Origin: Pelomonas sp. Root1237
Lineage (GTDB): Bacteria > Pseudomonadota > Gammaproteobacteria > Burkholderiales > Burkholderiaceae_C
Length of the DNA: 64,000 bases
Direction: 5' to 3'
NCBI RefSeq assembly: GCF_001425055.1
Contig: NZ_LMDK01000016.1
Location: forward strand, 657,803-721,802
Shown: positions 1 through 64,000 of the stretch, one piece after another
How the letters are laid out: each line of letters opens with the position of its first letter
Numbering within the stretch: position 1 is the first letter of the stretch
Translations under genes and position numbers: made by a program
The notes under the pieces: generated by a model
Seen by the model: only the letters and a program-made list of their open reading frames with translations
What the model was told of the DNA's origin: nothing
The model's database searches: none

Positions 1-1281
1 CGCGTGCGCCTGGACGGCGGCCAGACCTATCTGGGCCGGGCACTGGGCATCAGCCCGCATCTCGAGATCGACCACGCCTGCTGGCCCACCGAAGTCGGCG
101 AGACCTATCTGCTGGCCACCGACGGCGCCTACGAGCACCTGGACCCGGCGCTCGTCGTCAGCACCGTCAGCCGCCACGGCGCCGAGCTGCAGGCCGCCGC
201 CCAGGCCCTCGTGGCCGTGGCGCTGGCGCGGGGCAGCCAGGACAACGCCACCGTCATGCTGGCGCGCGTTGAATCCCTGCCCGATCAGCTCGCGCCGCCC
301 GTGCAGCGGGAGCGCCTGCGCCTGCCGCCACGGTTGGCCCCACGCATGGAGTTCGAGGGCTACCGCGTCATTCGTGAGCTCTATGCGAGCGCAAGGAGCC
401 AGGTCGTGCTGGCCGTCGATGCCCAGGAGCGCGAATGGGCGCTCAAGCTGCCCTCCGCCGAGATGGGCACCGACAGCCGGGCCCTGGACCGCTTCGCGAT
501 CGAGGAGTGGGTGGCGCGGCGCGTCGACAGCCCGCACGTCATCAAGGCCGCGCCGGCCGAGAAGCGCCGCGAGCACCTCTTCACCGCGATGGAGTTCATC
601 ACCGGCCAGACCCTGGCCCAGTGGATGACCGATCACCCGAAGCCTGGGCTCGACGAGGTGCGCCAGCTCGTCGACCAGATCGCCCGTGGCCTGCAAGCCC
701 TGCATCGCAAGGAAATGCTGCACCAGGACCTGCGGCCCGAGAACCTGATGATCGACCGCCAGGGCACTGTCATCCTCATCGACCTCGCCTCGGCCCATGT
801 GGCGGGCCTGAACGAGGGCCTGGGCGATGCGCGCGCCACCGACATCGCCGGCAGCCTGCAGTACACCGCGCCGGAATACTTCACCGGCGACGGCGGCACG
901 CAGGTGTCCGAGCTGTTCTCGCTGGCCGTGCTGGCCTACCAGATGCTGACCGGCGCCCTGCCCTACGGCCTGCAGGTGCCCCAGGTGCGTGGCCCCCGTG
1001 ACCTGCACAAGCTGCAATACGTGCCGCTGCGCACCCGGCGCCCCGACCTGCCCGACTGGCTGGACCGCGTGCTGCGCAAGGCCTTGCATCCCCAACCCTC
1101 ACGGCGTCAGCAGGCACTGTCAGAGCTGGCGCATGACCTTTATGCACCCGGCCCCGAATTCATGAGCCGGGACCGCACGCCGCTGCAGCAGCGCCATCCG
1201 CTGCTGTTCTGGCGCGTGCTGACGCTGGTTTTCGGCCTGGCGACGCTGGTGTTGCTGGGATTGAGGCTGAGCGGCAGCTGA
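1..1281 (+). CDS. Bifunctional PP2C-type phosphatase / Ser-Thr protein kinase (5' partial)
   Basis: The gene is cut by the window edge. The visible part starts inside the C-terminal end of a PP2C phosphatase: the metal-binding LLATDGAYEHL stretch and the SQDNATVM motif lie in the first 90 residues. A kinase domain follows at about residues 115-385. Visible kinase elements are the VAIK-like lysine in EWALKLPS, the catalytic loop HQDLRPENLMID, the DFG-equivalent LIDLASA, and the APE-like TAPEYF. One membrane helix closes the protein (LTLVFGLATLVLLGL). The glycine-rich loop appears lost and DFG reads DLA, so ATP binding may be unusual. The FHA-domain gene 124 bp downstream is a natural phosphothreonine reader. 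Such fusions often sit near nitrate transport genes in Burkholderiales, which cannot be checked here. Confidence 0.88.
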   Translation, partial: RVRLDGGQTYLGRALGISPHLEIDHACWPTEVGETYLLATDGAYEHLDPALVVSTVSRHGAELQAAAQALVAVALARGSQDNATVMLARVESLPDQLAPPVQRERLRLPPRLAPRMEFEGYRVIRELYASARSQVVLAVDAQEREWALKLPSAEMGTDSRALDRFAIEEWVARRVDSPHVIKAAPAEKRREHLFTAMEFITGQTLAQWMTDHPKPGLDEVRQLVDQIARGLQALHRKEMLHQDLRPENLMIDRQGTVILIDLASAHVAGLNEGLGDARATDIAGSLQYTAPEYFTGDGGTQVSELFSLAVLAYQMLTGALPYGLQVPQVRGPRDLHKLQYVPLRTRRPDLPDWLDRVLRKALHPQPSRRQQALSELAHDLYAPGPEFMSRDRTPLQQRHPLLFWRVLTLVFGLATLVLLGLRLSGS

Positions 1282-1405
1282 CCCCCAACCGAGGGAAGGA
1301 CCGGTGCTCCTGCCCAGTGAATGTGTTTCAGAATGTGCTCATTCCGCAGCACGCGCCGAAAGTGTGTACGCCGCAGGTTGGCGGTAGGAGCGTGGAGGGG
1401 CTTGA

Positions 1406-2518
1406 ATGGGCAGTACGCCGTGGTTTCTGGAGAGCGTGGCCGCCGATGGATCGCGCGTCACGCATCGCATCGACCGGTTGCCGTTCAGCGTGGGTCGCGA
1501 TGCCGGCAATGACCTGACCATCGAGGCGCAGGGGCTGTCTCGACGGCATGCCGAACTGCAGGCCGACGAGGCGGGCGGCCTGCTGGTGGTCGACCTGGGC
1601 AGCACCAACGGCACTTTCGTGAACCACGAGCGCCTGGTGGGCCCGCGGCAGCTGGCACCGAACGACATCATCCATTTCTGCACCGCCGAGTTCCGCCTGA
1701 CCCACGACGAGACGCTTGCTGCGGCCACCGTGGCGGGCCCGCTGCCCATGCGCACGATGGTGGTCTCACCGGGCATGAACCCCCTCAGCCAGAACTTCGT
1801 GCGCCTGGAGGCGCAGTTCCTGGAGTTCCTGGCCGGCCGAGGCCTGACAGCAGCGGCGCAACCCATCGTCGACGCGCGCACGGGCGGGCTGTTCGCCTAC
1901 GAGCTACTGGGCCGCTGCACGCACCCTGAGCTGCCCGGCTCGCCGATGCACCTGTTCCGGATGGCCGCCACGCTGCGGCGCGAGGCCGAGTTGAGCGAAG
2001 CGTTCCGCTCCCATGGCGTAGCGGCGCTGGCACCCAAGGCGCAGGGGATGCGCGTCTTCGTCAACGCCCATCCGAGCGAGACCTTCTCGGAAGAGTTCTT
2101 CCAGGCCCTGCAGGGGCTGCTGGCCCTGCCCACGCGGCCACAGCTGGTGGTGGAGGTGCACGAAAGCGCTGTGGTCGAAGTCGACCGCATGCGCGAGCTG
2201 GCCGAGCGCCTGAACGGCATCGGCGTGGAATTCGCCTACGACGACTTCGGCGCCGGCCAGGCAAGGCTGAACGAGCTGGCCGAGGTGCCGGCGCACTTCG
2301 TCAAGTTCGACATGGGCATCGTGCGCAACCTGCATGAGGCCAGCGAGCGCAAGCAACGCATGGTGCGCGACCTGGTGCGCATGGTGCTGGAGCTGGGCTC
2401 GGTGCCCTTGGCCGAAGGCGTCGAACAGGAGGCCGAGGCCCAGGTCTGCCGTGAGATGGGCTTTCGCCTGATCCAGGGCTATCTGACCGGCAGGCCGATC
2501 ATGGTGGACACGCTGTAG
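1406..2518 (+). CDS. FHA domain - EAL domain protein
   Basis: The 370-residue protein joins an N-terminal FHA phosphopeptide-binding domain (about 20-100) to a C-terminal EAL domain (about 145-365). FHA signatures are present: FSVGRDAGND, LSRRHAEL and STNGTFVN. The EAL motif reads YELLGR rather than EALLR, but the metal and catalytic residues look kept: the Asn of RVFVNAHP, the EVHES glutamates, YDDFGAG, the Lys of FVKFD, LAEGVE and IQGY. It could hydrolyse c-di-GMP or act as a receptor. No membrane segment or GGDEF domain is seen. Pairing with the upstream PP2C/kinase suggests a phosphorylation-gated c-di-GMP output, which is inference. Confidence 0.88.
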   Translation: MGSTPWFLESVAADGSRVTHRIDRLPFSVGRDAGNDLTIEAQGLSRRHAELQADEAGGLLVVDLGSTNGTFVNHERLVGPRQLAPNDIIHFCTAEFRLTHDETLAAATVAGPLPMRTMVVSPGMNPLSQNFVRLEAQFLEFLAGRGLTAAAQPIVDARTGGLFAYELLGRCTHPELPGSPMHLFRMAATLRREAELSEAFRSHGVAALAPKAQGMRVFVNAHPSETFSEEFFQALQGLLALPTRPQLVVEVHESAVVEVDRMRELAERLNGIGVEFAYDDFGAGQARLNELAEVPAHFVKFDMGIVRNLHEASERKQRMVRDLVRMVLELGSVPLAEGVEQEAEAQVCREMGFRLIQGYLTGRPIMVDTL

Positions 2519-2520
2519 CG

Positions 2521-2542
2521 GCTCCCCGGCAGACCGGGGAGC
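2521..2542. terminator. Bidirectional hairpin between convergent genes
   Basis: A perfect 9-bp stem (GCTCCCCGG / CCGGGGAGC) with a 4-nt loop fills the gap between the stop of the FHA-EAL gene and the stop of convergent ntrC. The flanks are only weakly T-rich, so termination efficiency is uncertain. Confidence 0.6.
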
Positions 2543-2550
2543 GGCGTTTC

Positions 2551-4023
<1,473 letters not shown>

Positions 4024-4057
4024 GCGGTTCCTCAGCCCATCCTGTCGGCTTGTGGCG

Positions 4058-5155
4058 TCAAGGCAAGGGCAGCGTGATTCGGAAATTCGTCAGGCCCGGC
4101 TCGCTTTCGCAATCGATCATGCCCTGATGTTGCTGGGCGATCGTCTGCGCAAGCGTGAGTCCGAGTCCCGAGCCGCCCTCCCGCCCTGAGACCAGGGGAA
4201 AGAAGATGCGATCCCGGATCTCGGCGGGGACGCCGGGACCGTTGTCCTCAATATGCAATTCCAATGCCAAGCGCCAGCGCTGCTTGCCGATGGTCACCTG
4301 CCGGGCCACCCGCGTGCGCAAAACGATCTGGGCGTCGCCGGCCGCGATGCGCGAACCCAGCACCTGCGCGGCGTTCTGCACGATGTTCAACACCATCTGG
4401 ATCAACTGCTCGCGGTCGCCGCGGAAATCCGGCAGCGAGGTGTCGTAGTCGCGGTGAATGACCAGGCCCTTGGGATGCTCGATGAGCACCAGCGCGCGCA
4501 CCCGCTCGCAGATCTCGTGGATGTTGGCATCACCGACGACCTGGGCGCGGCGATGCGGGGCCAGCAGGCGGTCGACCAGGCTTTGCAGGCGGTCCACCTC
4601 ATGCACGATGACCTGGGTGTATTCGGTCAGCTCGGGATTGCCGTCTTGCAGTTCCAGCGCCAGCAGTTGCGCTGCACCGCGGATGCCCCCCAGCGGGTTC
4701 TTGATCTCGTGGGCGAGGTTGCGGGTCAGCTCCTTGGTGGCCTGGACCTGGTCGAGGCTGCGCTCGTCACGGTCCTGGCGCGCCTGCTGGGCAATCTCGA
4801 TGAGCTCCACCAGCACGCGCGGCACGTCGTCGTCGCCCGCATCCATCTGCGACACGATGACATGCACGGGCAGCCCATCCTCGTGGGCCCAGGAGCCGCG
4901 GCGCAGCAAGGCGTCGAAGCGGCTGCTGGAGTAATGGTTGGCAGCAACGCCGGCCAGGGTCTCGGTGAGGCGCTGGGCGTCATCGAACCAGTCGGGCAAC
5001 TGGGCCTTCTGCACGCTGCGGCGCGACAGCCGCATGACGTTCTCGAAGGCGGCATTGGCGAACAGGCATTCGCCCTCCGCGCTGGTGACAACGACCATGG
5101 TCGCCAGCAAGTCCAGGCCGGCAAATTCCGCCGGCAGCAAAAAGGTATCGGTCAT
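4058..5155 (-). CDS. ntrB: Nitrogen regulation sensor histidine kinase NtrB
   Basis: A 365-residue soluble kinase without membrane helices, as usual for NtrB. An N-terminal PAS domain (about 10-130) precedes the H-box LAHEIKNPLGGIRGAAQLL, whose His is autophosphorylated. The ATPase domain has the N-box MVLNIVQNAAQ, G1 box DNGPGVP and G2 box GGSGLGLTLAQ. Controlled by PII proteins, it phosphorylates or dephosphorylates NtrC according to nitrogen status. The start ATG at 5155 is 24 bp after the DUF4124 gene; ntrC follows after 34 bp, so the three are probably co-transcribed. Confidence 0.97.
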   Translation of the reverse strand: MTDTFLLPAEFAGLDLLATMVVVTSAEGECLFANAAFENVMRLSRRSVQKAQLPDWFDDAQRLTETLAGVAANHYSSSRFDALLRRGSWAHEDGLPVHVIVSQMDAGDDDVPRVLVELIEIAQQARQDRDERSLDQVQATKELTRNLAHEIKNPLGGIRGAAQLLALELQDGNPELTEYTQVIVHEVDRLQSLVDRLLAPHRRAQVVGDANIHEICERVRALVLIEHPKGLVIHRDYDTSLPDFRGDREQLIQMVLNIVQNAAQVLGSRIAAGDAQIVLRTRVARQVTIGKQRWRLALELHIEDNGPGVPAEIRDRIFFPLVSGREGGSGLGLTLAQTIAQQHQGMIDCESEPGLTNFRITLPLP

Positions 5156-5179
5156 GGAGCGCCGGAGGCGCTCTGCGCC

Positions 5180-5671
5180 TCAGGGAAGTTTGGCGATTTC
5201 GCGCTTGAGCGCCTGGATGTCGGACTCGTGGCGGGCGATGCTGTCCTTGAGCTCGGCCATGCGGTCGAGGTACTTCTGGTAGTTGCGCTCGTCGCCGCGG
5301 CGCTCACCCTGGCCGTTGTTGAACTCGCGCTGCGCGGCCGCGAGGCGTTCTTCCGCCTGGCGCAGCTCGGTCTGCAGCACGCGGCGGCGCTCGTCGTCGC
5401 GCACGCGCTGCTGGCCGGCGTCGATGCGGCTTTCAGCACCGCGCGGCCCCTCGGCCACCGGTGCCGCCGAAGCGCTGGCGCGCGGCCTGGGTGCCTGCAA
5501 GACGGTGATCGGCGTGCCTTCGATCGTGCGGCAGCCCTTCTCGTTGGCTTCCTTCGCGCTCAAGGCATCGGTGTAGAGCACCGGCGGCCCGGGGCAGCGA
5601 TAGACCGTGCCCTGGGCTTGCGCGCCCAGGCTGGCCAGGACGAACAACGGAGCCAGCAATCGATTCAGCAT
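5180..5671 (-). CDS. DUF4124-type secreted coiled-coil protein
   Basis: The chosen start (ATG at 5671) gives 163 residues beginning with a signal peptide (MLNRLLAPLFVLASLGAQAQ). After cleavage comes a short DUF4124-like segment (TVYRCPGPPVLYTDALS), then a long charged helix rich in Glu, Arg and Gln (about 85-160), probably a coiled coil. An in-frame codon at 5743 would bury the signal peptide and run through the glnA terminator, so it was rejected. The gene lies between glnA and ntrB; homologues are common at this position in Burkholderiales, but the function is unknown. Confidence 0.8.
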   Translation of the reverse strand: MLNRLLAPLFVLASLGAQAQGTVYRCPGPPVLYTDALSAKEANEKGCRTIEGTPITVLQAPRPRASASAAPVAEGPRGAESRIDAGQQRVRDDERRRVLQTELRQAEERLAAAQREFNNGQGERRGDERNYQKYLDRMAELKDSIARHESDIQALKREIAKLP

Positions 5672-5699
5672 GGCGGGATTGTGGCTCAGCGTCGGCAAC

Positions 5700-5728
5700 A
5701 AAAAAGGGGCCGCACCAGCGGCCCCCTT
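5700..5728 (-). terminator. Rho-independent terminator of glnA
   Basis: On the minus strand an 8-bp perfect stem (GGGGCCGC / GCGGCCCC, 5706-5725) with a 4-nt loop is followed by six T residues. It lies 45 bp past the glnA stop and before the DUF4124 start, so it should separate glnA from ntrBC or let only part of transcription through. Confidence 0.88.
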
Positions 5729-5770
5729 CCACGGGGATGACACAGGCAGCGCGTGTGCTGCCCATGGCCA

Positions 5771-7186
5771 TCACAGCGCGTAGTACATGTCGAACTCGAC
5801 CGGGTGCGTGGCCATGCGGAAGCGCGTCACTTCCTGCATCTTCAGCTCGATGTAGGCATCGATGTAGCTGTCGGTGAACACGCCACCCTTGGTCAGGAAG
5901 GAGCGGCCCTTGTCCAGGTAGTCCAGCGCCTGGTCGAGGCTGTGGCAGACGGTCGGGATCTTCGCGTCTTCCTCGGGCGGCAGGTGGTACAGGTCCTTGG
6001 TGGCGGCTTCGCCCGGATGGATCTTGTTCTCCACGCCGTCCAGGCCGGCCATCAGCAGCGCGCTGAAGGCCAGGTAGGGGTTGGCGGAAGGATCCGGGAA
6101 GCGCGCTTCGATGCGGCGGCCCTTGGGGTTGGCGACGTAGGGAATGCGGATCGAGGCCGAGCGGTTCTTGGCCGAGTAGGCCAGCTTCACCGGGGCTTCG
6201 AAGCCGGGCACCAGACGCTTGTACGAGTTCGTACCGGGGTTGGTGATGGCGTTCAGCGCGCGGGCGTGCTTGATGATGCCGCCGATGTAGTACAGCGCGA
6301 ATTCGCTCAGGCCGGCGTAACCGTCACCGGCGAACAGGTTCTTGCCGTCCTTCCAGACGGACTGGTGAACGTGCATGCCGCTGCCGTTGTCGCCCACCAG
6401 GGGCTTGGGCATGAAGGTCGCGGTCTTGCCATAGGCATGGGCGACGTTCTGGATGATGTACTTCTGCAGCTGCAGCCAGTCGGCGCGCTGCACCAGCGAG
6501 CTGAACTTGGTGCCGATTTCCATCTGGCCCGCGTTCGCCACTTCGTGGTGATGCACCTCGACCGGAATGCCCATCTGCTCGAGGATCAGGCACATCTCCG
6601 AGCGCATGTCCTGGCCGCTGTCGACCGGGGGCACGGGGAAGTAGCCGCCCTTGACGGTGGGACGGTAGCCGGAGTTGCCGTGCTCGTATTCCTTGGAGGA
6701 GTTCCAGGCGCCTTCCTCGGACTCGATCTTGAAGAACGAGCCGGACATTTCATTGCCCCAGCGCACGCTGTCGAAGATGAAGAACTCGGGTTCCGGGCCG
6801 AAATAAGCCGTGTCGCCCAGGCCGGAAGCCTTCAGATAAGCCTCGGCGCGCTTGGCCAGCGAACGCGGGTCGCGCTCATAGGCCTTGCCGTCGGCCGGGT
6901 CGACCACGTCGCAGGACAGGATCAGCGTCGGCTCTTCGAAGAAGGGGTCGATGTTGGCGGTGTTCGGATCGGGCATGAGCAGCATGTCCGAGGCTTCGAT
7001 GCCCTTCCAGCCGGCGATCGAGGAGCCGTCGAAGGCGTGGCCCGAAATGAACTTGTCTTCGTCGAAATGGGAGACCGGCACGGAGACGTGCTGCTCCTTG
7101 CCACGGGTATCGGTGAAGCGGAAGTCAACGAACTTGACTTCGTTTTCCTTGACGATGTTCATCACATCGGCGACGGTCTTGGCCAT
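5771..7186 (-). CDS. glnA: Glutamine synthetase type I
   Basis: A 471-residue class I glutamine synthetase, the normal length for the adenylylated GSI-beta type. It condenses ammonia and glutamate to glutamine with ATP. Visible signatures are FDGSSIAGW, the glutamate-binding [10 protein letters not shown], the ATP-binding [10 protein letters not shown] region, and the adenylylation site around [10 protein letters not shown]. The ATG at 7186 was chosen over an adjacent in-frame TTG because AGGAGC lies at proper spacing. A sigma-54 promoter at 7265-7283 and NtrC sites at 7358-7395 predict NtrC-dependent expression, with a leader of about 70 nt. Confidence 0.98.
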
Positions 7187-7264
7187 CAATAGCTCCTAGC
7201 GGGATCTGGACAGGGGTGGAATGCCGCCACCGACGCACACGCGCCAGCGGCCACGGGGGGATTT

Positions 7265-7283
7265 AAAGCAGGTTGCATGCCAG
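7265..7283 (-). promoter_or_regulatory. Sigma-54 promoter of glnA
   Basis: The minus strand reads CTGGCATGCAACCTGCTTT, with the diagnostic GG-N10-GC spacing and close match to TGGCAC-N5-TTGC. The predicted start is near 7256, giving a leader of about 70 nt before the glnA ATG. Confidence 0.85.
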
Positions 7284-7352
7284 ATGCACCGACATGGGTT
7301 GCTGCCCGGCATCGCCGGGGATTATGTGGCGGGGCCCGTGACAGCGCGAGAA

Positions 7353-8144
7353 CTATCGCACCAGCTCGGTGCCGATGGTTGCACCAAACTGGATCACGCC
7401 CCGCTTCAGGGCGTCATAGGCGACGTCGAGGCTTTGCGCCTCCCCCTTCACTCCCAACTCGATACAGCGTCCCCATTGCGGATGGTCGACGCTCGGCAGG
7501 CTGAAGACCTTGATGCCGGCGAACTCGGCCTCGATGGCCTCCATCAGCGGCGTCAGGCTGGCCTCCATCGCGCCCTGCACGATCAGCGAGCGCTCGATGA
7601 CGCCGGCCTGGCGATGCAATTGCGGGAAGCGGTCCAGCACCCAGGCCATCATCGGATGCGCCATGACCGGAAAACCCGGCACGAAGTGGACGTTGCCCAC
7701 GAAGAAGCCGGGGATCTTGTTGAAGGGGTTGGGCACGATGCCGGCGCCTTCCGGGAAGACGCCCATCTCCAACCGGCGCAGCGTGTCGGGCTCGTCGGCC
7801 GTCACCGTCTTGCCCTGTTCGGCCGCCATCTGCTGGATGCGCTGCCAGATCAGCTCGCGCGCCTCGGGGTGCAGGGCCAGCGGCCGGCCTAGCGCCGCTG
7901 CGGCGGACTGGCGGGTGTGATCGTCGGGCGTCGCGCCAATGCCGCCACAGCTGACGATGAGATCACCGCTCGCAAAAGCCTCGCGCAGCTTGCCGACAAG
8001 CTGCTCACGGTCATCGCCCAGGTATTGCGCCCAGGCGAGCTGCATGCCGCGCTGCCCCAGCAACTCGATGAACTTGGCCAGGTGCGAGTCCTGGCGTTTG
8101 CCCGAGAGGATCTCGTCGCCAATGATGATGAGACCCACTTGCAT
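7353..8144 (-). CDS. CinA N-terminal-like molybdopterin-binding (MoCF/MPTb) domain protein
   Basis: A 263-residue protein starting at ATG 8144. The N terminus (MQVGLIIIGDEILSGK) and the following VSCGGIGATPDDHT are the hallmarks of the MoaB/MogA-like fold in the N-terminal half of CinA. The nicotinamide-nucleotide deamidase half of full CinA is absent, as in many standalone COG1058 proteins annotated as competence/damage-inducible protein A. Its function is poorly defined. It is last in the five-gene leftward operon, 4 bp after the EI24 gene. Its last codons and stop overlap the NtrC-binding region of glnA. Confidence 0.88.
   Translation of the reverse strand: MQVGLIIIGDEILSGKRQDSHLAKFIELLGQRGMQLAWAQYLGDDREQLVGKLREAFASGDLIVSCGGIGATPDDHTRQSAAAALGRPLALHPEARELIWQRIQQMAAEQGKTVTADEPDTLRRLEMGVFPEGAGIVPNPFNKIPGFFVGNVHFVPGFPVMAHPMMAWVLDRFPQLHRQAGVIERSLIVQGAMEASLTPLMEAIEAEFAGIKVFSLPSVDHPQWGRCIELGVKGEAQSLDVAYDALKRGVIQFGATIGTELVR
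7358..7372. promoter_or_regulatory. NtrC-binding site, strong
   Basis: GCACCAGCTCGGTGC is a perfect GCACC-N5-GGTGC dyad as recognised by NtrC. Its centre is about 109 bp upstream of the predicted glnA start, close to the classical position of NtrC enhancers at enterobacterial glnA. It overlaps the 3' end of the CinA-like gene. Confidence 0.8.
7381..7395. promoter_or_regulatory. NtrC-binding site, weaker
   Basis: GCACCAAACTGGATC matches the NtrC dyad fully in its left half and in three of five positions of the right half. Its centre is 23 bp (about two helical turns) upstream of the strong site, which would allow cooperative binding. It lies inside the CinA-like coding region. Confidence 0.6.
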
Positions 8145-8148
8145 AGCT

Positions 8149-8982
8149 TCAGCTTTCGATGAGGACGGCAGATTCAGCCACCGGCTCCGCCGCCCGCCGC
8201 GCCTGCAGGGCGCCCAGCGCGTAATGGGTGAACCAGGCGGTCGAGAAGGCGAAGACCAAGGTGTACAGCCAGATCGCCAGCAGCACGACGAAGGGCGCAA
8301 AGATGACGGCGGCCACACCGGAAACGGCCCAGATCAGTGACGGCACTGCGCCGAGATAACCGCAGACCACGCCCATGGCCAGCATCGGGATGCGGTGCTC
8401 CTTCAGCAATGCGCGGCGCTCCTCGGCGGAGGCATGGTCCGCCAGCACGTCGAAGCCGAAGACACGGTAGGTCAGCCAGCCCCAGATCAACGGCGGCAGC
8501 ACCATGACGAGGGGCGGGATCAGCCACAGCGGCATGGACAGCAGGATGAGCACCAGCGCGATGACGGTGGCGCCCAGCGAGGCCGCGACGCTCTGCATCA
8601 GCGTGCCGCCGCGCTTCTTCTCCAGCAGCGGGAAGCGGCGCTGGGCGACGAGGCGGACGATGGCCGGCGTCATCAGCAGCGCGACCAGCAGCAGGCTCAT
8701 CAGAATGACGACCGGCAGCACGCCAGCCAGCACGACGATGGCCGCCAACGCGCTGCGGAAGGCCTGCAGACCCCAGCTGTCCAGCCACTGCAGCAGGCTC
8801 TCGATGAGGCGCCAGCTCTCCAGCGTCGCGCGCACTGCGGCAATGGCGCCCTCCCAGAAGAAGAACATGAAGCCGAACACCAGCACGCCACAGATGAGCA
8901 GCGGCAGCAACGACAGCCCGATAACGCGCGGATGCAGGCAGTAGGCGGCGGCGCGCCAGAAGGAGTCGACGAGGCTTTGCAT
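8149..8982 (-). CDS. EI24-domain integral membrane protein
   Basis: A 277-residue polytopic membrane protein with several long hydrophobic segments, for example LSLLPLLICGVLVFGFMFFF near the N terminus, AIVVLAGVLPVVILMSLLLV, and VIFAPFVVLLAIWLYTLVFA near the C terminus. It resembles the EI24/CysZ-like family, but a sulfate transport role is not implied. The start ATG overlaps the stop of the upstream fatty acid hydroxylase gene in a TGATG junction, which implies translational coupling. Only 4 bp separate it from the CinA-like gene. Confidence 0.85.
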   Translation of the reverse strand: MQSLVDSFWRAAAYCLHPRVIGLSLLPLLICGVLVFGFMFFFWEGAIAAVRATLESWRLIESLLQWLDSWGLQAFRSALAAIVVLAGVLPVVILMSLLLVALLMTPAIVRLVAQRRFPLLEKKRGGTLMQSVAASLGATVIALVLILLSMPLWLIPPLVMVLPPLIWGWLTYRVFGFDVLADHASAEERRALLKEHRIPMLAMGVVCGYLGAVPSLIWAVSGVAAVIFAPFVVLLAIWLYTLVFAFSTAWFTHYALGALQARRAAEPVAESAVLIES

Positions 8983-9959
8983 CAAGCGGCTTTCCTGAAC
9001 GAGCGGAACAGGCGGGTCAGCCCCAGCCATTGCTGGTGCCAGAAGCCGCCGCCGTAGTCGCGGCCACCTTCCTCGGGCAACTGGTCGCGCACACCGGTGG
9101 CGTCGAAGCGATTCTCGAAGTTGGCGGTGCGGAACAGCAGGTCCCATAGCGGCAGCAGGACGCCGAAGTTGTGGCCGCCCAGCGTGCCGCGGCCACCGGA
9201 TTCGTGGCCGATGCCGATGCTGTGGTGCAGGCGGTGGAAGCGTGGGCTGATCAAGAGGCGCTCGCCGATGCGCCCAAAGCTGATGCGCGCGTTCGCATGC
9301 TGCAGGCTCTCGTGCAGCTGGGTGATGACGGTGATGGCGACGAACTGCCCCGGCTCCACACCGATGAGGCGGGCCAGCAGGGCCAGCGCCGTGCCGAGCA
9401 GCACGTCGTCCAGCAGGTGATTGCGGTTGTCGCTCCACATCGTCATCTGGCGTTGGCTGTGGTGCAGGCTGTGCAGGGCCCACCACCAGTTGAACTGGTG
9501 CTGGGCGCGGTGCAGCCAGTAGCCGACGAAGTCGAAGACGGCGAGGTAGAGCAGCAGGCTGACCCAGGCGACATCGGTCACGCCGGGCCAGATGCCGTCG
9601 AGCTGCCAGGTCGGCAGGCCCGCCATGCGCAGTTCGCCAGCGATGCCGTCCCACAGCGGCTCGATGCTGAAGAAGATCAACAGGCGAACGAGGCCGAGGC
9701 GGTGGATCAGCGTGTAGATGACGTCGGTGCGCACGGCCGCGTGGTCAGTCACCGGCTCGACCGGCCAGCGCCGCTCCAGGATGCCGATGCCCAAAACGAT
9801 GACGACGATCTGGATCAGCCCCAGTAGCAGCCAGCCGGTCGCATCGAAGGCGTCCTCCAGCAGGTTGCCAAAGCCCAGTCCGAACACGACCGGCTGCACG
9901 ACGGACTCGTAGAGCCACAGCTGCAGGCTGTCGAAGGCGTTGGCGATCCAGTCGATCAC
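8982..9959 (-). CDS. Sterol desaturase / fatty acid hydroxylase family membrane protein
   Basis: A 325-residue membrane di-iron enzyme candidate. The His clusters of the family are all present: HRAQH, HSLHH and HRLHH, plus further histidines between them. Several hydrophobic helices occupy the N-terminal half. Members hydroxylate or desaturate lipids; the substrate cannot be told from sequence. The start is GTG at 9959, which overlaps the deacetylase stop (GTGA); no ATG gives a sensible N terminus. It is part of the overlapping leftward operon. Confidence 0.88.
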   Translation of the reverse strand: MIDWIANAFDSLQLWLYESVVQPVVFGLGFGNLLEDAFDATGWLLLGLIQIVVIVLGIGILERRWPVEPVTDHAAVRTDVIYTLIHRLGLVRLLIFFSIEPLWDGIAGELRMAGLPTWQLDGIWPGVTDVAWVSLLLYLAVFDFVGYWLHRAQHQFNWWWALHSLHHSQRQMTMWSDNRNHLLDDVLLGTALALLARLIGVEPGQFVAITVITQLHESLQHANARISFGRIGERLLISPRFHRLHHSIGIGHESGGRGTLGGHNFGVLLPLWDLLFRTANFENRFDATGVRDQLPEEGGRDYGGGFWHQQWLGLTRLFRSFRKAA

Positions 9960-10783
9960 GGCTTGCGGGCGTAGGTTTTGGGTTCGATCTTCAGGGCGAC
10001 CTTGGTGTCGGCGGCCTTGAACAGTGGGGCGTAGCGGGGATGCTCGCGCAGCAGTGCAAAGCATAGGCCCCGCTGCTCCAATCCCGTCATCAGCGGCTCC
10101 AGCACGGCCGGCGCCCAGGGGTCCTGGCGTTCCCAGATGCCAAGGTGGGCGAGCAGGATGTCACCGGGCTTGATGTCGCGCAGCGCCTTGTCCAGCAGCT
10201 GCGCGTTGGGGTGGCTCTGGCTGGGCAGTTCATCGCCCAGGAAGCCCGCGCTGCTCCAGCCCACATGGGTGAAGCCGCAGGCCTTGGCGGTATTCAGCAG
10301 GGCCTTGGACGAGCGTCCCGCCGGCGCGCGGAAGATGGGGCCCAGCGACTTGCCCGTCATGGCCGTGAAGCGCTCGCCGACCTTCTTCAGGCTCTCGCAA
10401 TACTGCTCGGGCGTGACCTCGTGAACGACAGGCGGGTTGACGCCGGCCTGCGTCTTCACCTTGAAGCGCACCACCTTGCCGTCGGCATCCAGCACGTCTT
10501 CCATGAAGATGTCGTGGTCCCAGGTGTGGGCGCCGAAGTCATGGCCCTCGGCTGCACGCTCGCGCCACCAGGGCGCCCAGGTGTCGTCCAGCGTCGTGCC
10601 GCCGGTCAGCGTCGGTTCGTTGGCGAGGAAGAAGGTCGCTTTCGCGTTGTGCTTCTTCAGCGTCTCGGCGATCAGCGGCGCAACACCCATGTGGCCGGTG
10701 TCGAAGGTGAGGTAGACCGGCTTGTCGCAAGACGGTTGCGCGGTGGCCGCAGTGACCACCAGCGCCAGGGCCCAGGCTTTCAT
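9956..10783 (-). CDS. Secreted polysaccharide deacetylase family (NodB fold) protein
   Basis: A 275-residue protein with an N-terminal signal peptide (MKAWALALVVTAATA). NodB motifs are visible: YLTFDTGHMG, where the second Asp of the usual TFDDG is Thr; HTWDHD as the metal-binding H-T-x-x-H; and FRAPAGRS as the RxPxG motif. Such enzymes remove N-acetyl groups from surface polysaccharides in the periplasm. The start ATG overlaps the stop of the beta-propeller gene (ATGA). Substrate unknown. Confidence 0.87.
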   Translation of the reverse strand: MKAWALALVVTAATAQPSCDKPVYLTFDTGHMGVAPLIAETLKKHNAKATFFLANEPTLTGGTTLDDTWAPWWRERAAEGHDFGAHTWDHDIFMEDVLDADGKVVRFKVKTQAGVNPPVVHEVTPEQYCESLKKVGERFTAMTGKSLGPIFRAPAGRSSKALLNTAKACGFTHVGWSSAGFLGDELPSQSHPNAQLLDKALRDIKPGDILLAHLGIWERQDPWAPAVLEPLMTGLEQRGLCFALLREHPRYAPLFKAADTKVALKIEPKTYARKP

Positions 10784-11778
10784 AGACGAGGTTGGTGATC
10801 CAGCGTCCAGATGCCGTGCGGCGACTTGCCCACCTTGACCTGCCTGACGACCTTGCGCGTGGCGGTGTCGATCTGCGTGAGCTTGCCGGCCCAGCGCGAG
10901 GTGACGAGCAGCGTCTTGCCATCGGTCAGCAGCTCCATGTCGTCGGGACCTGCCGGCGCCGGATATTGGTCGACGACGGTCAGCGTCGTCAGGTCGATCT
11001 TGCTGATGGTGTTGGCGGCGCGGTTGCTGACCAGCACATGGCGCTTGTCGCCCCATGCACGGAAGGAATGGGCACCGGCGCCTGTCAGGATGCGTTTGGC
11101 AAGCTTGGGTGCGCCTCCGCCGCTGACGTCCCAGACCTCGACGAACTTGTCGCCGGTCAGGCCGACGAGGATGAAGCGGTCATCCGGCGTCAGGTAGATG
11201 TCGGCCGGCATCTTGCCGACGGCCTGCTTCCACTTGATGGTCTGCGTCGCCAGGTCGATGGCCAGTAGCTCGTCGCTGTCCTGCAGACTGGCGTAGAGCG
11301 TCGTGCTCTTGGTGTCGATGTTGAGGTGACTCGGCGTCTTCGGCGCCGGGATGCGCTTGACCAATTGCAGCGGCTCGGCCGCAACGCTGCCCTGCCAACG
11401 GTAGAGGTCGACGCGGTCCAGTCGATTGGACGCCGTGACGAGCCATTTCATGTCCGGCGAAAAGCGCAGGTGATAGGGGTCGGGAATGCCACGCACCACA
11501 CGCTGGACCTCGGCCGTGCGCGGATCGATGAAGGTCAGCGAATCGGCCAGCGCATTGGCGACGATGAGGGACTTCTCGTCGGGCGACAGGTAGAGGTGGT
11601 GGGGCTCCTTGCCGGTCGGGATGCGCTTGATGACGGTGAAGCTGGCCGGGTCGACGACGGAGATGTCGGCGTCCAGCGAGTTCAGCACGAAGACAGGGGG
11701 GCGGCCATTGCCCTGGGCATTGGCCTGGGCCAGGCCGGCCAGGACCATCAGGAGCGCGAACGCGCTGCGACGAAACAT
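10780..11778 (-). CDS. Secreted YncE/YVTN-type beta-propeller protein
   Basis: A 332-residue protein with a signal peptide (MFRRSAFALLMVLAGLAQANA) followed by repeated blades of about 40 residues. Blades end in patterns such as VFVLNSLDADISVVDP, LIVANALADSLTFIDP and VLVSNRAANTISKIDL, typical of YVTN/SMP-30-like seven-bladed propellers. The start ATG at 11778 was chosen for the signal peptide; upstream in-frame codons read through the terminator of the preceding gene. It heads the five-gene leftward operon. Likely a periplasmic scaffold or ligand-binding protein. Confidence 0.85.
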   Translation of the reverse strand: MFRRSAFALLMVLAGLAQANAQGNGRPPVFVLNSLDADISVVDPASFTVIKRIPTGKEPHHLYLSPDEKSLIVANALADSLTFIDPRTAEVQRVVRGIPDPYHLRFSPDMKWLVTASNRLDRVDLYRWQGSVAAEPLQLVKRIPAPKTPSHLNIDTKSTTLYASLQDSDELLAIDLATQTIKWKQAVGKMPADIYLTPDDRFILVGLTGDKFVEVWDVSGGGAPKLAKRILTGAGAHSFRAWGDKRHVLVSNRAANTISKIDLTTLTVVDQYPAPAGPDDMELLTDGKTLLVTSRWAGKLTQIDTATRKVVRQVKVGKSPHGIWTLDHQPRL

Positions 11779-11792
11779 TCCAGGAGTCCTTA

Positions 11793-11820
11793 AAAGCAAA
11801 AAGGGCGGCAGCCGCCGCCC
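11793..11820 (-). terminator. Rho-independent terminator downstream of the AIM24-like gene
   Basis: On the minus strand a 7-bp stem (GGGCGGC / GCCGCCC, 11803-11820) with a 4-nt loop is followed by a T-rich run (TTTTTGCTTTT). It ends transcription of the AIM24-like gene just 15 bp before the next start codon, so the beta-propeller operon either has a very close promoter or depends on read-through. Confidence 0.82.
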
Positions 11821-11848
11821 TCCACAACGCGCCAGTTTACCGGGGCGC

Positions 11849-12661
11849 TTACTCGTCGTCGCCGCCGAGGATGCTTCCCAGCAGCCCACCGCCGGCAAAA
11901 CCACCGAGAACCGAGCCCTCTTCCTTGTGGCCGCCCATCTGCGGCGCCGCCGCAAAGATGCGCGAAGCCAGGCGCGAGAAAGGCAGGCTCTGCAGCCAGA
12001 CCTCGCCCGGGCCGGTCAGCTTGGCCAGGAACAGGCCCTCACCGCCGAACAGCGCCGTCTTGATCTTGCCGACGTACTGGATCTCGAAATTGACGTTGGG
12101 CGTGTAGGCGACGACGCAGCCCGTGTCCACCAGCAGGGTCTGGCCCGGCTGCAAGCTGCGCCGGACGATGGTGCCGCCGGCGTGCACGAAGGCCAGGCCG
12201 TCGCCCTCCAGGCGCTCCATGATGAAGCCCTCGCCGCCGAAGAAGCCGGCGGACAGCTTCTGCTGGAAGGCGATGCCCAGGGACACGCCACGCGCCGCGC
12301 ACAGGAAGGCGTCCTTCTGGCAAATCAGCGTGCCGCCCAGCGCCGACAGATCCATGGGGATGATCTTGCCCGGATAGGGCGCCGCGAAAGCCACGCGCTG
12401 CTTGCCGGCGCCGTTGTTGGTGTAAATGGTCGTGAACAGCGACTCGCCCGTCAGCAGCCTTTTTCCCGCGCCCAGCAGCTTGCCGAGGAAGCCACCCTGG
12501 TTGGCCGAGCCGTCGCCAAAAACGGCGTCCATGCCAATGGCGGAGTCCATGAAGAACATCGAGCCCGCCTCGCCGATGGCCGCCTCGCCGGGATCGAGCT
12601 CGATCTCGACGAACTGCATCTCGGCACCCTTGATCTCATAGTCGACAACATCCATGGCCAT
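11849..12661 (-). CDS. TIGR00266/AIM24 family protein
   Basis: A 270-residue soluble protein of the AIM24 (TIGR00266) family, a double-stranded beta-helix fold of unknown role in bacteria. Recognisable stretches are GEAGSMFFMDS near the N terminus, repeated GGFLGK and FFGGEGFIMERL glycine turns, and the Gly-rich tail GGFAGGGLLGSILGGDDE. GGAGGG lies 5 nt before the ATG at 12661; a second ATG two codons later is too far from it. A terminator follows the gene. No operon partner is evident. Confidence 0.9.
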   Translation of the reverse strand: MAMDVVDYEIKGAEMQFVEIELDPGEAAIGEAGSMFFMDSAIGMDAVFGDGSANQGGFLGKLLGAGKRLLTGESLFTTIYTNNGAGKQRVAFAAPYPGKIIPMDLSALGGTLICQKDAFLCAARGVSLGIAFQQKLSAGFFGGEGFIMERLEGDGLAFVHAGGTIVRRSLQPGQTLLVDTGCVVAYTPNVNFEIQYVGKIKTALFGGEGLFLAKLTGPGEVWLQSLPFSRLASRIFAAAPQMGGHKEEGSVLGGFAGGGLLGSILGGDDE

Positions 12662-12880
12662 GTGGCCCTCCCGGCGATAAAAAACGGCCTGGATGATAGG
12701 GCGACATGCGGGTGTCGGCGCCGTGCGGCGGCGTCAGGGATTTCGGGCCCGGCAAGCCGTTGCCGTGGCGCCCGATGACGGGCCGCCAATTTGTGTCCCT
12801 GTGCATCGGCCAGCGCCGCAAGGAAGCATCGAGATACATGAACGCCTTGCGCGCCCGCTCGATGCCCCAGACTGCAGCCG

Positions 12881-13270
12881 ATGACACTACAGATCGATGA
12901 CCTCCAGCCCGAGTTGACGGCGGAGCAGGCCTTGACCGGCTGGCGCAGGGAGTTCTGCGTCGAATTGCGGGGCGAAGGCCAGGCGCGAATCTTCCTGAGG
13001 GTGCTCGAGTCACCTTCGTTAAAGGCCACCGAGTTGCGCCGCGCGGTGCTGTTTCACAGGGTCGGCGCGGGATTCGCCGATCTGACGGGCTGCGTCGCGG
13101 CGGCGCGTGAGCCGCTGGAGCGGCTCGCCCTCACCGCAGTCCGCCAGCAACCCAGCGCGGACAACCTCTTCGCCGCGGTCACCTACGACCGCCGCGCCTG
13201 GGAAGCGGTCGTGGATGCCGTGGACCACTGGCAGCGACGCCGGATCCCGGTCAAGCCATCGCTGTCCTGA
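12881..13270 (+). CDS. Hypothetical protein
   Basis: An open frame of 129 codons with a plausible soluble composition (MTLQIDDLQPELTAEQALTG...), balanced acidic and basic residues, no signal peptide and no recognised motif. It converges on the chemoreceptor gene and overlaps its 3' end by 20 bp. No good ribosome-binding site precedes the ATG, so it could be a chance ORF; the lack of any competing gene in 12662-13250 favours it slightly. Confidence 0.45.
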   Translation: MTLQIDDLQPELTAEQALTGWRREFCVELRGEGQARIFLRVLESPSLKATELRRAVLFHRVGAGFADLTGCVAAAREPLERLALTAVRQQPSADNLFAAVTYDRRAWEAVVDAVDHWQRRRIPVKPSLS

Positions 13271-15191
13271 ACCTCGCCGCCGCCTCGCGCAGCTGACCGG
13301 CACGGTCTTCCAGCATCGACGCCGAAGCCGCCGTCTCCTCGACGAGGGCTGCATTCTGCTGCGTCGTCGAATCCACCTCGCGAATGGCAGCCGCGAGCTG
13401 GCGGACCTGATCGGCCTGGGAGGAAGACTGGCTGCTGATGTCACCCACGATGGTGGCCACGCGGTGGATGGCCTGCACGATCTCTCCCATGGAGCCGCCG
13501 GCCTGGGCCACATAGGCCTCGCCCTGGTGGACGGTCTCGATGGAGGAGTTGATCAGCGTCTTGATCTCGCGCGCGGCTTCGGCCGACCGCTGGGCCAGCG
13601 AGCGCACCTCGCTCGCCACAACCGCGAAGCCGCGGCCCTGCTCGCCCGCGCGGGCGGCCTCGACGGCGGCGTTCAGCGCCAGGATGTTGGTCTGGAAGGC
13701 GATGGAGTCGATGACCTGGATGATGTCGCCGATCTTGCGCGAGCTCGCGGTGATCTCCTCCATGGAGTTCACCGCGCGCTGCACGATGGCGCCGCCGCGC
13801 CCAGCCAGCTCGGCCGCGCCCTGCACCAGGTCATGGGCCTCGCGGGCACTGTTCATGTTGTGGTCGACGGTCTGTTCCAGCACGCCGGTGCTGGCACTGG
13901 TCTGCTCGACGACCGAAGCCATCGCATTGCCGCGCGCCGAGAGGTCCTGGTTGGCACCCGAGATCTGCGTGGCCGACGTGGAGATGTGTTCGGCGCCCGC
14001 GCGCACCTCGTGCACGAGGCCACTCAGGCGCAGCGTGGCTTCGCGCAAGGCATTCGTCGCCAGCACGACCTCGTCGCGGCCGGCCAGGGCCGGGGTCTCG
14101 CTGAGATCGCCGGCGCCCAGGGCCTCGATGCGGTGGCCCAGCACGGCGCAGCTGCTGCGCGACGCCAGGTAATAACTCACCAGCGCATAGGCGGCAATGG
14201 TGACAAAGCTGATGGCCAGGATCATGGCCGTCCACAGGTCGCGCGTCAGGCGCTGGACCCGCGCGGTGACGAGTTCGGCCAGCTTCGCCTCCGCGGCGCG
14301 CTCCAATTTGTCGCACGCGGCAATCTGCGCCGTGCCCAGCGCGAACCACTCGGCCGCATCGACCTTGGGCGGCTCGCCCAGCACAAAGCCCTGAGCGAAC
14401 TTCTCGCGAAAGTCCTTGCGGATCCGGTCCACGAGCTGCACGTCCAGGCCTTTCACGGCCTCGGGATTGGCCGCCGCAACCCGGTTCAGTGCGGCGGTCA
14501 GGCGCGTCAGGTATTCCTCGGTCACCGTGTCGGCCTGGTGCAGGCGCTGCAGCACGCCAGCGGGCGGCGAGCCCATTTGAGCAGCGGCGGCGCCGAGGGC
14601 GCGCATGCGGCCGACAGCATCCCGCAGCCGTGGCAAGGCATCGGTGACGCTCAGCATCAGGTAGTAGGTATCCGCGTCAGGGTCCAGGGCCAGGTTGGAC
14701 TCGGACGAGGCCTGCTCGACGAGGGACTGCACCGCGTCGGTCAGCGCAAAGCTGGCCACGACGACCGACTCGGGTTCGGCCGCGCCAAGGGCGATCAGCG
14801 CCTTGGCCTTATCGCGCGCGGCAGCCAGGCCGGCGCCGAGCTTGAGCGGGTCCTGCTCCGCGCCGATATGCTTCTCCAGCGCCTGGGCCTGCGCGTTGAA
14901 CTTGACCAGGGCTTCGTCGCGCCTGGCCTTGGCGCCCGGCATCTTGACGCTCACCCCGATGGAGCTCCCTCTCAGCACCATGGCCGCGTTCAGCAGCCCA
15001 CTGACCTGGCGCACCTGGGCAACACCGACCAGTTCCTTGGCCGAGAAGTCGCGGGCGTCCGAGCGATCGCCCGCCAGCGCCACCAGCAGGTAGACCAGCG
15101 GAATCGCAAAGCACAGGCAGACGATGAAGAACTTGTGCGCCATCGGCAGGCGGCGCATCAGGCTCACGGCAGGCAGAAAGACAAGGTTCAT
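13251..15191 (-). CDS. Methyl-accepting chemotaxis protein
   Basis: A 646-residue chemoreceptor. A first membrane helix (about 17-37) precedes a long periplasmic ligand-binding region rich in helices (to about 310). A second membrane helix (ILAISFVTIAAYALVSYYLA), a HAMP-like segment and the signalling domain follow. The conserved hairpin tip reads QTNILALNAAVEAARAGEQG and is followed by GFAVVASEVRSLAQRSA. The ligand is unknown. The ATG at 15191 was chosen because upstream in-frame codons run into the terminator region of phaB. No che genes are nearby, so it is an orphan receptor. Confidence 0.93.
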   Translation of the reverse strand: MNLVFLPAVSLMRRLPMAHKFFIVCLCFAIPLVYLLVALAGDRSDARDFSAKELVGVAQVRQVSGLLNAAMVLRGSSIGVSVKMPGAKARRDEALVKFNAQAQALEKHIGAEQDPLKLGAGLAAARDKAKALIALGAAEPESVVVASFALTDAVQSLVEQASSESNLALDPDADTYYLMLSVTDALPRLRDAVGRMRALGAAAAQMGSPPAGVLQRLHQADTVTEEYLTRLTAALNRVAAANPEAVKGLDVQLVDRIRKDFREKFAQGFVLGEPPKVDAAEWFALGTAQIAACDKLERAAEAKLAELVTARVQRLTRDLWTAMILAISFVTIAAYALVSYYLASRSSCAVLGHRIEALGAGDLSETPALAGRDEVVLATNALREATLRLSGLVHEVRAGAEHISTSATQISGANQDLSARGNAMASVVEQTSASTGVLEQTVDHNMNSAREAHDLVQGAAELAGRGGAIVQRAVNSMEEITASSRKIGDIIQVIDSIAFQTNILALNAAVEAARAGEQGRGFAVVASEVRSLAQRSAEAAREIKTLINSSIETVHQGEAYVAQAGGSMGEIVQAIHRVATIVGDISSQSSSQADQVRQLAAAIREVDSTTQQNAALVEETAASASMLEDRAGQLREAAARFRTAMA

Positions 15192-15345
15192 CCGGCTCTT
15201 CCCATTGCTAATGCGCCAGTTGCTTGGCACAGATGCCGGAATGTAGTCAGGCCGCCTTCCCGATTCAGGGGATAAGTTCACAAGCGCAGGTCGTTGCGCG
15301 GGCAAGCGTGGAATTGTTGCCGTGTCGCCCCAATGCGGTGCAAGC

Positions 15346-15376
15346 AACAAAAAGCCGGCTGGCGCCGGCTTTGCAG
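15346..15376 (-). terminator. Rho-independent terminator of phaB
   Basis: A 9-bp perfect inverted repeat (AAAGCCGGC / GCCGGCTTT, 15351-15372) with a 4-nt loop lies about 20 bp after the phaB stop. On the minus strand the stem runs into CTTTTTGTT. It ends the phaCAB operon. Confidence 0.88.
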
Positions 15377-15394
15377 ATGGGAGCCGCCCGGCTC

Positions 15395-16132
15395 TCACCC
15401 CATGTGCATGCCGCCGTTGCAGGAGAAGTCAGCGCCGGTCGAGAAGCCCGAATCCCCGCTGGCCAGCCAGGCGACGATGGAACCGATCTCCTCGGGCGTA
15501 CCCAGGCGCTTGACGGGAATCGTCGCCACGATCTTCTCCAGCACCTCGGGCTTGATCGCGCGGACCATGTCGGTGCCGATATAGCCAGGGCTGACGGTGT
15601 TGACCGTCACGCCCTTGGACGCCAGCTCCTGCGCCAGCGCCATCGTGAAGCCGTGCATGCCGGCCTTGGCGGCCGAGTAGTTGGTCTGGCCGGCCTGGCC
15701 CTTTTCGCCGTTGACCGAGCTGATCTGGATGATGCGGCCCCAGCCCTTTTCCACCATGCCCGGCACGACCTGCTTGGTCACGTTGAACATGCTGTTCAGG
15801 TTGGTGTCGATGACAGCATGCCAGTCGTCCGGCGTCATCTTCAAGAACATGCGGTCCTTGGTGATGCCGGCGTTGTTGACCAGCACGTCGATAGCGCCAT
15901 GCTCACCGATGGCCTTGGAGAAAGCCTCAACGGTGGAGTCCCAGTCGGCCACGTTGCCGACGGAGGCGTAGAAGTCGTAGTCGAGCGCCTTCTGTTCATC
16001 GAGCCATTTCTTGAAGTCGCGGCTCGGACCGCAGCCGGCGATGACCTTGAAGCCTTCCTTGTGCAGGCGCTGGCAGATGGCGGTACCGATGCCGCCCATA
16101 CCGCCCGTGACGTAGGCAACTTTCTTGCTCAT
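15395..16132 (-). CDS. phaB: Acetoacetyl-CoA reductase (NADPH)
   Basis: A 245-residue short-chain dehydrogenase reducing acetoacetyl-CoA to (R)-3-hydroxybutyryl-CoA, the second step of PHB synthesis. Visible are the cofactor motif VTGGMGGIGTAIC, the structural NNAG (VNNAGITKD), the catalytic Ser in QISSVNG and the YSAAK active-site Tyr/Lys. Length and spacing match PhaB. The translation start shares a 19-nt sequence with phaA (AGGAGACATCCATGAGCAA). It is the last gene of phaC-phaA-phaB and is followed by a strong terminator. Confidence 0.97.
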   Translation of the reverse strand: MSKKVAYVTGGMGGIGTAICQRLHKEGFKVIAGCGPSRDFKKWLDEQKALDYDFYASVGNVADWDSTVEAFSKAIGEHGAIDVLVNNAGITKDRMFLKMTPDDWHAVIDTNLNSMFNVTKQVVPGMVEKGWGRIIQISSVNGEKGQAGQTNYSAAKAGMHGFTMALAQELASKGVTVNTVSPGYIGTDMVRAIKPEVLEKIVATIPVKRLGTPEEIGSIVAWLASGDSGFSTGADFSCNGGMHMG

Positions 16133-16163
16133 GGATGTCTCCTGTTGTGATTGGGTGAGGGTA

Positions 16164-17348
<1,185 letters not shown>

Positions 17349-17368
17349 GGATGTCTCCTTAAAAACGA

Positions 17369-19045
17369 TCAGGCCTTGACCTTCACATAGCGACCGGGCG
17401 CGGGCTCGATCGCCTTGAACTTGCGGTTGCCCGGCTCTTTGGGCGCGGCCTTTTTGGCGCCGGCATGCAAGGCCAGCCAGGCGGACCAGTCCGGCCACCA
17501 GCTGCCGGGGTGTTCGGCGGCACTGGCCAACCAGGCCTCGGGGTCGGCCGGCAGGGCTGCTCCCTTGGCAATCCAGTGGCTGCGCTTGCCCTTGGCGGGC
17601 GGGTTGATGACGCCGGCGATATGACCCGACGCACCCAGCACGAAGCGCTTCTTGCCCTTGAGGATCTGGGTGCTGCGGTAGGCGCTGGTCCAAGGCACGA
17701 TATGGTCCTCGCGCGAGCCGTAGATGTAGACCGGCGCCTCGATGGCGCCGAGGTCCAGCTTCTCGCCGCAGACCGTCAGCTTGCCTGGCTGCTTCAACTC
17801 GTTTTGCAAGTAGGTGTGGCGCAGATACCAGCAGTACATCGGCCCGGGCAGATTGGTCGAGTCGCCGTTCCAGTACAGCAGGTCAAAGGGCGGCGGCTGC
17901 TCGCCCTTCAGGTAGTTGCCGACGACGTAGTTCCAGACCAGGTCGTTGGGGCGCAGGAAGCTGAAGGTCGTGGCCAGCTCCTGGCCGTGCAGCAGTTGCG
18001 GGCCTTTGGGCGACTCGGGGCCCAGCGTCGCCTCGCGCAGCCTCACCATGGCCTCGTCGACAAAGATGTCGAGGATGCCGTTGTCGGCAAAGTCCAGCAG
18101 CGTGGTCAGCAGCGTGACGCTGGCGGCCGGCTGTTCGCCGCGCGCGGCCAGCACGCCCAGCGCCGTGGCGAGGATGGTGCCGCCGACGCAGAAGCCTAAA
18201 GTGTTGATCTTGTCCTGGCCCGAGATCTCCTGCGCGACGCGGATGGCTTCGATGGCGCCGGTCTCGATGTAGTCGTCCCAGCCCAGCTGCTTGATGGATT
18301 CATCCGGGTTGCGCCAACTGACGACGAAGACGCGATGGCCTTCGGAGACGGCGTAGCGGATCAGCGAGTTGTCCGGCTGCAGGTCCAGGATGTAGAACTT
18401 GTTGATGCAGGGCGGCACCAGCAGGAAGGGTCGCGTGTGCACTTCCTTCGTCAGCGGCGCGTATTCGATGAGCTGGAACAGCTCGTTCTCGAAAACGATG
18501 CTGCCGGCCGTGGTGGCCACGTTCTTGCCGACCTCGAAGGCGCTCTCGTCCGTCTGCGACACATGGCCGCGCTGCACGTCGCCCCACAGTTGCTGCAGGC
18601 CACGGGTCAGCGTCTCGCCCTGGCTGTCCAGCGCCAGCTTCTGCGCCTCGGGGTTCAACGCCAGGTAATTGCTGGGCGACACGGCATCGACGAACTGCTG
18701 CACGGCGAAACGGATGCGCGCCTTGGTCTTGTCGTCCGCCTCGATGGCCGAGGCCATCCGGCCCAGCGTCTGGCTGTTGAGCAGGTAGAGCTGGGTCATG
18801 AAGCTGGCGGCCGGGTTGCTCCGCCATTCGGGCGCGGCGAAGCGGCGGTCGCCGATGGCCGGAGCCTCGCCCTGCCCCAGCGACGTGTTCCACAACGCCG
18901 TGGCCTGCTTCAGATAATCGGCCTGCAATTCGGCCAGTGCGGTGGGTGAGATCTGCGGCAGATGCGCCATCTGCTGCATCAGGTCCGCGAATACAGCCGG
19001 CCCCTCCATAGCGGGCGGGGCGTCGTTCTTCTTGCGTGTGGCCAT
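17369..19045 (-). CDS. phaC: Class I poly(3-hydroxybutyrate) polymerase
   Basis: A 558-residue class I PHA synthase that polymerises (R)-3-hydroxybutyryl-CoA at the granule surface. The lipase-like box [15 protein letters not shown] carries the catalytic Cys; the His/Asp partners are in REDHIVPW and the [14 protein letters not shown] region. The N-terminal region before about residue 90 is variable as usual. It is the first gene of phaCAB. The 117-bp region upstream (19046-19162), shared with a small divergent gene, must hold the promoter; no clear motif could be fixed there. Confidence 0.97.
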
Positions 19046-19162
19046 GTCTTCCTCGGAGCTCCCGCGTCAGCGGTGTTGTCTCGATCCGTTGCAATAAGCT
19101 TGCCACATCTCGCAGACCCTGTTTGTACTCTTGCGCACTGACGCGCCAATGACACCCCCATC

Positions 19163-19429
19163 ATGTACCTCGTTGCCATCGCGTGGGCCTACGTCGCGCT
19201 GATGATGGCGGCAGCAGAAGCGATCAGCCCTCAGGGCTCGCTGTTCGGTGCCTTCGTCACGCTGATGCTCTACGGCGTCCTTCCACTGGGCCTGCTGCTC
19301 TACATCCTCGGCACGCCCGGCCGCAAGCGTCGGCGGCGTGCTGCCGAGCTAGCCGCGCAAGGAGATGCAGGCGGCCATCCGGCCGCGGGGCCGGCCGACG
19401 GCCTCGCCCCGGAACGAGAAGAAAAGTGA
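19163..19429 (+). CDS. Small membrane protein, hypothetical
   Basis: An 88-residue protein with two predicted membrane helices (about 2-22, and 28-50 ending in LPLGLLLYILGTP), followed by a strongly basic stretch (GRKRRRRAAE) and an Ala/Gly/Pro-rich tail. The positive segment suggests the C terminus is cytoplasmic. The gene diverges from phaC and its last 81 bp overlap the 3' end of convergent pgeF, which is long for two real genes. No good Shine-Dalgarno precedes the ATG. Similar small proteins are common in Burkholderiales. Confidence 0.68.
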   Translation: MYLVAIAWAYVALMMAAAEAISPQGSLFGAFVTLMLYGVLPLGLLLYILGTPGRKRRRRAAELAAQGDAGGHPAAGPADGLAPEREEK

Positions 19430-20077
19430 ATCATCGGTCAGGGTGCACCAGGTGCCGCCGCTGATTTGGGTGATATTGACCGAGATCAATCTTTCGCGAG
19501 CCAACAGGGGCAGATCAGCGCGCCAGCGAGGCTCGGGGTTGGGCCGGTAGACGAAGCCGGGCTGGTCGCACTCGATGGGCTCACGCCCAAAGGCGGCGAC
19601 GACCTCTGGGCCCACCTCGAAGGCCGCGGGGCCGATGCAGGCGCCCAGCCAGGCTTTCACTTCATGCGGCTCGCAGTTCGCGGCGTCGCAAAGCTCGGCC
19701 ACCGTGTTCTCCAGCACACCAGCCGCCAGGCCGCGCCAGCCGGCATGCGCGCCGGCCACACCGCCCGGCGCCGAGAACAGCACCGGCAGGCAGTCGGCGA
19801 CCAGGATGGCCACGGCCAGCTGGGGGTCGGTCGACACGGCTGCATCGGCCTTGGGCGCGTTGTCGTCGTGCCAGTCGGCGCGCAGGCGCACAACGTCGGC
19901 GCCATGAACCTGATCGAGAAAGACCGGCCGCGCGCCGAGCACCTCGGCGAGTCCGATGCGGTTGGCCTTGGCCAGTTCGGGGTCGCCCGCTTTGCGTCCG
20001 AAGTTGGGACCGCGAGTGGTCATGAAGGCCGTCACGCCCGGCCAATCCGGGCGCAGCCAGTTCGGATCAGGCTGCAT
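19349..20077 (-). CDS. pgeF: Peptidoglycan editing factor / purine nucleoside phosphorylase (YfiH, laccase-domain)
   Basis: A 242-residue YfiH/LACC1-family protein. Family residues are visible: DQVHGADVV, VADCLPVLF with the metal-binding Cys, GAHAGWRGLAAGVL with the active His, and ACIGPAAFEVG. Members phosphorolyse purine nucleosides, and in E. coli remove mis-incorporated L-Ser muropeptides. The ATG at 20077 lies 11 bp inside the end of maiA, so the two are translationally coupled. The gene end overlaps a convergent small membrane-protein gene. Confidence 0.9.
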   Translation of the reverse strand: MQPDPNWLRPDWPGVTAFMTTRGPNFGRKAGDPELAKANRIGLAEVLGARPVFLDQVHGADVVRLRADWHDDNAPKADAAVSTDPQLAVAILVADCLPVLFSAPGGVAGAHAGWRGLAAGVLENTVAELCDAANCEPHEVKAWLGACIGPAAFEVGPEVVAAFGREPIECDQPGFVYRPNPEPRWRADLPLLARERLISVNITQISGGTWCTLTDDSLFFSFRGEAVGRPRGRMAACISLRG

Positions 20078-20702
20078 CGGGACAGACGCTGGGATGCGTA
20101 TTGGCAAAGGCCGGCAGGGCCAGGCAGGCGGCGTTCACGCGCATGACGGTCGGGAAGTCGTCCAGCGGGCATTCGAAGCGCTGGGCGTTGTAGACCTGGG
20201 GCACGAGCATGCAATCAGCAAGGCCCGGCGTGTCGCCAAAGCAGTATTCCCCCGCCGTGGCCGCCAGGCGCTGCTCGACGATGCTCAGGCCCGTCGCCAC
20301 CCAATGGCGGTACCAGCGGTCGACGATCGCCTGCTCCTGACCGAGGTCGTTCTTCAAGTAGCGCAGCACGCGCAGGTTGTTGATCGGGTGGATGTCGCAA
20401 CCGATGTCCTGGGCCAGCGCCCTCACCTGGGCCCGCGCGACGGCACCCTTGGGCAGCAAGGGCGGCTCGGGATGGGTCTCTTCCAGATACTCCAGGATGG
20501 CCATGGACTGGCTCAACCAGGGGCCGTCGTCCAGCACCAGCGCCGGCACCAGGTGGGAGACCTGCTGCTCAGCGAAGCTGCCAGCGAACTGCTCGTTCTT
20601 TGCGAGGTGGATGGCCGCGTAGTCATAGTCCAGGCCCTTGATCGCCAGGCCGATGCGCACACGCCACGAGGCGGAAGAGCGGAAGTAGTTGTAGAGCTTC
20701 AT
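20067..20702 (-). CDS. maiA: Maleylacetoacetate isomerase (zeta-class glutathione transferase)
   Basis: A 211-residue zeta-class GST that isomerises maleylacetoacetate to fumarylacetoacetate in tyrosine or homogentisate breakdown. The N-terminal active-site segment SSASWRVRIGL keeps the catalytic Ser but has Ala where animal enzymes have Cys. VSHLVPALVLDDG and QSMAILEYLEE form the glutathione site, and DIHPINNLRVLRYL is typical of the helical domain. No hmgA or fahA neighbours are present, so a general GST role is possible. It is followed by overlapping pgeF. Confidence 0.88.
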   Translation of the reverse strand: MKLYNYFRSSASWRVRIGLAIKGLDYDYAAIHLAKNEQFAGSFAEQQVSHLVPALVLDDGPWLSQSMAILEYLEETHPEPPLLPKGAVARAQVRALAQDIGCDIHPINNLRVLRYLKNDLGQEQAIVDRWYRHWVATGLSIVEQRLAATAGEYCFGDTPGLADCMLVPQVYNAQRFECPLDDFPTVMRVNAACLALPAFANTHPSVCPDAA

Positions 20703-20735
20703 GGCTGTCATTCTGCTCGCCATAAACTGGGCCAC

Positions 20736-21287
20736 ATGCCCTTTCCCAGCCCGCTCAGACACTGCCCGAACTGCGGCACCGCCGTGGAATACCGCATCCC
20801 CGACGACGACAACCGCGAACGCGCGGTCTGCCCGGGCTGTGGCGCCATCCACTACCAGAACCCGCTGAACGTGGTGGGCACGCTGCCGGTCTGGGAGGAC
20901 GGCCGCGTGTTGCTGTGCCGGCGCGCCATCGAGCCGCGGCATGGCTTGTGGACGCTGCCGGCCGGCTTCATGGAGCTGAACGAGACCACCACCGAGGGCG
21001 CCCTGCGCGAGACCCAGGAGGAAGCCGGCGCCGACATCGAGATGGGGCCGCTGTACACGGTGCTCAACGTCGTGCGGGTGGGCCAGGTCCACCTTTTCTA
21101 CCGCGCCCGGCTGCTTTCGCCCGAGTTCAACCCGGGGCCGGAGTCGCTGGAGGCCAGGCTCTTCAGCGAAGAAGAGATCCCCTGGGGCGAGATCGCCTTC
21201 AAGACGACACGCGAGACGCTGCGTTGCTTTTTCGAAGACCGCCGCCAGGGTGGCGGCTTTGCGCTGCACGACATCGACATTCCTTGA
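20736..21287 (+). CDS. Zinc-ribbon Nudix hydrolase
   Basis: A 183-residue Nudix protein. An N-terminal zinc ribbon (HCPNCG and VCPGCG, about 10-40) precedes the Nudix fold. The Nudix box reads GFMELNETTTEGALRETQEE followed by AG, with the RExxEExG core intact. The ribbon resembles that of NADH pyrophosphatase NudC, but the protein is shorter than NudC and lacks its SQPWPFPxS motif, so the substrate is unknown. The ATG at 20736 was chosen because it starts just before the zinc ribbon and is divergent from maiA, 33 bp away. Confidence 0.9.
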   Translation: MPFPSPLRHCPNCGTAVEYRIPDDDNRERAVCPGCGAIHYQNPLNVVGTLPVWEDGRVLLCRRAIEPRHGLWTLPAGFMELNETTTEGALRETQEEAGADIEMGPLYTVLNVVRVGQVHLFYRARLLSPEFNPGPESLEARLFSEEEIPWGEIAFKTTRETLRCFFEDRRQGGGFALHDIDIP

Positions 21288-21341
21288 TCTCACCCTCCGC
21301 GGCGCGCATCATCAACGGCGTCTCCAACGGAGGGATGAGCC

Positions 21342-22112
21342 ATGACGACACGGCGCGTGTGGTGCAAGGCGGGGTTGGGCTGGATGGCGGGGCTGGGGCT
21401 GGCGCGGCCGGCCCACGCGACACCGCTGCGCGCGGTGGGCTCGCAGTTCGCGCGCATCTTCGAGGGCGCCGAGGGCCAGGCGCCCAAGGGCCTGGCGGTG
21501 GATCTGCTGGGCATGCTGTTCGGCGACAACGTACGCTGCGAATGGCTGCCCTGGCCGCGCGCGCAGCTGATGCTGGAGCAGGGCGAGGCGGACATCCTCA
21601 TCGGCCCCTACCGCACGCCGGAACGCGAGGCCCGCATGCTGTTCAGCGTGCGCTCCTTCTACTCGGACGCCATGGTCTGGTACGCCCGCCGCGGCGAGGA
21701 GGCGCGCTGGACGGGTGAGTTCGGCGAGCTGGCCCAGGCCCCCGTGGCCGCTGTGCGCGGCTGGGCCTACGGCAGCCGCTTCGAGCGCATGAAGACGGGC
21801 ATGAACCAGTTGACCTGGGTGCAGAGCGTCGACGCCGGGTTGCAGATGCTGATGAAGCGGCGCATCGAGCTGTTCGCAGCGAACGACCGCAACTGCCAGC
21901 CGGTGCTGCAACGCCTGAGCCTGGCTGACGCCGTTGCGCGCTGCTCGCCACCGCTGGACGTGCTGCACGGGCATATGGCCTTTGCACGCAGCGCCGGCGG
22001 TGAGGCCCTGTCGCAACGCTACGACCAGGCCTTCGAACAGTGGTTGCGCACCGGCTCGGCCATCGAGCTGTACCGGCGCTGGGGCGTCGAGCGCCCGTCC
22101 ACGCCCAGCTAG
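21342..22112 (+). CDS. Periplasmic amino-acid-binding-like protein (SBP_bac_3 family)
   Basis: A 256-residue protein with a basic N terminus and hydrophobic signal (KAGLGWMAGLGLARPAHA) followed by a family-3 solute-binding fold. Typical elements are GLAVDLLGMLFG, the ligand-region LEQGEADILIGPYRTPERE and the C-terminal ALSQRYDQAFEQW. No ABC permease or ATPase genes adjoin it, so it may be an orphan sensor-like binding protein rather than a transporter subunit. GGAGGG lies 9 nt before the ATG. Confidence 0.85.
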   Translation: MTTRRVWCKAGLGWMAGLGLARPAHATPLRAVGSQFARIFEGAEGQAPKGLAVDLLGMLFGDNVRCEWLPWPRAQLMLEQGEADILIGPYRTPEREARMLFSVRSFYSDAMVWYARRGEEARWTGEFGELAQAPVAAVRGWAYGSRFERMKTGMNQLTWVQSVDAGLQMLMKRRIELFAANDRNCQPVLQRLSLADAVARCSPPLDVLHGHMAFARSAGGEALSQRYDQAFEQWLRTGSAIELYRRWGVERPSTPS

Positions 22113-22129
22113 GGCCGTTCACGCGCGGC

Positions 22130-22171
22130 TTGATCCAGCGCAAGGCCACCGGCAGTGCGCCGGCCTACGCT
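22130..22171 (+). promoter_or_regulatory. FNR-type activator box and -10 element
   Basis: TTGATCCAGCGCAA (22130-22143) has the perfect FNR left half-site TTGAT, an N4 spacer and a degenerate right half. Exactly 22 bp later is TACGCT (22166-22171), a -10-like hexamer, giving the class II geometry (box centred at -41.5). The predicted start is near 22178, 25 nt before a small ORF. The box lies in a 19-bp sequence repeated at 25575-25593. Confidence 0.65.
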
Positions 22172-22202
22172 GGACCTGACTTCAACAGGTCGGGAGGCCC
22201 CC

Positions 22203-22292
22203 ATGGTCATCAATGTCGGATCGGTGGAACCCGCACTCCGCCTGCTTGTGGGCCACGGCCCGGTGTACCGGCTGCCGGGATACCGGCCATGA
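22203..22292 (+). CDS. 29-residue small protein or leader peptide
   Basis: A short ORF (starting MVINVGSVEPALRLLVGHG) has a strong Shine-Dalgarno GGGAGG 5 nt before its ATG. Its TGA overlaps the ATG of the next gene in an ATGA junction. The downstream gene itself has only a weak ribosome-binding site, so its translation probably depends on this ORF. It is the first ORF of the transcript predicted from the FNR-type promoter. It has no signal peptide or membrane helix and no recognised family. Confidence 0.6.
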   Translation: MVINVGSVEPALRLLVGHGPVYRLPGYRP

Positions 22293-23677
22293 GCACGGAC
22301 GAGCTTCGACTGCGCTTCTTCGGCGCAACAGGCACCGTGACCGGTTCCCGCTACCTCGTCGAATTCGCCGGCCGGCGATTGCTCGTCGACTGCGGGCTGT
22401 TCCAGGGCCTGAAGCAGTTGCGCCTGCGCAATTGGGCCCCCTTCCCGGTGCCGGCGGCGTCCATCGATGCCGTGGTGATGACGCACGCCCATATCGATCA
22501 CAGCGGCTTCCTGCCCCGCCTGGTGGCGGAGGGCTTTCGCGGCTCCATCCACGCGACGCCTGGCACCAGCGACCTGCTGTCAGTGCTGTTGCCGGATTCG
22601 GGCCGGCTGCAGGAGGAGGACGCCCGCTACGCCAACCGGCACGGCTTCAGCAAGCATTCACCGGCGCTGCCGCTGTACACCGAGGCCCAGGCCCTGCACA
22701 GCCTCAAGCAGGTACGCCGGCACGCTTTCGGCCAAGTCTTCGAACCCGTCCCCGGCCTGACGGCAACGTTCAGCCATGCCGGCCACATCATTGGCGCCGC
22801 CAGCGTCCACCTCGCAACGGCTTCCAGCTCGATCACCTTCTCGGGCGACCTCGGCCGCAGTGACGACACCGTCATGCTGCCGCCAGCCGCGGCGCCCGCG
22901 GCCGACGTCGTTGTCATCGAGTCCACCTACGGCGATCGGCGGCACTCTCAAACGCCCAGCGCAGACCAGCTCTGCGACGTCATCTCGCGCACCGCCGCCC
23001 GCGGCGGCACGACGCTGATCCCGGCCTTCGCCGTCGGGCGGGCCCAGGCCATCCTGCACACCTTGCTGCGCCTGAAAGCCGCCGGGCGCATCGCCGACCT
23101 GCCCATCTACCTCAACAGCCCCATGGCCACGCAGGTCACGCGCCTGGTGCAGGTCCATGCTGATGAACACAGGCTGACCGAGCCTGAGCGCCGCGACCTC
23201 GTCGACAAGGTGCGCTACGTCCGCACGGAGGAGGAATCTCGTGCGCTGAACCGTCCCACCTATCCGAGCGTCATCGTCGCCGCCAGCGGCATGGCCACCG
23301 GCGGCCGCGTGCTGCACCACCTGGAAGCACTGGCGCCAGATCCCAGGAACAGCATCGTCTTCGTCGGCCATCAGGCCGCCGGCACGCGCGGCGCCACCCT
23401 GCTGGCCGGCGCCGACCGCATCCGCATGCACGGCCAGTGGGTGCCCGTGCGCGCCGAGGTGGCCGCCATCGACGGCATGTCCTCGCACGCCGACCAACCC
23501 CAGCTGCTGGCCTGGCTGCAAACGCTGCCGCACCCGCCCAGCCACGTCTACGTGACCCACGGCGAGCCCCAGGCCGCCGACGCGCTGCGCCAGGCTATCG
23601 AGGAAGGCCTGGGCTGGCCGGCCTCGGTACCCGAATACCTCGACGCCGTCCCGTCCAAGGAGTTGCCATGCCCATGA
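22289..23677 (+). CDS. MBL-fold beta-CASP nuclease (RNA-processing exonuclease family)
   Basis: A 462-residue metallo-beta-lactamase/beta-CASP protein of the YSH1/CPSF73-like bacterial family. The zinc motif is THAHIDHSG. Further motifs are TFSHAGHIIGAA, FSGDLGR, VVIESTYGDR at the start of the beta-CASP insert, VAASGMATGGRVLHHL and the C-terminal IDGMSSHADQ with its metal-binding His. Members are RNases or 5'-3' exonucleases. It is translationally coupled to the small ORF upstream (ATGA), and its last 10 bp overlap the alcohol dehydrogenase start. It lies in the FNR-box cluster. Confidence 0.92.
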   Translation: MSTDELRLRFFGATGTVTGSRYLVEFAGRRLLVDCGLFQGLKQLRLRNWAPFPVPAASIDAVVMTHAHIDHSGFLPRLVAEGFRGSIHATPGTSDLLSVLLPDSGRLQEEDARYANRHGFSKHSPALPLYTEAQALHSLKQVRRHAFGQVFEPVPGLTATFSHAGHIIGAASVHLATASSSITFSGDLGRSDDTVMLPPAAAPAADVVVIESTYGDRRHSQTPSADQLCDVISRTAARGGTTLIPAFAVGRAQAILHTLLRLKAAGRIADLPIYLNSPMATQVTRLVQVHADEHRLTEPERRDLVDKVRYVRTEEESRALNRPTYPSVIVAASGMATGGRVLHHLEALAPDPRNSIVFVGHQAAGTRGATLLAGADRIRMHGQWVPVRAEVAAIDGMSSHADQPQLLAWLQTLPHPPSHVYVTHGEPQAADALRQAIEEGLGWPASVPEYLDAVPSKELPCP

Positions 23678-24690
23678 TGAAAGCTGCGGTCGTCCGCGCT
23701 TACCGCGAGCCCCTCAGCCTGGAGGAAGTGGCCATCCCCGAAGTCCCCGCCGGGCAGGTCCTCGTGAAGGTGGCCGCCTGCGGCGTCTGCCATACCGACC
23801 TGCATGCCGCCGACGGCGACTGGCCGATCAAACCACCGCTGCCCTTCATTCCGGGCCACGAGGGCGTCGGCCATGTCGCCGCCGTCGGCGCGGGTGTGCG
23901 CGGCATCCGCGAAGGCGATCGCGTGGGCGTGCCCTGGCTGCACACCGCCTGTGGGCATTGCGAGCACTGCCTGACGGGCTGGGAGACGCTGTGCGACCAC
24001 CAGCAGATGACCGGCTACACGGTCAACGGCAGCTTCGCCGAATACGTGCTGGCCGATCCGGCCTATGTGGGCCATCTGCCCGACGGCCTGTCCTTCGAAT
24101 CCCTCGCGCCCATCCTGTGCGCCGGCGTGACGGTCTACAAGGGCCTGAAAGTACTGGACGCCCGGCCGGGGCAATGGGTGGCCGTCGTCGGCATCGGCGG
24201 TCTCGGGCACCTGGCCGTCCAGTACGCACGCGCGATGGGCTTTCACGTCGCAGCCGTGGACATCGATTCGGCCAAGCTGCAACTGGCCCAGCGGCTGGGC
24301 GCCGAGCTGTGCATCAACGCTGCCGATGAAGACCCGGCCGCCGCACTGCAGCGCGAACTGGGCGGTGTGCACGGCGCCCTCGTGACCGCCGTCTCGCGCC
24401 AGTCCTTCAGCCAGGCGCTGGGCATGCTGCGCAAGCGCGGCACCATGTCCATGGTCGGCCTGCCACCCGGCGACTTCGCGCTGCCGATCTTCGACGTCGT
24501 TCTCAATGCCAAGACCGTGCGCGGCTCCATCGTCGGCACGCGCCAGGACCTGAACGAAGCGCTGCAGTTCGCCGCGGACGGTGTCGTGCACGCCAGCACC
24601 ACCATGCACCGGCTGGACGATATCAACCGCATCTTCGACGACCTGCGCACGGGGCGCATCGATGGCCGGGCCGTGTTGAGCTTTGCCTGA
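23668..24690 (+). CDS. adhP: Zinc-dependent alcohol dehydrogenase (AdhP type)
   Basis: A 340-residue medium-chain dehydrogenase. The catalytic zinc site is seen in CGVCHTDLH and the GHEGVGHV histidine/glutamate. The structural zinc cysteines are in CGHCEHCLTGWETLC. The Rossmann motif is VVGIGGLGHLAVQYA. It interconverts primary alcohols and aldehydes with NAD(H), consistent with fermentative redox balancing in a low-oxygen cluster. AAGGAG precedes ATG 23668, which overlaps the upstream gene. The symbol is assigned by similarity to the AdhP family only. Confidence 0.9.
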   Translation: MPMMKAAVVRAYREPLSLEEVAIPEVPAGQVLVKVAACGVCHTDLHAADGDWPIKPPLPFIPGHEGVGHVAAVGAGVRGIREGDRVGVPWLHTACGHCEHCLTGWETLCDHQQMTGYTVNGSFAEYVLADPAYVGHLPDGLSFESLAPILCAGVTVYKGLKVLDARPGQWVAVVGIGGLGHLAVQYARAMGFHVAAVDIDSAKLQLAQRLGAELCINAADEDPAAALQRELGGVHGALVTAVSRQSFSQALGMLRKRGTMSMVGLPPGDFALPIFDVVLNAKTVRGSIVGTRQDLNEALQFAADGVVHASTTMHRLDDINRIFDDLRTGRIDGRAVLSFA

Positions 24691-24718
24691 CTTTTGCCTT
24701 CCCAAGGAGACGAATCCC

Positions 24719-25552
24719 ATGAGCTATCGCAGCCTGCTGGTTGCCCTGGACGCGACCCCGGCCAACCCGACGCGCGTCAGCATTGCCATCGCGCTGGCCA
24801 GGGAGTTCGAAGCCCACCTGATCGGCCTGGCGCCCAGCGCCACGGTCGAGCTGCAGGCGCTGCAGGCTGCCGCCGCGATGGACGACTACGTCAGTGGCGC
24901 CTGCGCGACCCTGCTCGCACAGGCCCAGGCCCTCGCGCAAAACTTCCACCAACGCTGCGGCGCTGCCGGGCTGCCCTCATTCGAGGCGCTCGCCGACCAG
25001 ACGCCCGCGGCGCAATCGCTGGCACGGCATTCGCAATGCACGGACCTGCTCATCATGAGCCAACCCGACCCGTCGCTGCCCGACCATCGCCAGCACGCGG
25101 CCGCGCTGGAACAGGTGCTGCTGCGCTGCGTGCGTCCGGTCCTGATGATCCCCTACACGCATCGCGAACCCCTGCGCACGCGTCGCGTGCTGCTGGCCTG
25201 GGACGGCAGCCGCGAGTCGGTGCGGGCGATGACGGACGCGCTGCCGCTGCTGCGCCGCGCCGACAACGTCTGGCTGATGCACTGGCGCCGAGACGCCGAA
25301 GGTGAAGCCCCGGCCGCGCGCCTCGCCTGCCAGCGCCAATGGCTGGCGCTGCAGGGCGTCGATGCCATCGTGCGCGAGGAAGTGACGGCACTGCCCATCG
25401 GCGACGCTCTGCTGAATGCGGCATCCGACACCGGGGCGGACCTGATCGTCATGGGTGCCTATGGCCACGCCCGCTGGGCGGAGCGGCTGTTCGGGGGTGT
25501 CTCCCGCAGGCTGCTGGCATCGATGACCGTGCCGGTGCTGATGTCGCATTGA
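24719..25552 (+). CDS. Tandem universal stress protein
   Basis: A 277-residue protein built of two UspA domains (about 3-145 and 153-277). The first opens with SLLVALDATP, the second with RVLLAWDGSRES. The second keeps the ATP-binding signature GAYGHARWAERLFGGVS and ends TVPVLMSH; the first is degenerate at this motif. Tandem Usp proteins accumulate during growth arrest or oxygen limitation. AAGGAGAC lies before ATG 24719; the gap from adhP is 28 bp, so both probably share the upstream FNR-type promoter. Confidence 0.92.
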   Translation: MSYRSLLVALDATPANPTRVSIAIALAREFEAHLIGLAPSATVELQALQAAAAMDDYVSGACATLLAQAQALAQNFHQRCGAAGLPSFEALADQTPAAQSLARHSQCTDLLIMSQPDPSLPDHRQHAAALEQVLLRCVRPVLMIPYTHREPLRTRRVLLAWDGSRESVRAMTDALPLLRRADNVWLMHWRRDAEGEAPAARLACQRQWLALQGVDAIVREEVTALPIGDALLNAASDTGADLIVMGAYGHARWAERLFGGVSRRLLASMTVPVLMSH

Positions 25553-25576
25553 TCCCCCGCAGCATCCCGCGCTGGC

Positions 25577-25590
25577 TTGATCCAGCGCAA
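25577..25590 (+). promoter_or_regulatory. FNR-type box, second copy
   Basis: TTGATCCAGCGCAA is identical to the box at 22130 and shares 19 bp of surrounding sequence. It also sits inside a perfect 7-bp inverted repeat (GCGCTGG / CCAGCGC, 25569-25588) whose loop is CTTGAT. Its centre is 41.5 bp upstream of the ATG at 25625. The expected -10 region is poor (GAGGAT) and overlaps a Shine-Dalgarno-like GAGGA, so its exact role is unclear. Confidence 0.55.
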
Positions 25591-25624
25591 GGGCCGGGCT
25601 GCGGGCGGTGGCGAGGATGCGCTC

Positions 25625-28297
25625 ATGACCCAGCGCCATCTCGATCGCCTGCTCACGCCCGACTCGGTAGCCGTCTTCGGCGCCTCCGACAAGCCCGGCC
25701 GCGTCGGCACCACCGTCTGGCGCAACCTGCTGAGCGGCGGCTTCAAGGGCCCGATGGCGGCCGTGAACCCGCGGCTGGACAGGCTGGACGGCCAGCCCTG
25801 CTTTGCCGGCGTCGCCGAGCTGCCGTTCACGCCGGACCTGGCCGTGCTGTGCACGCCACCGGACACCATCGCGCCGCTGGTCGGGCAGCTGGGTGTGCGC
25901 GGCACTCGGGCCGCCATCATCGTGACGGCGGGCCTCACACCAGCGCAGAAGCAGGCGGCGCTGGACGCCGCCCGGCCGCACACGCTGCGCCTGCTGGGGC
26001 CCAACTGCATCGGCCTGCTGAGCCCGCACCTCGGGCTGAACGCCAGCTTCACCCAGGCGAAAGCGCTGCCCGGCGAGCTGGCGCTGGTGTCCCAGTCGGG
26101 CGCATTGCTGACGGCCCTGCTGGATTGGGCCAACGCCGAGCGCATCGGCTTCTCGCACCTCGTCTCGCTGGGCGAGCACGCCGACGTCGACTTCGCCGAC
26201 CTGCTGGACCATCTGGCCACGGACCGGCATACGCGCGCCATCCTGCTCTACATCGAATCCATCACATCGCCACGCAAGTTCATGTCGGCAGCGCGTGCCG
26301 CGGCCCGCATCAAGCCCGTCATCGTCGTCAAGGCCGGCCGCGCGCCGGCCGGCATGAAGGCCGCCGCCTCACACACGGGCGCGCTGGCGGGCGAGGACAT
26401 CGTCTTCGACGCCGCCATCCGCCGCGCCGGCATGCTGCGCGTGGACACGCTGAAGGATCTCTTCATCGCCGCGCAGACGCTCGCGCGCTTTCGTGACAAC
26501 CACAGCCGCGAGCTGATGGTCATGACCAATGGCGGCGGCGCGGGCGTGATGGTGGCCGACGCCGCCGCGCCGCTGGGCGTGACGCTGGCGCGCCCGGGCG
26601 AGGCGCTGATGAAGCGGCTCAACGCCGTGCTGCCGGCCAACTGGTCGCACGGCAACCCGATCGACATCATTGGCGACGCGCCCGCGCAGCGCTACGTGGA
26701 CACGCTCAAGGCCCTGTTCGACGCCCCCGAGGCGGGCGCGGTGCTGTTCGTGCACGCACCGACGGCCATCGTCTCCAGTGAAGCCATCGCCCGGGCATGC
26801 GCCCCACTGATCGCCGAGCACCGGGGCCGTGTGCTGAGCTGCTGGCTGGGCGGTGACACGGTGGCGCCGGCGCGCAGCGCTTTCGAAGAGGCCGGCATCG
26901 CGGGCTACGAGACGCCCGAGGAGGCCGTGCGCGCGTTCTCGCTGATGCAGACCTACCGGCGCAACCAGACGGCACTACGCCAAACGCCAAGCGCCGGCGC
27001 GAACGGCAAGCCGGACCTGGCACGGGCGCGCGCCATCATCGACGCCGCGCTGGGCGCTGGCCGTGAATGGCTGGACGAGATCGATGCCAAGGCACTGCTG
27101 GCTGCCTATGGCATCGCGGTCGTGCCGACGTTGCGCGCCGAAGCCTCGCCACAGGCCGCCGCCGAGGCCGCCCAGCGCATCGACGGGCCGGTGGTGCTGA
27201 AGGTGGTGTCCCCGGCCATCCTGCACAAGTCGGACGCCGGTGGCGTGCGCCTGGACCTGCGCGGCGAAGCCGCCGTGCGCCTGGCCGCACAGGAGATGCT
27301 CGATCATCTGCAAGCCACGCGTCCGGAAGCCCACATCGAGGGATTCAGCGTGCAGGCCATGGTGCAACGGCCCCGCGCCCAGGAGCTCATCGTCGGCGCG
27401 CACGTGGATCAGATCTTCGGCCCGGTGCTGCTGTTCGGCCAGGGCGGCATCGCGGTGGAAGTGCTGGGCGACCGCGCCGTGGCGCTGCCGCCGTTGAACC
27501 GCGCGCTGGCACGCGAGCTGATCGACCGCACCCGGGTGGCCCGGCTGCTGGCCGGCTATCGCGGGCGGCCGCCGGCCCACATCGACGCCTTGTGCGACGC
27601 GCTGACCGCCGTCGGGCAGATGCTGGCCGATCTGCCCGAAATGGCCGAGCTGGACATCAACCCGCTGCTGGCCGACGAGCACGGCGTGCTCGCGCTGGAT
27701 GCCCGCGTGCGCCTGTCGGCGTCGGCACCCTCCGGCATGGCGCGCTTCGCCGTGCGCCCCTACCCGGCAGAGCTGGTGCGAACTCTGCACTGCCAAGGCA
27801 GCACGCTGCTGATGCGACCGATCCGGCCCGAGGACGAGGCCTTGCATCGCGAGTTCCTGCAGGCCTGCAGCCCCGAAGACCTGCGCATGCGCTTCTTCCA
27901 GGCGCCGCACGCGCTGACGCATGACGACCTCGCCCGGATGACGCAGATCGACTACGAGCGCGAGATGGCGCTCGTCATCGTCGATGAGCAGGCCGCTGGC
28001 GGCCCCCGCACGCTCGGCGTGGCCCGTCTCGTGCGCGATCCCGACAACGTCGAGGCGGAGTTCGGCCTGCTGGTGCGCAGCGACCTGCAGCGCCGGGGCC
28101 TCGGCCGCCTGCTGATGCAGGCCCTGCTCGACTACGCCGCCTCGCGCGGCACGCAGCGCGTCGTCGGCCACGTGCTGCGCGAGAACCGGGCGATGCTGAA
28201 CCTGCTCAAACGCATGGGTTTTGACGTCAGGCCGGGCGGTGCCCAGCCGTCGGAGATCGTCCTCGTCAGCCGAGCCTCGGGCTGCAACGGCTCATGA
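25625..28297 (+). CDS. Acyl-CoA synthetase (NDP-forming) / GNAT acetyltransferase fusion (Pat-like)
   Basis: An 890-residue protein with the domain order of Pat/PatZ lysine acetyltransferases. The CoA-binding domain (about 5-100: SVAVFGASDKPGRVGTT) and succinyl-CoA-ligase-like alpha part come first, then an ATP-grasp beta part (about 480-700: VVLKVVSPAILHKSDAGGV, MVQRPRAQELIVGA). The GNAT domain is C-terminal (about 735-885), with the acetyl-CoA loop QRRGLGRLL. The alpha part keeps the SHTGALAG motif with its histidine, so synthetase activity may survive. Possible roles are acetyl-CoA/acetate conversion or protein acetylation in energy-poor cells. The ATG at 25625 follows GAGGA at 7-nt spacing. 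Confidence 0.92.
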   Translation: MTQRHLDRLLTPDSVAVFGASDKPGRVGTTVWRNLLSGGFKGPMAAVNPRLDRLDGQPCFAGVAELPFTPDLAVLCTPPDTIAPLVGQLGVRGTRAAIIVTAGLTPAQKQAALDAARPHTLRLLGPNCIGLLSPHLGLNASFTQAKALPGELALVSQSGALLTALLDWANAERIGFSHLVSLGEHADVDFADLLDHLATDRHTRAILLYIESITSPRKFMSAARAAARIKPVIVVKAGRAPAGMKAAASHTGALAGEDIVFDAAIRRAGMLRVDTLKDLFIAAQTLARFRDNHSRELMVMTNGGGAGVMVADAAAPLGVTLARPGEALMKRLNAVLPANWSHGNPIDIIGDAPAQRYVDTLKALFDAPEAGAVLFVHAPTAIVSSEAIARACAPLIAEHRGRVLSCWLGGDTVAPARSAFEEAGIAGYETPEEAVRAFSLMQTYRRNQTALRQTPSAGANGKPDLARARAIIDAALGAGREWLDEIDAKALLAAYGIAVVPTLRAEASPQAAAEAAQRIDGPVVLKVVSPAILHKSDAGGVRLDLRGEAAVRLAAQEMLDHLQATRPEAHIEGFSVQAMVQRPRAQELIVGAHVDQIFGPVLLFGQGGIAVEVLGDRAVALPPLNRALARELIDRTRVARLLAGYRGRPPAHIDALCDALTAVGQMLADLPEMAELDINPLLADEHGVLALDARVRLSASAPSGMARFAVRPYPAELVRTLHCQGSTLLMRPIRPEDEALHREFLQACSPEDLRMRFFQAPHALTHDDLARMTQIDYEREMALVIVDEQAAGGPRTLGVARLVRDPDNVEAEFGLLVRSDLQRRGLGRLLMQALLDYAASRGTQRVVGHVLRENRAMLNLLKRMGFDVRPGGAQPSEIVLVSRASGCNGS

Positions 28298-28318
28298 CGA
28301 CGGACCAAGCGCAGCTCC

Positions 28319-28813
28319 TCAAGCCAGGCTGATAACCAGCGCCGCCTGCAGGATCTTGCGCCGCTTGATGGCCCACGCGACGTCGCCGTCCAGTGCCTGT
28401 GCGAGCACGGCCGTGGGATGGCCGGCGGTCGCCAGCCCGGCGAACACAGGAATGTCGGCGCTGCGGGCCAGGCGCCCTGTCAGGGCGGCGGGCAGGTGCT
28501 GACATTCAACCGCGTCGTAGAGACGGCTCAGCATGCGTGCCGTTGCATCGACCCGCCATGGGCTGCTGTGCTCGTCAAGCCCGGGCTGGACAAAGGACAC
28601 ATGGGCACCGAGCGCCGTCGCCGCCTGCGCGAATTCGCTCCCCTCGTCGTCCTCCGGGTGCGGCGACATCAGCGCCAGCCGCCTGCCCGTCAACGGCTTC
28701 ATCTCCGAGGCCTGCAGCCTCAAGAGCACCCTCGCCTGCCGCAGCACGGCAGCGGCGTCGACGGGGTAGGAAGAAGTGGCGCCAGCGGCGCCTTGGCGAG
28801 CCTCGGAACACAT
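28319..28813 (-). CDS. Standalone ornithine-carbamoyltransferase-like N-domain protein
   Basis: A 164-residue protein resembling only the carbamoyl-phosphate-binding half of ornithine carbamoyltransferases. Shared stretches are LTGRRLAL, AATALGAHVSFV, DATARMLSRLYDAVEC, SADIPVFAGL and HPTAVLAQAL. The substrate-binding STRTR segment is replaced by PEDDEG, and the ornithine domain is absent, so catalysis is unlikely. The first ATG (28813) was chosen; upstream in-frame starts are TTG/GTG and would run across an FNR-type dyad. It converges on the synthetase/GNAT gene with a 21-bp gap. Family assignment is by eye and is an inference. Confidence 0.65.
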   Translation of the reverse strand: MCSEARQGAAGATSSYPVDAAAVLRQARVLLRLQASEMKPLTGRRLALMSPHPEDDEGSEFAQAATALGAHVSFVQPGLDEHSSPWRVDATARMLSRLYDAVECQHLPAALTGRLARSADIPVFAGLATAGHPTAVLAQALDGDVAWAIKRRKILQAALVISLA

Positions 28814-28820
28814 GAGTGGC

Positions 28821-28861
28821 AGCGTATCGACGCCAACTGCGCGGCCATTGACCAAGGTCAA
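28821..28861 (-). promoter_or_regulatory. FNR-type dyad and -10 element before the carbamoyltransferase-like gene
   Basis: TTGACCAAGGTCAA (28848-28861) is an inverted repeat with TTGAC-N4-GTCAA arms, an FNR/DNR-type site. On the minus strand the -10-like TACGCT (28826-28821) follows after 21 bp, the same hexamer as at 22166. The predicted start is at about 28814, adjacent to the ATG, which suggests a leaderless or nearly leaderless transcript. Confidence 0.62.
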
Positions 28862-29013
28862 GCCGGCAGAGTCCGGCTCGGTGTTGAGAGGCTCCGTCAC
28901 CAACGGTTCACGCAGTGTTTACGCACCGCTACCCAGCGATGTCGCGTGTTGACACGTCATTGGCGGGGCCTGCCTAGCATCGATTTCTTCGAGCAGCCCC
29001 AATGGAGACCCTC

Positions 29014-29793
29014 ATGCACGCCAGTCCCTCGCATACCCCGCACCCTGCCGTGCGTTGCAGCACCGCTTTCGCCGCCAACGGCGCGATCCATGCCAGCGCC
29101 GCGCCGACCAAGGGGCAGCGCATCGCTGACGAGCTGAAGCTGCTGGAGGCCGTGCTGGCGCCCAGGCGCCGCATCGTCCATGCCGGCGATGTGCTGTACC
29201 GGCCGGGCGAGCGGTTCGAGCAGCTGCACGTGCTGAACTCCGGCTGCTTCAAGCTGATCAGCCCGTCGGCCGAGGGCCACGAGCAGGTCGTCGGGCTGAA
29301 GTTCCGCGGCGACTGGCTCGGCTTCAGCGCCATCGCCAAGGGCAGCTACGCCTGCGAAGCCATTGCGATGGACACCGCCGAGGTCTGGACGCTGCGCTAC
29401 GACGCACTGCTGAAGGCCTGCGCCGACCATCCCCGCCTGATGGCCACCGTGCACGAGGCCATGAGCGACGAAATCATGCGCGAACGCGAGGCGCTGACGG
29501 CCCTGTGCGCGCTGCCGGCCGCCGCGCGCGTGGTGACCTTTCTGCACAACTGGGCCGATTCCCTGGCCGCGCGCGGCCTCAGGACCGACCAGATCAGCCT
29601 GCGCCTGACGCGCGCCGAGATCGGCAACTACCTCGGCCTGACGCTGGAGACCGTCAGCCGCGTGCTGTCCAGGCTCGCGCGAGCGCGGCTCATCGCCTTT
29701 CACGAGAAGAGCCGGCGCGACATCTGCATTCCCGACTTCCCCGCCCTGGCCGCCTTCATCGGTGGGCAGGCCGCTCCTGCCGGTCTGCACTAG
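29014..29793 (+). CDS. Crp/Fnr family transcriptional regulator
   Basis: A 259-residue regulator with a cyclic-nucleotide-binding-like N-terminal fold (about 45-160) and a winged helix (about 190-250). The recognition helix TLETVSRVLSRL keeps the Glu-x-x-Ser-Arg triad by which FNR reads TTGAT. The cysteine cluster that binds the FNR iron-sulfur centre is missing at the N terminus, so the sensing mechanism must differ (DNR- or FixK-like). ATG 29014 has GGAG at 6-nt spacing; ATG 29002 is an in-frame alternative. It lies next to three FNR-type boxes, so it is the obvious candidate regulator of the cluster. Confidence 0.92.
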   Translation: MHASPSHTPHPAVRCSTAFAANGAIHASAAPTKGQRIADELKLLEAVLAPRRRIVHAGDVLYRPGERFEQLHVLNSGCFKLISPSAEGHEQVVGLKFRGDWLGFSAIAKGSYACEAIAMDTAEVWTLRYDALLKACADHPRLMATVHEAMSDEIMREREALTALCALPAAARVVTFLHNWADSLAARGLRTDQISLRLTRAEIGNYLGLTLETVSRVLSRLARARLIAFHEKSRRDICIPDFPALAAFIGGQAAPAGLH

Positions 29794-29840
29794 GCGGCGC
29801 GTCGGCCTCGGCGGCCGCGCATCGATCCAGGGAGAAAAAA

Positions 29841-32800
29841 ATGAATTCACCGCATCAGGACGCCGTCGCACCGCCTCTTCGCTTCGCCAGCGGGGGCTTC
29901 GGCCGGCACTTCGACCTCTGGCGGCGCCGGCTGGCGCCGACCGCTCCGCTGACCATGGCCGCGGCTTACGCGGCCTTTGGCCTTGCCTGGATCCTGCTGT
30001 CTGATGGACTGCTGGAAAAGCTGGCGCCCGACATCGCCACGCTGTCCGCCGTTGGCCAGGGCAAGGGCATCGCCTTCGTGCTGGCGACCAGCGCGCTGAT
30101 CTATGTGATCACCCCCAGCCGGCAAGCCGAGGGCGAGGCGACCGGACCGGCGCGTCAGGGCGGACCGGTCAGCGTGCTCTGGGTGTTCGCCCTGCTGTCA
30201 GCCGCCATCGTGCTGGCAAGCCTGCTGGGCTATGCCAGATCGACTCACATGTCGCATGAACAGCAGGTTGCGCAGTTGCGCCGCGAAGCCGAGCTGAAAG
30301 CCGAGATCGTCCAGGGCTGGATCGAGCGGCGCACGGAGGACGCACGCCGGCTTGCCACCGACCCCCAGTTGCGCACCAGCCTGCTGCGCTGGCGCCGCAG
30401 CCCCGATGAGGCATTGGCGGCAGAGATGAGGAAGGAACTGCTGTTGCTGCTGACTTCCACGCACTACGCCGACGCATTGCTGTTCGACGAACACGCCCGG
30501 CTGCTGCTGGCGCCGGACGGCGCCCCGCGGCATGTCGATGCGGCCATGTCGCATGGCGTGCGTTCGGCCCTGCAAGGCGGGCGGGTGTCTGGCGGCGACT
30601 TCCGGGCCGAGGTGGGCGACCCCGCCAGCCTGCAGTTCGACCTCTTCGTGCCACTGCCCAGCGCGGACGGCCGGCCCGGGACCGTCTTGCTGCTGCGCAC
30701 AGCGCCGCGCCTCACGCTGCTGCCGCAGCTGACTCCGGGCTCCGCCAGTGACGCTCCCGAGACGCTGTTCTTCCGCCCCGCCGCACGGGATCTGCTGGCC
30801 TTGCGCATCGACGGCTCCGACACCCCGTTCGTCCCTCCGCGCAACTCCTCCCGCGCGGCGCTGACCGCCTTGTCCGGCGATCCGTCGCTGGCCGGTTCGC
30901 TCATGGACGGCCTGGATCGCGGCGAAGTTGCCCAGGCCGCGGTGGCGGCCCGGATTCGCAACTCCGGCTGGTATGTCGCCATCCAGGCGCCGCGCGATGC
31001 GCTGCTGGGCGGCAGCATCGCCGATGCGACGACGCTGGCTCTGGTGAACTTGCTGGCCGTGCTGGCCGCGGGCGCCTTCACCTGCGCTGCGCTGAAGCGG
31101 CGCGAACTGCAGGCAGCCGCACGCATGGCGGTGGCAAGCCAGGACGAGGCGCGGGCCTGGAAGATCGCCGAGGCGATCGCCAACTGTTCGACCGACGTCA
31201 TCTTCGCCAAGGATCTCGAGGGCCGCTACCTGTTCGTGAACCGCGCGCTGTGCCGGGCGCTGGGGCGCAGTTCGGAGCAACTGATCGGCTTCGATTCCAC
31301 GGGCCTGTTCCCAGCCGAGCAGGTGCGCCAGCTGCTCAAAGACGACGCGGCTGCACTGCGGGCCGACAAGCCAGTCTGCGTCCAGACGCGCCTGACGATG
31401 CCGGACGGCGACCGCATCTACGCCTGCACCAAGGGCAAGCTGATCGATGACGAAGGCCGCACGCTGGGCATCTACAGCGTCTCCAGCGACATCACCGAGC
31501 GCCACGACATGCAGCAGCGCATGCGCCAGTGGGCCACGGTCTTCGAGGACATCCGCGACGGCGTCATCATCACCGACTCACGGGGCCGCATCCAGTCGAT
31601 CAACCACTCGTTCACGACCATCACCGGCTACAACGCGCAAGAGGCCATCGGCGCCAGCCTGAAGCTGCTGAAGTCCGGCCGGCACGACGCGGAGTTCTAT
31701 CAGAGGATGTGGGCCGCGCTCGATGCCAGCGGGCACTGGCAGGGTGAGATCTGGAACCGCCGCAAGGGCGGCGAGGTCTATCCGGAATGGCTGACCATCA
31801 GCGCGGTGCGCGACGACGACGCGACGGTCACGCACTACGTCGGCGTGTTCACCGACATCAGCCGCCTCAAGCACAGCGAGGCCCAGACCGACTGGCTGGT
31901 CCACAACGACCCACTGACACGCCTGCCCAACCGCGTTCAACTGCAGAGGCGGCTCGAAGATGCGCTGGCCCGCTCGCACCGGCGCGAGAGCCGCGCGGCG
32001 CTGCTGGTCATCGATCTCGATGGCTTCAAGACGGTCAACGACGGCCTGGGGCACCCGGCCGGCGACGAATTGCTGGTCTGTGTGGCCGCGCGCCTGCAGG
32101 CGCGCCTGCGCCATGAGGACTTCCTGGGCCGGCTCGGCGGCGATGAGTTCCTGGTCATCCTCGAAGCCAACATGGACAGCACCAGCGTTGCCGTGCTCGC
32201 GCGCGGCCTGCTGGCGACCATCGCCGCGCCGATGGCGCTGTCGTGTGGGCAGGATGCCTACCTGACGGCCAGCATCGGCATCAGCATGTTCCCCGACGAA
32301 GGCAACCCCACCGCGGTCGAGTTGCTGCGTGACGCGGATGCGGCGATGAATCGCGCCAAGGAATTGGGCCGCAACCAGTTCTGCTTCTATACGGATGACA
32401 TGAATGCCGAGGCCCGGACCAAGCTGGACCTGGAAGCCGCACTGAGCCGCGCCATCGAACGCGACGAGCTGCTGCTGCACTACCAGCCCAAGGTGGCTGC
32501 CAGCAGCGGCGAAGTCGTCGGCGCCGAGGCCCTGTTGCGCTGGCAGCGCAGCAGCATCGGACTGGTACCACCGAGCCAGTTCATCCCGGTGGCCGAGCAG
32601 AGCAGCCTGATCCTGGCCATCGGCGGCTGGGTCATCGACGCAGCATGCCGCCAGATCCGCGCCTGGATGGACGCCGGCCGACCCATCGTGCGCGTGGCGG
32701 TCAACGTCGCGGCGCGGCAGTTCGCCGCAGGTGACCTGGACCAGGTGGTGGCCCGCGCGCTGCAGCGCCACCAGGTCGACGCGCAGTGGCTGGAGATCGA

Positions 32801-33206
32801 GATCACCGAAGGCATGCTGATCACCGAGCCTGGCGCCGCGATCGGCATGCTCAAGCGGATCAAGGCCCTCGGGGTCAAGCTGTCGCTGGACGACTTTGGC
32901 ACCGGTTACTCCAGCCTGGCCTACCTGCAGCAGTTCCCGATCGACTCGCTGAAAATCGACCAATCTTTCACGCGCCGCATCGGCGAGCAGCCCGACGGCG
33001 CGGCCCTGGTCGATGCCGTGATTGCACTGGCTCACCGGCTGCATCTGCGCGTGGTGGCCGAGGGCGTCGAAACCGCACAGCAACGCGACTACCTGTGCGA
33101 GCGCGGCTGCGACGAGATGCAGGGGTATCACTTCGGCCGCCCGGCACCGGCCGAATCGCTGCAGCACCTGTTGGCCACCGAAGCAATCGCGGCGAGCGTG
33201 CCTTGA
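29841..33206 (+). CDS. Membrane PAS-PAS-GGDEF-EAL c-di-GMP enzyme
   Basis: A 1121-residue protein. Three membrane helices lie near the N terminus (about 35-55, 72-91, 110-128), then an extracytoplasmic sensor region to about 390 and another helix (LALVNLLAVLAAGAFTCAAL). Two PAS domains follow (about 440-680). The GGDEF domain keeps GGDEF and an RxxD inhibitory site (RHED five residues before), and the EAL domain keeps EALLRW, the ITEGML glutamate, DDFGTGYSSL and AEGVE. It may make and degrade c-di-GMP. GGGAG precedes the ATG. It is 47 bp after the Crp/Fnr gene and probably co-transcribed. Confidence 0.94.
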   Translation: MNSPHQDAVAPPLRFASGGFGRHFDLWRRRLAPTAPLTMAAAYAAFGLAWILLSDGLLEKLAPDIATLSAVGQGKGIAFVLATSALIYVITPSRQAEGEATGPARQGGPVSVLWVFALLSAAIVLASLLGYARSTHMSHEQQVAQLRREAELKAEIVQGWIERRTEDARRLATDPQLRTSLLRWRRSPDEALAAEMRKELLLLLTSTHYADALLFDEHARLLLAPDGAPRHVDAAMSHGVRSALQGGRVSGGDFRAEVGDPASLQFDLFVPLPSADGRPGTVLLLRTAPRLTLLPQLTPGSASDAPETLFFRPAARDLLALRIDGSDTPFVPPRNSSRAALTALSGDPSLAGSLMDGLDRGEVAQAAVAARIRNSGWYVAIQAPRDALLGGSIADATTLALVNLLAVLAAGAFTCAALKRRELQAAARMAVASQDEARAWKIAEAIANCSTDVIFAKDLEGRYLFVNRALCRALGRSSEQLIGFDSTGLFPAEQVRQLLKDDAAALRADKPVCVQTRLTMPDGDRIYACTKGKLIDDEGRTLGIYSVSSDITERHDMQQRMRQWATVFEDIRDGVIITDSRGRIQSINHSFTTITGYNAQEAIGASLKLLKSGRHDAEFYQRMWAALDASGHWQGEIWNRRKGGEVYPEWLTISAVRDDDATVTHYVGVFTDISRLKHSEAQTDWLVHNDPLTRLPNRVQLQRRLEDALARSHRRESRAALLVIDLDGFKTVNDGLGHPAGDELLVCVAARLQARLRHEDFLGRLGGDEFLVILEANMDSTSVAVLARGLLATIAAPMALSCGQDAYLTASIGISMFPDEGNPTAVELLRDADAAMNRAKELGRNQFCFYTDDMNAEARTKLDLEAALSRAIERDELLLHYQPKVAASSGEVVGAEALLRWQRSSIGLVPPSQFIPVAEQSSLILAIGGWVIDAACRQIRAWMDAGRPIVRVAVNVAARQFAAGDLDQVVARALQRHQVDAQWLEIEITEGMLITEPGAAIGMLKRIKALGVKLSLDDFGTGYSSLAYLQQFPIDSLKIDQSFTRRIGEQPDGAALVDAVIALAHRLHLRVVAEGVETAQQRDYLCERGCDEMQGYHFGRPAPAESLQHLLATEAIAASVP

Positions 33207-33348
33207 AACACCACACCTCTTCGTGCCCCTGGCGCCCGCCTTTACCTTTACCCAGACAGCCGCAGCTGGCGGCCGGCGGAGCGGGAGCCGCTGCGCCGGG
33301 TCAGCCCGACGCCGTCGGCCTGCGGCGCGCCGCTCGGCTGCGCGCGAC

Positions 33349-35412
33349 CTAGGCCAACAGCACGCGGGCCATCGCCTGCGCCAGCTGGCCGCGGCTGTAG
33401 GGCTTGGGCAGCAGTTCCCAGTCCGCCGGGGACTCGCGGTCGGCATCCAGCAGTTCGGCGGAGAAGCCCGACATCAACAGGATGGCCAGCTGCGGCAGCC
33501 GCTGCTGCGCGATGCGGGCGAGCTCGGTGCCGCGCATGCCGGCGCCCAATGCAATGTCGGTGAGCAGCAGGTCGAAATCGGCTTCAGGCGTCAGCAGTTG
33601 CAGCGCCTGCTCGGCACTGGAACAGACGCTGAACACGCAACCCAGGCTGGCCAGGAAGTGCTGCGCCACGGCGCGCACCTCGGCGTCGTCTTCGACCACC
33701 AGCACTTTCAGCCCCGCGGGCACCGTGTGCCCGACGTGGTCGCCGTCCTGGGCCCCCGTCTGGGCATCGTGTGGCACCGGCAGATACAGGCTGATCGTCG
33801 TGCCAAGGCCGGCCGTGCTGTCCAGCGCGACGGCGCCCTGCGACTGCTTGACGAAGCCATAGACGGCACTCAGCCCCAGGCCCGTGCCGCGGCCGGCCTG
33901 TTTGGTCGTGAAGAAGGGCTCGAAGGCACGCTCCTTGACGGCCTCAGGCATGCCTGTGCCGGTGTCGGTGACGGCGATGCGGACGAACCGGCCTTCGCCG
34001 AGCTCGTCCTGCAGGCCCGTCGGCAGCATGCCCGCGGCCGCCGCGGAAAAACGCAGATCGCCGCCGTCGAGCATCGCGTCGCGCGCATTGATCGCGATGT
34101 TGAGCAGGGCAGCTTCCAACTGGCCCGCGTCGGCCAGCGCCAGGGGGCAGTCCGGCGCGACATCGACGCTGATGCGGATGCGTTGGTCCAATGTGCGACG
34201 CAGCATGTCCGACAGCGGGTGCAGCAGGCCATGCACGTCGACCGCGCTGGGCTGCAGCACCTGGCGGCGCGAGAAGGCCAGCAGCTTGCCGGTCAGCTCC
34301 GCGCCGCGCTTGGATGCGCGCATCGCGGCGCTCACCAGTTGCAGGGCGCCACCGTCCTGCGCCAGTGCCGGCAGCTCCTCCAGCACCTGCAGATTGCCTT
34401 GGATGACGGTCAGCAGGTTGTTGAAGTCGTGGGCAATGCCGCCCGTCAGCTGGCCAACACTTTCGAGGCGCTGGGCATGGCTCAGCGCCTCCTCGGTCTG
34501 CGCCCGCTGCAGGCAGGTGACCAGCAGATTGGCCAGTGACTCAAGGAAGCGCTGTTCATCGTCGCCGAACCGCTTCGACTGGCGGGAACGAACCTTCAAG
34601 GCGCCAATGACGCGGCCGCGGTCCAGCAGCGGCACCGCCAATGCGCTGACCAACCCTGCCGCGAGATAGTCGGGGGGCACCGCATAGCGTTGTTCTGCGC
34701 GGAAATCCTCGATCACGACCGATTGCCCCTGGCTCAGCACGACGCCCAGCGGCGTGTCGCCGCGATTGGGCACGATGCAACCCAGCGACTCGCCGGCGAT
34801 CAGGCCCACGCCCCCGGCGACGCGCAGTTCAAGCCGGTTGCTTTCCAGCAGGAACACCAGCGCCATCTCGACTTCCAGCGCCTCGGCGGCGATGGCCGGT
34901 ACCTGCTGCAACAGCTGCTGCGGATCGCGTGCGTCGACGGCCAGGCGGCCCAGCTGCGCCAGATGCTCGCTATAGCGCGCCCGCTGCAACGCCTGTTTGA
35001 CGCGCGGATAGCCACCGATGCCGCGGATCGCGGCAACCACGAAGGGCAGGCCGTGGTCTTGCAAAGGGCTCAGCGCGATTTCCACCATCACCTCGCTGCC
35101 GTCGCGCCGCCGGGCTACCAGCTCCATCTGCGTGCCCATCGGCCGAGCGCGCGGCGCGTGACCGTAGGCCTGCCGGTATGACGCGTGGCGAGGGCGAATG
35201 CTGTCGGGCACCAGTTCGTCCACGCTCGTGCCGACGAGCTCCTCCATCGAGTACCCCAGCAGCGCCGCCGCCGCGGGGTTGGCTCGGGCGATCAGGCCTG
35301 CGGCGTCCACCAGCAGCAGGGCGTCCGGATAGGCGGAAAACAGCGAGCGGTAGACGGTCAGGTCATCGACGGGCTGCGGCGTCGGCTGGTTGGCGGGAGG
35401 CGTTCCAACCAT
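33349..35412 (-). CDS. Hybrid sensor histidine kinase (PAS-GAF-HisKA-HATPase-REC)
   Basis: A 687-residue soluble hybrid kinase. PAS (about 20-130), GAF (about 160-310), an H-box [16 protein letters not shown], ATPase boxes [18 protein letters not shown] and [13 protein letters not shown], and a C-terminal receiver whose Asp is in LLLTDIALG. The HDFNN H-box defines the NtrB-like HPK4 group. No membrane helix is seen, so the signal is cytoplasmic. Its ATG overlaps the stop of the upstream response regulator gene (TGATG), which makes that regulator its likely partner. The 142 bp after the stop (33207-33348) show nothing recognisable. Confidence 0.93.
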
Positions 35413-36179
35413 CAGGTTTTCGCCCGTGCGGAGCCGATGGGCGGAACGAAGATGTAGCCGGCGCCGCGGACCGACTTGATGATCTGTGGATTCTCCGCAT
35501 CGACTTCCAGCTTCTTGCGCAGGCGTCCGATCTGCACGTCGATCGTGCGGTCAAAGGGCGCAGCTTCGCGGCCCCGCGTCTGTTCAAGCAGAAAGTCGCG
35601 GGACAGCACGCGACCCGCATGCTGGGCCAGGGCCGCGAGGAGGGAGAACTCGCCGCTGGTGAGCCGCACCTCTGCGCCGTTCGGATCGTCAAGGCGCCGG
35701 GCGCCCAGGTCGAGCTGCCAGCCGAGAAATGTCAGGTGCTCGCCACCCGAGGCACTGGCCACCTGCCGGGGCGCCTGCCCGCTGGCCGGCTGGCCGGAGG
35801 CCAACGGGTGCGGCTCCATGCGCCGCAACACGGCCTTGATGCGCGCGACCAGCTCGCGCAGGTCGAAAGGCTTGGTGACGTAGTCATCGGCGCCAACTTC
35901 CAGGCCCACGACCTTGTCGACCGAGTCCCCGCGGCCGGTGATGATGACCAGGCCGCAGCGCCAGTGCTCGCGCAGCTGCCGTGCGATGGCGAAGCCGTCC
36001 TCTCCGGGCAGGCCCAGATCCAGCAGCACCAGCTCGGGCGGATCGCTGGCCATCAGCTCCATCAGCGCACGGCCCGAATGCAATTGCGTCGTGCGAAAGC
36101 CGTGCCCAGGCAGATAGCGGCCGAGCAGCTCGGTGATCGCTGTTTCGTCATCGACAACGGCAATATGCTGAAGCGTCAC
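35412..36179 (-). CDS. OmpR-family response regulator
   Basis: A 255-residue two-domain regulator. The receiver (1-120) has the acidic pair VVDDE, the phospho-acceptor Asp in VLLDLGLPGEDG and KPFDLREL. An unusually long Ala/Gln/Ser-rich linker (about 125-145) leads to a winged helix (about 150-245) with the signature DRTIDVQIGRLRKKLE and VRGAGYIF. It is coupled to the hybrid kinase downstream (TGATG overlap). A 16-bp palindrome about 50 bp upstream could be its autoregulatory site. Confidence 0.94.
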   Translation of the reverse strand: MTLQHIAVVDDETAITELLGRYLPGHGFRTTQLHSGRALMELMASDPPELVLLDLGLPGEDGFAIARQLREHWRCGLVIITGRGDSVDKVVGLEVGADDYVTKPFDLRELVARIKAVLRRMEPHPLASGQPASGQAPRQVASASGGEHLTFLGWQLDLGARRLDDPNGAEVRLTSGEFSLLAALAQHAGRVLSRDFLLEQTRGREAAPFDRTIDVQIGRLRKKLEVDAENPQIIKSVRGAGYIFVPPIGSARAKT

Positions 36180-36222
36180 AGCGTCGGCGCACCTGAAGCG
36201 TTATGGGGATGGCAAGGATTCT

Positions 36223-36238
36223 GGCACCGATCGGTGCC
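36223..36238. promoter_or_regulatory. 16-bp palindrome upstream of the response regulator
   Basis: GGCACCGATCGGTGCC is a perfect palindrome in the 107-bp gap between the response regulator start and the preceding small membrane-protein gene. Position and symmetry suit an operator; OmpR-family proteins usually prefer direct repeats, so the binding factor is uncertain. Confidence 0.4.
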
Positions 36239-36286
36239 CCGAAATCATTGTGCAAGGCCGCTGGCGCCCCGCGACCCCTCGCCCGG

Positions 36287-36478
36287 CTAGCGCCCGCTCA
36301 GCACGCGCGCAGGCAGCATGACGATGGCACGCAGCAGCCCGAAGGCGCCGTCGACGGCGATGCCCAGCAACCTGAAGGGCAGCGTGATCAGCCAGACCAG
36401 CGGCCACAGCAGCAGCGCCAGGATGGCCAGCGGCCAGCAGATCACGAACAAGATGCACCAGAGCAGGAAGCTGAACAT
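36287..36478 (-). CDS. Small membrane protein
   Basis: A 63-residue, highly hydrophobic protein (MFSFLLWCILFVICWPLAIL...) with probably two membrane helices joined by a short turn and a final amphipathic segment ending in LSGR. GGAG lies 8 nt before the ATG, and the start is only 13 bp after the S9 peptidase stop, so it is co-transcribed with it. No family function is known to me. Confidence 0.75.
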   Translation of the reverse strand: MFSFLLWCILFVICWPLAILALLLWPLVWLITLPFRLLGIAVDGAFGLLRAIVMLPARVLSGR

Positions 36479-36491
36479 CGCGGACTCCTTC

Positions 36492-38426
36492 TTACTTGAC
36501 CGGCTGACTGATGCCGGGCTTCAGGTATTTATCCAAGAACTCGACCATGCGGCGGTTGGCCTCCAGCGTGTTCTTCTTCTTGGAGAAGCCATGCCCCTCG
36601 TCGTCGAACACGAGATAGTCCACCGGCACATTGTTCTTCTTGACCGCCGCGACGATGTCGTCGCTCTCGGGCTTGATGACGCGCGGGTCGTTGGCGCCCT
36701 GGATGACCATCAGCGGCTTCCTGATCTCGCTGGCGTGGAACAGCGGTGACGTGGCCATCAGGCGCTCACGGTCCTTCACCGGGTCGCCCACCTCCTGGTA
36801 AAGCGCCAGGCGGAAGCTCTCCCAATAGGGCGGAATGCTTTCCAGCGTGCGGATCCAGTTGGCGACGCCGAAGATGTCGATGCCCACCTTGAAGGCCTCG
36901 GGGCGGAAGGCCATGGCCGACAGCACCATATAGCCGCCATAGCTGCCGCCGACGATGCCGATTCGCTCGGGGTCGATGACGCCGGTGCCGGCCAGGAAGG
37001 TCTTGGCCTCGATGCAGTCCCACAGCGGCTCGCGGCCATGCTTGCCGTCGTCAGCCGTGAAGAAGCTCTTGCCATAGCCCGAGCTGCCGCGGTTGTTGAT
37101 GCCCAGCACCGCATAGCCGTTGTTGACAAAGTACTGCATCAGCGCCGAGTAGCCGCGCTTGGTCTGGCCGCCGGGGCCGCCATGCACCCAGACGATGGCC
37201 GGCACCTTGTGGGTTGGCGAGGCTTCCTTGGGCAGCATGTAGACCGACGGGACGACCATGCCGTCGAAGCTCTTGAAGCGGGCGATAGAGGCGTCCACCA
37301 GCTCGGCCGGGTCGATGTCCTTGGACAGGCTCTGCGTCAGCTGCTTCGGCGCGGCGTTGGAGCCGACCTCGGCGACGAACAGGTTGTTGGGCGAGCGGTC
37401 GCCGTTCACGTAGAAGGCCATGCGCTTGCCGCTGCGGGAGAAGGTCACGCCGCGCACGTCGCCGCCGGGTAGCTGGGGCAGCGCCATCGGCTTTCCGTCG
37501 CGGTACAGGCGCAGCGCGATGCTGGCGTCGGCATTGATGCCGGTGATGCGGTAGCGGCCGTCCTTGGAGAAGGCCGTGTAGTCCACGTCCCAATCGGCCT
37601 TCTCGATCTCGCGGGTCGCGCCGCTGGCCAGGTCGTAGCCGATGACGCGGGTGAACTCGCCGCCGTCGTTGCTGGTCATCAGCAGCTCGCGGCTGTCGGG
37701 CGTGAAGTCCTGCGGCGTGTAGTTGGCCACGCCCTGGTGCTTGGTGATGTGCTTGACCTCGCCACTCTTCAGGTCGACCAGGTGCACGTCGGAGTCGGCC
37801 GTCGTGTTGATCTTGCCCACCGCCAGCCAGCGGCCGTCGCGGCTGATGTCGCTCAACTCCCAGCCGGCCTCGTTCTTGAAGACCAGCGTGCGGGCGTAGG
37901 TCTTGGCATCCAAACGGTAGAGGTCGAAGAAGCGCGGATCGCGCTCGTTGGTCGTCACGTAGAAGGCCGTGTCGTCGCCGCTCCAGCCGGCGAACGAAGC
38001 CTTGAGCTTGTCGCCCGGCGTCAGGTCCTTCTCGCTGCCGTCGAGCTCACGCACATAGAGATGGTTGAGCTCGTTGCCGGCCTGGTCGCGGGTGTAGAGG
38101 AAGCGGTCATCGCCCGGGAAGAAGCCCACGGCGTAGTGACTGTCGGTCTTGGAATTCGTCAGCTGGACCGGCTTGCCGCCGCCCACCGGCATCGCATAGA
38201 CGTTGAAGATGCCCGTCTCGTTGCTGTGGAAGAGGATGCGGCTCTCGTCGGCCGAGAAGCTGGCGCCACCGATGTTCACGGTGGCCATGAACTGCTCGAT
38301 GGTGTAGCGCTTGGCGGGCTTGGGCGCCTTGGCGACAGCGGCCGGCTTGTCGGCGGCAACAGCGGCCTGGGACGCGCCAGCCAGCAAGGCCAGGGAAGCG
38401 ACGAGGGACAGCAGGGGTCGGCTCAT
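36492..38426 (-). CDS. S9 family prolyl oligopeptidase (secreted)
   Basis: A 644-residue serine peptidase with a signal peptide (LLSLVASLALLAGASQAAVA). An N-terminal beta-propeller (about 50-380) filters substrates; the alpha/beta hydrolase domain follows. The catalytic Ser is in GGSYGGYM, Asp in GANDPRV and His in DEGHGFSKK. The oxyanion region WVHGGPGG is typical of acylaminoacyl peptidases/dipeptidyl peptidases of S9. It probably degrades peptides in the periplasm. A small membrane-protein gene follows closely. Confidence 0.94.
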   Translation of the reverse strand: MSRPLLSLVASLALLAGASQAAVAADKPAAVAKAPKPAKRYTIEQFMATVNIGGASFSADESRILFHSNETGIFNVYAMPVGGGKPVQLTNSKTDSHYAVGFFPGDDRFLYTRDQAGNELNHLYVRELDGSEKDLTPGDKLKASFAGWSGDDTAFYVTTNERDPRFFDLYRLDAKTYARTLVFKNEAGWELSDISRDGRWLAVGKINTTADSDVHLVDLKSGEVKHITKHQGVANYTPQDFTPDSRELLMTSNDGGEFTRVIGYDLASGATREIEKADWDVDYTAFSKDGRYRITGINADASIALRLYRDGKPMALPQLPGGDVRGVTFSRSGKRMAFYVNGDRSPNNLFVAEVGSNAAPKQLTQSLSKDIDPAELVDASIARFKSFDGMVVPSVYMLPKEASPTHKVPAIVWVHGGPGGQTKRGYSALMQYFVNNGYAVLGINNRGSSGYGKSFFTADDGKHGREPLWDCIEAKTFLAGTGVIDPERIGIVGGSYGGYMVLSAMAFRPEAFKVGIDIFGVANWIRTLESIPPYWESFRLALYQEVGDPVKDRERLMATSPLFHASEIRKPLMVIQGANDPRVIKPESDDIVAAVKKNNVPVDYLVFDDEGHGFSKKKNTLEANRRMVEFLDKYLKPGISQPVK

Positions 38427-38525
38427 GGAGTCTCCGTTGAAATGAGTGGGCAGACTCTAGCCAGCCGCCCCGCCGTCCCCCATCAGGGTTGTGACGAAGC
38501 GGCGGAATCGGGGGACAGGCGGTTC

Positions 38526-38594
38526 AAGGCGACGCTGGGCCGTTCCCGAGTCGCCTTGACCCCCTCGGGGGGCGGGCGGGCTTCAGGCCAGCCC
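38526..38594 (-). repeat. Short relative (copy C) of the multi-hairpin 3' element
   Basis: Three hairpins in a row: AAGGCGAC / GTCGCCTT closing a 16-nt loop (GCTGGGCCGTTCCCGA), then CCCCC-TC-GGGGG, then GGGCT / AGCCC. The 16-nt loop matches that of the full elements at 46375 and 56695 at 13 positions, with only transitions. It ends 11 bp from the stop of guaD, which is read leftward. No coding gene fits in 38427-38605. Confidence 0.55.
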
Positions 38595-38605
38595 TGGGGG
38601 CACCA

Positions 38606-39913
38606 TCAAATGCGTTGATGGCCCGCGACATAGCAGGCCGCGAGGTTGCGCTCGTCGGCCAGCGTCATCCACGCAAAGACACGCTCGTGCAGCTCGCGCG
38701 CCACCGCGTCGCGCGCCTCGGCGACCGGGCCTTGCGCCCAGTCCCACACGCAGATGTCGGCCGTCTGCCCCACCGACAGGCCGCCGATCTCGTCACCCAG
38801 CTGCAGCGCCTCGGCCGCGCCCCGCGTGGCGGCATGCAGGGCCACCCAGGCGGTCATGCGCTCGCCGCGCAGGGCCTGGATCTTGTAGGCGTCCAGCATG
38901 TTGCGCGGCAGGCTCAAAGACGTGCCGCCGCCCACGTCCGAGGCCAGGCTGATGTTGAAGGCCGCACCCGGCCAGTCGAACAGGCCGCTGCCCAGGAATA
39001 GATTGCTCGACGGGCAATGCGCCACCTGGGCGCCACGGTCAGCGATGACGACGCGGTCGTGCGGGTCCAGATAAATGCCATGGGCCAGCACCGAGCGCTC
39101 GTGCACGAGGCCGACGCGCTCATACACATCCAGGTAGCTGCGCGCATCCGGGAACAGCTCCGCCACCCAGGCGACCTCGGCGCGGTTCTCGGCGACGTGG
39201 GTCTGCATATAGAGGCTGGCATCGGCGCGGCACAGCGCGCCGGCCATCGCCAGCTGCTCGGGCGTGCTGGTCGGCGCAAAGCGCACCGTCACGGCGTACG
39301 CCAGGCGGTCGCGGCCATGGAAGCGGGCGATGAGGTCGACGCAATCCTTCTCGGCCTGAACGACGTCGTCCCGCAGCCCGTCCGGCGCGTGGCGGTCCAT
39401 CAACACCTTGCCGGTGATGAGGCGCATGCCGCGTGCCGCGGCGCTGTCGAACAGGGCCTCGGCCGATACCTTGTGCACGGTCGGGAAGACGACGGCCGAG
39501 GTCGTGCCACTGGCCAGCAGCGCATCCAGGAAGACCTCGGCCCCTGCGCGGCTGCGCGCCGGGTCGGCAAAGGCGCATTCGCTCGGGAAGGTGTAGCGCT
39601 TGAGCCAGTCCAGCAGCTCGGTGCCGTAGGAGCCGATGACCTCCAGCTGCGGGCAGTGGACGTGGGTGTCGATGAACCCCGGCAGCACCAGCTTGCCGGC
39701 ATGGTCCTTGCGCGCCCAACCGGCATCCGGCTCGGCGGCCTGCCTCCCGACGATGCGGCCGTCCTCGATCAGCAGCCAGTGGTCGCGGTCAAAGCGCACC
39801 GCCGGTGGCTCGGTGTCGCCCCAGCGTGGTGCAGCCGTGAAATCCAGCAGATCGCCCCGCAGGGCCCATCGGCGTGGACTGTCGACGAATTTTTCCTGGT
39901 TAGTAAAACTCAT
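38606..39913 (-). CDS. guaD: Guanine deaminase
   Basis: A 435-residue amidohydrolase converting guanine to xanthine. The metal-binding motifs are LPGFIDTHVHCPQLEVIGSY near residue 75, MQTHVAENRAEV, the histidine of VLAHGIYL, and the Asp of ISLASDVGGGTS. The order and spacing fit guanine deaminases. It diverges from xdhA, whose product oxidises the xanthine, with only 39 bp between starts. No good Shine-Dalgarno precedes the ATG at 39913. Confidence 0.93.
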   Translation of the reverse strand: MSFTNQEKFVDSPRRWALRGDLLDFTAAPRWGDTEPPAVRFDRDHWLLIEDGRIVGRQAAEPDAGWARKDHAGKLVLPGFIDTHVHCPQLEVIGSYGTELLDWLKRYTFPSECAFADPARSRAGAEVFLDALLASGTTSAVVFPTVHKVSAEALFDSAAARGMRLITGKVLMDRHAPDGLRDDVVQAEKDCVDLIARFHGRDRLAYAVTVRFAPTSTPEQLAMAGALCRADASLYMQTHVAENRAEVAWVAELFPDARSYLDVYERVGLVHERSVLAHGIYLDPHDRVVIADRGAQVAHCPSSNLFLGSGLFDWPGAAFNISLASDVGGGTSLSLPRNMLDAYKIQALRGERMTAWVALHAATRGAAEALQLGDEIGGLSVGQTADICVWDWAQGPVAEARDAVARELHERVFAWMTLADERNLAACYVAGHQRI

Positions 39914-39952
39914 ATGGCAATTCTGAGGCAACGCTCGACAATCGAGGCCAGC

Positions 39953-41422
39953 ATGAATACCCGACCCATCCGTTTTTTCCACCGCGGCGAGGTCGTCGAG
40001 GTCCAGAACCTGCGCCCGACGACCACCGTGCTGCAATACCTGCGCGAGCATGCCGGCTGCACCGGCACCAAGGAAGGCTGTGCCGAGGGCGACTGTGGCG
40101 CCTGCACCGTCATCCAGGGCGAGCTGGGTGCCGACGGCCAGCTGGAACTGCGCAACGTCAACGCCTGCACCCAATTCCTGCCGACGCTCGACGGCCGCGC
40201 GCTGCTGACGGTGGAAGACCTGGGCGGCCCGCAGCGGCTCAACCCCGCCCAGCAGGCCATGGTGGACTGCCATGGCTCCCAGTGCGGCTTCTGCACCCCC
40301 GGCTTCGTCATGAGCCTGACGGCTTGTTATGAAACCCACCAAGCCGCCGGCACCAAGCCCACCCGCCAGCAACTGGCCGATGCGCTGGCCGGCAACCTCT
40401 GCCGCTGCACGGGCTACCGGCCCATCCTGGATGCCGGCGAACAGATGTTCGACGCGCCCGCCCGCTGCCTGGACCGTGCGCCCATCGCTCAGGCTCTGCA
40501 GACCCTGGCCGCCGACGAGCCGCTGGACTATGGCCACGCCGGCGCCCGCTTCCATGCACCGCAAAGCATCCACGACCTGGCCCTGCTGCGCGAGACCTAT
40601 CCGCAGGCGACGCTGCTGGCCGGGTCGACCGACGTGGGCCTGTGGGTGAACAAGCAGTTCCGCGACCTGGGGGACGTCATCTACACCGGCCGTGTCGCGG
40701 CGCTGCGCGAGATCCGCAACGACGGTACCGGCCTGTGGATCGGTGCCGCCGCTTCGCTGGAAGACAGCTGGGCCGCGCTGACCGCCGCCGTGCCCCGCCT
40801 GCGCGAGCTGTGGCTGCGCTTCGCGTCGCCGCCGGTGCGCCATGCCGGCACGCTGGGCGGCAACATCGCCAATGGCTCGCCCATCGGCGACGGTGCGCCG
40901 GCCCTGATCGCCCTGGGCGCCGACATCATCCTGCGCCGCGGCTCGCAGCAGCGCCGCCTCAAACTGCAGGACTTCTATCTCGACTACATGAAGAAGGACC
41001 TGCAGCCCGGCGAATTCGTCGAGGCACTGCATGTCCCCCTGCCCTCGCCCGACTGGCGCTTCAGCGCGCACAAGATCGCCAAGCGCCATGACAGCGACAT
41101 CTCGGCCGTCTGCGCCGTGCTGGCGATCAGGCTGGATGCCGGCGCCGTGCAGGAGGCGCGCTTCGCGTTCGGTGGCATGGCCGCCATCGTCAAGCGCGCC
41201 GCCGCGGCGGAAGCCGCCGTCGTCGGCCAGCCCTGGAGCGAAGCCACTGCCAAGGCTGCAGCCGCCGCGCTGCCGCAGGACTTCAAGCCCATGACCGACA
41301 TGCGCGCCAGCGCTGACTACCGGCTCAAGGTGGCGCAGAACCTTTTCATCAAGCTGTGGCTGGAAACCGTCGGCGCTGTGCCGGTCGGCGTCTGGCCGTC
41401 GATGCAGGAGGTGCCGGCATGA
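39953..41422 (+). CDS. xdhA: Xanthine dehydrogenase small subunit (2Fe-2S / FAD)
   Basis: A 489-residue subunit. The N-terminal ferredoxin-like part holds the first cluster (GCAEGDCGACTV and related Cys) and the second cluster (CGFCTPGFVMS, CRCTGYRPI). The FAD-binding domain follows (about 190-490: LLAGSTDVGLWV, TLGGNIANGSPIGD). It passes electrons from the molybdenum subunit to NAD. ATG 39953 has GAGG at 5-nt spacing; an in-frame ATG at 39914 would abut the guaD start. Its stop overlaps the xdhB start (ATGA). Confidence 0.95.
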   Translation: MNTRPIRFFHRGEVVEVQNLRPTTTVLQYLREHAGCTGTKEGCAEGDCGACTVIQGELGADGQLELRNVNACTQFLPTLDGRALLTVEDLGGPQRLNPAQQAMVDCHGSQCGFCTPGFVMSLTACYETHQAAGTKPTRQQLADALAGNLCRCTGYRPILDAGEQMFDAPARCLDRAPIAQALQTLAADEPLDYGHAGARFHAPQSIHDLALLRETYPQATLLAGSTDVGLWVNKQFRDLGDVIYTGRVAALREIRNDGTGLWIGAAASLEDSWAALTAAVPRLRELWLRFASPPVRHAGTLGGNIANGSPIGDGAPALIALGADIILRRGSQQRRLKLQDFYLDYMKKDLQPGEFVEALHVPLPSPDWRFSAHKIAKRHDSDISAVCAVLAIRLDAGAVQEARFAFGGMAAIVKRAAAAEAAVVGQPWSEATAKAAAAALPQDFKPMTDMRASADYRLKVAQNLFIKLWLETVGAVPVGVWPSMQEVPA

Positions 41423-43737
41423 ACAAGCCTGAAGCCTTGATTGAGTTGCAGCCGGTCGTCGGCAAGTCGCTGCCGCACGAGTCGGCGCACCTGCACGTCA
41501 GCGGTGCGGCACCCTACATCGACGACCTGCCCGAGCCCGCCGGCACGCTGCATGCGGCGCTCGGCCTGTCGCCCATCGCGCATGGCAAGCTGCTGGGCGT
41601 CGACCTCGAACGCATCCGCCGCATGCCCGGCGTCGTCGCAGTGCTCAGCGCGGCCGACATTGCCGGCGAGAACAACTGCGGCCCATTGCTGCATGACGAC
41701 CCCATCCTGGCGGCGGACGAGCTGCGCTATGTGGGCCAGCCGGTGTTCGCCGTCATCGCGACCCACCGCGAACTGGCGCGCCGCGCGGCGGGGCTGGCCA
41801 GACAGGTCATCCAGGCCGAGCCGCTGCCGCCGCTGCTGACGGCACTGCAAGCGCATGCCGCCGGCCAGTACGTGCTGGCGCCCGCGCACCTGACGCGAGG
41901 CGAGCCGGCCGAACAGCTCGCCAGCGCGCCACACCGGCTGCAGGGCAGCTGGAGCCTGGGCGGCCAGGAGCAGTTCTATCTGGAAGGCCAGATCAGCCTG
42001 GCCGTGCCGCAGGAGGGCGGCGACGCCTTGCTCGTGCACTGCTCGACCCAACACCCGAGCGAGATGCAGCAGCTCGTGGCGCATTGCCTGGGCTGGCATG
42101 CGCATCGTGTCGTCGTGCAATGCCGGCGCATGGGTGGCGGCTTTGGCGGCAAGGAGAGCCAATCCGCTCTCTTCGCCTGCGTCGCGTCCATCGCTGCGCT
42201 GAAGCTGAAGAAACCCGTGAAGCTCCGCGTGGACCGCGACGACGATTTCCTCGTCACGGGACGCCGTCATGGCTTCGACTACCGATGGGATGTCGGCTTC
42301 GACGCCGACGGCCGCATCCTTGCCGTCGACATCGATCTGATCGCCAACGCCGGGCACAGCGCCGACCTTTCCGCCCCCGTGATGGCCCGCGCGCTCTGCC
42401 ATTTCGACAACGCCTACTGGCTGCCGCATGTTGCGATGCATGGCTACTGCGCCAAGACCAACACGCAGAGCAACACGGCCTTCCGAGGCTTTGGCGGACC
42501 GCAGGGGGCCATCGCCATCGAGATGATCCTGGACGGTGTCGCCCGCCAGCTCGGATTGGACCCGGCCGAGGTGCGCCAGCGCAATTTCTACACCGCCGGC
42601 CAGGACATGACGCCCTATGGCCAGCAGGTCGAGGAACTGCACGCCCAACCGCTGACGGCGCAGCTGCTTGCCAGCAGCCGCTACGCCGAACGCCGCGCCG
42701 AGATCGCCGCCTTCAACGCCGCCAGCCCGGTGCTGAAAAAGGGCCTGGCCTTCACGCCGGTCAAGTTCGGCATCTCCTTCAACGTGGCCCACCTGAACCA
42801 GGCCGGCGCACTGGTGCATGTCTACACCGACGGCTCGGTGCTGGTGAACCACGGCGGCACGGAAATGGGCCAGGGCCTGAACACCAAGGTGGCCCAGGTC
42901 GTCGCGCATGAGTTGGGCCTGCCGTTGGCCAGCGTGCGCTGCTCGGCCACCGACACGAGCAAGGTCGCCAACACCTCCGCCACGGCCGCATCCACCGGCA
43001 GCGACCTGAACGGCAAGGCCGCGCAGGATGCCGCGCGCAAGATCAAGGGGCGGCTGGCCGCCTTCGCCGCCGAGCGCTTTGGCTGCGCCGCCGAGCTGGT
43101 CGCCTTTGATGGCGGCCAGGTCAGCGGCGGCGGCCAAAGCCTGCCCTTTGGCGAACTCGTCGCCGCGGCCTACCTGAAGCGCGTGCAGCTGTGGAGCGAC
43201 GGCTTCTACGCCACGCCCGGCCTGCACTGGGACCGCAGCAAGCTGCAGGGCCACCCTTTCTATTACTACGCCTGGGGCGGCGCCGTCTGTGAGGCGTTGG
43301 TGGACACACTGACCGGCGAAAGCCGCATCACGCGCGCCGACATCTTGCACGACGTGGGCCAGAGCCTGAACCCGGCCATCGACATCGGCCAGATCGAGGG
43401 CGGCTTCATCCAGGGCATGGGCTGGCTGACGACGGAGGAGCTGGTCTGGCACCCCACGACGGGTTTGCTGACCACGCACGCGCCCAGCACCTACAAGATC
43501 CCGACCGCCAACGATTGCCCGCCGGAACTGCGTGTGGAGCTGTTCGGCGTGGCCAATGCCAGCGAAACCATCCACCGCAGCAAGGCCGTCGGCGAGCCGC
43601 CGCTGCTGCTGGGTTTTGCGGCCCTGCTGGCCATCAAGGACGCCTGCGCCGCCTGCGGCCCAGAGAATTGCGATCCGCCGCTGCAGGCGCCGGCCACGGC
43701 CGAGGCGGTGCTCAACGCGATCGACGCCGTCCGTTGA
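41419..43737 (+). CDS. xdhB: Xanthine dehydrogenase molybdenum-binding subunit
   Basis: A 772-residue molybdopterin subunit that hydroxylates hypoxanthine and xanthine to urate. Cofactor and substrate motifs are MGGGFGGKES, FRGFGGPQGAIAIE, GGTEMGQGLNTK and, near the C terminus, VGEPPLLLG with the catalytic Glu. The length is usual for bacterial XdhB. It is translationally coupled to xdhA. The maturation gene xdhC, often third in this operon, is not present here; the next gene is unrelated. Confidence 0.95.
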   Translation: MNKPEALIELQPVVGKSLPHESAHLHVSGAAPYIDDLPEPAGTLHAALGLSPIAHGKLLGVDLERIRRMPGVVAVLSAADIAGENNCGPLLHDDPILAADELRYVGQPVFAVIATHRELARRAAGLARQVIQAEPLPPLLTALQAHAAGQYVLAPAHLTRGEPAEQLASAPHRLQGSWSLGGQEQFYLEGQISLAVPQEGGDALLVHCSTQHPSEMQQLVAHCLGWHAHRVVVQCRRMGGGFGGKESQSALFACVASIAALKLKKPVKLRVDRDDDFLVTGRRHGFDYRWDVGFDADGRILAVDIDLIANAGHSADLSAPVMARALCHFDNAYWLPHVAMHGYCAKTNTQSNTAFRGFGGPQGAIAIEMILDGVARQLGLDPAEVRQRNFYTAGQDMTPYGQQVEELHAQPLTAQLLASSRYAERRAEIAAFNAASPVLKKGLAFTPVKFGISFNVAHLNQAGALVHVYTDGSVLVNHGGTEMGQGLNTKVAQVVAHELGLPLASVRCSATDTSKVANTSATAASTGSDLNGKAAQDAARKIKGRLAAFAAERFGCAAELVAFDGGQVSGGGQSLPFGELVAAAYLKRVQLWSDGFYATPGLHWDRSKLQGHPFYYYAWGGAVCEALVDTLTGESRITRADILHDVGQSLNPAIDIGQIEGGFIQGMGWLTTEELVWHPTTGLLTTHAPSTYKIPTANDCPPELRVELFGVANASETIHRSKAVGEPPLLLGFAALLAIKDACAACGPENCDPPLQAPATAEAVLNAIDAVR

Positions 43738-44306
43738 AGCTCGTCGCCGCCCTCACCGTCCTGCTGGCGCTCGGCAGTTGCGCCACTGCACCGCCGGCGC
43801 CCGACATCGTCAGCGTCGACAGCTGGGGCGGCAGTGCAGCCACATCCACGGCAGCGCCGCAGCAGATCACGCACATCACGATCCACCACCAGGGCGAGAT
43901 CTGGAAGGACGGCGCCGACGTCGAGGCCTACTTGCGCCGGCTGCAGCAGTGGTCGCGCCTGACCAAGCGCTGGGCGGACATCCCCTACCACTACGTCATC
44001 GCGCCCGACGGCCGCATCTACGCGGCGCGGCCGCTGGCCCAGGCCGGCGACACCAACACCGAATACGACCCGCGCGGCCACGCCCTCGTCATGCTGGTGG
44101 GCAACTTCGAGGAGCAGCAGCCCACGCCGGCCCAGCTCAACGCCGCCGTCGAGCTGACCGCGTGGCTGGTCCGCCAACACCACCTCGGCCTGGACGCCAT
44201 CGCCAGCCACAAGGACTACAGCCGGCAGACCGTCTGCCCGGGCAAGAATCTGTACGCCTACCTGGAATCCGGCTGGTTCAAGGCCGAGGTGGGCAAGCGC
44301 CTCTGA
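43734..44306 (+). CDS. N-acetylmuramoyl-L-alanine amidase-like lipoprotein
   Basis: A 190-residue protein beginning at TTG 43734, which overlaps the xdhB stop. The N terminus (MKLVAALTVLLALGSC) is a lipoprotein signal with lipobox LGSC. The mature part is an Amidase_2/PGRP domain: ITIHHQG with the zinc His, YHYVIAPDGRIYAARP and SHKDYSRQTVCPGKNLY with the second His and Cys. It probably cleaves peptidoglycan at the outer membrane. The start is set by the lipobox and the overlap; no ATG is available. Confidence 0.85.
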   Translation: MKLVAALTVLLALGSCATAPPAPDIVSVDSWGGSAATSTAAPQQITHITIHHQGEIWKDGADVEAYLRRLQQWSRLTKRWADIPYHYVIAPDGRIYAARPLAQAGDTNTEYDPRGHALVMLVGNFEEQQPTPAQLNAAVELTAWLVRQHHLGLDAIASHKDYSRQTVCPGKNLYAYLESGWFKAEVGKRL

Positions 44307-44410
44307 TCAGCGGGTTTTCTGCGTGGCCACCACGACGGCTGAGTGCGCGAGCTGACGTCGCGTGCCGTCAGCAGGTGCAGCACATGCGACGTGCGCTGAC
44401 GGGGTGGCGC
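44307..44410 (-). pseudogene. Decayed 3' fragment of a LuxR-type regulator gene
   Basis: Read leftward, the last codons give AVVVATQKTR followed by a stop, against AVVVATQRAR and stop in the intact LuxR gene at 45058. The next bases upstream are similar but one nucleotide is missing. Further on, CAGCAGGTGCAGCACATGC resembles the intact gene at about 45205, but roughly 87 bp in between are lost. The fragment fills most of the gap between the amidase and lipoprotein genes and is clearly non-functional. Confidence 0.55.
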
Positions 44411-44466
44411 CGCTGGGGCGTGCTTCAATCGGCGCACAAAAAGCCGAAACGGGAGAGGACGACGTC

Positions 44467-45042
44467 ATGAAACCATTGCTTTTGACCGCTGCACTGCTGG
44501 CGGCAGGCTGCAGCACCGCGTCGCCCCTGCGGCAATCGCAGGAAAGTTTCAACGCGGCTTACGGCGTGGTCGCTGGCAACACCGACACCATCGTCATTTC
44601 CAGTTCGCCACCCTATGTGCAGATCACCGTGGTGGACAAGCGGACGTCGGAGGCTCGTACGCGCTGCATCAACGCCTACTCTCTTCTCGGCGCCTTGGGA
44701 CTTGAGCACGGCCTGCCGGTCGGCGCATACGCGGAAACGCTAAGGCTCGCGCTGACCAACAAGGAGCGGCGTTTCGAATTCACCAAACCGGAGGCCCTGG
44801 CCAACCTGGTCATCAGCTACGCCGACGCCGACCTTGAGGTGATGCAGCAACGATTGGCGCCCTACAGCGACGCTGAACTTGCAACAGGATTCGGCGGCCA
44901 GGGAACGCTTCAGAGCTTGCTCGACGGCTCGCCTGCAGACCGCCCCCGGGCCTATCGCGACGCTGCGGCCTGTGTCCTGATCGACCGGGGTTTCTCGCCA
45001 CGAATCGCTGATCGGACCGGAGCGCTGGTGATATACCGCTGA
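44467..45042 (+). CDS. Putative lipoprotein, unknown function
   Basis: A 191-residue protein with a lipoprotein signal (MKPLLLTAALLAAGCSTA; lipobox LAAGC). The mature part is a mixed alpha/beta protein with no motif I recognise. GGGAGAGG lies upstream of ATG 44467. It sits between a LuxR-gene remnant and the intact LuxR gene, so it may have been inserted into a former tandem pair. Confidence 0.75.
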   Translation: MKPLLLTAALLAAGCSTASPLRQSQESFNAAYGVVAGNTDTIVISSSPPYVQITVVDKRTSEARTRCINAYSLLGALGLEHGLPVGAYAETLRLALTNKERRFEFTKPEALANLVISYADADLEVMQQRLAPYSDAELATGFGGQGTLQSLLDGSPADRPRAYRDAAACVLIDRGFSPRIADRTGALVIYR

Positions 45043-45057
45043 CCGCGGCGTCCATCG

Positions 45058-45690
45058 TCAACGCGCGCGTTGCGTCGCGACCACCACCGCCTGGGTGCGC
45101 GAGTTCACGCCCAGCGCCCTCAGCACCGCGGCCACATGGTCCTTCACGGTGTCCACGCTGACACCCAGCTCGCGGGCGATCAGCTTGTTGGACAGGCCTT
45201 GCGTGAGCAGATGCAGCACATGCTTCTGGCGCGGCGTCAGCGGCAGCTCCGCCCAGTCGCCCGGCGCGGGGCCAGCCGAGGCCGGTGTGGCTGCAACGGG
45301 TTCAGCCGCACGCTTGAGCGGCGGCACATAGGTGCCACCGGCCAGCACCAGGTGCAGGGCCTGGACCAAGGTATTCAGGTCGCTGCGTTCGGGCACATAG
45401 CCCATGGCGCCGGCACCCAGAGCCTGCAGGGCCTCCTCGGTGTCGTCGCTGCCGGAGATGACGACGACCGGCAGCAGCAGGTGCTCGCCGTGGATCTGCT
45501 GCAGCAGCTCGAAGCCGCCATCGATGCGCAGGTCCAGCAGCACGAGCCGGGGGATGGCCTGGCCCAGCGCGTCGCGCGCGGCGGCGACAGTGTCCACGCC
45601 CTGCACCTGCGCCCCGGCGAAATGCTGCTCGATCAGGCCGGTGAGCGCGGCGCGCACCATCGGAAAAGCATCGACCAGCAAAACCTTCAT
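45058..45690 (-). CDS. LuxR/NarL-family response regulator
   Basis: A 210-residue regulator. The receiver (1-120) has LLVDAFPMVRAAL, with the first acidic pair reduced to one Asp, the phospho-acceptor in LLDLRIDGGFEL, and a Pro in place of the usual Lys-Pro (YVPERSD). The LuxR helix-turn-helix is at about 145-205 (LTPRQKHVLHLLTQGLSNKL, IARELGVSVDTVKDHVAAVL). Loss of these receiver residues suggests altered phosphorylation. AGGAGG precedes the ATG. No kinase gene adjoins. Confidence 0.9.
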   Translation of the reverse strand: MKVLLVDAFPMVRAALTGLIEQHFAGAQVQGVDTVAAARDALGQAIPRLVLLDLRIDGGFELLQQIHGEHLLLPVVVISGSDDTEEALQALGAGAMGYVPERSDLNTLVQALHLVLAGGTYVPPLKRAAEPVAATPASAGPAPGDWAELPLTPRQKHVLHLLTQGLSNKLIARELGVSVDTVKDHVAAVLRALGVNSRTQAVVVATQRAR

Positions 45691-45724
45691 CACCCCTCCT
45701 CGTTGAACCGCGGCGGCATGATAT

Positions 45725-46345
45725 TCAACGCAGGGCCGCGGCGAGCAGGGGTTTGGCCCAGGCGGGCACGCTGCGCAGCGGTGCATGGGCAACGACCCGG
45801 CCCAACTGCATCTGCAACAGCAGCACGGGCTGGGGCCGGCGGCCGGCGCGCGGGTCGGCCTCGAAGCTGTTGTCATAAAGGCGCAGGCTGGCCAGGTGAG
45901 GCATCAGCTTGACGAGATTGCCGCGGCTGGCGTCAAAGCGCTCGCGCACCTTGGCCTCGGGAATGTCGTGCCCACCCGCGGCCACGCGTGCCTGGATGCG
46001 GCGCAGGTGCAGTTCAGGCGTGGCAAGGCCGGCGTACCAGACATGCACCTGGGCACCACCCCGTGCGCCGTCCAGCAGCAACTGGGTCATGCTGGTGCCG
46101 CCCAGCGTCGTCTCGAAGGCATAGGTCAGGCTTTCGGCCAGCGCCTTCTCCAGGCCGCGTCGGCCCAGCGTCCAGGCCAGGCCATTGGCCTGTTCGGCGG
46201 ACAGGCTGGGCTGCTGCTCACGCAAGCGCGCGGCGGCGATGTCGGGATTGAAGAACTCGGCCCCGCTGGCCTGGATGGCCGCGCCGCCGAGGGAACTCTT
46301 GCCAGCGCCATTGACGCCAGCGAGCACGTAGAGGCGTGCCGGCAA
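45725..46345 (-). CDS. Zeta-toxin-like P-loop kinase
   Basis: A protein of about 206 residues with Walker A AGVNGAGKSS close to its N terminus, then FNPD, FETTLGG and the typical tail RVAAGGHDIPEAKVRERFDAS and LYDNSF. These match the zeta-toxin/AAA ATPase family, which phosphorylates UDP-sugars or other small molecules. The start is uncertain: TTG 46345 gives MPARLYVLAGVNG; an upstream TTG at 46399 would run into the multi-hairpin element. A Phd/YefM-type antitoxin gene lies upstream, separated by that element. Confidence 0.78.
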   Translation of the reverse strand: MPARLYVLAGVNGAGKSSLGGAAIQASGAEFFNPDIAAARLREQQPSLSAEQANGLAWTLGRRGLEKALAESLTYAFETTLGGTSMTQLLLDGARGGAQVHVWYAGLATPELHLRRIQARVAAGGHDIPEAKVRERFDASRGNLVKLMPHLASLRLYDNSFEADPRAGRRPQPVLLLQMQLGRVVAHAPLRSVPAWAKPLLAAALR

Positions 46346-46374
46346 TTCAGCAGTCCGTTCCGGACACAGGCACC

Positions 46375-46510
46375 GGGCCGAGCGCCGGGCCGCTCCCAAG
46401 CCGGCCCGTCAGGCGATGTGCTTGCCGGTCAATCCGGCAAGCATCGCCGTCCCCGCGGGGGACCGACCAGGTTGGCCCGCGTCCAGCGAGGCCAAACTGG
46501 GCGAGGGGCC
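46375..46510 (-). repeat. Multi-hairpin 3' element, copy A
   Basis: Four consecutive hairpins: GGGCCGAGC / GCCGGCCC closing a 16-nt loop; a 10-bp stem (TGCTTGCCGG / CCGGCAAGCA) within GGCGA / TCGCC; GTCCCC / GGGGAC; and AGGTTGGCC / GGCCAAACT closing a loop with CGCGTCCAGCG. The end reads GGGCGAGGGGCC. It starts 8 bp past the antitoxin stop when read leftward. Copy B at 56695 shares loops and layout but has different stem sequences that still pair. Confidence 0.75.
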
Positions 46511-46517
46511 GTCTCAT

Positions 46518-46871
46518 TCAGGCGGCCTTGCGAACGGGTTTGCGTGGCTTGGCGGCCTTCACGGCCACGGCGCCGATGGCCTCGGGTGTCATCGCGAAGG
46601 CATCGGCCAGCGCCTCGCCCTGGTCCTGCATGCGCGCCAGCATCGCGTCGAACTCGCCGCCTAATGCACCCAGATCGGGCTCGGCGGCACGCTGCATTTC
46701 GCGGTAGCGCTCGACCGACATCAGCACGAAGGCGGGCTGGTCATGCTTGGTGATCAGCACCGCGCCATGGGCCGCGACCGTGCGGCCGACTTTCTGGATA
46801 CCCGCCACGAGCTGGGTGGCCGACACGCTGGGCAGCTGGTCGGCCAGGGCTTGTTCGAGGACTGCAGACAT
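46518..46871 (-). CDS. Phd/YefM-type antitoxin
   Basis: A 117-residue protein. The N-terminal VSATQLVAGIQKVGRTVAAHG and VLITKHDQPAFVLMSVERYRE match the Phd/YefM DNA-binding fold. The C-terminal half would wrap the toxin, and a basic Ala/Lys tail ends it (AKPRKPVRKAA). GGGAG lies 7 nt before ATG 46871; an in-frame ATG at 46892 lacks such a site. An AT-rich inverted repeat just upstream is the likely autoregulatory operator. The presumed toxin gene follows after 172 bp, most of it a structured repeat. Confidence 0.8.
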   Translation of the reverse strand: MSAVLEQALADQLPSVSATQLVAGIQKVGRTVAAHGAVLITKHDQPAFVLMSVERYREMQRAAEPDLGALGGEFDAMLARMQDQGEALADAFAMTPEAIGAVAVKAAKPRKPVRKAA

Positions 46872-46904
46872 GATGAGGCTCCCGACTGGCATGGCCGCAT
46901 TTTG

Positions 46905-46924
46905 CCTATTTTGGGAAAAATAGG
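46905..46924. promoter_or_regulatory. AT-rich operator/promoter of the toxin-antitoxin locus
   Basis: CCTATTTT and AAAATAGG form a perfect 8-bp inverted repeat with a 4-nt spacer, in a strikingly AT-rich patch (46899-46932) of an otherwise G+C-rich genome. It lies 33 bp before the antitoxin start, as expected for an autoregulated type II toxin-antitoxin promoter. Confidence 0.6.
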
Positions 46925-46953
46925 AAATTTAGGGGATTGCGGGAGGCCGAAAA

Positions 46954-49716
46954 TCAGTGCGCTTCTTCCCAGTTCGCGCCAACACCCACCTCGGCCAGCA
47001 GCGGCACCTTGAACTCGGCCACGCCGGCCATCAGGCGTGGCACCTCGGTGCGCATCCAGTCCAGTTCGACCTCGGGCACCTCGAAAACCAGTTCGTCGTG
47101 CACCTGCATGATGATCCTGGACTGCTTGCCGGCACTGTCCAGTTCCGCCTGCACGGCCAGCATGGCCAGCTTGATCAGGTCGGCCGCCGTGCCCTGCATG
47201 GGCGCGTTGATGGCCTGGCGCTCGGCACCGGCGCGGCGCGGGCCATTGCCGCCGCGGATCTCGGGCAGGTAGATGCGCCGGCCGAACAGCGTCGACACAT
47301 AGCCGAGTTCGGCTGCGCTCGCCTTGGTCTCGTCCATGTACTTCTTGACGCCGGCAAAGCGGGTGAAATAGCGCTCGATGTAGTCCTTGGCCGCTTTCTG
47401 CTCGATGCCCAGGGCCGAGGCCAGGCCGAAGGCGCCCATGCCGTAGATGAGACCGAAGTTGATGGTCTTGGCATAGCGACGCTGCTCGCTGGAGACCTCG
47501 CCCAGCGCGACGCCGAACACCTCGCTGGCCGTCGCCTTGTGCACGTCCTGCCCTTCCTGGAAGGCGCGCAGCAGCCCCGGGTCCTCGCTGATGTGGGCCA
47601 TGATGCGCAACTCGATCTGCGAGTAGTCGGCGCTGACGATTCTGTAGCCCTCGGGCGCGACGAAGGCCTCGCGCACGCGCCGGCCTTCCGCCGTGCGGAT
47701 GGGAATGTTCTGCAGATTGGGCTCGTTGCTGGACAGCCGCCCGGTCACGGCCACGGCCTGGGCGTAGTTGGTGTGCACGCGGCCGGTGTGGGCGTTGATC
47801 TGCAGCGGCAGCTTGTCGGTGTAGGTGCTCTTGAGCTTGGACAGGCCGCGGTATTCGAGGATCTTGGCCGGCAGAGGAAAGTCGGCGGCGAGTTCGGTCA
47901 ATACCTCTTCGTCGGTGGATGGCGCGCCGGTGGCGGTCTTCTTCACGACCGGCAGGCCCAGCTTGGTGAACAGGATGTCGCCGATCTGCTTCGGTGAGCC
48001 GATGTTGAAGGGCTGGCCGGCGATCTCGTAGCACTGCTGCTCCAGCAGCACCAGGCGTTGGCCGATCTCATGGCTTTGCAGCTTCAGCCGTTCTGAATCG
48101 ATCAGCACGCCGTTGCGCTCCACCCGCGCGAGCAGGTCGGCCGTGGGCATCTCGATGTCGCGGTAGATGTGCGTCATGCCAGCGTCGGCCTCGATCTGCG
48201 GCCACAGCACGCTGTGCAGGTGCAGGCACATCTCGGAGTCTTCACCTGAGTAGGTCGTGGCCTTGGCCACGTCGACCTGCGCGAACGGGATCTGGTGCGC
48301 GCCCTTGCCGCACAGGTCCTCGTAGCTCAGGCCCTTGCGGCCCAGGTGGCGCTCGGCGAGCGCTTCCAGGTTGTGGGTCTTGTGAGCTTCCAGCACATAG
48401 CTCTGCAGCAGCGTGTCGTGCTGTACGCCGGCCAGGTTGACGCCATGGTTGAGCAGCACATGGCGGTCGTACTTCAGGTTCTGGCCGATCTTCTTGGCCG
48501 ATGCGTCTTCCAGCCAGGGCTTGAGCCGCGCCAGCACGGCGTCCAGCGGCAGCTGCTCGGGCGCGTCCGGGCCGCTGTGGGCCAGCGGGATGTAGGCCGC
48601 TTCGCCGGGCTTGTCGGCGAAGGAGATGCCGACGATGCGGGCGGCCATCGGGTCCAGCGAGTCGGTCTCCGTGTCCAGCGCGCACAGCGGTGCGGCGTGC
48701 AGGCGGATGAGCCAGGCTTCCAACTGCTCGAAACTCAGGACGGTTTCGTACTGGCGGGCAACCTCGGCCGCGCCGGCGGGCGGTTCCGGTTCGTCGAACA
48801 GGCCCGGGTTGGCCACCGGTGCCGCCTTGGGCTTGGCCACCACCGCGGTGCCGGTCAGTTCTTCCAGCCAGGCCTTGAAGCCGTTGCGCACGTAGAACTC
48901 GCCCAAACGCGCCTTGTCCGGCTCGCGGAAAGCCAGCTCCTCCAGCTTGGGCCAGCCCGGCACATGCTCGGCGAGCTCGCAATCCAGCTTCACGGTGACC
49001 AGCTTGCGACCCATGGGCAGCCAGTCCAGCGCGGCGCGCAGGTTCTCGCCGGCCTTGCCCTTGACCGTGGGCGCAGCGGCGATGACGCCGTCCAGCGAGC
49101 CGTATTCGGACACCCACTTCGCCGCGGTCTTGGGGCCGACGCCGGTCACGCCCGGCACGTTGTCCACGGTGTCGCCCATCAGCGTCAGGTAGTCGATGAT
49201 GCGATTGGGCGGCACGCCGAACTTCTCCAGCACGCCGGCCTCGTCCAGTCTCTCGTTGCTCATCGTGTTGATGAGCTCGACGTCGGCGTTGACCAGCTGG
49301 GCCAGGTCTTTGTCGCCGGTCGACACGATGACGCGATGGCCCTCCTGGGCCGCAATGCAGCACAGCGTGCCGATGACGTCGTCGGCCTCCACGTTCGGCA
49401 CCGTCAGCGTGGGCCAGCCCAGCAGCTTGACGACCTCGTGGATGGGCTCGATCTGCGCGCGCAGCTCAGGCGGCATGGGCGAGCGTTGGGCCTTGTATTC
49501 GGGATACCAGTCGTCGCGGAAGGTCTTGCCCGGCGCATCGAACACGCAGACGGCGTGGGCCGCGCCGATGTCGCTCTGCAGTTTTTTCAGCATGGCCACC
49601 ATGCCACGCACCGCCCCGGTGGGCTGGCCCTCGGGGCCGCGCAGGTCGGGCATGGCATGGAAGGCGCGATACAGATAGCTGGAGCCGTCGACCAGCAGCA
49701 GGATGGGTTTACTCAT
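46954..49716 (-). CDS. polA: DNA polymerase I
   Basis: A 920-residue family A polymerase with all three domains. The 5'-3' exonuclease (about 1-290) shows LLLVDGSSYLYRAF, EADDVIGTL and STGDKDLAQL. The 3'-5' exonuclease (about 330-520) keeps DTETDSLDP and so looks active. The polymerase part has VSADYSQIELRIMAH (motif A), RRYAKTINFGLIYGMGAFGL (motif B) and QVHDELVFEV (motif C). It fills gaps in repair and replaces Okazaki primers. It diverges from the DUF2782 gene with a 42-bp gap. Confidence 0.98.
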   Translation of the reverse strand: MSKPILLLVDGSSYLYRAFHAMPDLRGPEGQPTGAVRGMVAMLKKLQSDIGAAHAVCVFDAPGKTFRDDWYPEYKAQRSPMPPELRAQIEPIHEVVKLLGWPTLTVPNVEADDVIGTLCCIAAQEGHRVIVSTGDKDLAQLVNADVELINTMSNERLDEAGVLEKFGVPPNRIIDYLTLMGDTVDNVPGVTGVGPKTAAKWVSEYGSLDGVIAAAPTVKGKAGENLRAALDWLPMGRKLVTVKLDCELAEHVPGWPKLEELAFREPDKARLGEFYVRNGFKAWLEELTGTAVVAKPKAAPVANPGLFDEPEPPAGAAEVARQYETVLSFEQLEAWLIRLHAAPLCALDTETDSLDPMAARIVGISFADKPGEAAYIPLAHSGPDAPEQLPLDAVLARLKPWLEDASAKKIGQNLKYDRHVLLNHGVNLAGVQHDTLLQSYVLEAHKTHNLEALAERHLGRKGLSYEDLCGKGAHQIPFAQVDVAKATTYSGEDSEMCLHLHSVLWPQIEADAGMTHIYRDIEMPTADLLARVERNGVLIDSERLKLQSHEIGQRLVLLEQQCYEIAGQPFNIGSPKQIGDILFTKLGLPVVKKTATGAPSTDEEVLTELAADFPLPAKILEYRGLSKLKSTYTDKLPLQINAHTGRVHTNYAQAVAVTGRLSSNEPNLQNIPIRTAEGRRVREAFVAPEGYRIVSADYSQIELRIMAHISEDPGLLRAFQEGQDVHKATASEVFGVALGEVSSEQRRYAKTINFGLIYGMGAFGLASALGIEQKAAKDYIERYFTRFAGVKKYMDETKASAAELGYVSTLFGRRIYLPEIRGGNGPRRAGAERQAINAPMQGTAADLIKLAMLAVQAELDSAGKQSRIIMQVHDELVFEVPEVELDWMRTEVPRLMAGVAEFKVPLLAEVGVGANWEEAH

Positions 49717-49758
49717 GGCGACGGATTGTCCGGCAGCCCGCCACCTAGAATCGGCAGC

Positions 49759-50052
49759 ATGTTGCGCCTTGCCGTACCCCTGCTGCTCGCTGCCCTGTGT
49801 GGCGGCGCCCTCGCTGACCCGCCGCCAGAACCCAAGGTCGAGCGCACCGTGGCCGAGGACGACCAGGTCCGCATCGAGGAGCTGAAGGTGCGCGGCGAGG
49901 CCAAGAAGGTCACGGTCAAGAACAAGCTGACCAAGGCCCCGGACTACGAAATCGTCGTCAACGACGCCGGCCGCGAATCGGCCGGCGGCACGGGCACGGG
50001 CATGCCCAAGAGCGGCTCGGGCGCGCGGGTCTGGCGAGTTCTCAAATTCTGA
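49759..50052 (+). CDS. DUF2782 family secreted protein
   Basis: A 97-residue protein with a signal peptide (MLRLAVPLLLAALCGGALA) and a short mature domain containing the DUF2782 core (VRIEELKVRGEAKKVTVKNK, DYEIVVND). The family is small, of unknown role, and found between polA and thrB in many betaproteobacteria, as here. A hairpin follows the gene, and thrB starts 34 bp downstream. Confidence 0.88.
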   Translation: MLRLAVPLLLAALCGGALADPPPEPKVERTVAEDDQVRIEELKVRGEAKKVTVKNKLTKAPDYEIVVNDAGRESAGGTGTGMPKSGSGARVWRVLKF

Positions 50053-50056
50053 TCGC

Positions 50057-50077
50057 AAGCGGCCCTCGGGGTCGCTT
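50057..50077 (+). terminator. Hairpin between DUF2782 gene and thrB
   Basis: AAGCGGCCC pairs with GGGTCGCTT (one G-T pair) around a 3-nt loop. Downstream bases (TCTGG) are not T-rich, so it may be a weak attenuator rather than a full terminator. Confidence 0.4.
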
Positions 50078-50086
50078 TCTGGACCC

Positions 50087-51088
50087 ATGGCCGTTTTCAC
50101 CGAAGTCAGCCCGGCGCAGGCGCAAGCCCTGCTAGACCATCTCGCCCTCGGGCAACTCAGCTCGCTGCGCGGCATCGGCGCGGGCATCGAGAACACGAAC
50201 TACTTCGTCGATTGCCAGGATGCCAATCAAAGTGGCCACTATGTCCTGACGCTGTTCGAGCGCCTGACGGCCGAGCAACTGCCCTTCTACCTGCGTCTGA
50301 TGCAGCACCTGGCCCAGCGCGGCGTGCCGGTCCCTGAACCGCACGCGGACGCCGCCGGCGAGATCCTCTTCGAGGTGGCGGGCAAGCCCGCGGCCATCGT
50401 CGACCGCCTGCATGGCGGCCACCAGCTGGCACCCGACGCCTTCCATTGCAGCCAAGTGGGTGCCACGCTGGCGCGCATGCACCTGGCGGGCCAGGATTTC
50501 CCGCTGCACCAGCCCAATCTGCGCGGCCTGGCCTGGTGGCGCGAGGTGGTGCCGCAGCTCCTGCCCTTTCTGAGCGGCCCCGAAGCCGAGCTGCTGCAAA
50601 GCGAGCTGGCCTACCAGGAACAGCTCGCCGCGTCGCAGGACTATGCCCAGCTCGCGCGCGGCCCCATCCACGCCGACCTGTTCCGCGACAACGTCATGTT
50701 CGAGCCCGGCGAAGGCCCCGGCCGCGAGCGCCTGACGGGCTTCTTCGACTTCTACTTCGCCGGCGTCGACACCTGGCTGTTCGACCTCGCCGTCTGCCTG
50801 AACGACTGGTGCATCGACCTGACCGACGGCCGCCTCATCGAGGAGCGCGCCGCCGTGTTCGTCGCCGCCTACGAGAGCGAGCGGCCGTTGTCCGGCGCCG
50901 AGCATCGCCTGCTGCCGGCCCTGCTGCGCGCGGCGGCACTGCGCTTCTGGGTGTCGCGCCTCTTTGACCTGCACTTGCCGCGTGAGGCCTCGCTGCTCAA
51001 GGCCCACGACCCACGCCACTTCGAGCGCGTGCTGCGCGAGCGCATCGCCAAGCCCTGGCACGCACTGCACGGCGGGGTCGGCGAATGA
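50087..51088 (+). CDS. thrB: Homoserine kinase (type II, APH-like fold)
   Basis: A 333-residue kinase phosphorylating homoserine in threonine synthesis. It belongs to the aminoglycoside-phosphotransferase-like form (MAVFTEVSPAQAQALL start), not the GHMP form. Visible are GIENTNYFVDC, the catalytic loop GPIHADLFRDNVMF and the metal-binding FFDFYFAGVDTW. Length and polA-DUF2782 context agree with betaproteobacterial ThrB. The stop overlaps the next ATG (ATGA). Confidence 0.95.
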   Translation: MAVFTEVSPAQAQALLDHLALGQLSSLRGIGAGIENTNYFVDCQDANQSGHYVLTLFERLTAEQLPFYLRLMQHLAQRGVPVPEPHADAAGEILFEVAGKPAAIVDRLHGGHQLAPDAFHCSQVGATLARMHLAGQDFPLHQPNLRGLAWWREVVPQLLPFLSGPEAELLQSELAYQEQLAASQDYAQLARGPIHADLFRDNVMFEPGEGPGRERLTGFFDFYFAGVDTWLFDLAVCLNDWCIDLTDGRLIEERAAVFVAAYESERPLSGAEHRLLPALLRAAALRFWVSRLFDLHLPREASLLKAHDPRHFERVLRERIAKPWHALHGGVGE

Positions 51089-51909
51089 CGATGCAACTGC
51101 ACTTGCAGCAGGTGCCGGCCGGCAACGGGCGGCTCTGGATACGCCATGGTTTCAAGATCTTCAGGCGCCAGCCACTGGCCTTCTCGGGCCTGCTCGGCCT
51201 GGCGCTGCTGGTTTCCATGCTGCTGAGCGCGCTGCCCTTCGTCGGCCCCATGCTGGGCCTGATGGCCATTCCGGTCTGTTCGCTGGGCTTCATGCTGGCC
51301 ACGCACCTGGCGCTGCAGCGCAAGATGCCCCATGTGGACGTCTTCATCGCCCCCTTCCGGCTGACGCCTGAACGGCGCCGCCACCAGTTCGTGCTGTGCG
51401 CGGGCTTTGCGCTGGTCATGCTGCTGATCCTGCTGCTGGCCGACCAGATCGACGGCGAGGTCACCCACGAGCTGATGGAGTTGATGAAGCGCGACGCGAA
51501 CGCCGACGCGATCGCCGCCATCGCGGCCGACCCGCGGCTGATCTGGGGCTTCATGGTCCGCGCGGTCGGCATGACCGCACTGTCGATCCCCTACTGGCAT
51601 GCACCGGCCCTGGTGCATTGGGGTGGGCAGAGCGCCGCCCAGTCGCTGTTCTCCAGCACGCTGGCGCTGTGGCGCAACAAGGGCGCTTTCGCGCTGAACG
51701 CCCTGCTGTGGGCGGCGCTGATGTTTGCCTGCAGCGGCGTCATCAGCGTGGTCTTCGGCCTGCTCGGCCTGCTGCAGTTCGCGCCGGTGGCCTCGGTGGC
51801 CTGCTTCCTGGTGCTGGCGGCGGTGTTCTACGCCTCGCTGTACTTCAGCTTTGTCGACTGCTTCATGTTCGGCGCGCCGCCGAACCTGCTCGACGACTCG
51901 AAGGGCTGA
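51085..51909 (+). CDS. BPSS1780-family membrane protein
   Basis: A 274-residue integral membrane protein with about six hydrophobic helices, among them LAFSGLLGLALLVSMLLSAL, FVLCAGFALVMLLILLLADQ and VASVACFLVLAAVFYASLYF. The N-terminal GRLWIRHGFKIFRRQPLAF is characteristic of the BPSS1780/DUF2189-like family found beside thrB in Burkholderiales. It is translationally coupled to thrB. Function unknown. The 127 bp that follow (51910-52036) must carry the promoter of the next gene, but no clear motif was found. Confidence 0.88.
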   Translation: MTMQLHLQQVPAGNGRLWIRHGFKIFRRQPLAFSGLLGLALLVSMLLSALPFVGPMLGLMAIPVCSLGFMLATHLALQRKMPHVDVFIAPFRLTPERRRHQFVLCAGFALVMLLILLLADQIDGEVTHELMELMKRDANADAIAAIAADPRLIWGFMVRAVGMTALSIPYWHAPALVHWGGQSAAQSLFSSTLALWRNKGAFALNALLWAALMFACSGVISVVFGLLGLLQFAPVASVACFLVLAAVFYASLYFSFVDCFMFGAPPNLLDDSKG

Positions 51910-52036
51910 CCCCTCGCTGGGCCGGCCGCGTTTTCACGCGGCGGACATGCAAGCTCCCTACATTGCGCGGCTCGTGCCAGGCCGGCGCACTGCGTGTGCG
52001 GGCCTGGCTGTGCAGTCCCTGAACAGCAGCCGCCAA

Positions 52037-54001
52037 ATGTCCCAGACCCTGAATCGTCGCCACGCCCTGAAGTACATGGGCGTCCCCCTGATGCTCCCCC
52101 TCGGTGGCACCGCTGTCGCCGGCCTGTTGACCGGCTGCGGCGGTGGCAGCGGTGACGACAACACGCCCGCTCCCAGCTTCGCGTCCGCCAGCTTCGTCGC
52201 GATGGCTGCCCCCAGCCTCGCCACCCCGGCCGACATGGCCAGGACCCTCGTCAACTCGACGCTGATGGTCAAGTTCAGCGACGACAGTACCCAGGGCTTC
52301 TCGCTGTCGTATGCCCCCTTCTTCACGACCGGCGACCTCGTCCCCGACGGCAAGGGCGGCACCCTTCTGGCTGGCGGTTATGTCGACTTCGCCGGCAAGC
52401 CCATCATGGACACGACGGTGGCCGACAAGAACCGCCAGTTCTTCAGCGATTCGCCCGACGGCACCTCGCTGCTCAAGCTCGACAACGCCAGCGTTGCCGG
52501 CATCAAGGGCAACGCCGTCTTCGCCGTCGTGCAGTTCGAATACACGACCTGGGCGCAGGACGGCAAGACCGACATGTACGGCAAGCTGCCCTCGCCCATC
52601 GCCGTGCTGACGCTGGACCAGGACCCCGCCACGGGCAAGCTGTCGCTCGTGAAGTACCACAACGTCGATACCGCGCCCGCCATGGGCCTGTGGATTACCT
52701 GCGGCGCCAGCCTGTCGCCCTGGGGCACCCACCTGTCCAGCGAGGAATACGAGCCCGACGCCTTCACCATCGCCAGCAACGCCCAGTTCAAGGCCTACAG
52801 CAAGAACCTGTTCGGCAGCGAGACCCAGGCCAACCCCTACCACTACGGCCACCTGCCGGAGGTCACCGTCAACCCCGACGGCAGCGGCACCATCAAGAAG
52901 CACTACTGTCTTGGCCGTATCTCGCATGAGCTGATCCAGGTCATGCCCGACAACCGCACCGCCATCATGGGCGACGACGCGACCAATGGCGGCTTCTTCA
53001 TGTTCGTGGCCGACAAGGAGAAGGACCTCTCCGCCGGCTCGCTGTTTGTGGCCAAGTTCGGCGCCGGCTTCTCGCTGGACACGGCCGCCGCCGGCGCGCC
53101 CATCAGCTGGATCAAGCTCGGCTCGGCCACCAGCGCCGAGATCAAGGCCTTGGCCGACACGCTCAAGGCCACCGACATCATGGACGTGGCCACCACCGAC
53201 CCGCTGGACGCCAGCTTCACCAAGATCTGGCTCGGCGGCAAGGTGCAGTGGGTGCGCGTGAAGGCCGGCATGGACAAGGCCGCCGCCTTCCTCGAGACCC
53301 ACCGCTACGCCGCGCTCAAGGGCGGCTCCATGGCCTTCACCAAGATGGAAGGCACGACCGTCAACGCCAAGGACAAGATCGCCTACTCGGCGCTGCAGAA
53401 CATGCAGAGCTCCATGGTGCGCGGCAACGCGGCCTGGAACGAGGCCGCCAACATCACCATCGACAAGGCCCTGAACGCCGGCGGCGTGCTGGCCCACACG
53501 CTGAGCACGGGCCAGAAGGACACGGCAGGCGGTGCCATCACCAGCGACTGGGTACCTTCGCTGACCAAGACCCTGCTGATCGGCGAAGACCTCGCCACGG
53601 CGGATGCGCTGGGCAACCTCGCCAATCCCGACAAGATCGGCGCGCCCGACAACCTGAAGTTCTCGGAGAAGCTGCGCACCCTCTTCATCGGCGAGGACAG
53701 CAGCTACCACGTCAACAACTTCGTCTGGGCCTACAACGTCGACACCAAGACGCTGACCCGCCTCGTGTCAATGCCTTCGGGCGCCGAAGCGACCGGCCTG
53801 GGCGTGGTGGACGACTTGAACGGCTGGACCTACATCACCAGCAACTTCCAGCATCCCGGCGACTGGGGCGTGCCGCTGCACAACGTGGTCAAGGCCACGC
53901 TGGACCCGCTGGTGCGCGCCAACTACAAGGACCGCTTCGGTGCCCAGGTGGGCTATCTGACGGGCGCCGTCACCAGCGTGAAGCTGGCCAAGATCGGCTG
54001 A
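52037..54001 (+). CDS. PhoX-family phosphatase (DUF839), Tat-exported
   Basis: A 654-residue protein. The N terminus NRRHALKYMG is a twin-arginine signal followed by a hydrophobic segment and a lipobox-like LLTGC, so it may be a Tat lipoprotein. The rest is a PhoX/DUF839 beta-propeller: GLWITCGASLSPWGTHLSSE, GRISHELIQVMPDNRTAIMG, FIGEDSSYHVNNFVWAYNVD and TYITSNFQHPGDWG. PhoX enzymes are Ca/Fe-dependent phosphomonoesterases. No clear Pho box was found. A terminator follows. Confidence 0.92.
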   Translation: MSQTLNRRHALKYMGVPLMLPLGGTAVAGLLTGCGGGSGDDNTPAPSFASASFVAMAAPSLATPADMARTLVNSTLMVKFSDDSTQGFSLSYAPFFTTGDLVPDGKGGTLLAGGYVDFAGKPIMDTTVADKNRQFFSDSPDGTSLLKLDNASVAGIKGNAVFAVVQFEYTTWAQDGKTDMYGKLPSPIAVLTLDQDPATGKLSLVKYHNVDTAPAMGLWITCGASLSPWGTHLSSEEYEPDAFTIASNAQFKAYSKNLFGSETQANPYHYGHLPEVTVNPDGSGTIKKHYCLGRISHELIQVMPDNRTAIMGDDATNGGFFMFVADKEKDLSAGSLFVAKFGAGFSLDTAAAGAPISWIKLGSATSAEIKALADTLKATDIMDVATTDPLDASFTKIWLGGKVQWVRVKAGMDKAAAFLETHRYAALKGGSMAFTKMEGTTVNAKDKIAYSALQNMQSSMVRGNAAWNEAANITIDKALNAGGVLAHTLSTGQKDTAGGAITSDWVPSLTKTLLIGEDLATADALGNLANPDKIGAPDNLKFSEKLRTLFIGEDSSYHVNNFVWAYNVDTKTLTRLVSMPSGAEATGLGVVDDLNGWTYITSNFQHPGDWGVPLHNVVKATLDPLVRANYKDRFGAQVGYLTGAVTSVKLAKIG

Positions 54002-54037
54002 TTGCCGGTTCGACACGCGCCGCAGGGCGTGTCACAC

Positions 54038-54059
54038 AAGGGCTGCGTGAGCAGCCCTT
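54038..54059 (+). terminator. Terminator of the PhoX-family gene
   Basis: AAGGGCTGC and GCAGCCCTT pair perfectly around GTGA and run into TTCTC, 36 bp past the stop. It also separates the convergent hibernation factor gene. Confidence 0.75.
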
Positions 54060-54068
54060 TCTCGTGGG

Positions 54069-54473
54069 TCACCATGGCTCGGCTGCAGGCTGAACGCCCT
54101 CGCCGAACTCGCGGGCCACGTCGGCACTCAGCTCACCGGTGCCCGCATGGCGCCGCTGGCGGTCTTGCTGCTTGCCCAGCGCCGATTCGAGGGCCCTCGT
54201 CAACTTGTCGGCCGCGCCCTCGATGGCCTGGTGCATGCTTTCGGCCTGGTGCTTGACTGCGATGTTCTTCAGCCCCACCACGCGCGCCTCCAGCAGGCAG
54301 CGCATGTCGTCGGGGCCCGATTTCTCACCGCTGTTCATGTCGCCCAGATGTGCCTCCACATGCGTCACCTGGCCCTTGTAGTGGTCGACCGCGCCGCGGA
54401 TCACGCCCTCGACATGCTCGATCAGCTTCTCACGGCCCTCTACGTGGTTGTCGGTCTCGATTTGCACCTGCAT
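54069..54473 (-). CDS. HPF/RaiA-family ribosome hibernation factor
   Basis: A 134-residue protein starting MQVQIETDNHVEG. The fold and residues (EGVIRGAVDHYKGQVTHVEA, the basic patch in LKNIAVKHQAESMHQAIEG) match the sigma-54 modulation/S30EA family that parks ribosomes in stationary phase or stress. It lacks the long C-terminal dimerisation domain, so it is a short form. AAAGGA precedes the ATG. It fits the stress and dormancy theme of the window, although it is not near rpoN. Confidence 0.88.
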   Translation of the reverse strand: MQVQIETDNHVEGREKLIEHVEGVIRGAVDHYKGQVTHVEAHLGDMNSGEKSGPDDMRCLLEARVVGLKNIAVKHQAESMHQAIEGAADKLTRALESALGKQQDRQRRHAGTGELSADVAREFGEGVQPAAEPW

Positions 54474-54701
54474 TGCATTCCTTTCGGCGTACGGAAGTCG
54501 CGCGCTTGGAGAAGAGGGGGCAAGCGGCGTGCCGTGCGACGCTTCGGTGCCCCTTGCGAGGTGGCTGAAGGTGGTGGTCGGCAGCTGCCGGTTACGCCCT
54601 ACGCCCGTGAGCGTCCGTTCGCAGGCAGTTCGACACCACGATTGCGTGCTCAAATTTTGGGCAAGAATCATTAACGATCCAGCGACAACACGTCAGGCCT
54701 C

Positions 54702-55190
54702 ATGGAACTACCCTATCTCGTCGCCGCATTCATCAAGACACTCAGTGACGTCTTGTCGAAGCCAGTACTGCGCATTGGCACGAAGAACGGACTTCCATAC
54801 GCGGACATCGTCTTCGAGGAAACGCCCCGACAGACGATCGACGAACGCATTGCGAAGATTGACGCTGCTCGGACCAATCAGGCGGAGGCGCTAAGCGCGA
54901 TCGATGAACTCAAGGCTGCAGCAAACTCAAACAAGGTGGACTTGGAGTCCGCCCTCGAACGATTGGGGCAGACCCAAGCTGAGCACGACGCTGCCAAGCG
55001 TGAACTCGAACTCGTTCGCCAGGTCGCGAGTTCAGACGTCGAGACGTTCCAGCGTCTCGCTGGAGTGCCGTCCAAATCTCAGATCGCGAAGGAGCGTGCA
55101 CTTGGCTTCGTCTTTGGCGTTCTTGCCTCCCTTATCGCATCAGGGGTCTGGTGGCTACTTACAAAGGTTTGGCCATATCTGAAGACCTGA
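54702..55190 (+). CDS. Coiled-coil, tail-anchored membrane protein of unknown function
   Basis: A 162-residue protein: a short N-terminal domain (about 1-40), a long coiled coil (about 45-120) and a C-terminal membrane helix (GFVFGVLASLIASGVWWLLT) with a short tail. The coding region is visibly poorer in G+C than its neighbours (32 of 60 bases in 54901-54960) and uses codons such as AAA and TTC/TTG differently, which suggests recent transfer. No homologue is recognised. The 228-bp gap upstream (54474-54701) is AT-rich near its end and must hold the promoter. Confidence 0.8.
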   Translation: MELPYLVAAFIKTLSDVLSKPVLRIGTKNGLPYADIVFEETPRQTIDERIAKIDAARTNQAEALSAIDELKAAANSNKVDLESALERLGQTQAEHDAAKRELELVRQVASSDVETFQRLAGVPSKSQIAKERALGFVFGVLASLIASGVWWLLTKVWPYLKT

Positions 55191-55237
55191 GAATGATGGT
55201 CTCGCGGCCCAAACTCCTCGCCGGTGAGTCCCCCTCA

Positions 55238-55252
55238 GCTCAAATGTTGAGC
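55238..55252. terminator. Inverted repeat after the low-G+C gene
   Basis: GCTCAA-ATG-TTGAGC is a perfect 6-bp dyad followed by GGCTGCTTTT. It could end transcription of the coiled-coil gene. The rest of 55191-55385 shows no coding gene I can support; it is less G+C-rich at its left end and may be part of the transferred segment. Confidence 0.4.
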
Positions 55253-55385
55253 GGCTGCTTTTGGCAGGCTCACTTGGCCGCCACCCACTTCAGCAACGGC
55301 TTGATGGCGAGCAATCCAATACGCGGGTCGGCCAACAGGCTGCATTGCATCCCGTTAGGCCCCGGTCCGCTTCCGAGAATGACCC

Positions 55386-55808
55386 TCAACGCTCCCGCGG
55401 AATCGCGTAGGTGCCCGTCGCATGAGCCACCGGCTCGTCCTCGCCCTCCGAGAAGATCCACACCTCGCCCACGGCCAGCGACTTGCCCAGCTTCATCAGC
55501 CGGCAGCGCGCGACGACACGTCGGTCGGCGCGCGGCTTGCGCAGGAAGTTGATCGACAGATTCGTCGTCACCGCCAGCGGCACGATGCCGATGCGCGCCA
55601 GGATGCCCAGATACAGGGCTACGTCGGCCAAGGTCATCATGACCGGGCCGGACACCGTGTTGCCGGGGCGCAGCTCGCGCTCGCCCACCGGGTGGGCGAC
55701 AACGACGCTGCCGTCCTCGTCCACCTCCTCCAGCGTGCAGCGGTTCTGCGGGAACTCGGCCTTCAGAAAGGCCACCAGCTCCGCATGTGAGGGGCGGTGT
55801 TCAGACAT
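55386..55808 (-). CDS. PaaI-like hotdog thioesterase
   Basis: A 140-residue hotdog-fold protein. The helix and active-site region read GNTVSGPVMMTLADVALYLG, with the Asp expected in PaaI-type enzymes, and the second half has TNLSINFLRKP and SLAVGEVWIFSEG. Members hydrolyse aromatic or medium-chain acyl-CoAs. ATG 55808 (MSEHRPSHAEL) is chosen; an in-frame start 12 bp upstream is possible. It diverges from the methyltransferase gene. Confidence 0.85.
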   Translation of the reverse strand: MSEHRPSHAELVAFLKAEFPQNRCTLEEVDEDGSVVVAHPVGERELRPGNTVSGPVMMTLADVALYLGILARIGIVPLAVTTNLSINFLRKPRADRRVVARCRLMKLGKSLAVGEVWIFSEGEDEPVAHATGTYAIPRER

Positions 55809-55864
55809 GGCGTTTTGCAAGCAATTGCGAGGGAACCGGCCGCCAGCCTAGCACCGCCATCAGA

Positions 55865-56686
55865 ATGACTCGCATGAACCTCGCCGACCGGGGCTTCACT
55901 GGCTCCATCCCCCAACTCCATGAGCACTATCTGGTGCCCATGCTCTTCGATCCCTATGCCGAGGACCTGGCCGCGCGGGCAGCTGCGTTGCGCCCGGGGC
56001 GGTTGCTGGAGATCAGCGCCGGCACCGGCGTGCTGACGCGCCATCTCGTCGGGGAGCTGCCCGACAACGTCGACATTGTGGCCAGCGAACTCAACGCCAC
56101 CATGCTGGACATGGCCGCCACCCGGGGCACCGACAGGCCCGTCGAGTGGCGGTTGGCAGATGCGGCGCAGCTGCCCTTTGCCGACGAGAGCTTCGACCTC
56201 GTCGCCTGCCAGTTCGGCGTCAGCCTCTTCGCCGACCGGCCACGCGCCTTTGCCGAGATCCGCCGCGTGCTCAGGGCCGACGGCGTGTTCCTCTTCAACG
56301 TCTGGGATCACCTCGACAGCAACGAGCTGGCCGAGACGATCACGCAGGCCCTGGCCCAGGCCTTCCCGGACGACCCGCCGCGCTTCCTCGCGCGCGCGCC
56401 GCACGGCTGCCACGACATCCACGCGCTGCGCCAGGAGCTCAGCGACGCCGGCTTCGAGCACGAGGCGGACTTCGTCACGCTGCCGCTGCGCGCCTGCGCG
56501 GAGTCACCTTCCCAGCCCGCTCTGGGCTTCTGCCAGGGCACGCCGTTGCGCGCCGAGATCGAGAAGCGCGCGCCAGGTCGCTTGCCCGAGATGACGGCCC
56601 TCGCGGCCCGCGCCATCGCCGACCGCTTCGGTGTCGGCGCCATCGACTCGCGCATGCAGGCCCACGTGGTCATCGTGGGGCATTGA
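55865..56686 (+). CDS. SAM-dependent methyltransferase
   Basis: A 273-residue class I methyltransferase of the Methyltransf_11 type. Motif I reads LLEISAGTGVLTRHL, the acidic residue after beta2 is in VASELNATML, motif II-like ADAAQLPFADESFDLVACQ and FAEIRRVLRADGVFLFNVW. The substrate is unknown. Two nearby in-frame ATGs (55865, 55874) are possible. It ends just before a multi-hairpin repeat element. Confidence 0.88.
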   Translation: MTRMNLADRGFTGSIPQLHEHYLVPMLFDPYAEDLAARAAALRPGRLLEISAGTGVLTRHLVGELPDNVDIVASELNATMLDMAATRGTDRPVEWRLADAAQLPFADESFDLVACQFGVSLFADRPRAFAEIRRVLRADGVFLFNVWDHLDSNELAETITQALAQAFPDDPPRFLARAPHGCHDIHALRQELSDAGFEHEADFVTLPLRACAESPSQPALGFCQGTPLRAEIEKRAPGRLPEMTALAARAIADRFGVGAIDSRMQAHVVIVGH

Positions 56687-56694
56687 ACACTTTC

Positions 56695-56832
56695 GGGCCG
56701 AGCGCCGGGCCGCTCCCAAGCCGGCCCGCACTGGCGATGTGGTCGCGGCTCGATGCCGCGAGCATCGCCGCCCCCCTCGGGGGGCCGGTCAGCCGCACCC
56801 GCGTTCAGCGGGGTGCGGCTGGACGAGGGGCC
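56695..56832 (-). repeat. Multi-hairpin 3' element, copy B
   Basis: It has the same four-hairpin layout as copy A. The first stem and its 16-nt loop are identical to A. The second stem (TGGTCGCGGC / GCCGCGAGCA, one mismatch), the third (CCCCCC / GGGGGG) and the fourth (AGCCGCACC / GGTGCGGCT) differ in sequence from A but keep pairing; the loop core CGCGTTCAGCG and end GGACGAGGGGCC are conserved. It fills the space between the methyltransferase and uvrD and abuts the uvrD stop. Confidence 0.78.
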
Positions 56833-59219
56833 TACTCAATCGGGGTGAGCTTCGCAACTGAAAGAGCCAGCCATTTCGTGCCATGCCGGCCGAAGTTGAC
56901 CTGCGCCCGCGCATCCGTGCCCGAGCCTTCCAGCGTCAGCAGCACGCCTTCGCCGAACTTGTTGTGGAAGACACCCTTGCCCACGCGCAGGCCGCCATGC
57001 TCCTCGGACACCTTCTGCTTCATGCTGGCCGGCACAGGCGGCTCGACCCAGGCGGCCCTTTCTCCACGATTGGGCACATTGCCCGCACCCACCATGCCCT
57101 TGAGGCCGCTGCCGCGCTGCCAGGCCTGTTGGTACTCGCGCGCAAAGCCCGAGCCGAAGCCCTGGTTGCGCGGCGTCAGCCACTTCAGCGCCTCCTCGGG
57201 CAGCTCGTCGAAGAAACGGCTCTTGATGTGATAACGCGTCTGTCCGTGCAGCATGCGCGTCTGGCAGAAACTCAGTGAGAGCTTCTTGCGCGCCCGCGTG
57301 ATGGCCACGTACATGAGGCGGCGCTCTTCCTCCAACCCGTCATGGTCGGACATGGAGTTCTCGTGCGGGAACAGCCCTTCTTCCAGGCCCGTGATGAAGA
57401 CAGCGTCGAACTCCAGGCCCTTGGCCGAGTGCACCGTCATCAGCTGCACGGCGTCCTGCCCCGCCTGGGCCTGGTTGTCACCGGCCTCCAGCGAGGCATG
57501 CGTCAGGAAGGCCACCAGCGGCGACATGATCTCGCCCGTCTCGGCATCGGGCACCGAGCCCGGCGTGCCCGTGGACTGCACGCTCGGAGCCACTTCGTCC
57601 ACCGGCAGGCCGACGGCGTTCTTGCCGAAGCCCTCCTGCATGACGAAGGCCTCGGCGGCGTTGATCAGTTCGTCCAGGTTCTCCAGCCGCTCGGCGCCGT
57701 CCTTGTCGGTGCGGTAGAAGTCCAGCAGGCCCGAGGTCTCCAGCACCTGCTCGATGATCTCGCGCAGCGTCATGCCTTGCGTCAGGTTGCGCGTCGAGTC
57801 GATCAGGTTGGTGAAGGCGACCAGATTGGCGCCGCCCTTGCCGGTGATGGCGCCCACGCTCTGGTAGAGGCTGCGGCCGCTGGCCTTGGCGGCGTCCTGC
57901 AGGTTCTCCAGCGTCTTGGCGCCGATGCCGCGGGTCGGGAAGTTCACGACGCGCAGGAAGCTCGTGTCGTCGCTCGGGTTCTCCAGCAGGCGCAGATAGG
58001 CCAGCGCATGCTTGACCTCGGCGCGCTCGAAGAAGCGCAGGCCGCCATAGACGCGATACGGGATGCCCGAGTTGAACAACGCCGACTCGATGACCCGCGA
58101 CTGCGCATTGCTGCGGTAGAGGATGGCAATCTCCTGCCGGTCCATGCCGCCGCGGTGCAGGCTCTGGATCTCCTCGATGACCCACTGCGCCTCGGCGAAG
58201 TCGCTCGGCGACTCCTGCACGCGAATCGGGTCGCCCAGGCCGGCGTCGGTGCGCAGCGTCTTGCCCAGGCGCTGGCTGTTGCGGCTGATCAGCTCGTTGG
58301 CGGCGTCCAGGATGTGGCCGAAGCTGCGGTAGTTCTGCTCCAGCTTGATGACTCGTCTGACGCGGTACTCGCGTTCGAAATCGGCCATGTTGCCGACGCG
58401 GGCACCGCGAAAGGCATAGATGCTCTGGTCGTCGTCGCCCACCGCCAGGATGCTCTGGCCGTTGCCCAAGCCCGGCGGCGCGAACATCTTCAGCCAGGCG
58501 TACTGCAGCTTGTTGGTGTCCTGGAACTCGTCGACCAGGATGTGGCGAAAGCGGTGCTGATAGTGCTCGCGCACCGAGGCGTTGTCGCGCAGCAGTTCAT
58601 AGCTGCGCAGCATCAGCTCGGCGAAGTCAACCACGCCCTCGCGCTGGCACTGGTCCTCGTAGTTGGCGTAGATCTCGACGAGGGTCTTGGTCTGCTCGTC
58701 ACGCTGCTCCACGTCGCCGGGGCGCTGGGCGTCTTCCTTGCGGCCGGCAATGAACCAGCCGACCTGCTTGGGCACAAAGCGCTCCTCGTCGAGCTTCATC
58801 GCCTTGATGACACGCTTGACGGCCGAGGTCGTGTCGCTGGCGTCCAGGATCTGGAAGGCCTGGGGCAGATTGGCCAGCTTCCAGTGCGCACGCAGGAAGC
58901 GGTTGCACAGGCCGTGGAAGGTGCCTATCCACATGCCGCGCACATTGAAGGGCAGCATGGTCGAGAGACGCGTCAGCATCTCCTTGGCGGCCTTGTTCGT
59001 GAACGTCACGGCCATGATGCCGCCCGGGCTGACCTGGCCGGTCTGCAGCAGCCAGGCGATGCGGGTCGTCAGCACACGGGTCTTGCCCGAGCCGGCACCG
59101 GCCAGGATCAGCGCGGGTTCCGGCGCCGCGGTCACTGCGGCGAGTTGTTCGGGGTTGAGGTTGCGCAGCAGGGGGCTGGAAGCAGCGTCGACCACAGCGT
59201 CGACAGGGGAAGAAGTCAT
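56832..59219 (-). CDS. uvrD: DNA helicase II (UvrD)
   Basis: A 795-residue superfamily 1A 3'-5' helicase acting in nucleotide excision and mismatch repair. Motifs are the Q-motif LNPEQLAAVT, Walker A AGAGSGKTRVL (motif I), TFTNKAAKEM (Ia), LVDEFQDTN (II), VGDDDQSIYAFRGA (III), KLEQNYRS (IV), TVHSAKGLEFDAVFITGLEE (V) and VAITRARKKL (VI). The C-terminal region contains the Tudor-like end typical of UvrD. A structured repeat follows directly at its stop. Confidence 0.97.
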   Translation of the reverse strand: MTSSPVDAVVDAASSPLLRNLNPEQLAAVTAAPEPALILAGAGSGKTRVLTTRIAWLLQTGQVSPGGIMAVTFTNKAAKEMLTRLSTMLPFNVRGMWIGTFHGLCNRFLRAHWKLANLPQAFQILDASDTTSAVKRVIKAMKLDEERFVPKQVGWFIAGRKEDAQRPGDVEQRDEQTKTLVEIYANYEDQCQREGVVDFAELMLRSYELLRDNASVREHYQHRFRHILVDEFQDTNKLQYAWLKMFAPPGLGNGQSILAVGDDDQSIYAFRGARVGNMADFEREYRVRRVIKLEQNYRSFGHILDAANELISRNSQRLGKTLRTDAGLGDPIRVQESPSDFAEAQWVIEEIQSLHRGGMDRQEIAILYRSNAQSRVIESALFNSGIPYRVYGGLRFFERAEVKHALAYLRLLENPSDDTSFLRVVNFPTRGIGAKTLENLQDAAKASGRSLYQSVGAITGKGGANLVAFTNLIDSTRNLTQGMTLREIIEQVLETSGLLDFYRTDKDGAERLENLDELINAAEAFVMQEGFGKNAVGLPVDEVAPSVQSTGTPGSVPDAETGEIMSPLVAFLTHASLEAGDNQAQAGQDAVQLMTVHSAKGLEFDAVFITGLEEGLFPHENSMSDHDGLEEERRLMYVAITRARKKLSLSFCQTRMLHGQTRYHIKSRFFDELPEEALKWLTPRNQGFGSGFAREYQQAWQRGSGLKGMVGAGNVPNRGERAAWVEPPVPASMKQKVSEEHGGLRVGKGVFHNKFGEGVLLTLEGSGTDARAQVNFGRHGTKWLALSVAKLTPIE

Positions 59220-59324
59220 CCCGGCATTCTAGGGAAGCCCCTCGTTACAGCCTGGCCGGCGCCCGCCGCTGACCGTGCGGGGTCGTTGGGGATACTTCTG
59301 GTTTTCCCCTAAAGCACTTTCGGA

Positions 59325-60062
59325 ATGCCACGTCTCACTCTCGCCCTCGGCACCATCGCCCTCACCCTCGCCTCGCAGGCCACGCTGGCCCAAGACACGC
59401 CCGACGGCAAATGGCACGGCGGGCTCAGCGTCTCCGGCGCACTGGCCAGCGGCAACAGCAGCAGCCGCACGCTGGCCGCCAATGCGGATGCCAGCGTCGC
59501 GACGGCCGAAGACAAGCTCAGCCTCTACGGCATCGCCAACTACGGCCGTAACAAGAACGCGGGCGTCGACACCACCACCGCCGACCTGTTGCGCCTGGGC
59601 GGCCGCTACGACTTCAACCTCGGCCCGCAGTGGTTCTCCTTCGGCGGCGCGGAAGGCGAGACCAACAAGGCCGGCGGCGTGCGCGACCGCTACAGCCTCA
59701 ACGGCGGCGCGGGCTACCACCTGGTGAAGGACGATGCCAACAGCTGGGATGTCTTCAGCGGTCTCGGCTACACCGCCACCCGCCTGACGGACGGCAGCGA
59801 GGCCAATGGCGCGCAAGTGCTGTTCGGCGAAGAGTCCAGCCACAAGATCAGCGAAACGACCACGTTGAAGCAACGCCTCGTCTACTACCCCGGCGGCGGC
59901 GACCTCGGCAACCGCGCCACCTTCGACGCCGGGCTGGCCACGCAGATCATCGCCGGCTGGACGCTCAACGCCGGCCTGTCCAGCCGCTACACCGGCCACG
60001 TGCCCGCGGGCACCAAGAAGACGGACAACCTGCTGACCGTGGGCTTCGGCTACAAGTTTTGA
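59325..60062 (+). CDS. DUF481 outer-membrane beta-barrel protein
   Basis: A 245-residue protein with a signal peptide (MPRLTLALGTIALTLASQATLA). The mature part alternates short turns and amphipathic strands and ends with an aromatic C terminus (VGFGYKF), as outer-membrane barrels do. WHGGLSVSGALASGNSSSRT is typical of DUF481 (YdiY-like) proteins, often described as salt-stress-induced. It converges on a small gene with a 2-bp gap. Confidence 0.88.
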   Translation: MPRLTLALGTIALTLASQATLAQDTPDGKWHGGLSVSGALASGNSSSRTLAANADASVATAEDKLSLYGIANYGRNKNAGVDTTTADLLRLGGRYDFNLGPQWFSFGGAEGETNKAGGVRDRYSLNGGAGYHLVKDDANSWDVFSGLGYTATRLTDGSEANGAQVLFGEESSHKISETTTLKQRLVYYPGGGDLGNRATFDAGLATQIIAGWTLNAGLSSRYTGHVPAGTKKTDNLLTVGFGYKF

Positions 60063-60064
60063 CC

Positions 60065-60334
60065 TCAACGGCCTTTGCGCACCTTGCCGGCCCGCCCGGC
60101 CTTGGACCATTCATAGGTCTCGCCGTCCGGCGTTCGCCCGCCTTCGACCGCGGCCACGCCCGGCCGGCCCACGCTTTCATCCAGCTCGGTTGAGATGCTG
60201 ACGTGGCGATGCCCTGCCCTGCGCCGGTCCTCGGCCCAGGCCAGGGCCTGGGTCAGCTCCTTGCTGCTGAAGAACTGGCAGACCGGGGTCGCCTCTTCGC
60301 CCTCACCTTCCAGCCAATACACCACGATGCCCAA
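60065..60334 (-). CDS. Hypothetical 89-residue protein
   Basis: A small soluble protein starting at TTG 60334, with GGAG at 6-nt spacing; no ATG lies in a suitable place. It begins MGIVVYWLEGEGEEATPVCQ and contains SSKELTQALAWAEDRRRAGH and a basic end (KAGRAGKVRKGR). No family is recognised with certainty. It diverges from the MarR-GNAT gene, and the 84-bp gap holds TTGCCAAAAGCAA (60385-60397), a possible operator for that regulator. Confidence 0.65.
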   Translation of the reverse strand: MGIVVYWLEGEGEEATPVCQFFSSKELTQALAWAEDRRRAGHRHVSISTELDESVGRPGVAAVEGGRTPDGETYEWSKAGRAGKVRKGR

Positions 60335-60418
60335 GCGCGTCTCCGTCTGCGTTGAAGGCCGCAGCGTAGCGGCTCGGCAATTGATTGCCAAAAGCAAGTA
60401 TTTTGAAGATGATGGCCC

Positions 60419-61363
60419 ATGACCGCCGATCAAGCCCTGGACGTCCGCGCCTTCAATCGCTTCTATACGCGCCGCATCGGCGTGCTGGCGCCGAAGCTGG
60501 ACAGCGACTTCACGCTGCCGGAGGCCCGGCTGATGTGGGAACTGGCGCATCACGCGCCGATCAGCGCCTCGGCGCTCAGCAAGAGCCTGCAGCTGGACGC
60601 TGGCTATATGAGCCGGCTGCTGCGCGGATTGAAGAACCGCGGCCTGCTGGCCAGCCAAGCCCATCCCAACGACGGCCGCCAGACGCTGCTCAAGCTCAGC
60701 CCCGCCGGCAAGCGCGCCTTCGTGCCGCTGGACCGCGAGGGCACGGCCAAGGCCCAGGCCATGCTCGCGCCGCTGTCGGCAACACAACGCCACGCGCTGC
60801 TGGGCTCGATGTCGCGCATCCAGGCCGTGCTGGAGCCCGACGCCACGGCAGCCGTTGAGCTGCGCTCCCCCCAACCAGGCGACCTGGGCTGGATCGTCGA
60901 GCGGCATGGCGCTTTCTACGCCGCCGAGTACGGCCTGGACGTGCGCTTCGAGGCGCTGGTGGCGCGCATCTGCGCCGACTTCGTCGACCGCTTCCAGCCC
61001 CAACGCGAGGCCTGCTGGATCGCCGCGCGCGGCACCGAGCGCCTGGGCTGCGTGATGCTCGTGCAGGCACGCGATGAATCTCAAGATGGGGCCACCGGCA
61101 AGCCGCGCCCCGGCGTCGCCAAGCTGCGCCTGCTGCTGCTGGAGCCCCACGCACGGGGCCTCGGCCTGGGCAAGCGCCTGGTTCGCCAGTGCAGCGACTT
61201 CGCCCGCGCCGCCGGCTACAAGCGCATCGAGCTGTGGACGCAGAGCGCATTGACCGCCGCCCGCGCCATCTACGCGGCCGAGGGCTACCGGCTGGCGCAC
61301 AGCGAGCCCTTGAACAGCTTTGGCCAGGACGTCATCAGCGAGAGCTGGGAGCTGACCCTCTAG
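60419..61363 (+). CDS. MarR-type winged helix fused to GNAT acetyltransferase
   Basis: A 314-residue two-domain protein. The MarR domain (about 1-145) has helices SASALSKSLQLDAGYMSRLL and the wing GLLASQAHPNDGRQTLLKLS. The GNAT domain (about 155-310) has the acetyl-CoA loop ARGLGLGKRLV and the C-terminal SALTAARAIYAAEGYRLAHS. The acetyltransferase substrate is unknown, and DNA binding may be controlled by it. Several upstream TTGC/GCAA half-sites are candidate operators. Confidence 0.9.
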   Translation: MTADQALDVRAFNRFYTRRIGVLAPKLDSDFTLPEARLMWELAHHAPISASALSKSLQLDAGYMSRLLRGLKNRGLLASQAHPNDGRQTLLKLSPAGKRAFVPLDREGTAKAQAMLAPLSATQRHALLGSMSRIQAVLEPDATAAVELRSPQPGDLGWIVERHGAFYAAEYGLDVRFEALVARICADFVDRFQPQREACWIAARGTERLGCVMLVQARDESQDGATGKPRPGVAKLRLLLLEPHARGLGLGKRLVRQCSDFARAAGYKRIELWTQSALTAARAIYAAEGYRLAHSEPLNSFGQDVISESWELTL

Positions 61364-61467
61364 CGCCTCGCACCAGCCCTGTGCGGGCCGTTGCACACTT
61401 GCGGGGCTCCCGACAGCGGCCTCCGCCGCCGCTGTGCGGTTCTGCGCATTCCGGACCGGTCCCGTGC

Positions 61468-61482
61468 TGGCATGCGATTTGC
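61468..61482 (+). promoter_or_regulatory. Sigma-54-like promoter before the GGDEF/EAL gene
   Basis: TGGCATGCGATTTGC has GG-N10-GC spacing and matches TGGCACG-N4-TTGC at all but one fixed position. The predicted start is near 61494. This makes ATG 61520 (with GGGAAG upstream) more likely than ATG 61496. No enhancer was identified. Confidence 0.6.
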
Positions 61483-61519
61483 GCTGTGACCGCCCATGAC
61501 AAGCAATCGGGAAGTCAGC

Positions 61520-63889
61520 ATGCCGGCCGCATCCACGCAGTTCGGGCCGCCGCGACACCTCCCCGCACCTGCCGCCGCTTGCCCGCAGCACCTCGAGCAG
61601 GCCGCCGGCTTCGGTCAATGGTGGTACGACCCGCAGACCGGCGTCACCCATCTGTCACCCACGGCGGCCGAATACCTGGAGATGCCGACCCGTTCGGCCA
61701 GCGGCCTGGGCGTCTGCCTGGGCCATGTCGTCGAGGACGATCTGCCGGAATTGATCCGGCTCTGGACCGGCGCCCAGCCCCAGCACCCACTGGACATCCG
61801 CGTCATCGGCCTGGCCCGTGGCCTGCGCTGGCTGCGCGTGACGCCACTGCCCACTGACCCGGCGCGGCCGCGCTGGCGCCATGGCCTGCTGCAGGACGTG
61901 ACCGCCCTCACCCACGCGGCCGTGCGCGAGCGCCTGGGCTATGCGTTGACGGAATACCTGATCGGCACCCACACGCTGGAGGATGCGATCAGCAACGTCA
62001 TCCAGCTGATCTGCCGCAACCTCGGCTGGGAGTGGGGCGCCTACTGGAACATGGAGGACGGCGGCGGCCGCCTGCATTGCCGGCACTTCTGGCACCAACC
62101 CGACGCCCGGCTCGAACAATTCAGCGCGGTGAGCTCGACACTGAAGATGGCGCCGGGCGAGGGCCTGGTCGGCCGTGTCTGGGCCACGGGCAGCGCCGAG
62201 TGGGTGGAGGACATGAGCACCGACCCGCGCTTCCTGCGCCGTGGCAGCGCGCAGATGTGCGGGCTGTGGTCGGGCTATGTGTTCCCGGTCACCTATGTGT
62301 CGGACAACGGCGAACGCCACCGCCCCGGCGTGCTGGAGTTCTACAGCAGCCTGGCCCGCCAGCCCGAGGCGCAGCTGCCCAAGGTCTCGGCCACCATCGG
62401 CGCGCTGATCGCCCAGACCGCCCAACGCCTGGAGACCGAGGCCGTCATCCACCGCCTGGCCCAGATCGACGAGATGACCGAGCTGGACAACCGCGCCCAC
62501 TTCTACGCCCAGCTGAACCGCCATTGCGCGTTGAGCCACCGCAAGGGCCGGCGCTTCGCGCTGATGTTCATCGACCTCGACCGTTTCAAGCCCATCAACG
62601 ACGCCTTCGGGCACGAGGCCGGCAATGCGGTGCTGCAGGCATTTGCGCAGCGGCTGCGCGAGCTGGCGCCGCCGCCGGCCCGCGTCGGCCGCCTGGGCGG
62701 CGACGAGTTTGCGGTGCTGGTGCCTGACAGCGGCGACGAGCAGGCGCTGGCGGCCCTGGCCGATGCCGTGCTTGCCGCCGCCAGCCGCCCCATCAGCTAC
62801 GAGGGTGTGGCGCTGACCGTGTCGGCCAGCATTGGCGTCAGCCGCTTTCCCGAGAACGGCCAGACCGGCCCCGAGCTGCTGCGCAGCGCCGACGCGGCCA
62901 TGTACCGCGTCAAGCAGAACGGCCGCAACGGCAGCAATGTCTTCTCGACCAGCAGCCCCGACACCTTGGCCCAGCAGCGCGCCAAGCTGGCGCAGCGCCT
63001 GTCCATCGAGACCGAGCTGCACGAGGCGCTGCAGACCGGGCAGCTGCGTCTGGTCTACCAGCCCATCGTCGACATCGCCACCGGCGCGCTGCATGGCGTG
63101 GAGGCGCTGATCCGCTGGCACAAGCCCGATGGCACAACGGTGCCGCCGGACGTGTTCATTCCGATCGCCGAGCAGAGCGACCTCATCGTCGACATCGGCC
63201 GCTGGGTGCTGGGCCAGGCCCTGCGCGACCTGGCCTCTCTCAAGGGCAGTGCACTGCAGAAGCTCAAGGTCCACGTCAACATGGCGGCGTCCGAGTTCAC
63301 GAGCAGCGCCCTGCCCGAGATGCTCGGCGCCATATCGACCGGGCTCGAAGTGCCGGCCTCGCAGGTGGTGCTGGAACTCACCGAGGGCATGCTGATGCGC
63401 CAGCCCGAGCAGGTCAGGCGCGTCATGCACCAGCTGCGCGAGATCGGCTTCGAGATCTCGCTGGACGACTTCGGCATGGGCCATTCGTCGCTGGCCATGC
63501 TGAAAAGCCTGCCCATCAGCTCGCTGAAGATCGACCGCAGCTTCGTGCGCGACCTGGCCACGGGCGAGCGTGACCGCGCCATTGCCCAGACGATCGTCGA
63601 CCTCGGCCGGCACCTGCAGCTCGAGGTCATTGCCGAGGGCATCGAGAGCGCAGACCAGCTCGAAGTGCTGGGCCAATGCGGCTGCGCCTTTGGCCAGGGC
63701 TATCTGCTCGGCCGGCCCCTGCCTTTGCCAAGGCTCATCGAGTCTTTTCTCGACGGCCGCTCGGCCGCTGATACCCCCGCTAGAGTGCCGGCATGGAAAC
63801 CTCCATGCCCTGCCCCTGCGGTCGCCGTGCCGCCTATGCCCACTGCTGCGGCGCCCTGCACAAGGCCTTTGAGGCTGGCCAGGGCCTGA
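61520..63889 (+). CDS. PAS-GAF-GGDEF-EAL c-di-GMP enzyme (soluble)
   Basis: A 789-residue cytoplasmic protein. A PAS-like region (about 25-125), a GAF domain (about 145-300: [16 protein letters not shown]), GGDEF (about 320-480, motif [10 protein letters not shown]) and EAL (about 495-740: [35 protein letters not shown]). No RxxD inhibitory site is seen before GGDEF. Both active sites look intact. The last 45 residues are Pro/Ala-rich and overlap a YchJ-family gene by 97 bp, so the natural C terminus is doubtful. ATG 61496 is the alternative start. Confidence 0.92.
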
Positions 63890-64000
63890 CCGCAGCCACG
63901 CCCGAGGCGCTGATGCGCTCGCGCTACTCGGCCTTCGTGCTGGACCTGCGCGACTATCTGCTGGCGAGCTGGCATGCAAGCACGCGCCCTGCCGAGTTGG
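63793..64000 (+). CDS. YchJ-family protein (3' partial)
   Basis: The gene runs off the window. The N terminus has the zinc-binding SEC-C-like motif [16 protein letters not shown], then [20 protein letters not shown] and LLASWH, the signature of the YchJ/UPF0225 family. The start may be ATG 63793 or 63805. Function is unknown; SEC-C domains bind zinc and sometimes ribosomes. It overlaps the C-terminal tail of the GGDEF/EAL gene. Confidence 0.85.

Follow-up and report, generated by a model that had tools for sequence, protein, structure and literature searches.

A probable hFixL-FxkR-FixK-like relay with an FNR-derived regulator lacking Fe-S ligands in Pelomonas sp. Root1237

We analysed a 64-kb stretch of the Pelomonas sp. 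Root1237 genome (hereafter, the window), in which a group of FNR-type boxes lies beside genes for a regulator, a response regulator, and a hybrid kinase. Comparison with related genomes suggests that this locus is probably a low-oxygen relay working like the rhizobial hFixL-FxkR-FixK pathway, its dependence on oxygen being presumptive. In the predicted scheme, the hybrid kinase would sense O2 through a FixL/DosP-like PAS domain and phosphorylate the OmpR-type response regulator encoded next to it. The response regulator would then bind a tandem K-box at about -61, an operator recognized by comparison, and turn on the regulator gene. The regulator, which has the FNR recognition helix and no Fe-S ligands, would act by its amount, binding TTGA-N6-TCAA (sites likewise recognized by comparison) as a class II activator of the gene for an OTC-like protein. 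Together with the Fe-S FNR of the cell, it probably also acts at the promoters of the beta-CASP/adh/usp genes and of the acyl-CoA synthetase gene. On the best reading, the kind of pathway is already known, and what is new here is (i) an FNR-derived protein in the position of FixK, and (ii) a dead carbamoyltransferase derivative as the regulator's most conserved target. The features are collected in Table 1.

Table 1. Predicted sites and genes of the locus, in window coordinates
Feature	Position	Strand	Basis
FNR-type box TTGATCCAGCGCAA before beta-CASP/adh/usp genes	22130..22143	+	motif search
-10 hexamer TACGCT, 22 bp past 22130 box	22166..22171	+	sequence
Beta-CASP / RMMBL metallo-hydrolase	22289..23677	+	Pfam Beta-Casp 1.6e-32, RMMBL 2.3e-18
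Zinc alcohol dehydrogenase, AdhP type	23668..24690	+	NCBIfam AdhP 358 bits, cut-off 344
Universal stress protein, 277 aa	24719..25552	+	Pfam Usp 1.9e-15, second half
Second FNR-type box TTGATCCAGCGCAA, before acyl-CoA synthetase/GNAT	25577..25590	+	motif search
Weak -10 candidate GAGGAT, 22 bp past 25577 box	25613..25618	+	sequence
Acyl-CoA synthetase (NDP-forming) fused to GNAT	25625..28297	+	Pfam
OTC-like pseudo-enzyme, OTC domain 1 and C-terminal helix	28319..28813	-	profiles, AlphaFold mean pLDDT 89.2
-10 hexamer TACGCT of OTC-like gene	28821..28826	-	sequence, comparison
FNR-type dyad TTGACCAAGGTCAA, class II position for OTC-like gene	28848..28861	-	TTGA-N6-TCAA search
K-box-like tandem repeats GTTCACGCAGT GTTTACGCACC GCTACC	28906..28933	+	motif scan
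Predicted -10 hexamer TAGCAT of regulator gene	28975..28980	+	sequence, comparison
Cys-less FNR-lineage regulator (P0001)	29002..29793	+	start may be 29014
Mechanical ORF, PAS-GGDEF-EAL protein	29505..33206	+	true start probably downstream of 29793
Hybrid histidine kinase PAS-GAF-HisKA-HATPase-REC, hFixL-like	33349..35412	-	domains, homology
OmpR-type response regulator, FxkR-like	35412..36179	-	domains, homology

Judged by its sequence, the promoter of the OTC-like gene is of the class II FNR type. The preliminary description had reported two identical 14-bp boxes within a shared 19 bp, a dyad at 28848, and TACGCT hexamers following at 22 bp (22130) and 21 bp (28848) in class II geometry, all of which we found in place; at 28848 the hexamer is on the minus strand and points to the OTC-like gene. 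TTGA-N6-TCAA occurs twice in the window against an expectation of 0.31, a count reached in 3 of 100 shuffles. Upstream of the OTC-like gene, this dyad is present in 68 of 81 regions and absent from 13, and a TANNNT hexamer follows it by 21-22 bp on the OTC side in 66 of the 68 dyads, compared with none of 60 on the opposite side. The half-sites (66 C, 51 T, and 3 G of 120) slightly favour TTGAC, a preference that cannot separate two specificities.

The product of this gene resembles catabolic ornithine carbamoyltransferase, its best PDB match, in aligning with domain 1 and the C-terminal helix, but differs in that domain 2 is missing from the 164-aa window protein and is skipped by the family profile. 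Some relatives are longer (233-271 aa), and Pfam found no domain 2 in either of the two scanned. The carbamoyl-phosphate motif STRTR was found in 0 of 46 OTC-like proteins, and the Gln of HPTQ is retained in 1 of 46; an active enzyme was rejected on these grounds.

The two 14-mer sites, which have the 19 bp GGCTTGATCCAGCGCAAGG in common as read from the sequence, are the only matches to TTGATN4CGCAA in the window, where 0.07 would be expected. Genome-wide, this form occurs 15 times in 6.43 Mb. Scaling up the mean of the window shuffles predicts about 7, roughly half of that, so the enrichment of this loose form alone is modest; the reversed control, found once, is a poor null because it contains TAG. 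Genome-wide counts of TTGATN4CGCAA are weak or uninformative as evidence. The exact 14-mer has six copies in the genome, each preceding a predicted gene. Three copies lie outside every flagged ORF, and three (22130, 25577, and one in L040) lie inside mechanical ORFs that we read as over-extended or spurious; several mechanical ORF starts in the window extend beyond the likely true starts. A chance origin of the boxes was rejected on the window counts, the recurrence of boxes before relatives, and the conserved dyads with their spacing.

The expectation that boxes would accompany the same genes in related loci was borne out in part, with a box upstream of 9 of 12 beta-CASP genes, 11 of 25 usp homologues, 6 of 15 acyl-CoA synthetase genes, and 1 of 8 adh genes. 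As at 22130, a box followed by TANNNT at 22 bp also precedes the relatives in L062 and L071. The Usp protein, previously described as tandem, was matched by a single Usp domain. At the acyl-CoA synthetase gene, whose ATG begins 34 nt past the 25577 box, the box lies 48-49 bp before the start in four rows (the window, L062, L071, and L067), and the latter three have GACGAT in place of GAGGAT; no TANNNT was found at 20-24 bp past the box in any of the 15 rows. The composition of the gene set is consistent with low oxygen.

Of the promoters first placed in one regulon under the local regulator, the OTC-like promoter is its probable target; as sites of that regulator, the 22130 and 25577 boxes are unproven. 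That the Fe-S FNR of this genome is instead the main reader of these two boxes, with the local regulator serving mainly the OTC-like gene, is very nearly an even proposition. The three genus genomes lacking the local regulator also contain TTGATN4CGCAA (10 in G005, 10 in G017, and 4 in G011, whose completeness is 83%), as do the other 17 (5 to 20 each), suggesting that an Fe-S FNR may read boxes of this type. Further, a promoter in G005, compared at the level of promoter sequence, shares both the 14-mer and CGCGACGCT with the L040 hemerythrin promoter. Against such a division, the recognition triad is identical in the local regulator and the canonical FNR of the genome, so that binding by both is possible; in 5 of 16 genus loci, regulator and acyl-CoA synthetase genes lie together within 20 kb; and the OTC half-sites do not set two specificities apart.

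The kinase and response regulator are described as hFixL-like and FxkR-like by comparison with Rhizobium leguminosarum Rlv3841, using pRL9 genes whose names were assigned from the coordinates given in Table 1 of PMC7888657. A search of this genome with hFixL9 returned the local kinase first (289.5 bits; the next match scored 207), with 47% identity over the kinase and receiver. With FxkR9, another response regulator came first (212.5 bits) and the local one, 46.6% identical to FxkR9, second by 4 bits (208.8). The DNA-binding domain of the latter is Trans_reg_C, of the OmpR type and not the LuxR/NarL type of FixJ.

The kinase PAS domain matches chains of FixL and DosP (3e-14 to 2e-10). At the position aligned with the proximal heme His of FixL, His was found in all 64 kinases covering the site (5 of the 69 kinase matches do not cover it). 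The position aligned with the distal Arg of FixL is Met in 57, Thr in 5, Leu in 1, and a gap in 1 of the 64, so heme and O2 binding by this domain is not assured. We consider it unlikely that the kinase senses a signal other than O2 (NO, redox, or another PAS or GAF ligand), in which case the relay would not be an oxygen relay. Such a signal would fit the replaced Arg, the GAF domain, which could carry it, and the best PAS match, an unnamed multi-sensor kinase (10jx, 2.5e-17) that ranks ahead of FixL and DosP. Those two, however, are the next matches, the His is kept throughout, and the outputs are FNR-box genes.

The predicted operator of the response regulator has the form TTCACC-N4-GTTACC, and only the 28906 site and its shifted register at 28895 score above 8 in the window. 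The motif was detected in 80 of 81 regions. Counted from a predicted, not mapped, start site, its centre falls at -61 in 59 regions, -60 in 2, and -71/-72 in 11, the rest having no hexamer (8) or no motif (1). Real scores in 77 regions had a median of 40.9 versus a shuffled maximum of -1.3, for a model trained on the same regions that it scores; it misses the K-boxes of G040 and Rhizobium (scores below 0). Across 20 whole genomes, 10 copies of a strict form of the motif were found, each of them just before the regulator gene or its paralogue, and was missing from 7 regulator-bearing genomes; the window's own copy does not match it.

The regulator itself was compared with the best 80 of the 193 relatives found. 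The Glu-Ser-Arg recognition helix of FNR, as claimed at the outset, is present in 80 of these 80. The accompanying suggestion of an FNR-type oxygen sensor failed: the N-terminal CX2CX5C triplet was found in 0 of the 80 (the window protein has one N-terminal Cys only), and the C122 position of the fourth Fe-S ligand, read by alignment column, is Trp in 78 and Leu in 2. An FNR with both CX2CX5C and C122 is encoded elsewhere in the genome (G000:C16:288214). Because the ligands are missing and an FNR with these motifs lies elsewhere, an Fe-S FNR was rejected for the local protein, and its role as an FNR-type O2 sensor is unsupported. In the tree, the Cys-less proteins form a clade of 24 rows (support 99/97) separate from fixK9a/b, a placement involving long branches and only two FixK rows.

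Still less likely than a non-O2 kinase is a regulator that senses redox through conserved Cys118 and Cys169, or another ligand, so that both its amount and its activity are controlled. Cys118 is present in 80, Cys169 in 79, and Cys140 in 71 of the same best 80 relatives, but Cys118 is also found in the genome's canonical FNR and may be structural. Highly improbable is an FNR that senses O2 itself and runs the cluster alone, for which the recognition helix, the best PDB matches (FNR-type regulators, 9e-29), and the class II spacing of the boxes would speak, but against which stand the absent ligands and the FNR encoded elsewhere.

Conserved gene order is consistent with the proposed relay. The OTC-like gene is divergent from the regulator in 74 of 80 loci, with the kinase next in 66 and the response regulator next in 62; the pair is absent downstream of the regulator in 10 of 59 loci with room. 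The PAS-GGDEF-EAL gene is not constant at its position downstream of the regulator. Regulator, OTC-like protein, and response regulator go together among the 20 genus genomes: the same 17 have all three, and the same 3 have none of them. In G040, from another family, regulator, kinase, and response regulator keep the same order, with GTTACC-N4-GTTACA upstream. Relatives were found in Roseateles, Variovorax, Rhizobacter, Piscinibacter, and other Burkholderiales of soil, plants, and water.

As described in PMC7888657, the Rlv3841 pathway shares with this locus a hybrid kinase that has a receiver and a PAS domain like that of FixL, a response regulator not homologous to FixJ, a K-box before the regulator gene (at -62 before fixK9a and fixK9b, -61 here), an FNR-family regulator without the Cys cluster, and anaerobox-type targets. 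In addition, adhP beside fxkR9 is 61% identical to the window's adh. The local system differs in its regulator, which stands apart from the two rhizobial FixKs compared, its Met for the distal Arg of FixL, its motif, its most conserved output, the pseudo-OTC, and perhaps its GAF domain. FixLJ of the Burkholderia cepacia complex (PMC5234846) is likewise a low-oxygen two-component system inducing fixK in Burkholderiales, but its FixJ has a LuxR-type DNA-binding domain. FNR and Anr share domains, recognition helix, TTGA-type boxes, and class II geometry with the local regulator, which, unlike them, has no Fe-S ligands. The lxa locus of B. cenocepacia is also a Usp-rich set raised at low oxygen; unlike the window's set, it has about 50 genes (PMC6127331, PMC9733578, PMC3759415, PMC9104464). 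None of the papers listed in a literature survey, judged by title and abstract opening, places an hFixL/FxkR pathway in Roseateles, Variovorax, or relatives.

We tentatively offer an evolutionary reading, at somewhat short of an even chance: a duplicated FNR may have lost its Fe-S cluster and come under a K-box and an hFixL/FxkR-like pair of its own, the last step of a FixK-type relay thus being built independently in Burkholderiales. Its most conserved output would be a new regulatory protein derived from a domain-deleted, dead catabolic carbamoyltransferase, acting by binding a partner (e.g., a true carbamoyltransferase) and not by catalysis. If the relay is as proposed, hFixL-FxkR-FixK logic reaches from rhizobia to Burkholderiales of soil, plants, and water, suggesting sensor loss as a route from FNR to a FixK-like part. 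The comparison also points out a pseudo-enzyme that is widespread and whose FNR-type promoter is strikingly conserved, and it corrects a tempting annotation: where the Cys ligands are missing, possession of an FNR recognition helix does not count as evidence that the protein senses O2.

The preliminary description had called the regulator FNR-type and seen a low-oxygen survival system in the cluster. The FNR recognition helix attributed to it is present, but the protein lacks the cysteine triplet and carries Trp at the fourth-ligand position; its sequence argues that it is not an oxygen-sensing FNR. From 193 relatives in named genomes we kept the best 80 as loci, a sample biased to nearer kin. 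In these 80, the triplet was never found, position 129, equivalent to FNR C122, holds Trp in 78 and Leu in two, and the Glu, Ser and Arg of the recognition helix are invariant. Elsewhere in this genome lie genes for an FNR with CASCNLRELC and for a further Cys-less paralogue, 57% identical to the regulator. A 40-row tree, in which long branches were flagged, separated a Cys-less clade (24 rows, support 99/97) from 13 Fe-S FNRs and two rhizobial FixKs; one Cys-less row from another family (L019) was placed, weakly supported, next to the Fe-S FNRs.

Coordinates of the features discussed (window positions unless a contig is given)
Feature	Position	Strand	Remark
Second TTGA-N6-TCAA dyad	19476-19489		inside ORF putatively labelled pgeF
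TTGATCCAGCGCAA box	22130	+	-10 at 22 bp
29-codon ORF	22203-22291		
beta-CASP	22289-23677	+	
adh	23668-24690	+	
usp	24719-25552	+	
TTGATCCAGCGCAA box	25577		
Box to ATG, 34 nt	25577-25627		
Acyl-CoA synthetase/GNAT	25625-28297	+	
OTC-like gene	28319-28813	-	divergent from regulator
OTC-like C104	28502-28504	-	
Box to ATG, 34 nt	28811-28861		
TTGACCAAGGTCAA dyad	28848	-	-10 at 21 bp
K-box motif, shifted register	28895		
K-box motif	28906		
Regulator (P0001)	29002-29793	+	
PAS-GGDEF-EAL protein	29505-33206		between regulator and kinase
Hybrid histidine kinase	33349-35412	-	
Response regulator	35412-36179	-	
Cys-less paralogue locus (L043)	G000:C2:142735-144050		
FNR with CASCNLRELC	G000:C16:288214		

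The regulator belongs to a conserved neighborhood. Within the genus set (the window's genome and 19 relatives, 20 in all), the same 17 genomes have the regulator, the OTC-like protein and the response regulator, and all three are absent from G005, G011 and G017 (95, 83 and 91% complete). Outside the genus, a response regulator was found at 45-57% identity in five of 40 genomes, and in four of 40 the OTC-like profile gave weaker matches, possibly to true OTCs. Beside the regulator, 74 of the 80 loci (the best of 193) carry the divergent OTC-like gene, 66 the kinase and 62 the response regulator; where at least 9.5 kb was available, kinase and response regulator were both present in 49 of 59. 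Between regulator and kinase, only some of the genus loci have a match to the large PAS-GGDEF-EAL protein. Because relatives of beta-CASP, adh, usp and acyl-CoA synthetase were in view at few of these 80 loci (15, 16, 21 and 14), they were placed outside the conserved core.

Both boxes and the dyad lie where the preliminary description had placed them, as do the -10 hexamers claimed for the 22130 box and for the dyad, the latter pointing to the OTC-like gene; at the 25577 box, GAGGAT is the sole candidate at 22 bp. We compared 81 regions (560 bp upstream of regulator codon 39 in the best 80 of 193 loci and the window). TTGA-N6-TCAA occurs in 68, the next commonest palindrome of this shape in 24. 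TANNNT follows the dyad at 21 bp in 61 of the 68 regions, at 22 bp in five and at neither in two (53, five and two of 60 after reduction at 85% identity), and its T, A and T each have an information content of about 2 bits. On the regulator side, none of the 60 has TANNNT at 21-22 bp. This spacing toward the OTC-like gene is the class II activator geometry. The second dyad, also present in the closest relative, is probably due to chance.

In 80 of the same 81 regions (best 80 of 193 loci and the window), a 36-nt tandem-repeat motif, approximately TTCACC-N4-GTTACC with a further upstream half, was found; relative to the start site that TANNNT predicts, its center is at -61 in 59 of the 81. Its median score was 40.9 in 77 regions (near-copies removed) versus a shuffled maximum of -1.3, the model having been trained on the very regions scored; within the window, high scores are confined to one site and its shifted register. 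The available text of PMC7888657 describes rhizobial FxkR binding a K-box, GTTACA-N4-GTTACA, at -62 of fixK. A search of 20 whole genomes gave 10 copies of the strict form TTYACNNANNGTTACSNA, each directly upstream of the regulator or its paralogue; seven of these genomes have the regulator and no strict copy. The window's own copy departs from it; the strict match in this genome belongs to the paralogue, whose locus has a divergent OTC-like gene of its own, CTGACGCAGATCAA and a K-box that scores 44.9. Within the 10 kb examined there, neither a kinase nor a response regulator of the window's type was found. G040, a genome that belongs to a different family, has the regulator, the kinase and the response regulator in the same order, with GTTACC-N4-GTTACA, read by eye, upstream; the motif model scored that region below 0, and profile search gave no OTC-like match.

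The kinase has the domains PAS-GAF-HisKA-HATPase-REC. With hFixL9 of Rhizobium leguminosarum Rlv3841 as query it ranks first in the genome (289.5 versus 207 bits), at 47% identity across kinase and receiver. Its PAS matched a multi-sensor kinase best (2.5e-17), followed by FixL and DosP (3e-14 to 2e-10). At what we take to be the heme-His position of FixL, all 64 kinases covering the site have His; at the presumed distal-Arg position, 57 of 64 have Met. The response regulator, OmpR type by domain search, is 46.6% identical to FxkR9, with which as query another response regulator ranks first in the genome, ahead by 4 bits.

Profile and fold searches of the OTC-like protein (mean pLDDT 89.2) returned OTC, the best a catabolic one; the profile covers domain 1, skips domain 2 and resumes at the last helix. 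In the alignment (46 rows: 45 of 48 non-redundant rows plus the window), STRTR is absent from all and the Gln of HPTQ is retained in one; with these motifs missing, carbamoyltransferase activity of the protein is improbable. Several relatives, at 233-271 aa, are longer, and two of these, scanned with Pfam, showed the N-terminal domain alone. C104 is Cys in at least 90% of the 46 proteins and Tyr in the best OTC match.

For the box-controlled operon proposed earlier, boxes precede some of the relatives in view: 9 of 12 for beta-CASP, 11 of 25 for usp homologues, 6 of 15 for acyl-CoA synthetase and 1 of 8 for adh, counting five related patterns with near-copies removed; mono-nucleotide shuffles gave an expectation of at most 0.06. 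TANNNT lies 20-24 bp past the box in four, seven, none and one of these, respectively. The 29-codon ORF shares an ATGA overlap with the beta-CASP start and has a good Shine-Dalgarno site; L062, the closest relative, has a counterpart. Four FNR-type promoters in this genome, the two in the Table and those of loci L040 and L033, have an ATG that begins 34 nt past the box; as this position is +1 in class II promoters, their mRNAs are likely to be leaderless. In 20 genomes searched at spacings 24-44, 34 accounted for 18 of 82 matches, 35 for seven, and 26, often the -10 TAGCAT itself, for 19. GACGCT is common to 16 of 22 examined matches and the L040 hemerythrin promoter; the 16 may be one gene.

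In the window's own 6.43-Mb genome, whose nearest named relatives among regulator matches are Pelomonas and Roseateles records, other TTGATN4CGCAA sites precede, among others, OmpW, DksA-type, flavodoxin-fold, cupredoxin/cytochrome c and hemerythrin genes. Such boxes also occur in genomes without the regulator, so that an Fe-S FNR would suffice as their reader. What we say of oxygen in this system is inferred from sequence, and a low-oxygen regulon behind these sites is plausible. The sequence parallel to hFixL-FxkR-FixK is strong in kinase and operator, and only fair in the response regulator; unlike the FixLJ of the B. cepacia complex, as described in the available text of PMC5234846, the response regulator here is of OmpR type. 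We do not assign the system to hFixL-FxkR-FixK because its regulator falls outside the FixK group (two rhizobial FixKs in the 40-row tree) and its kinase family, unlike FixL, lacks the distal Arg; it would nevertheless probably work like that pathway.
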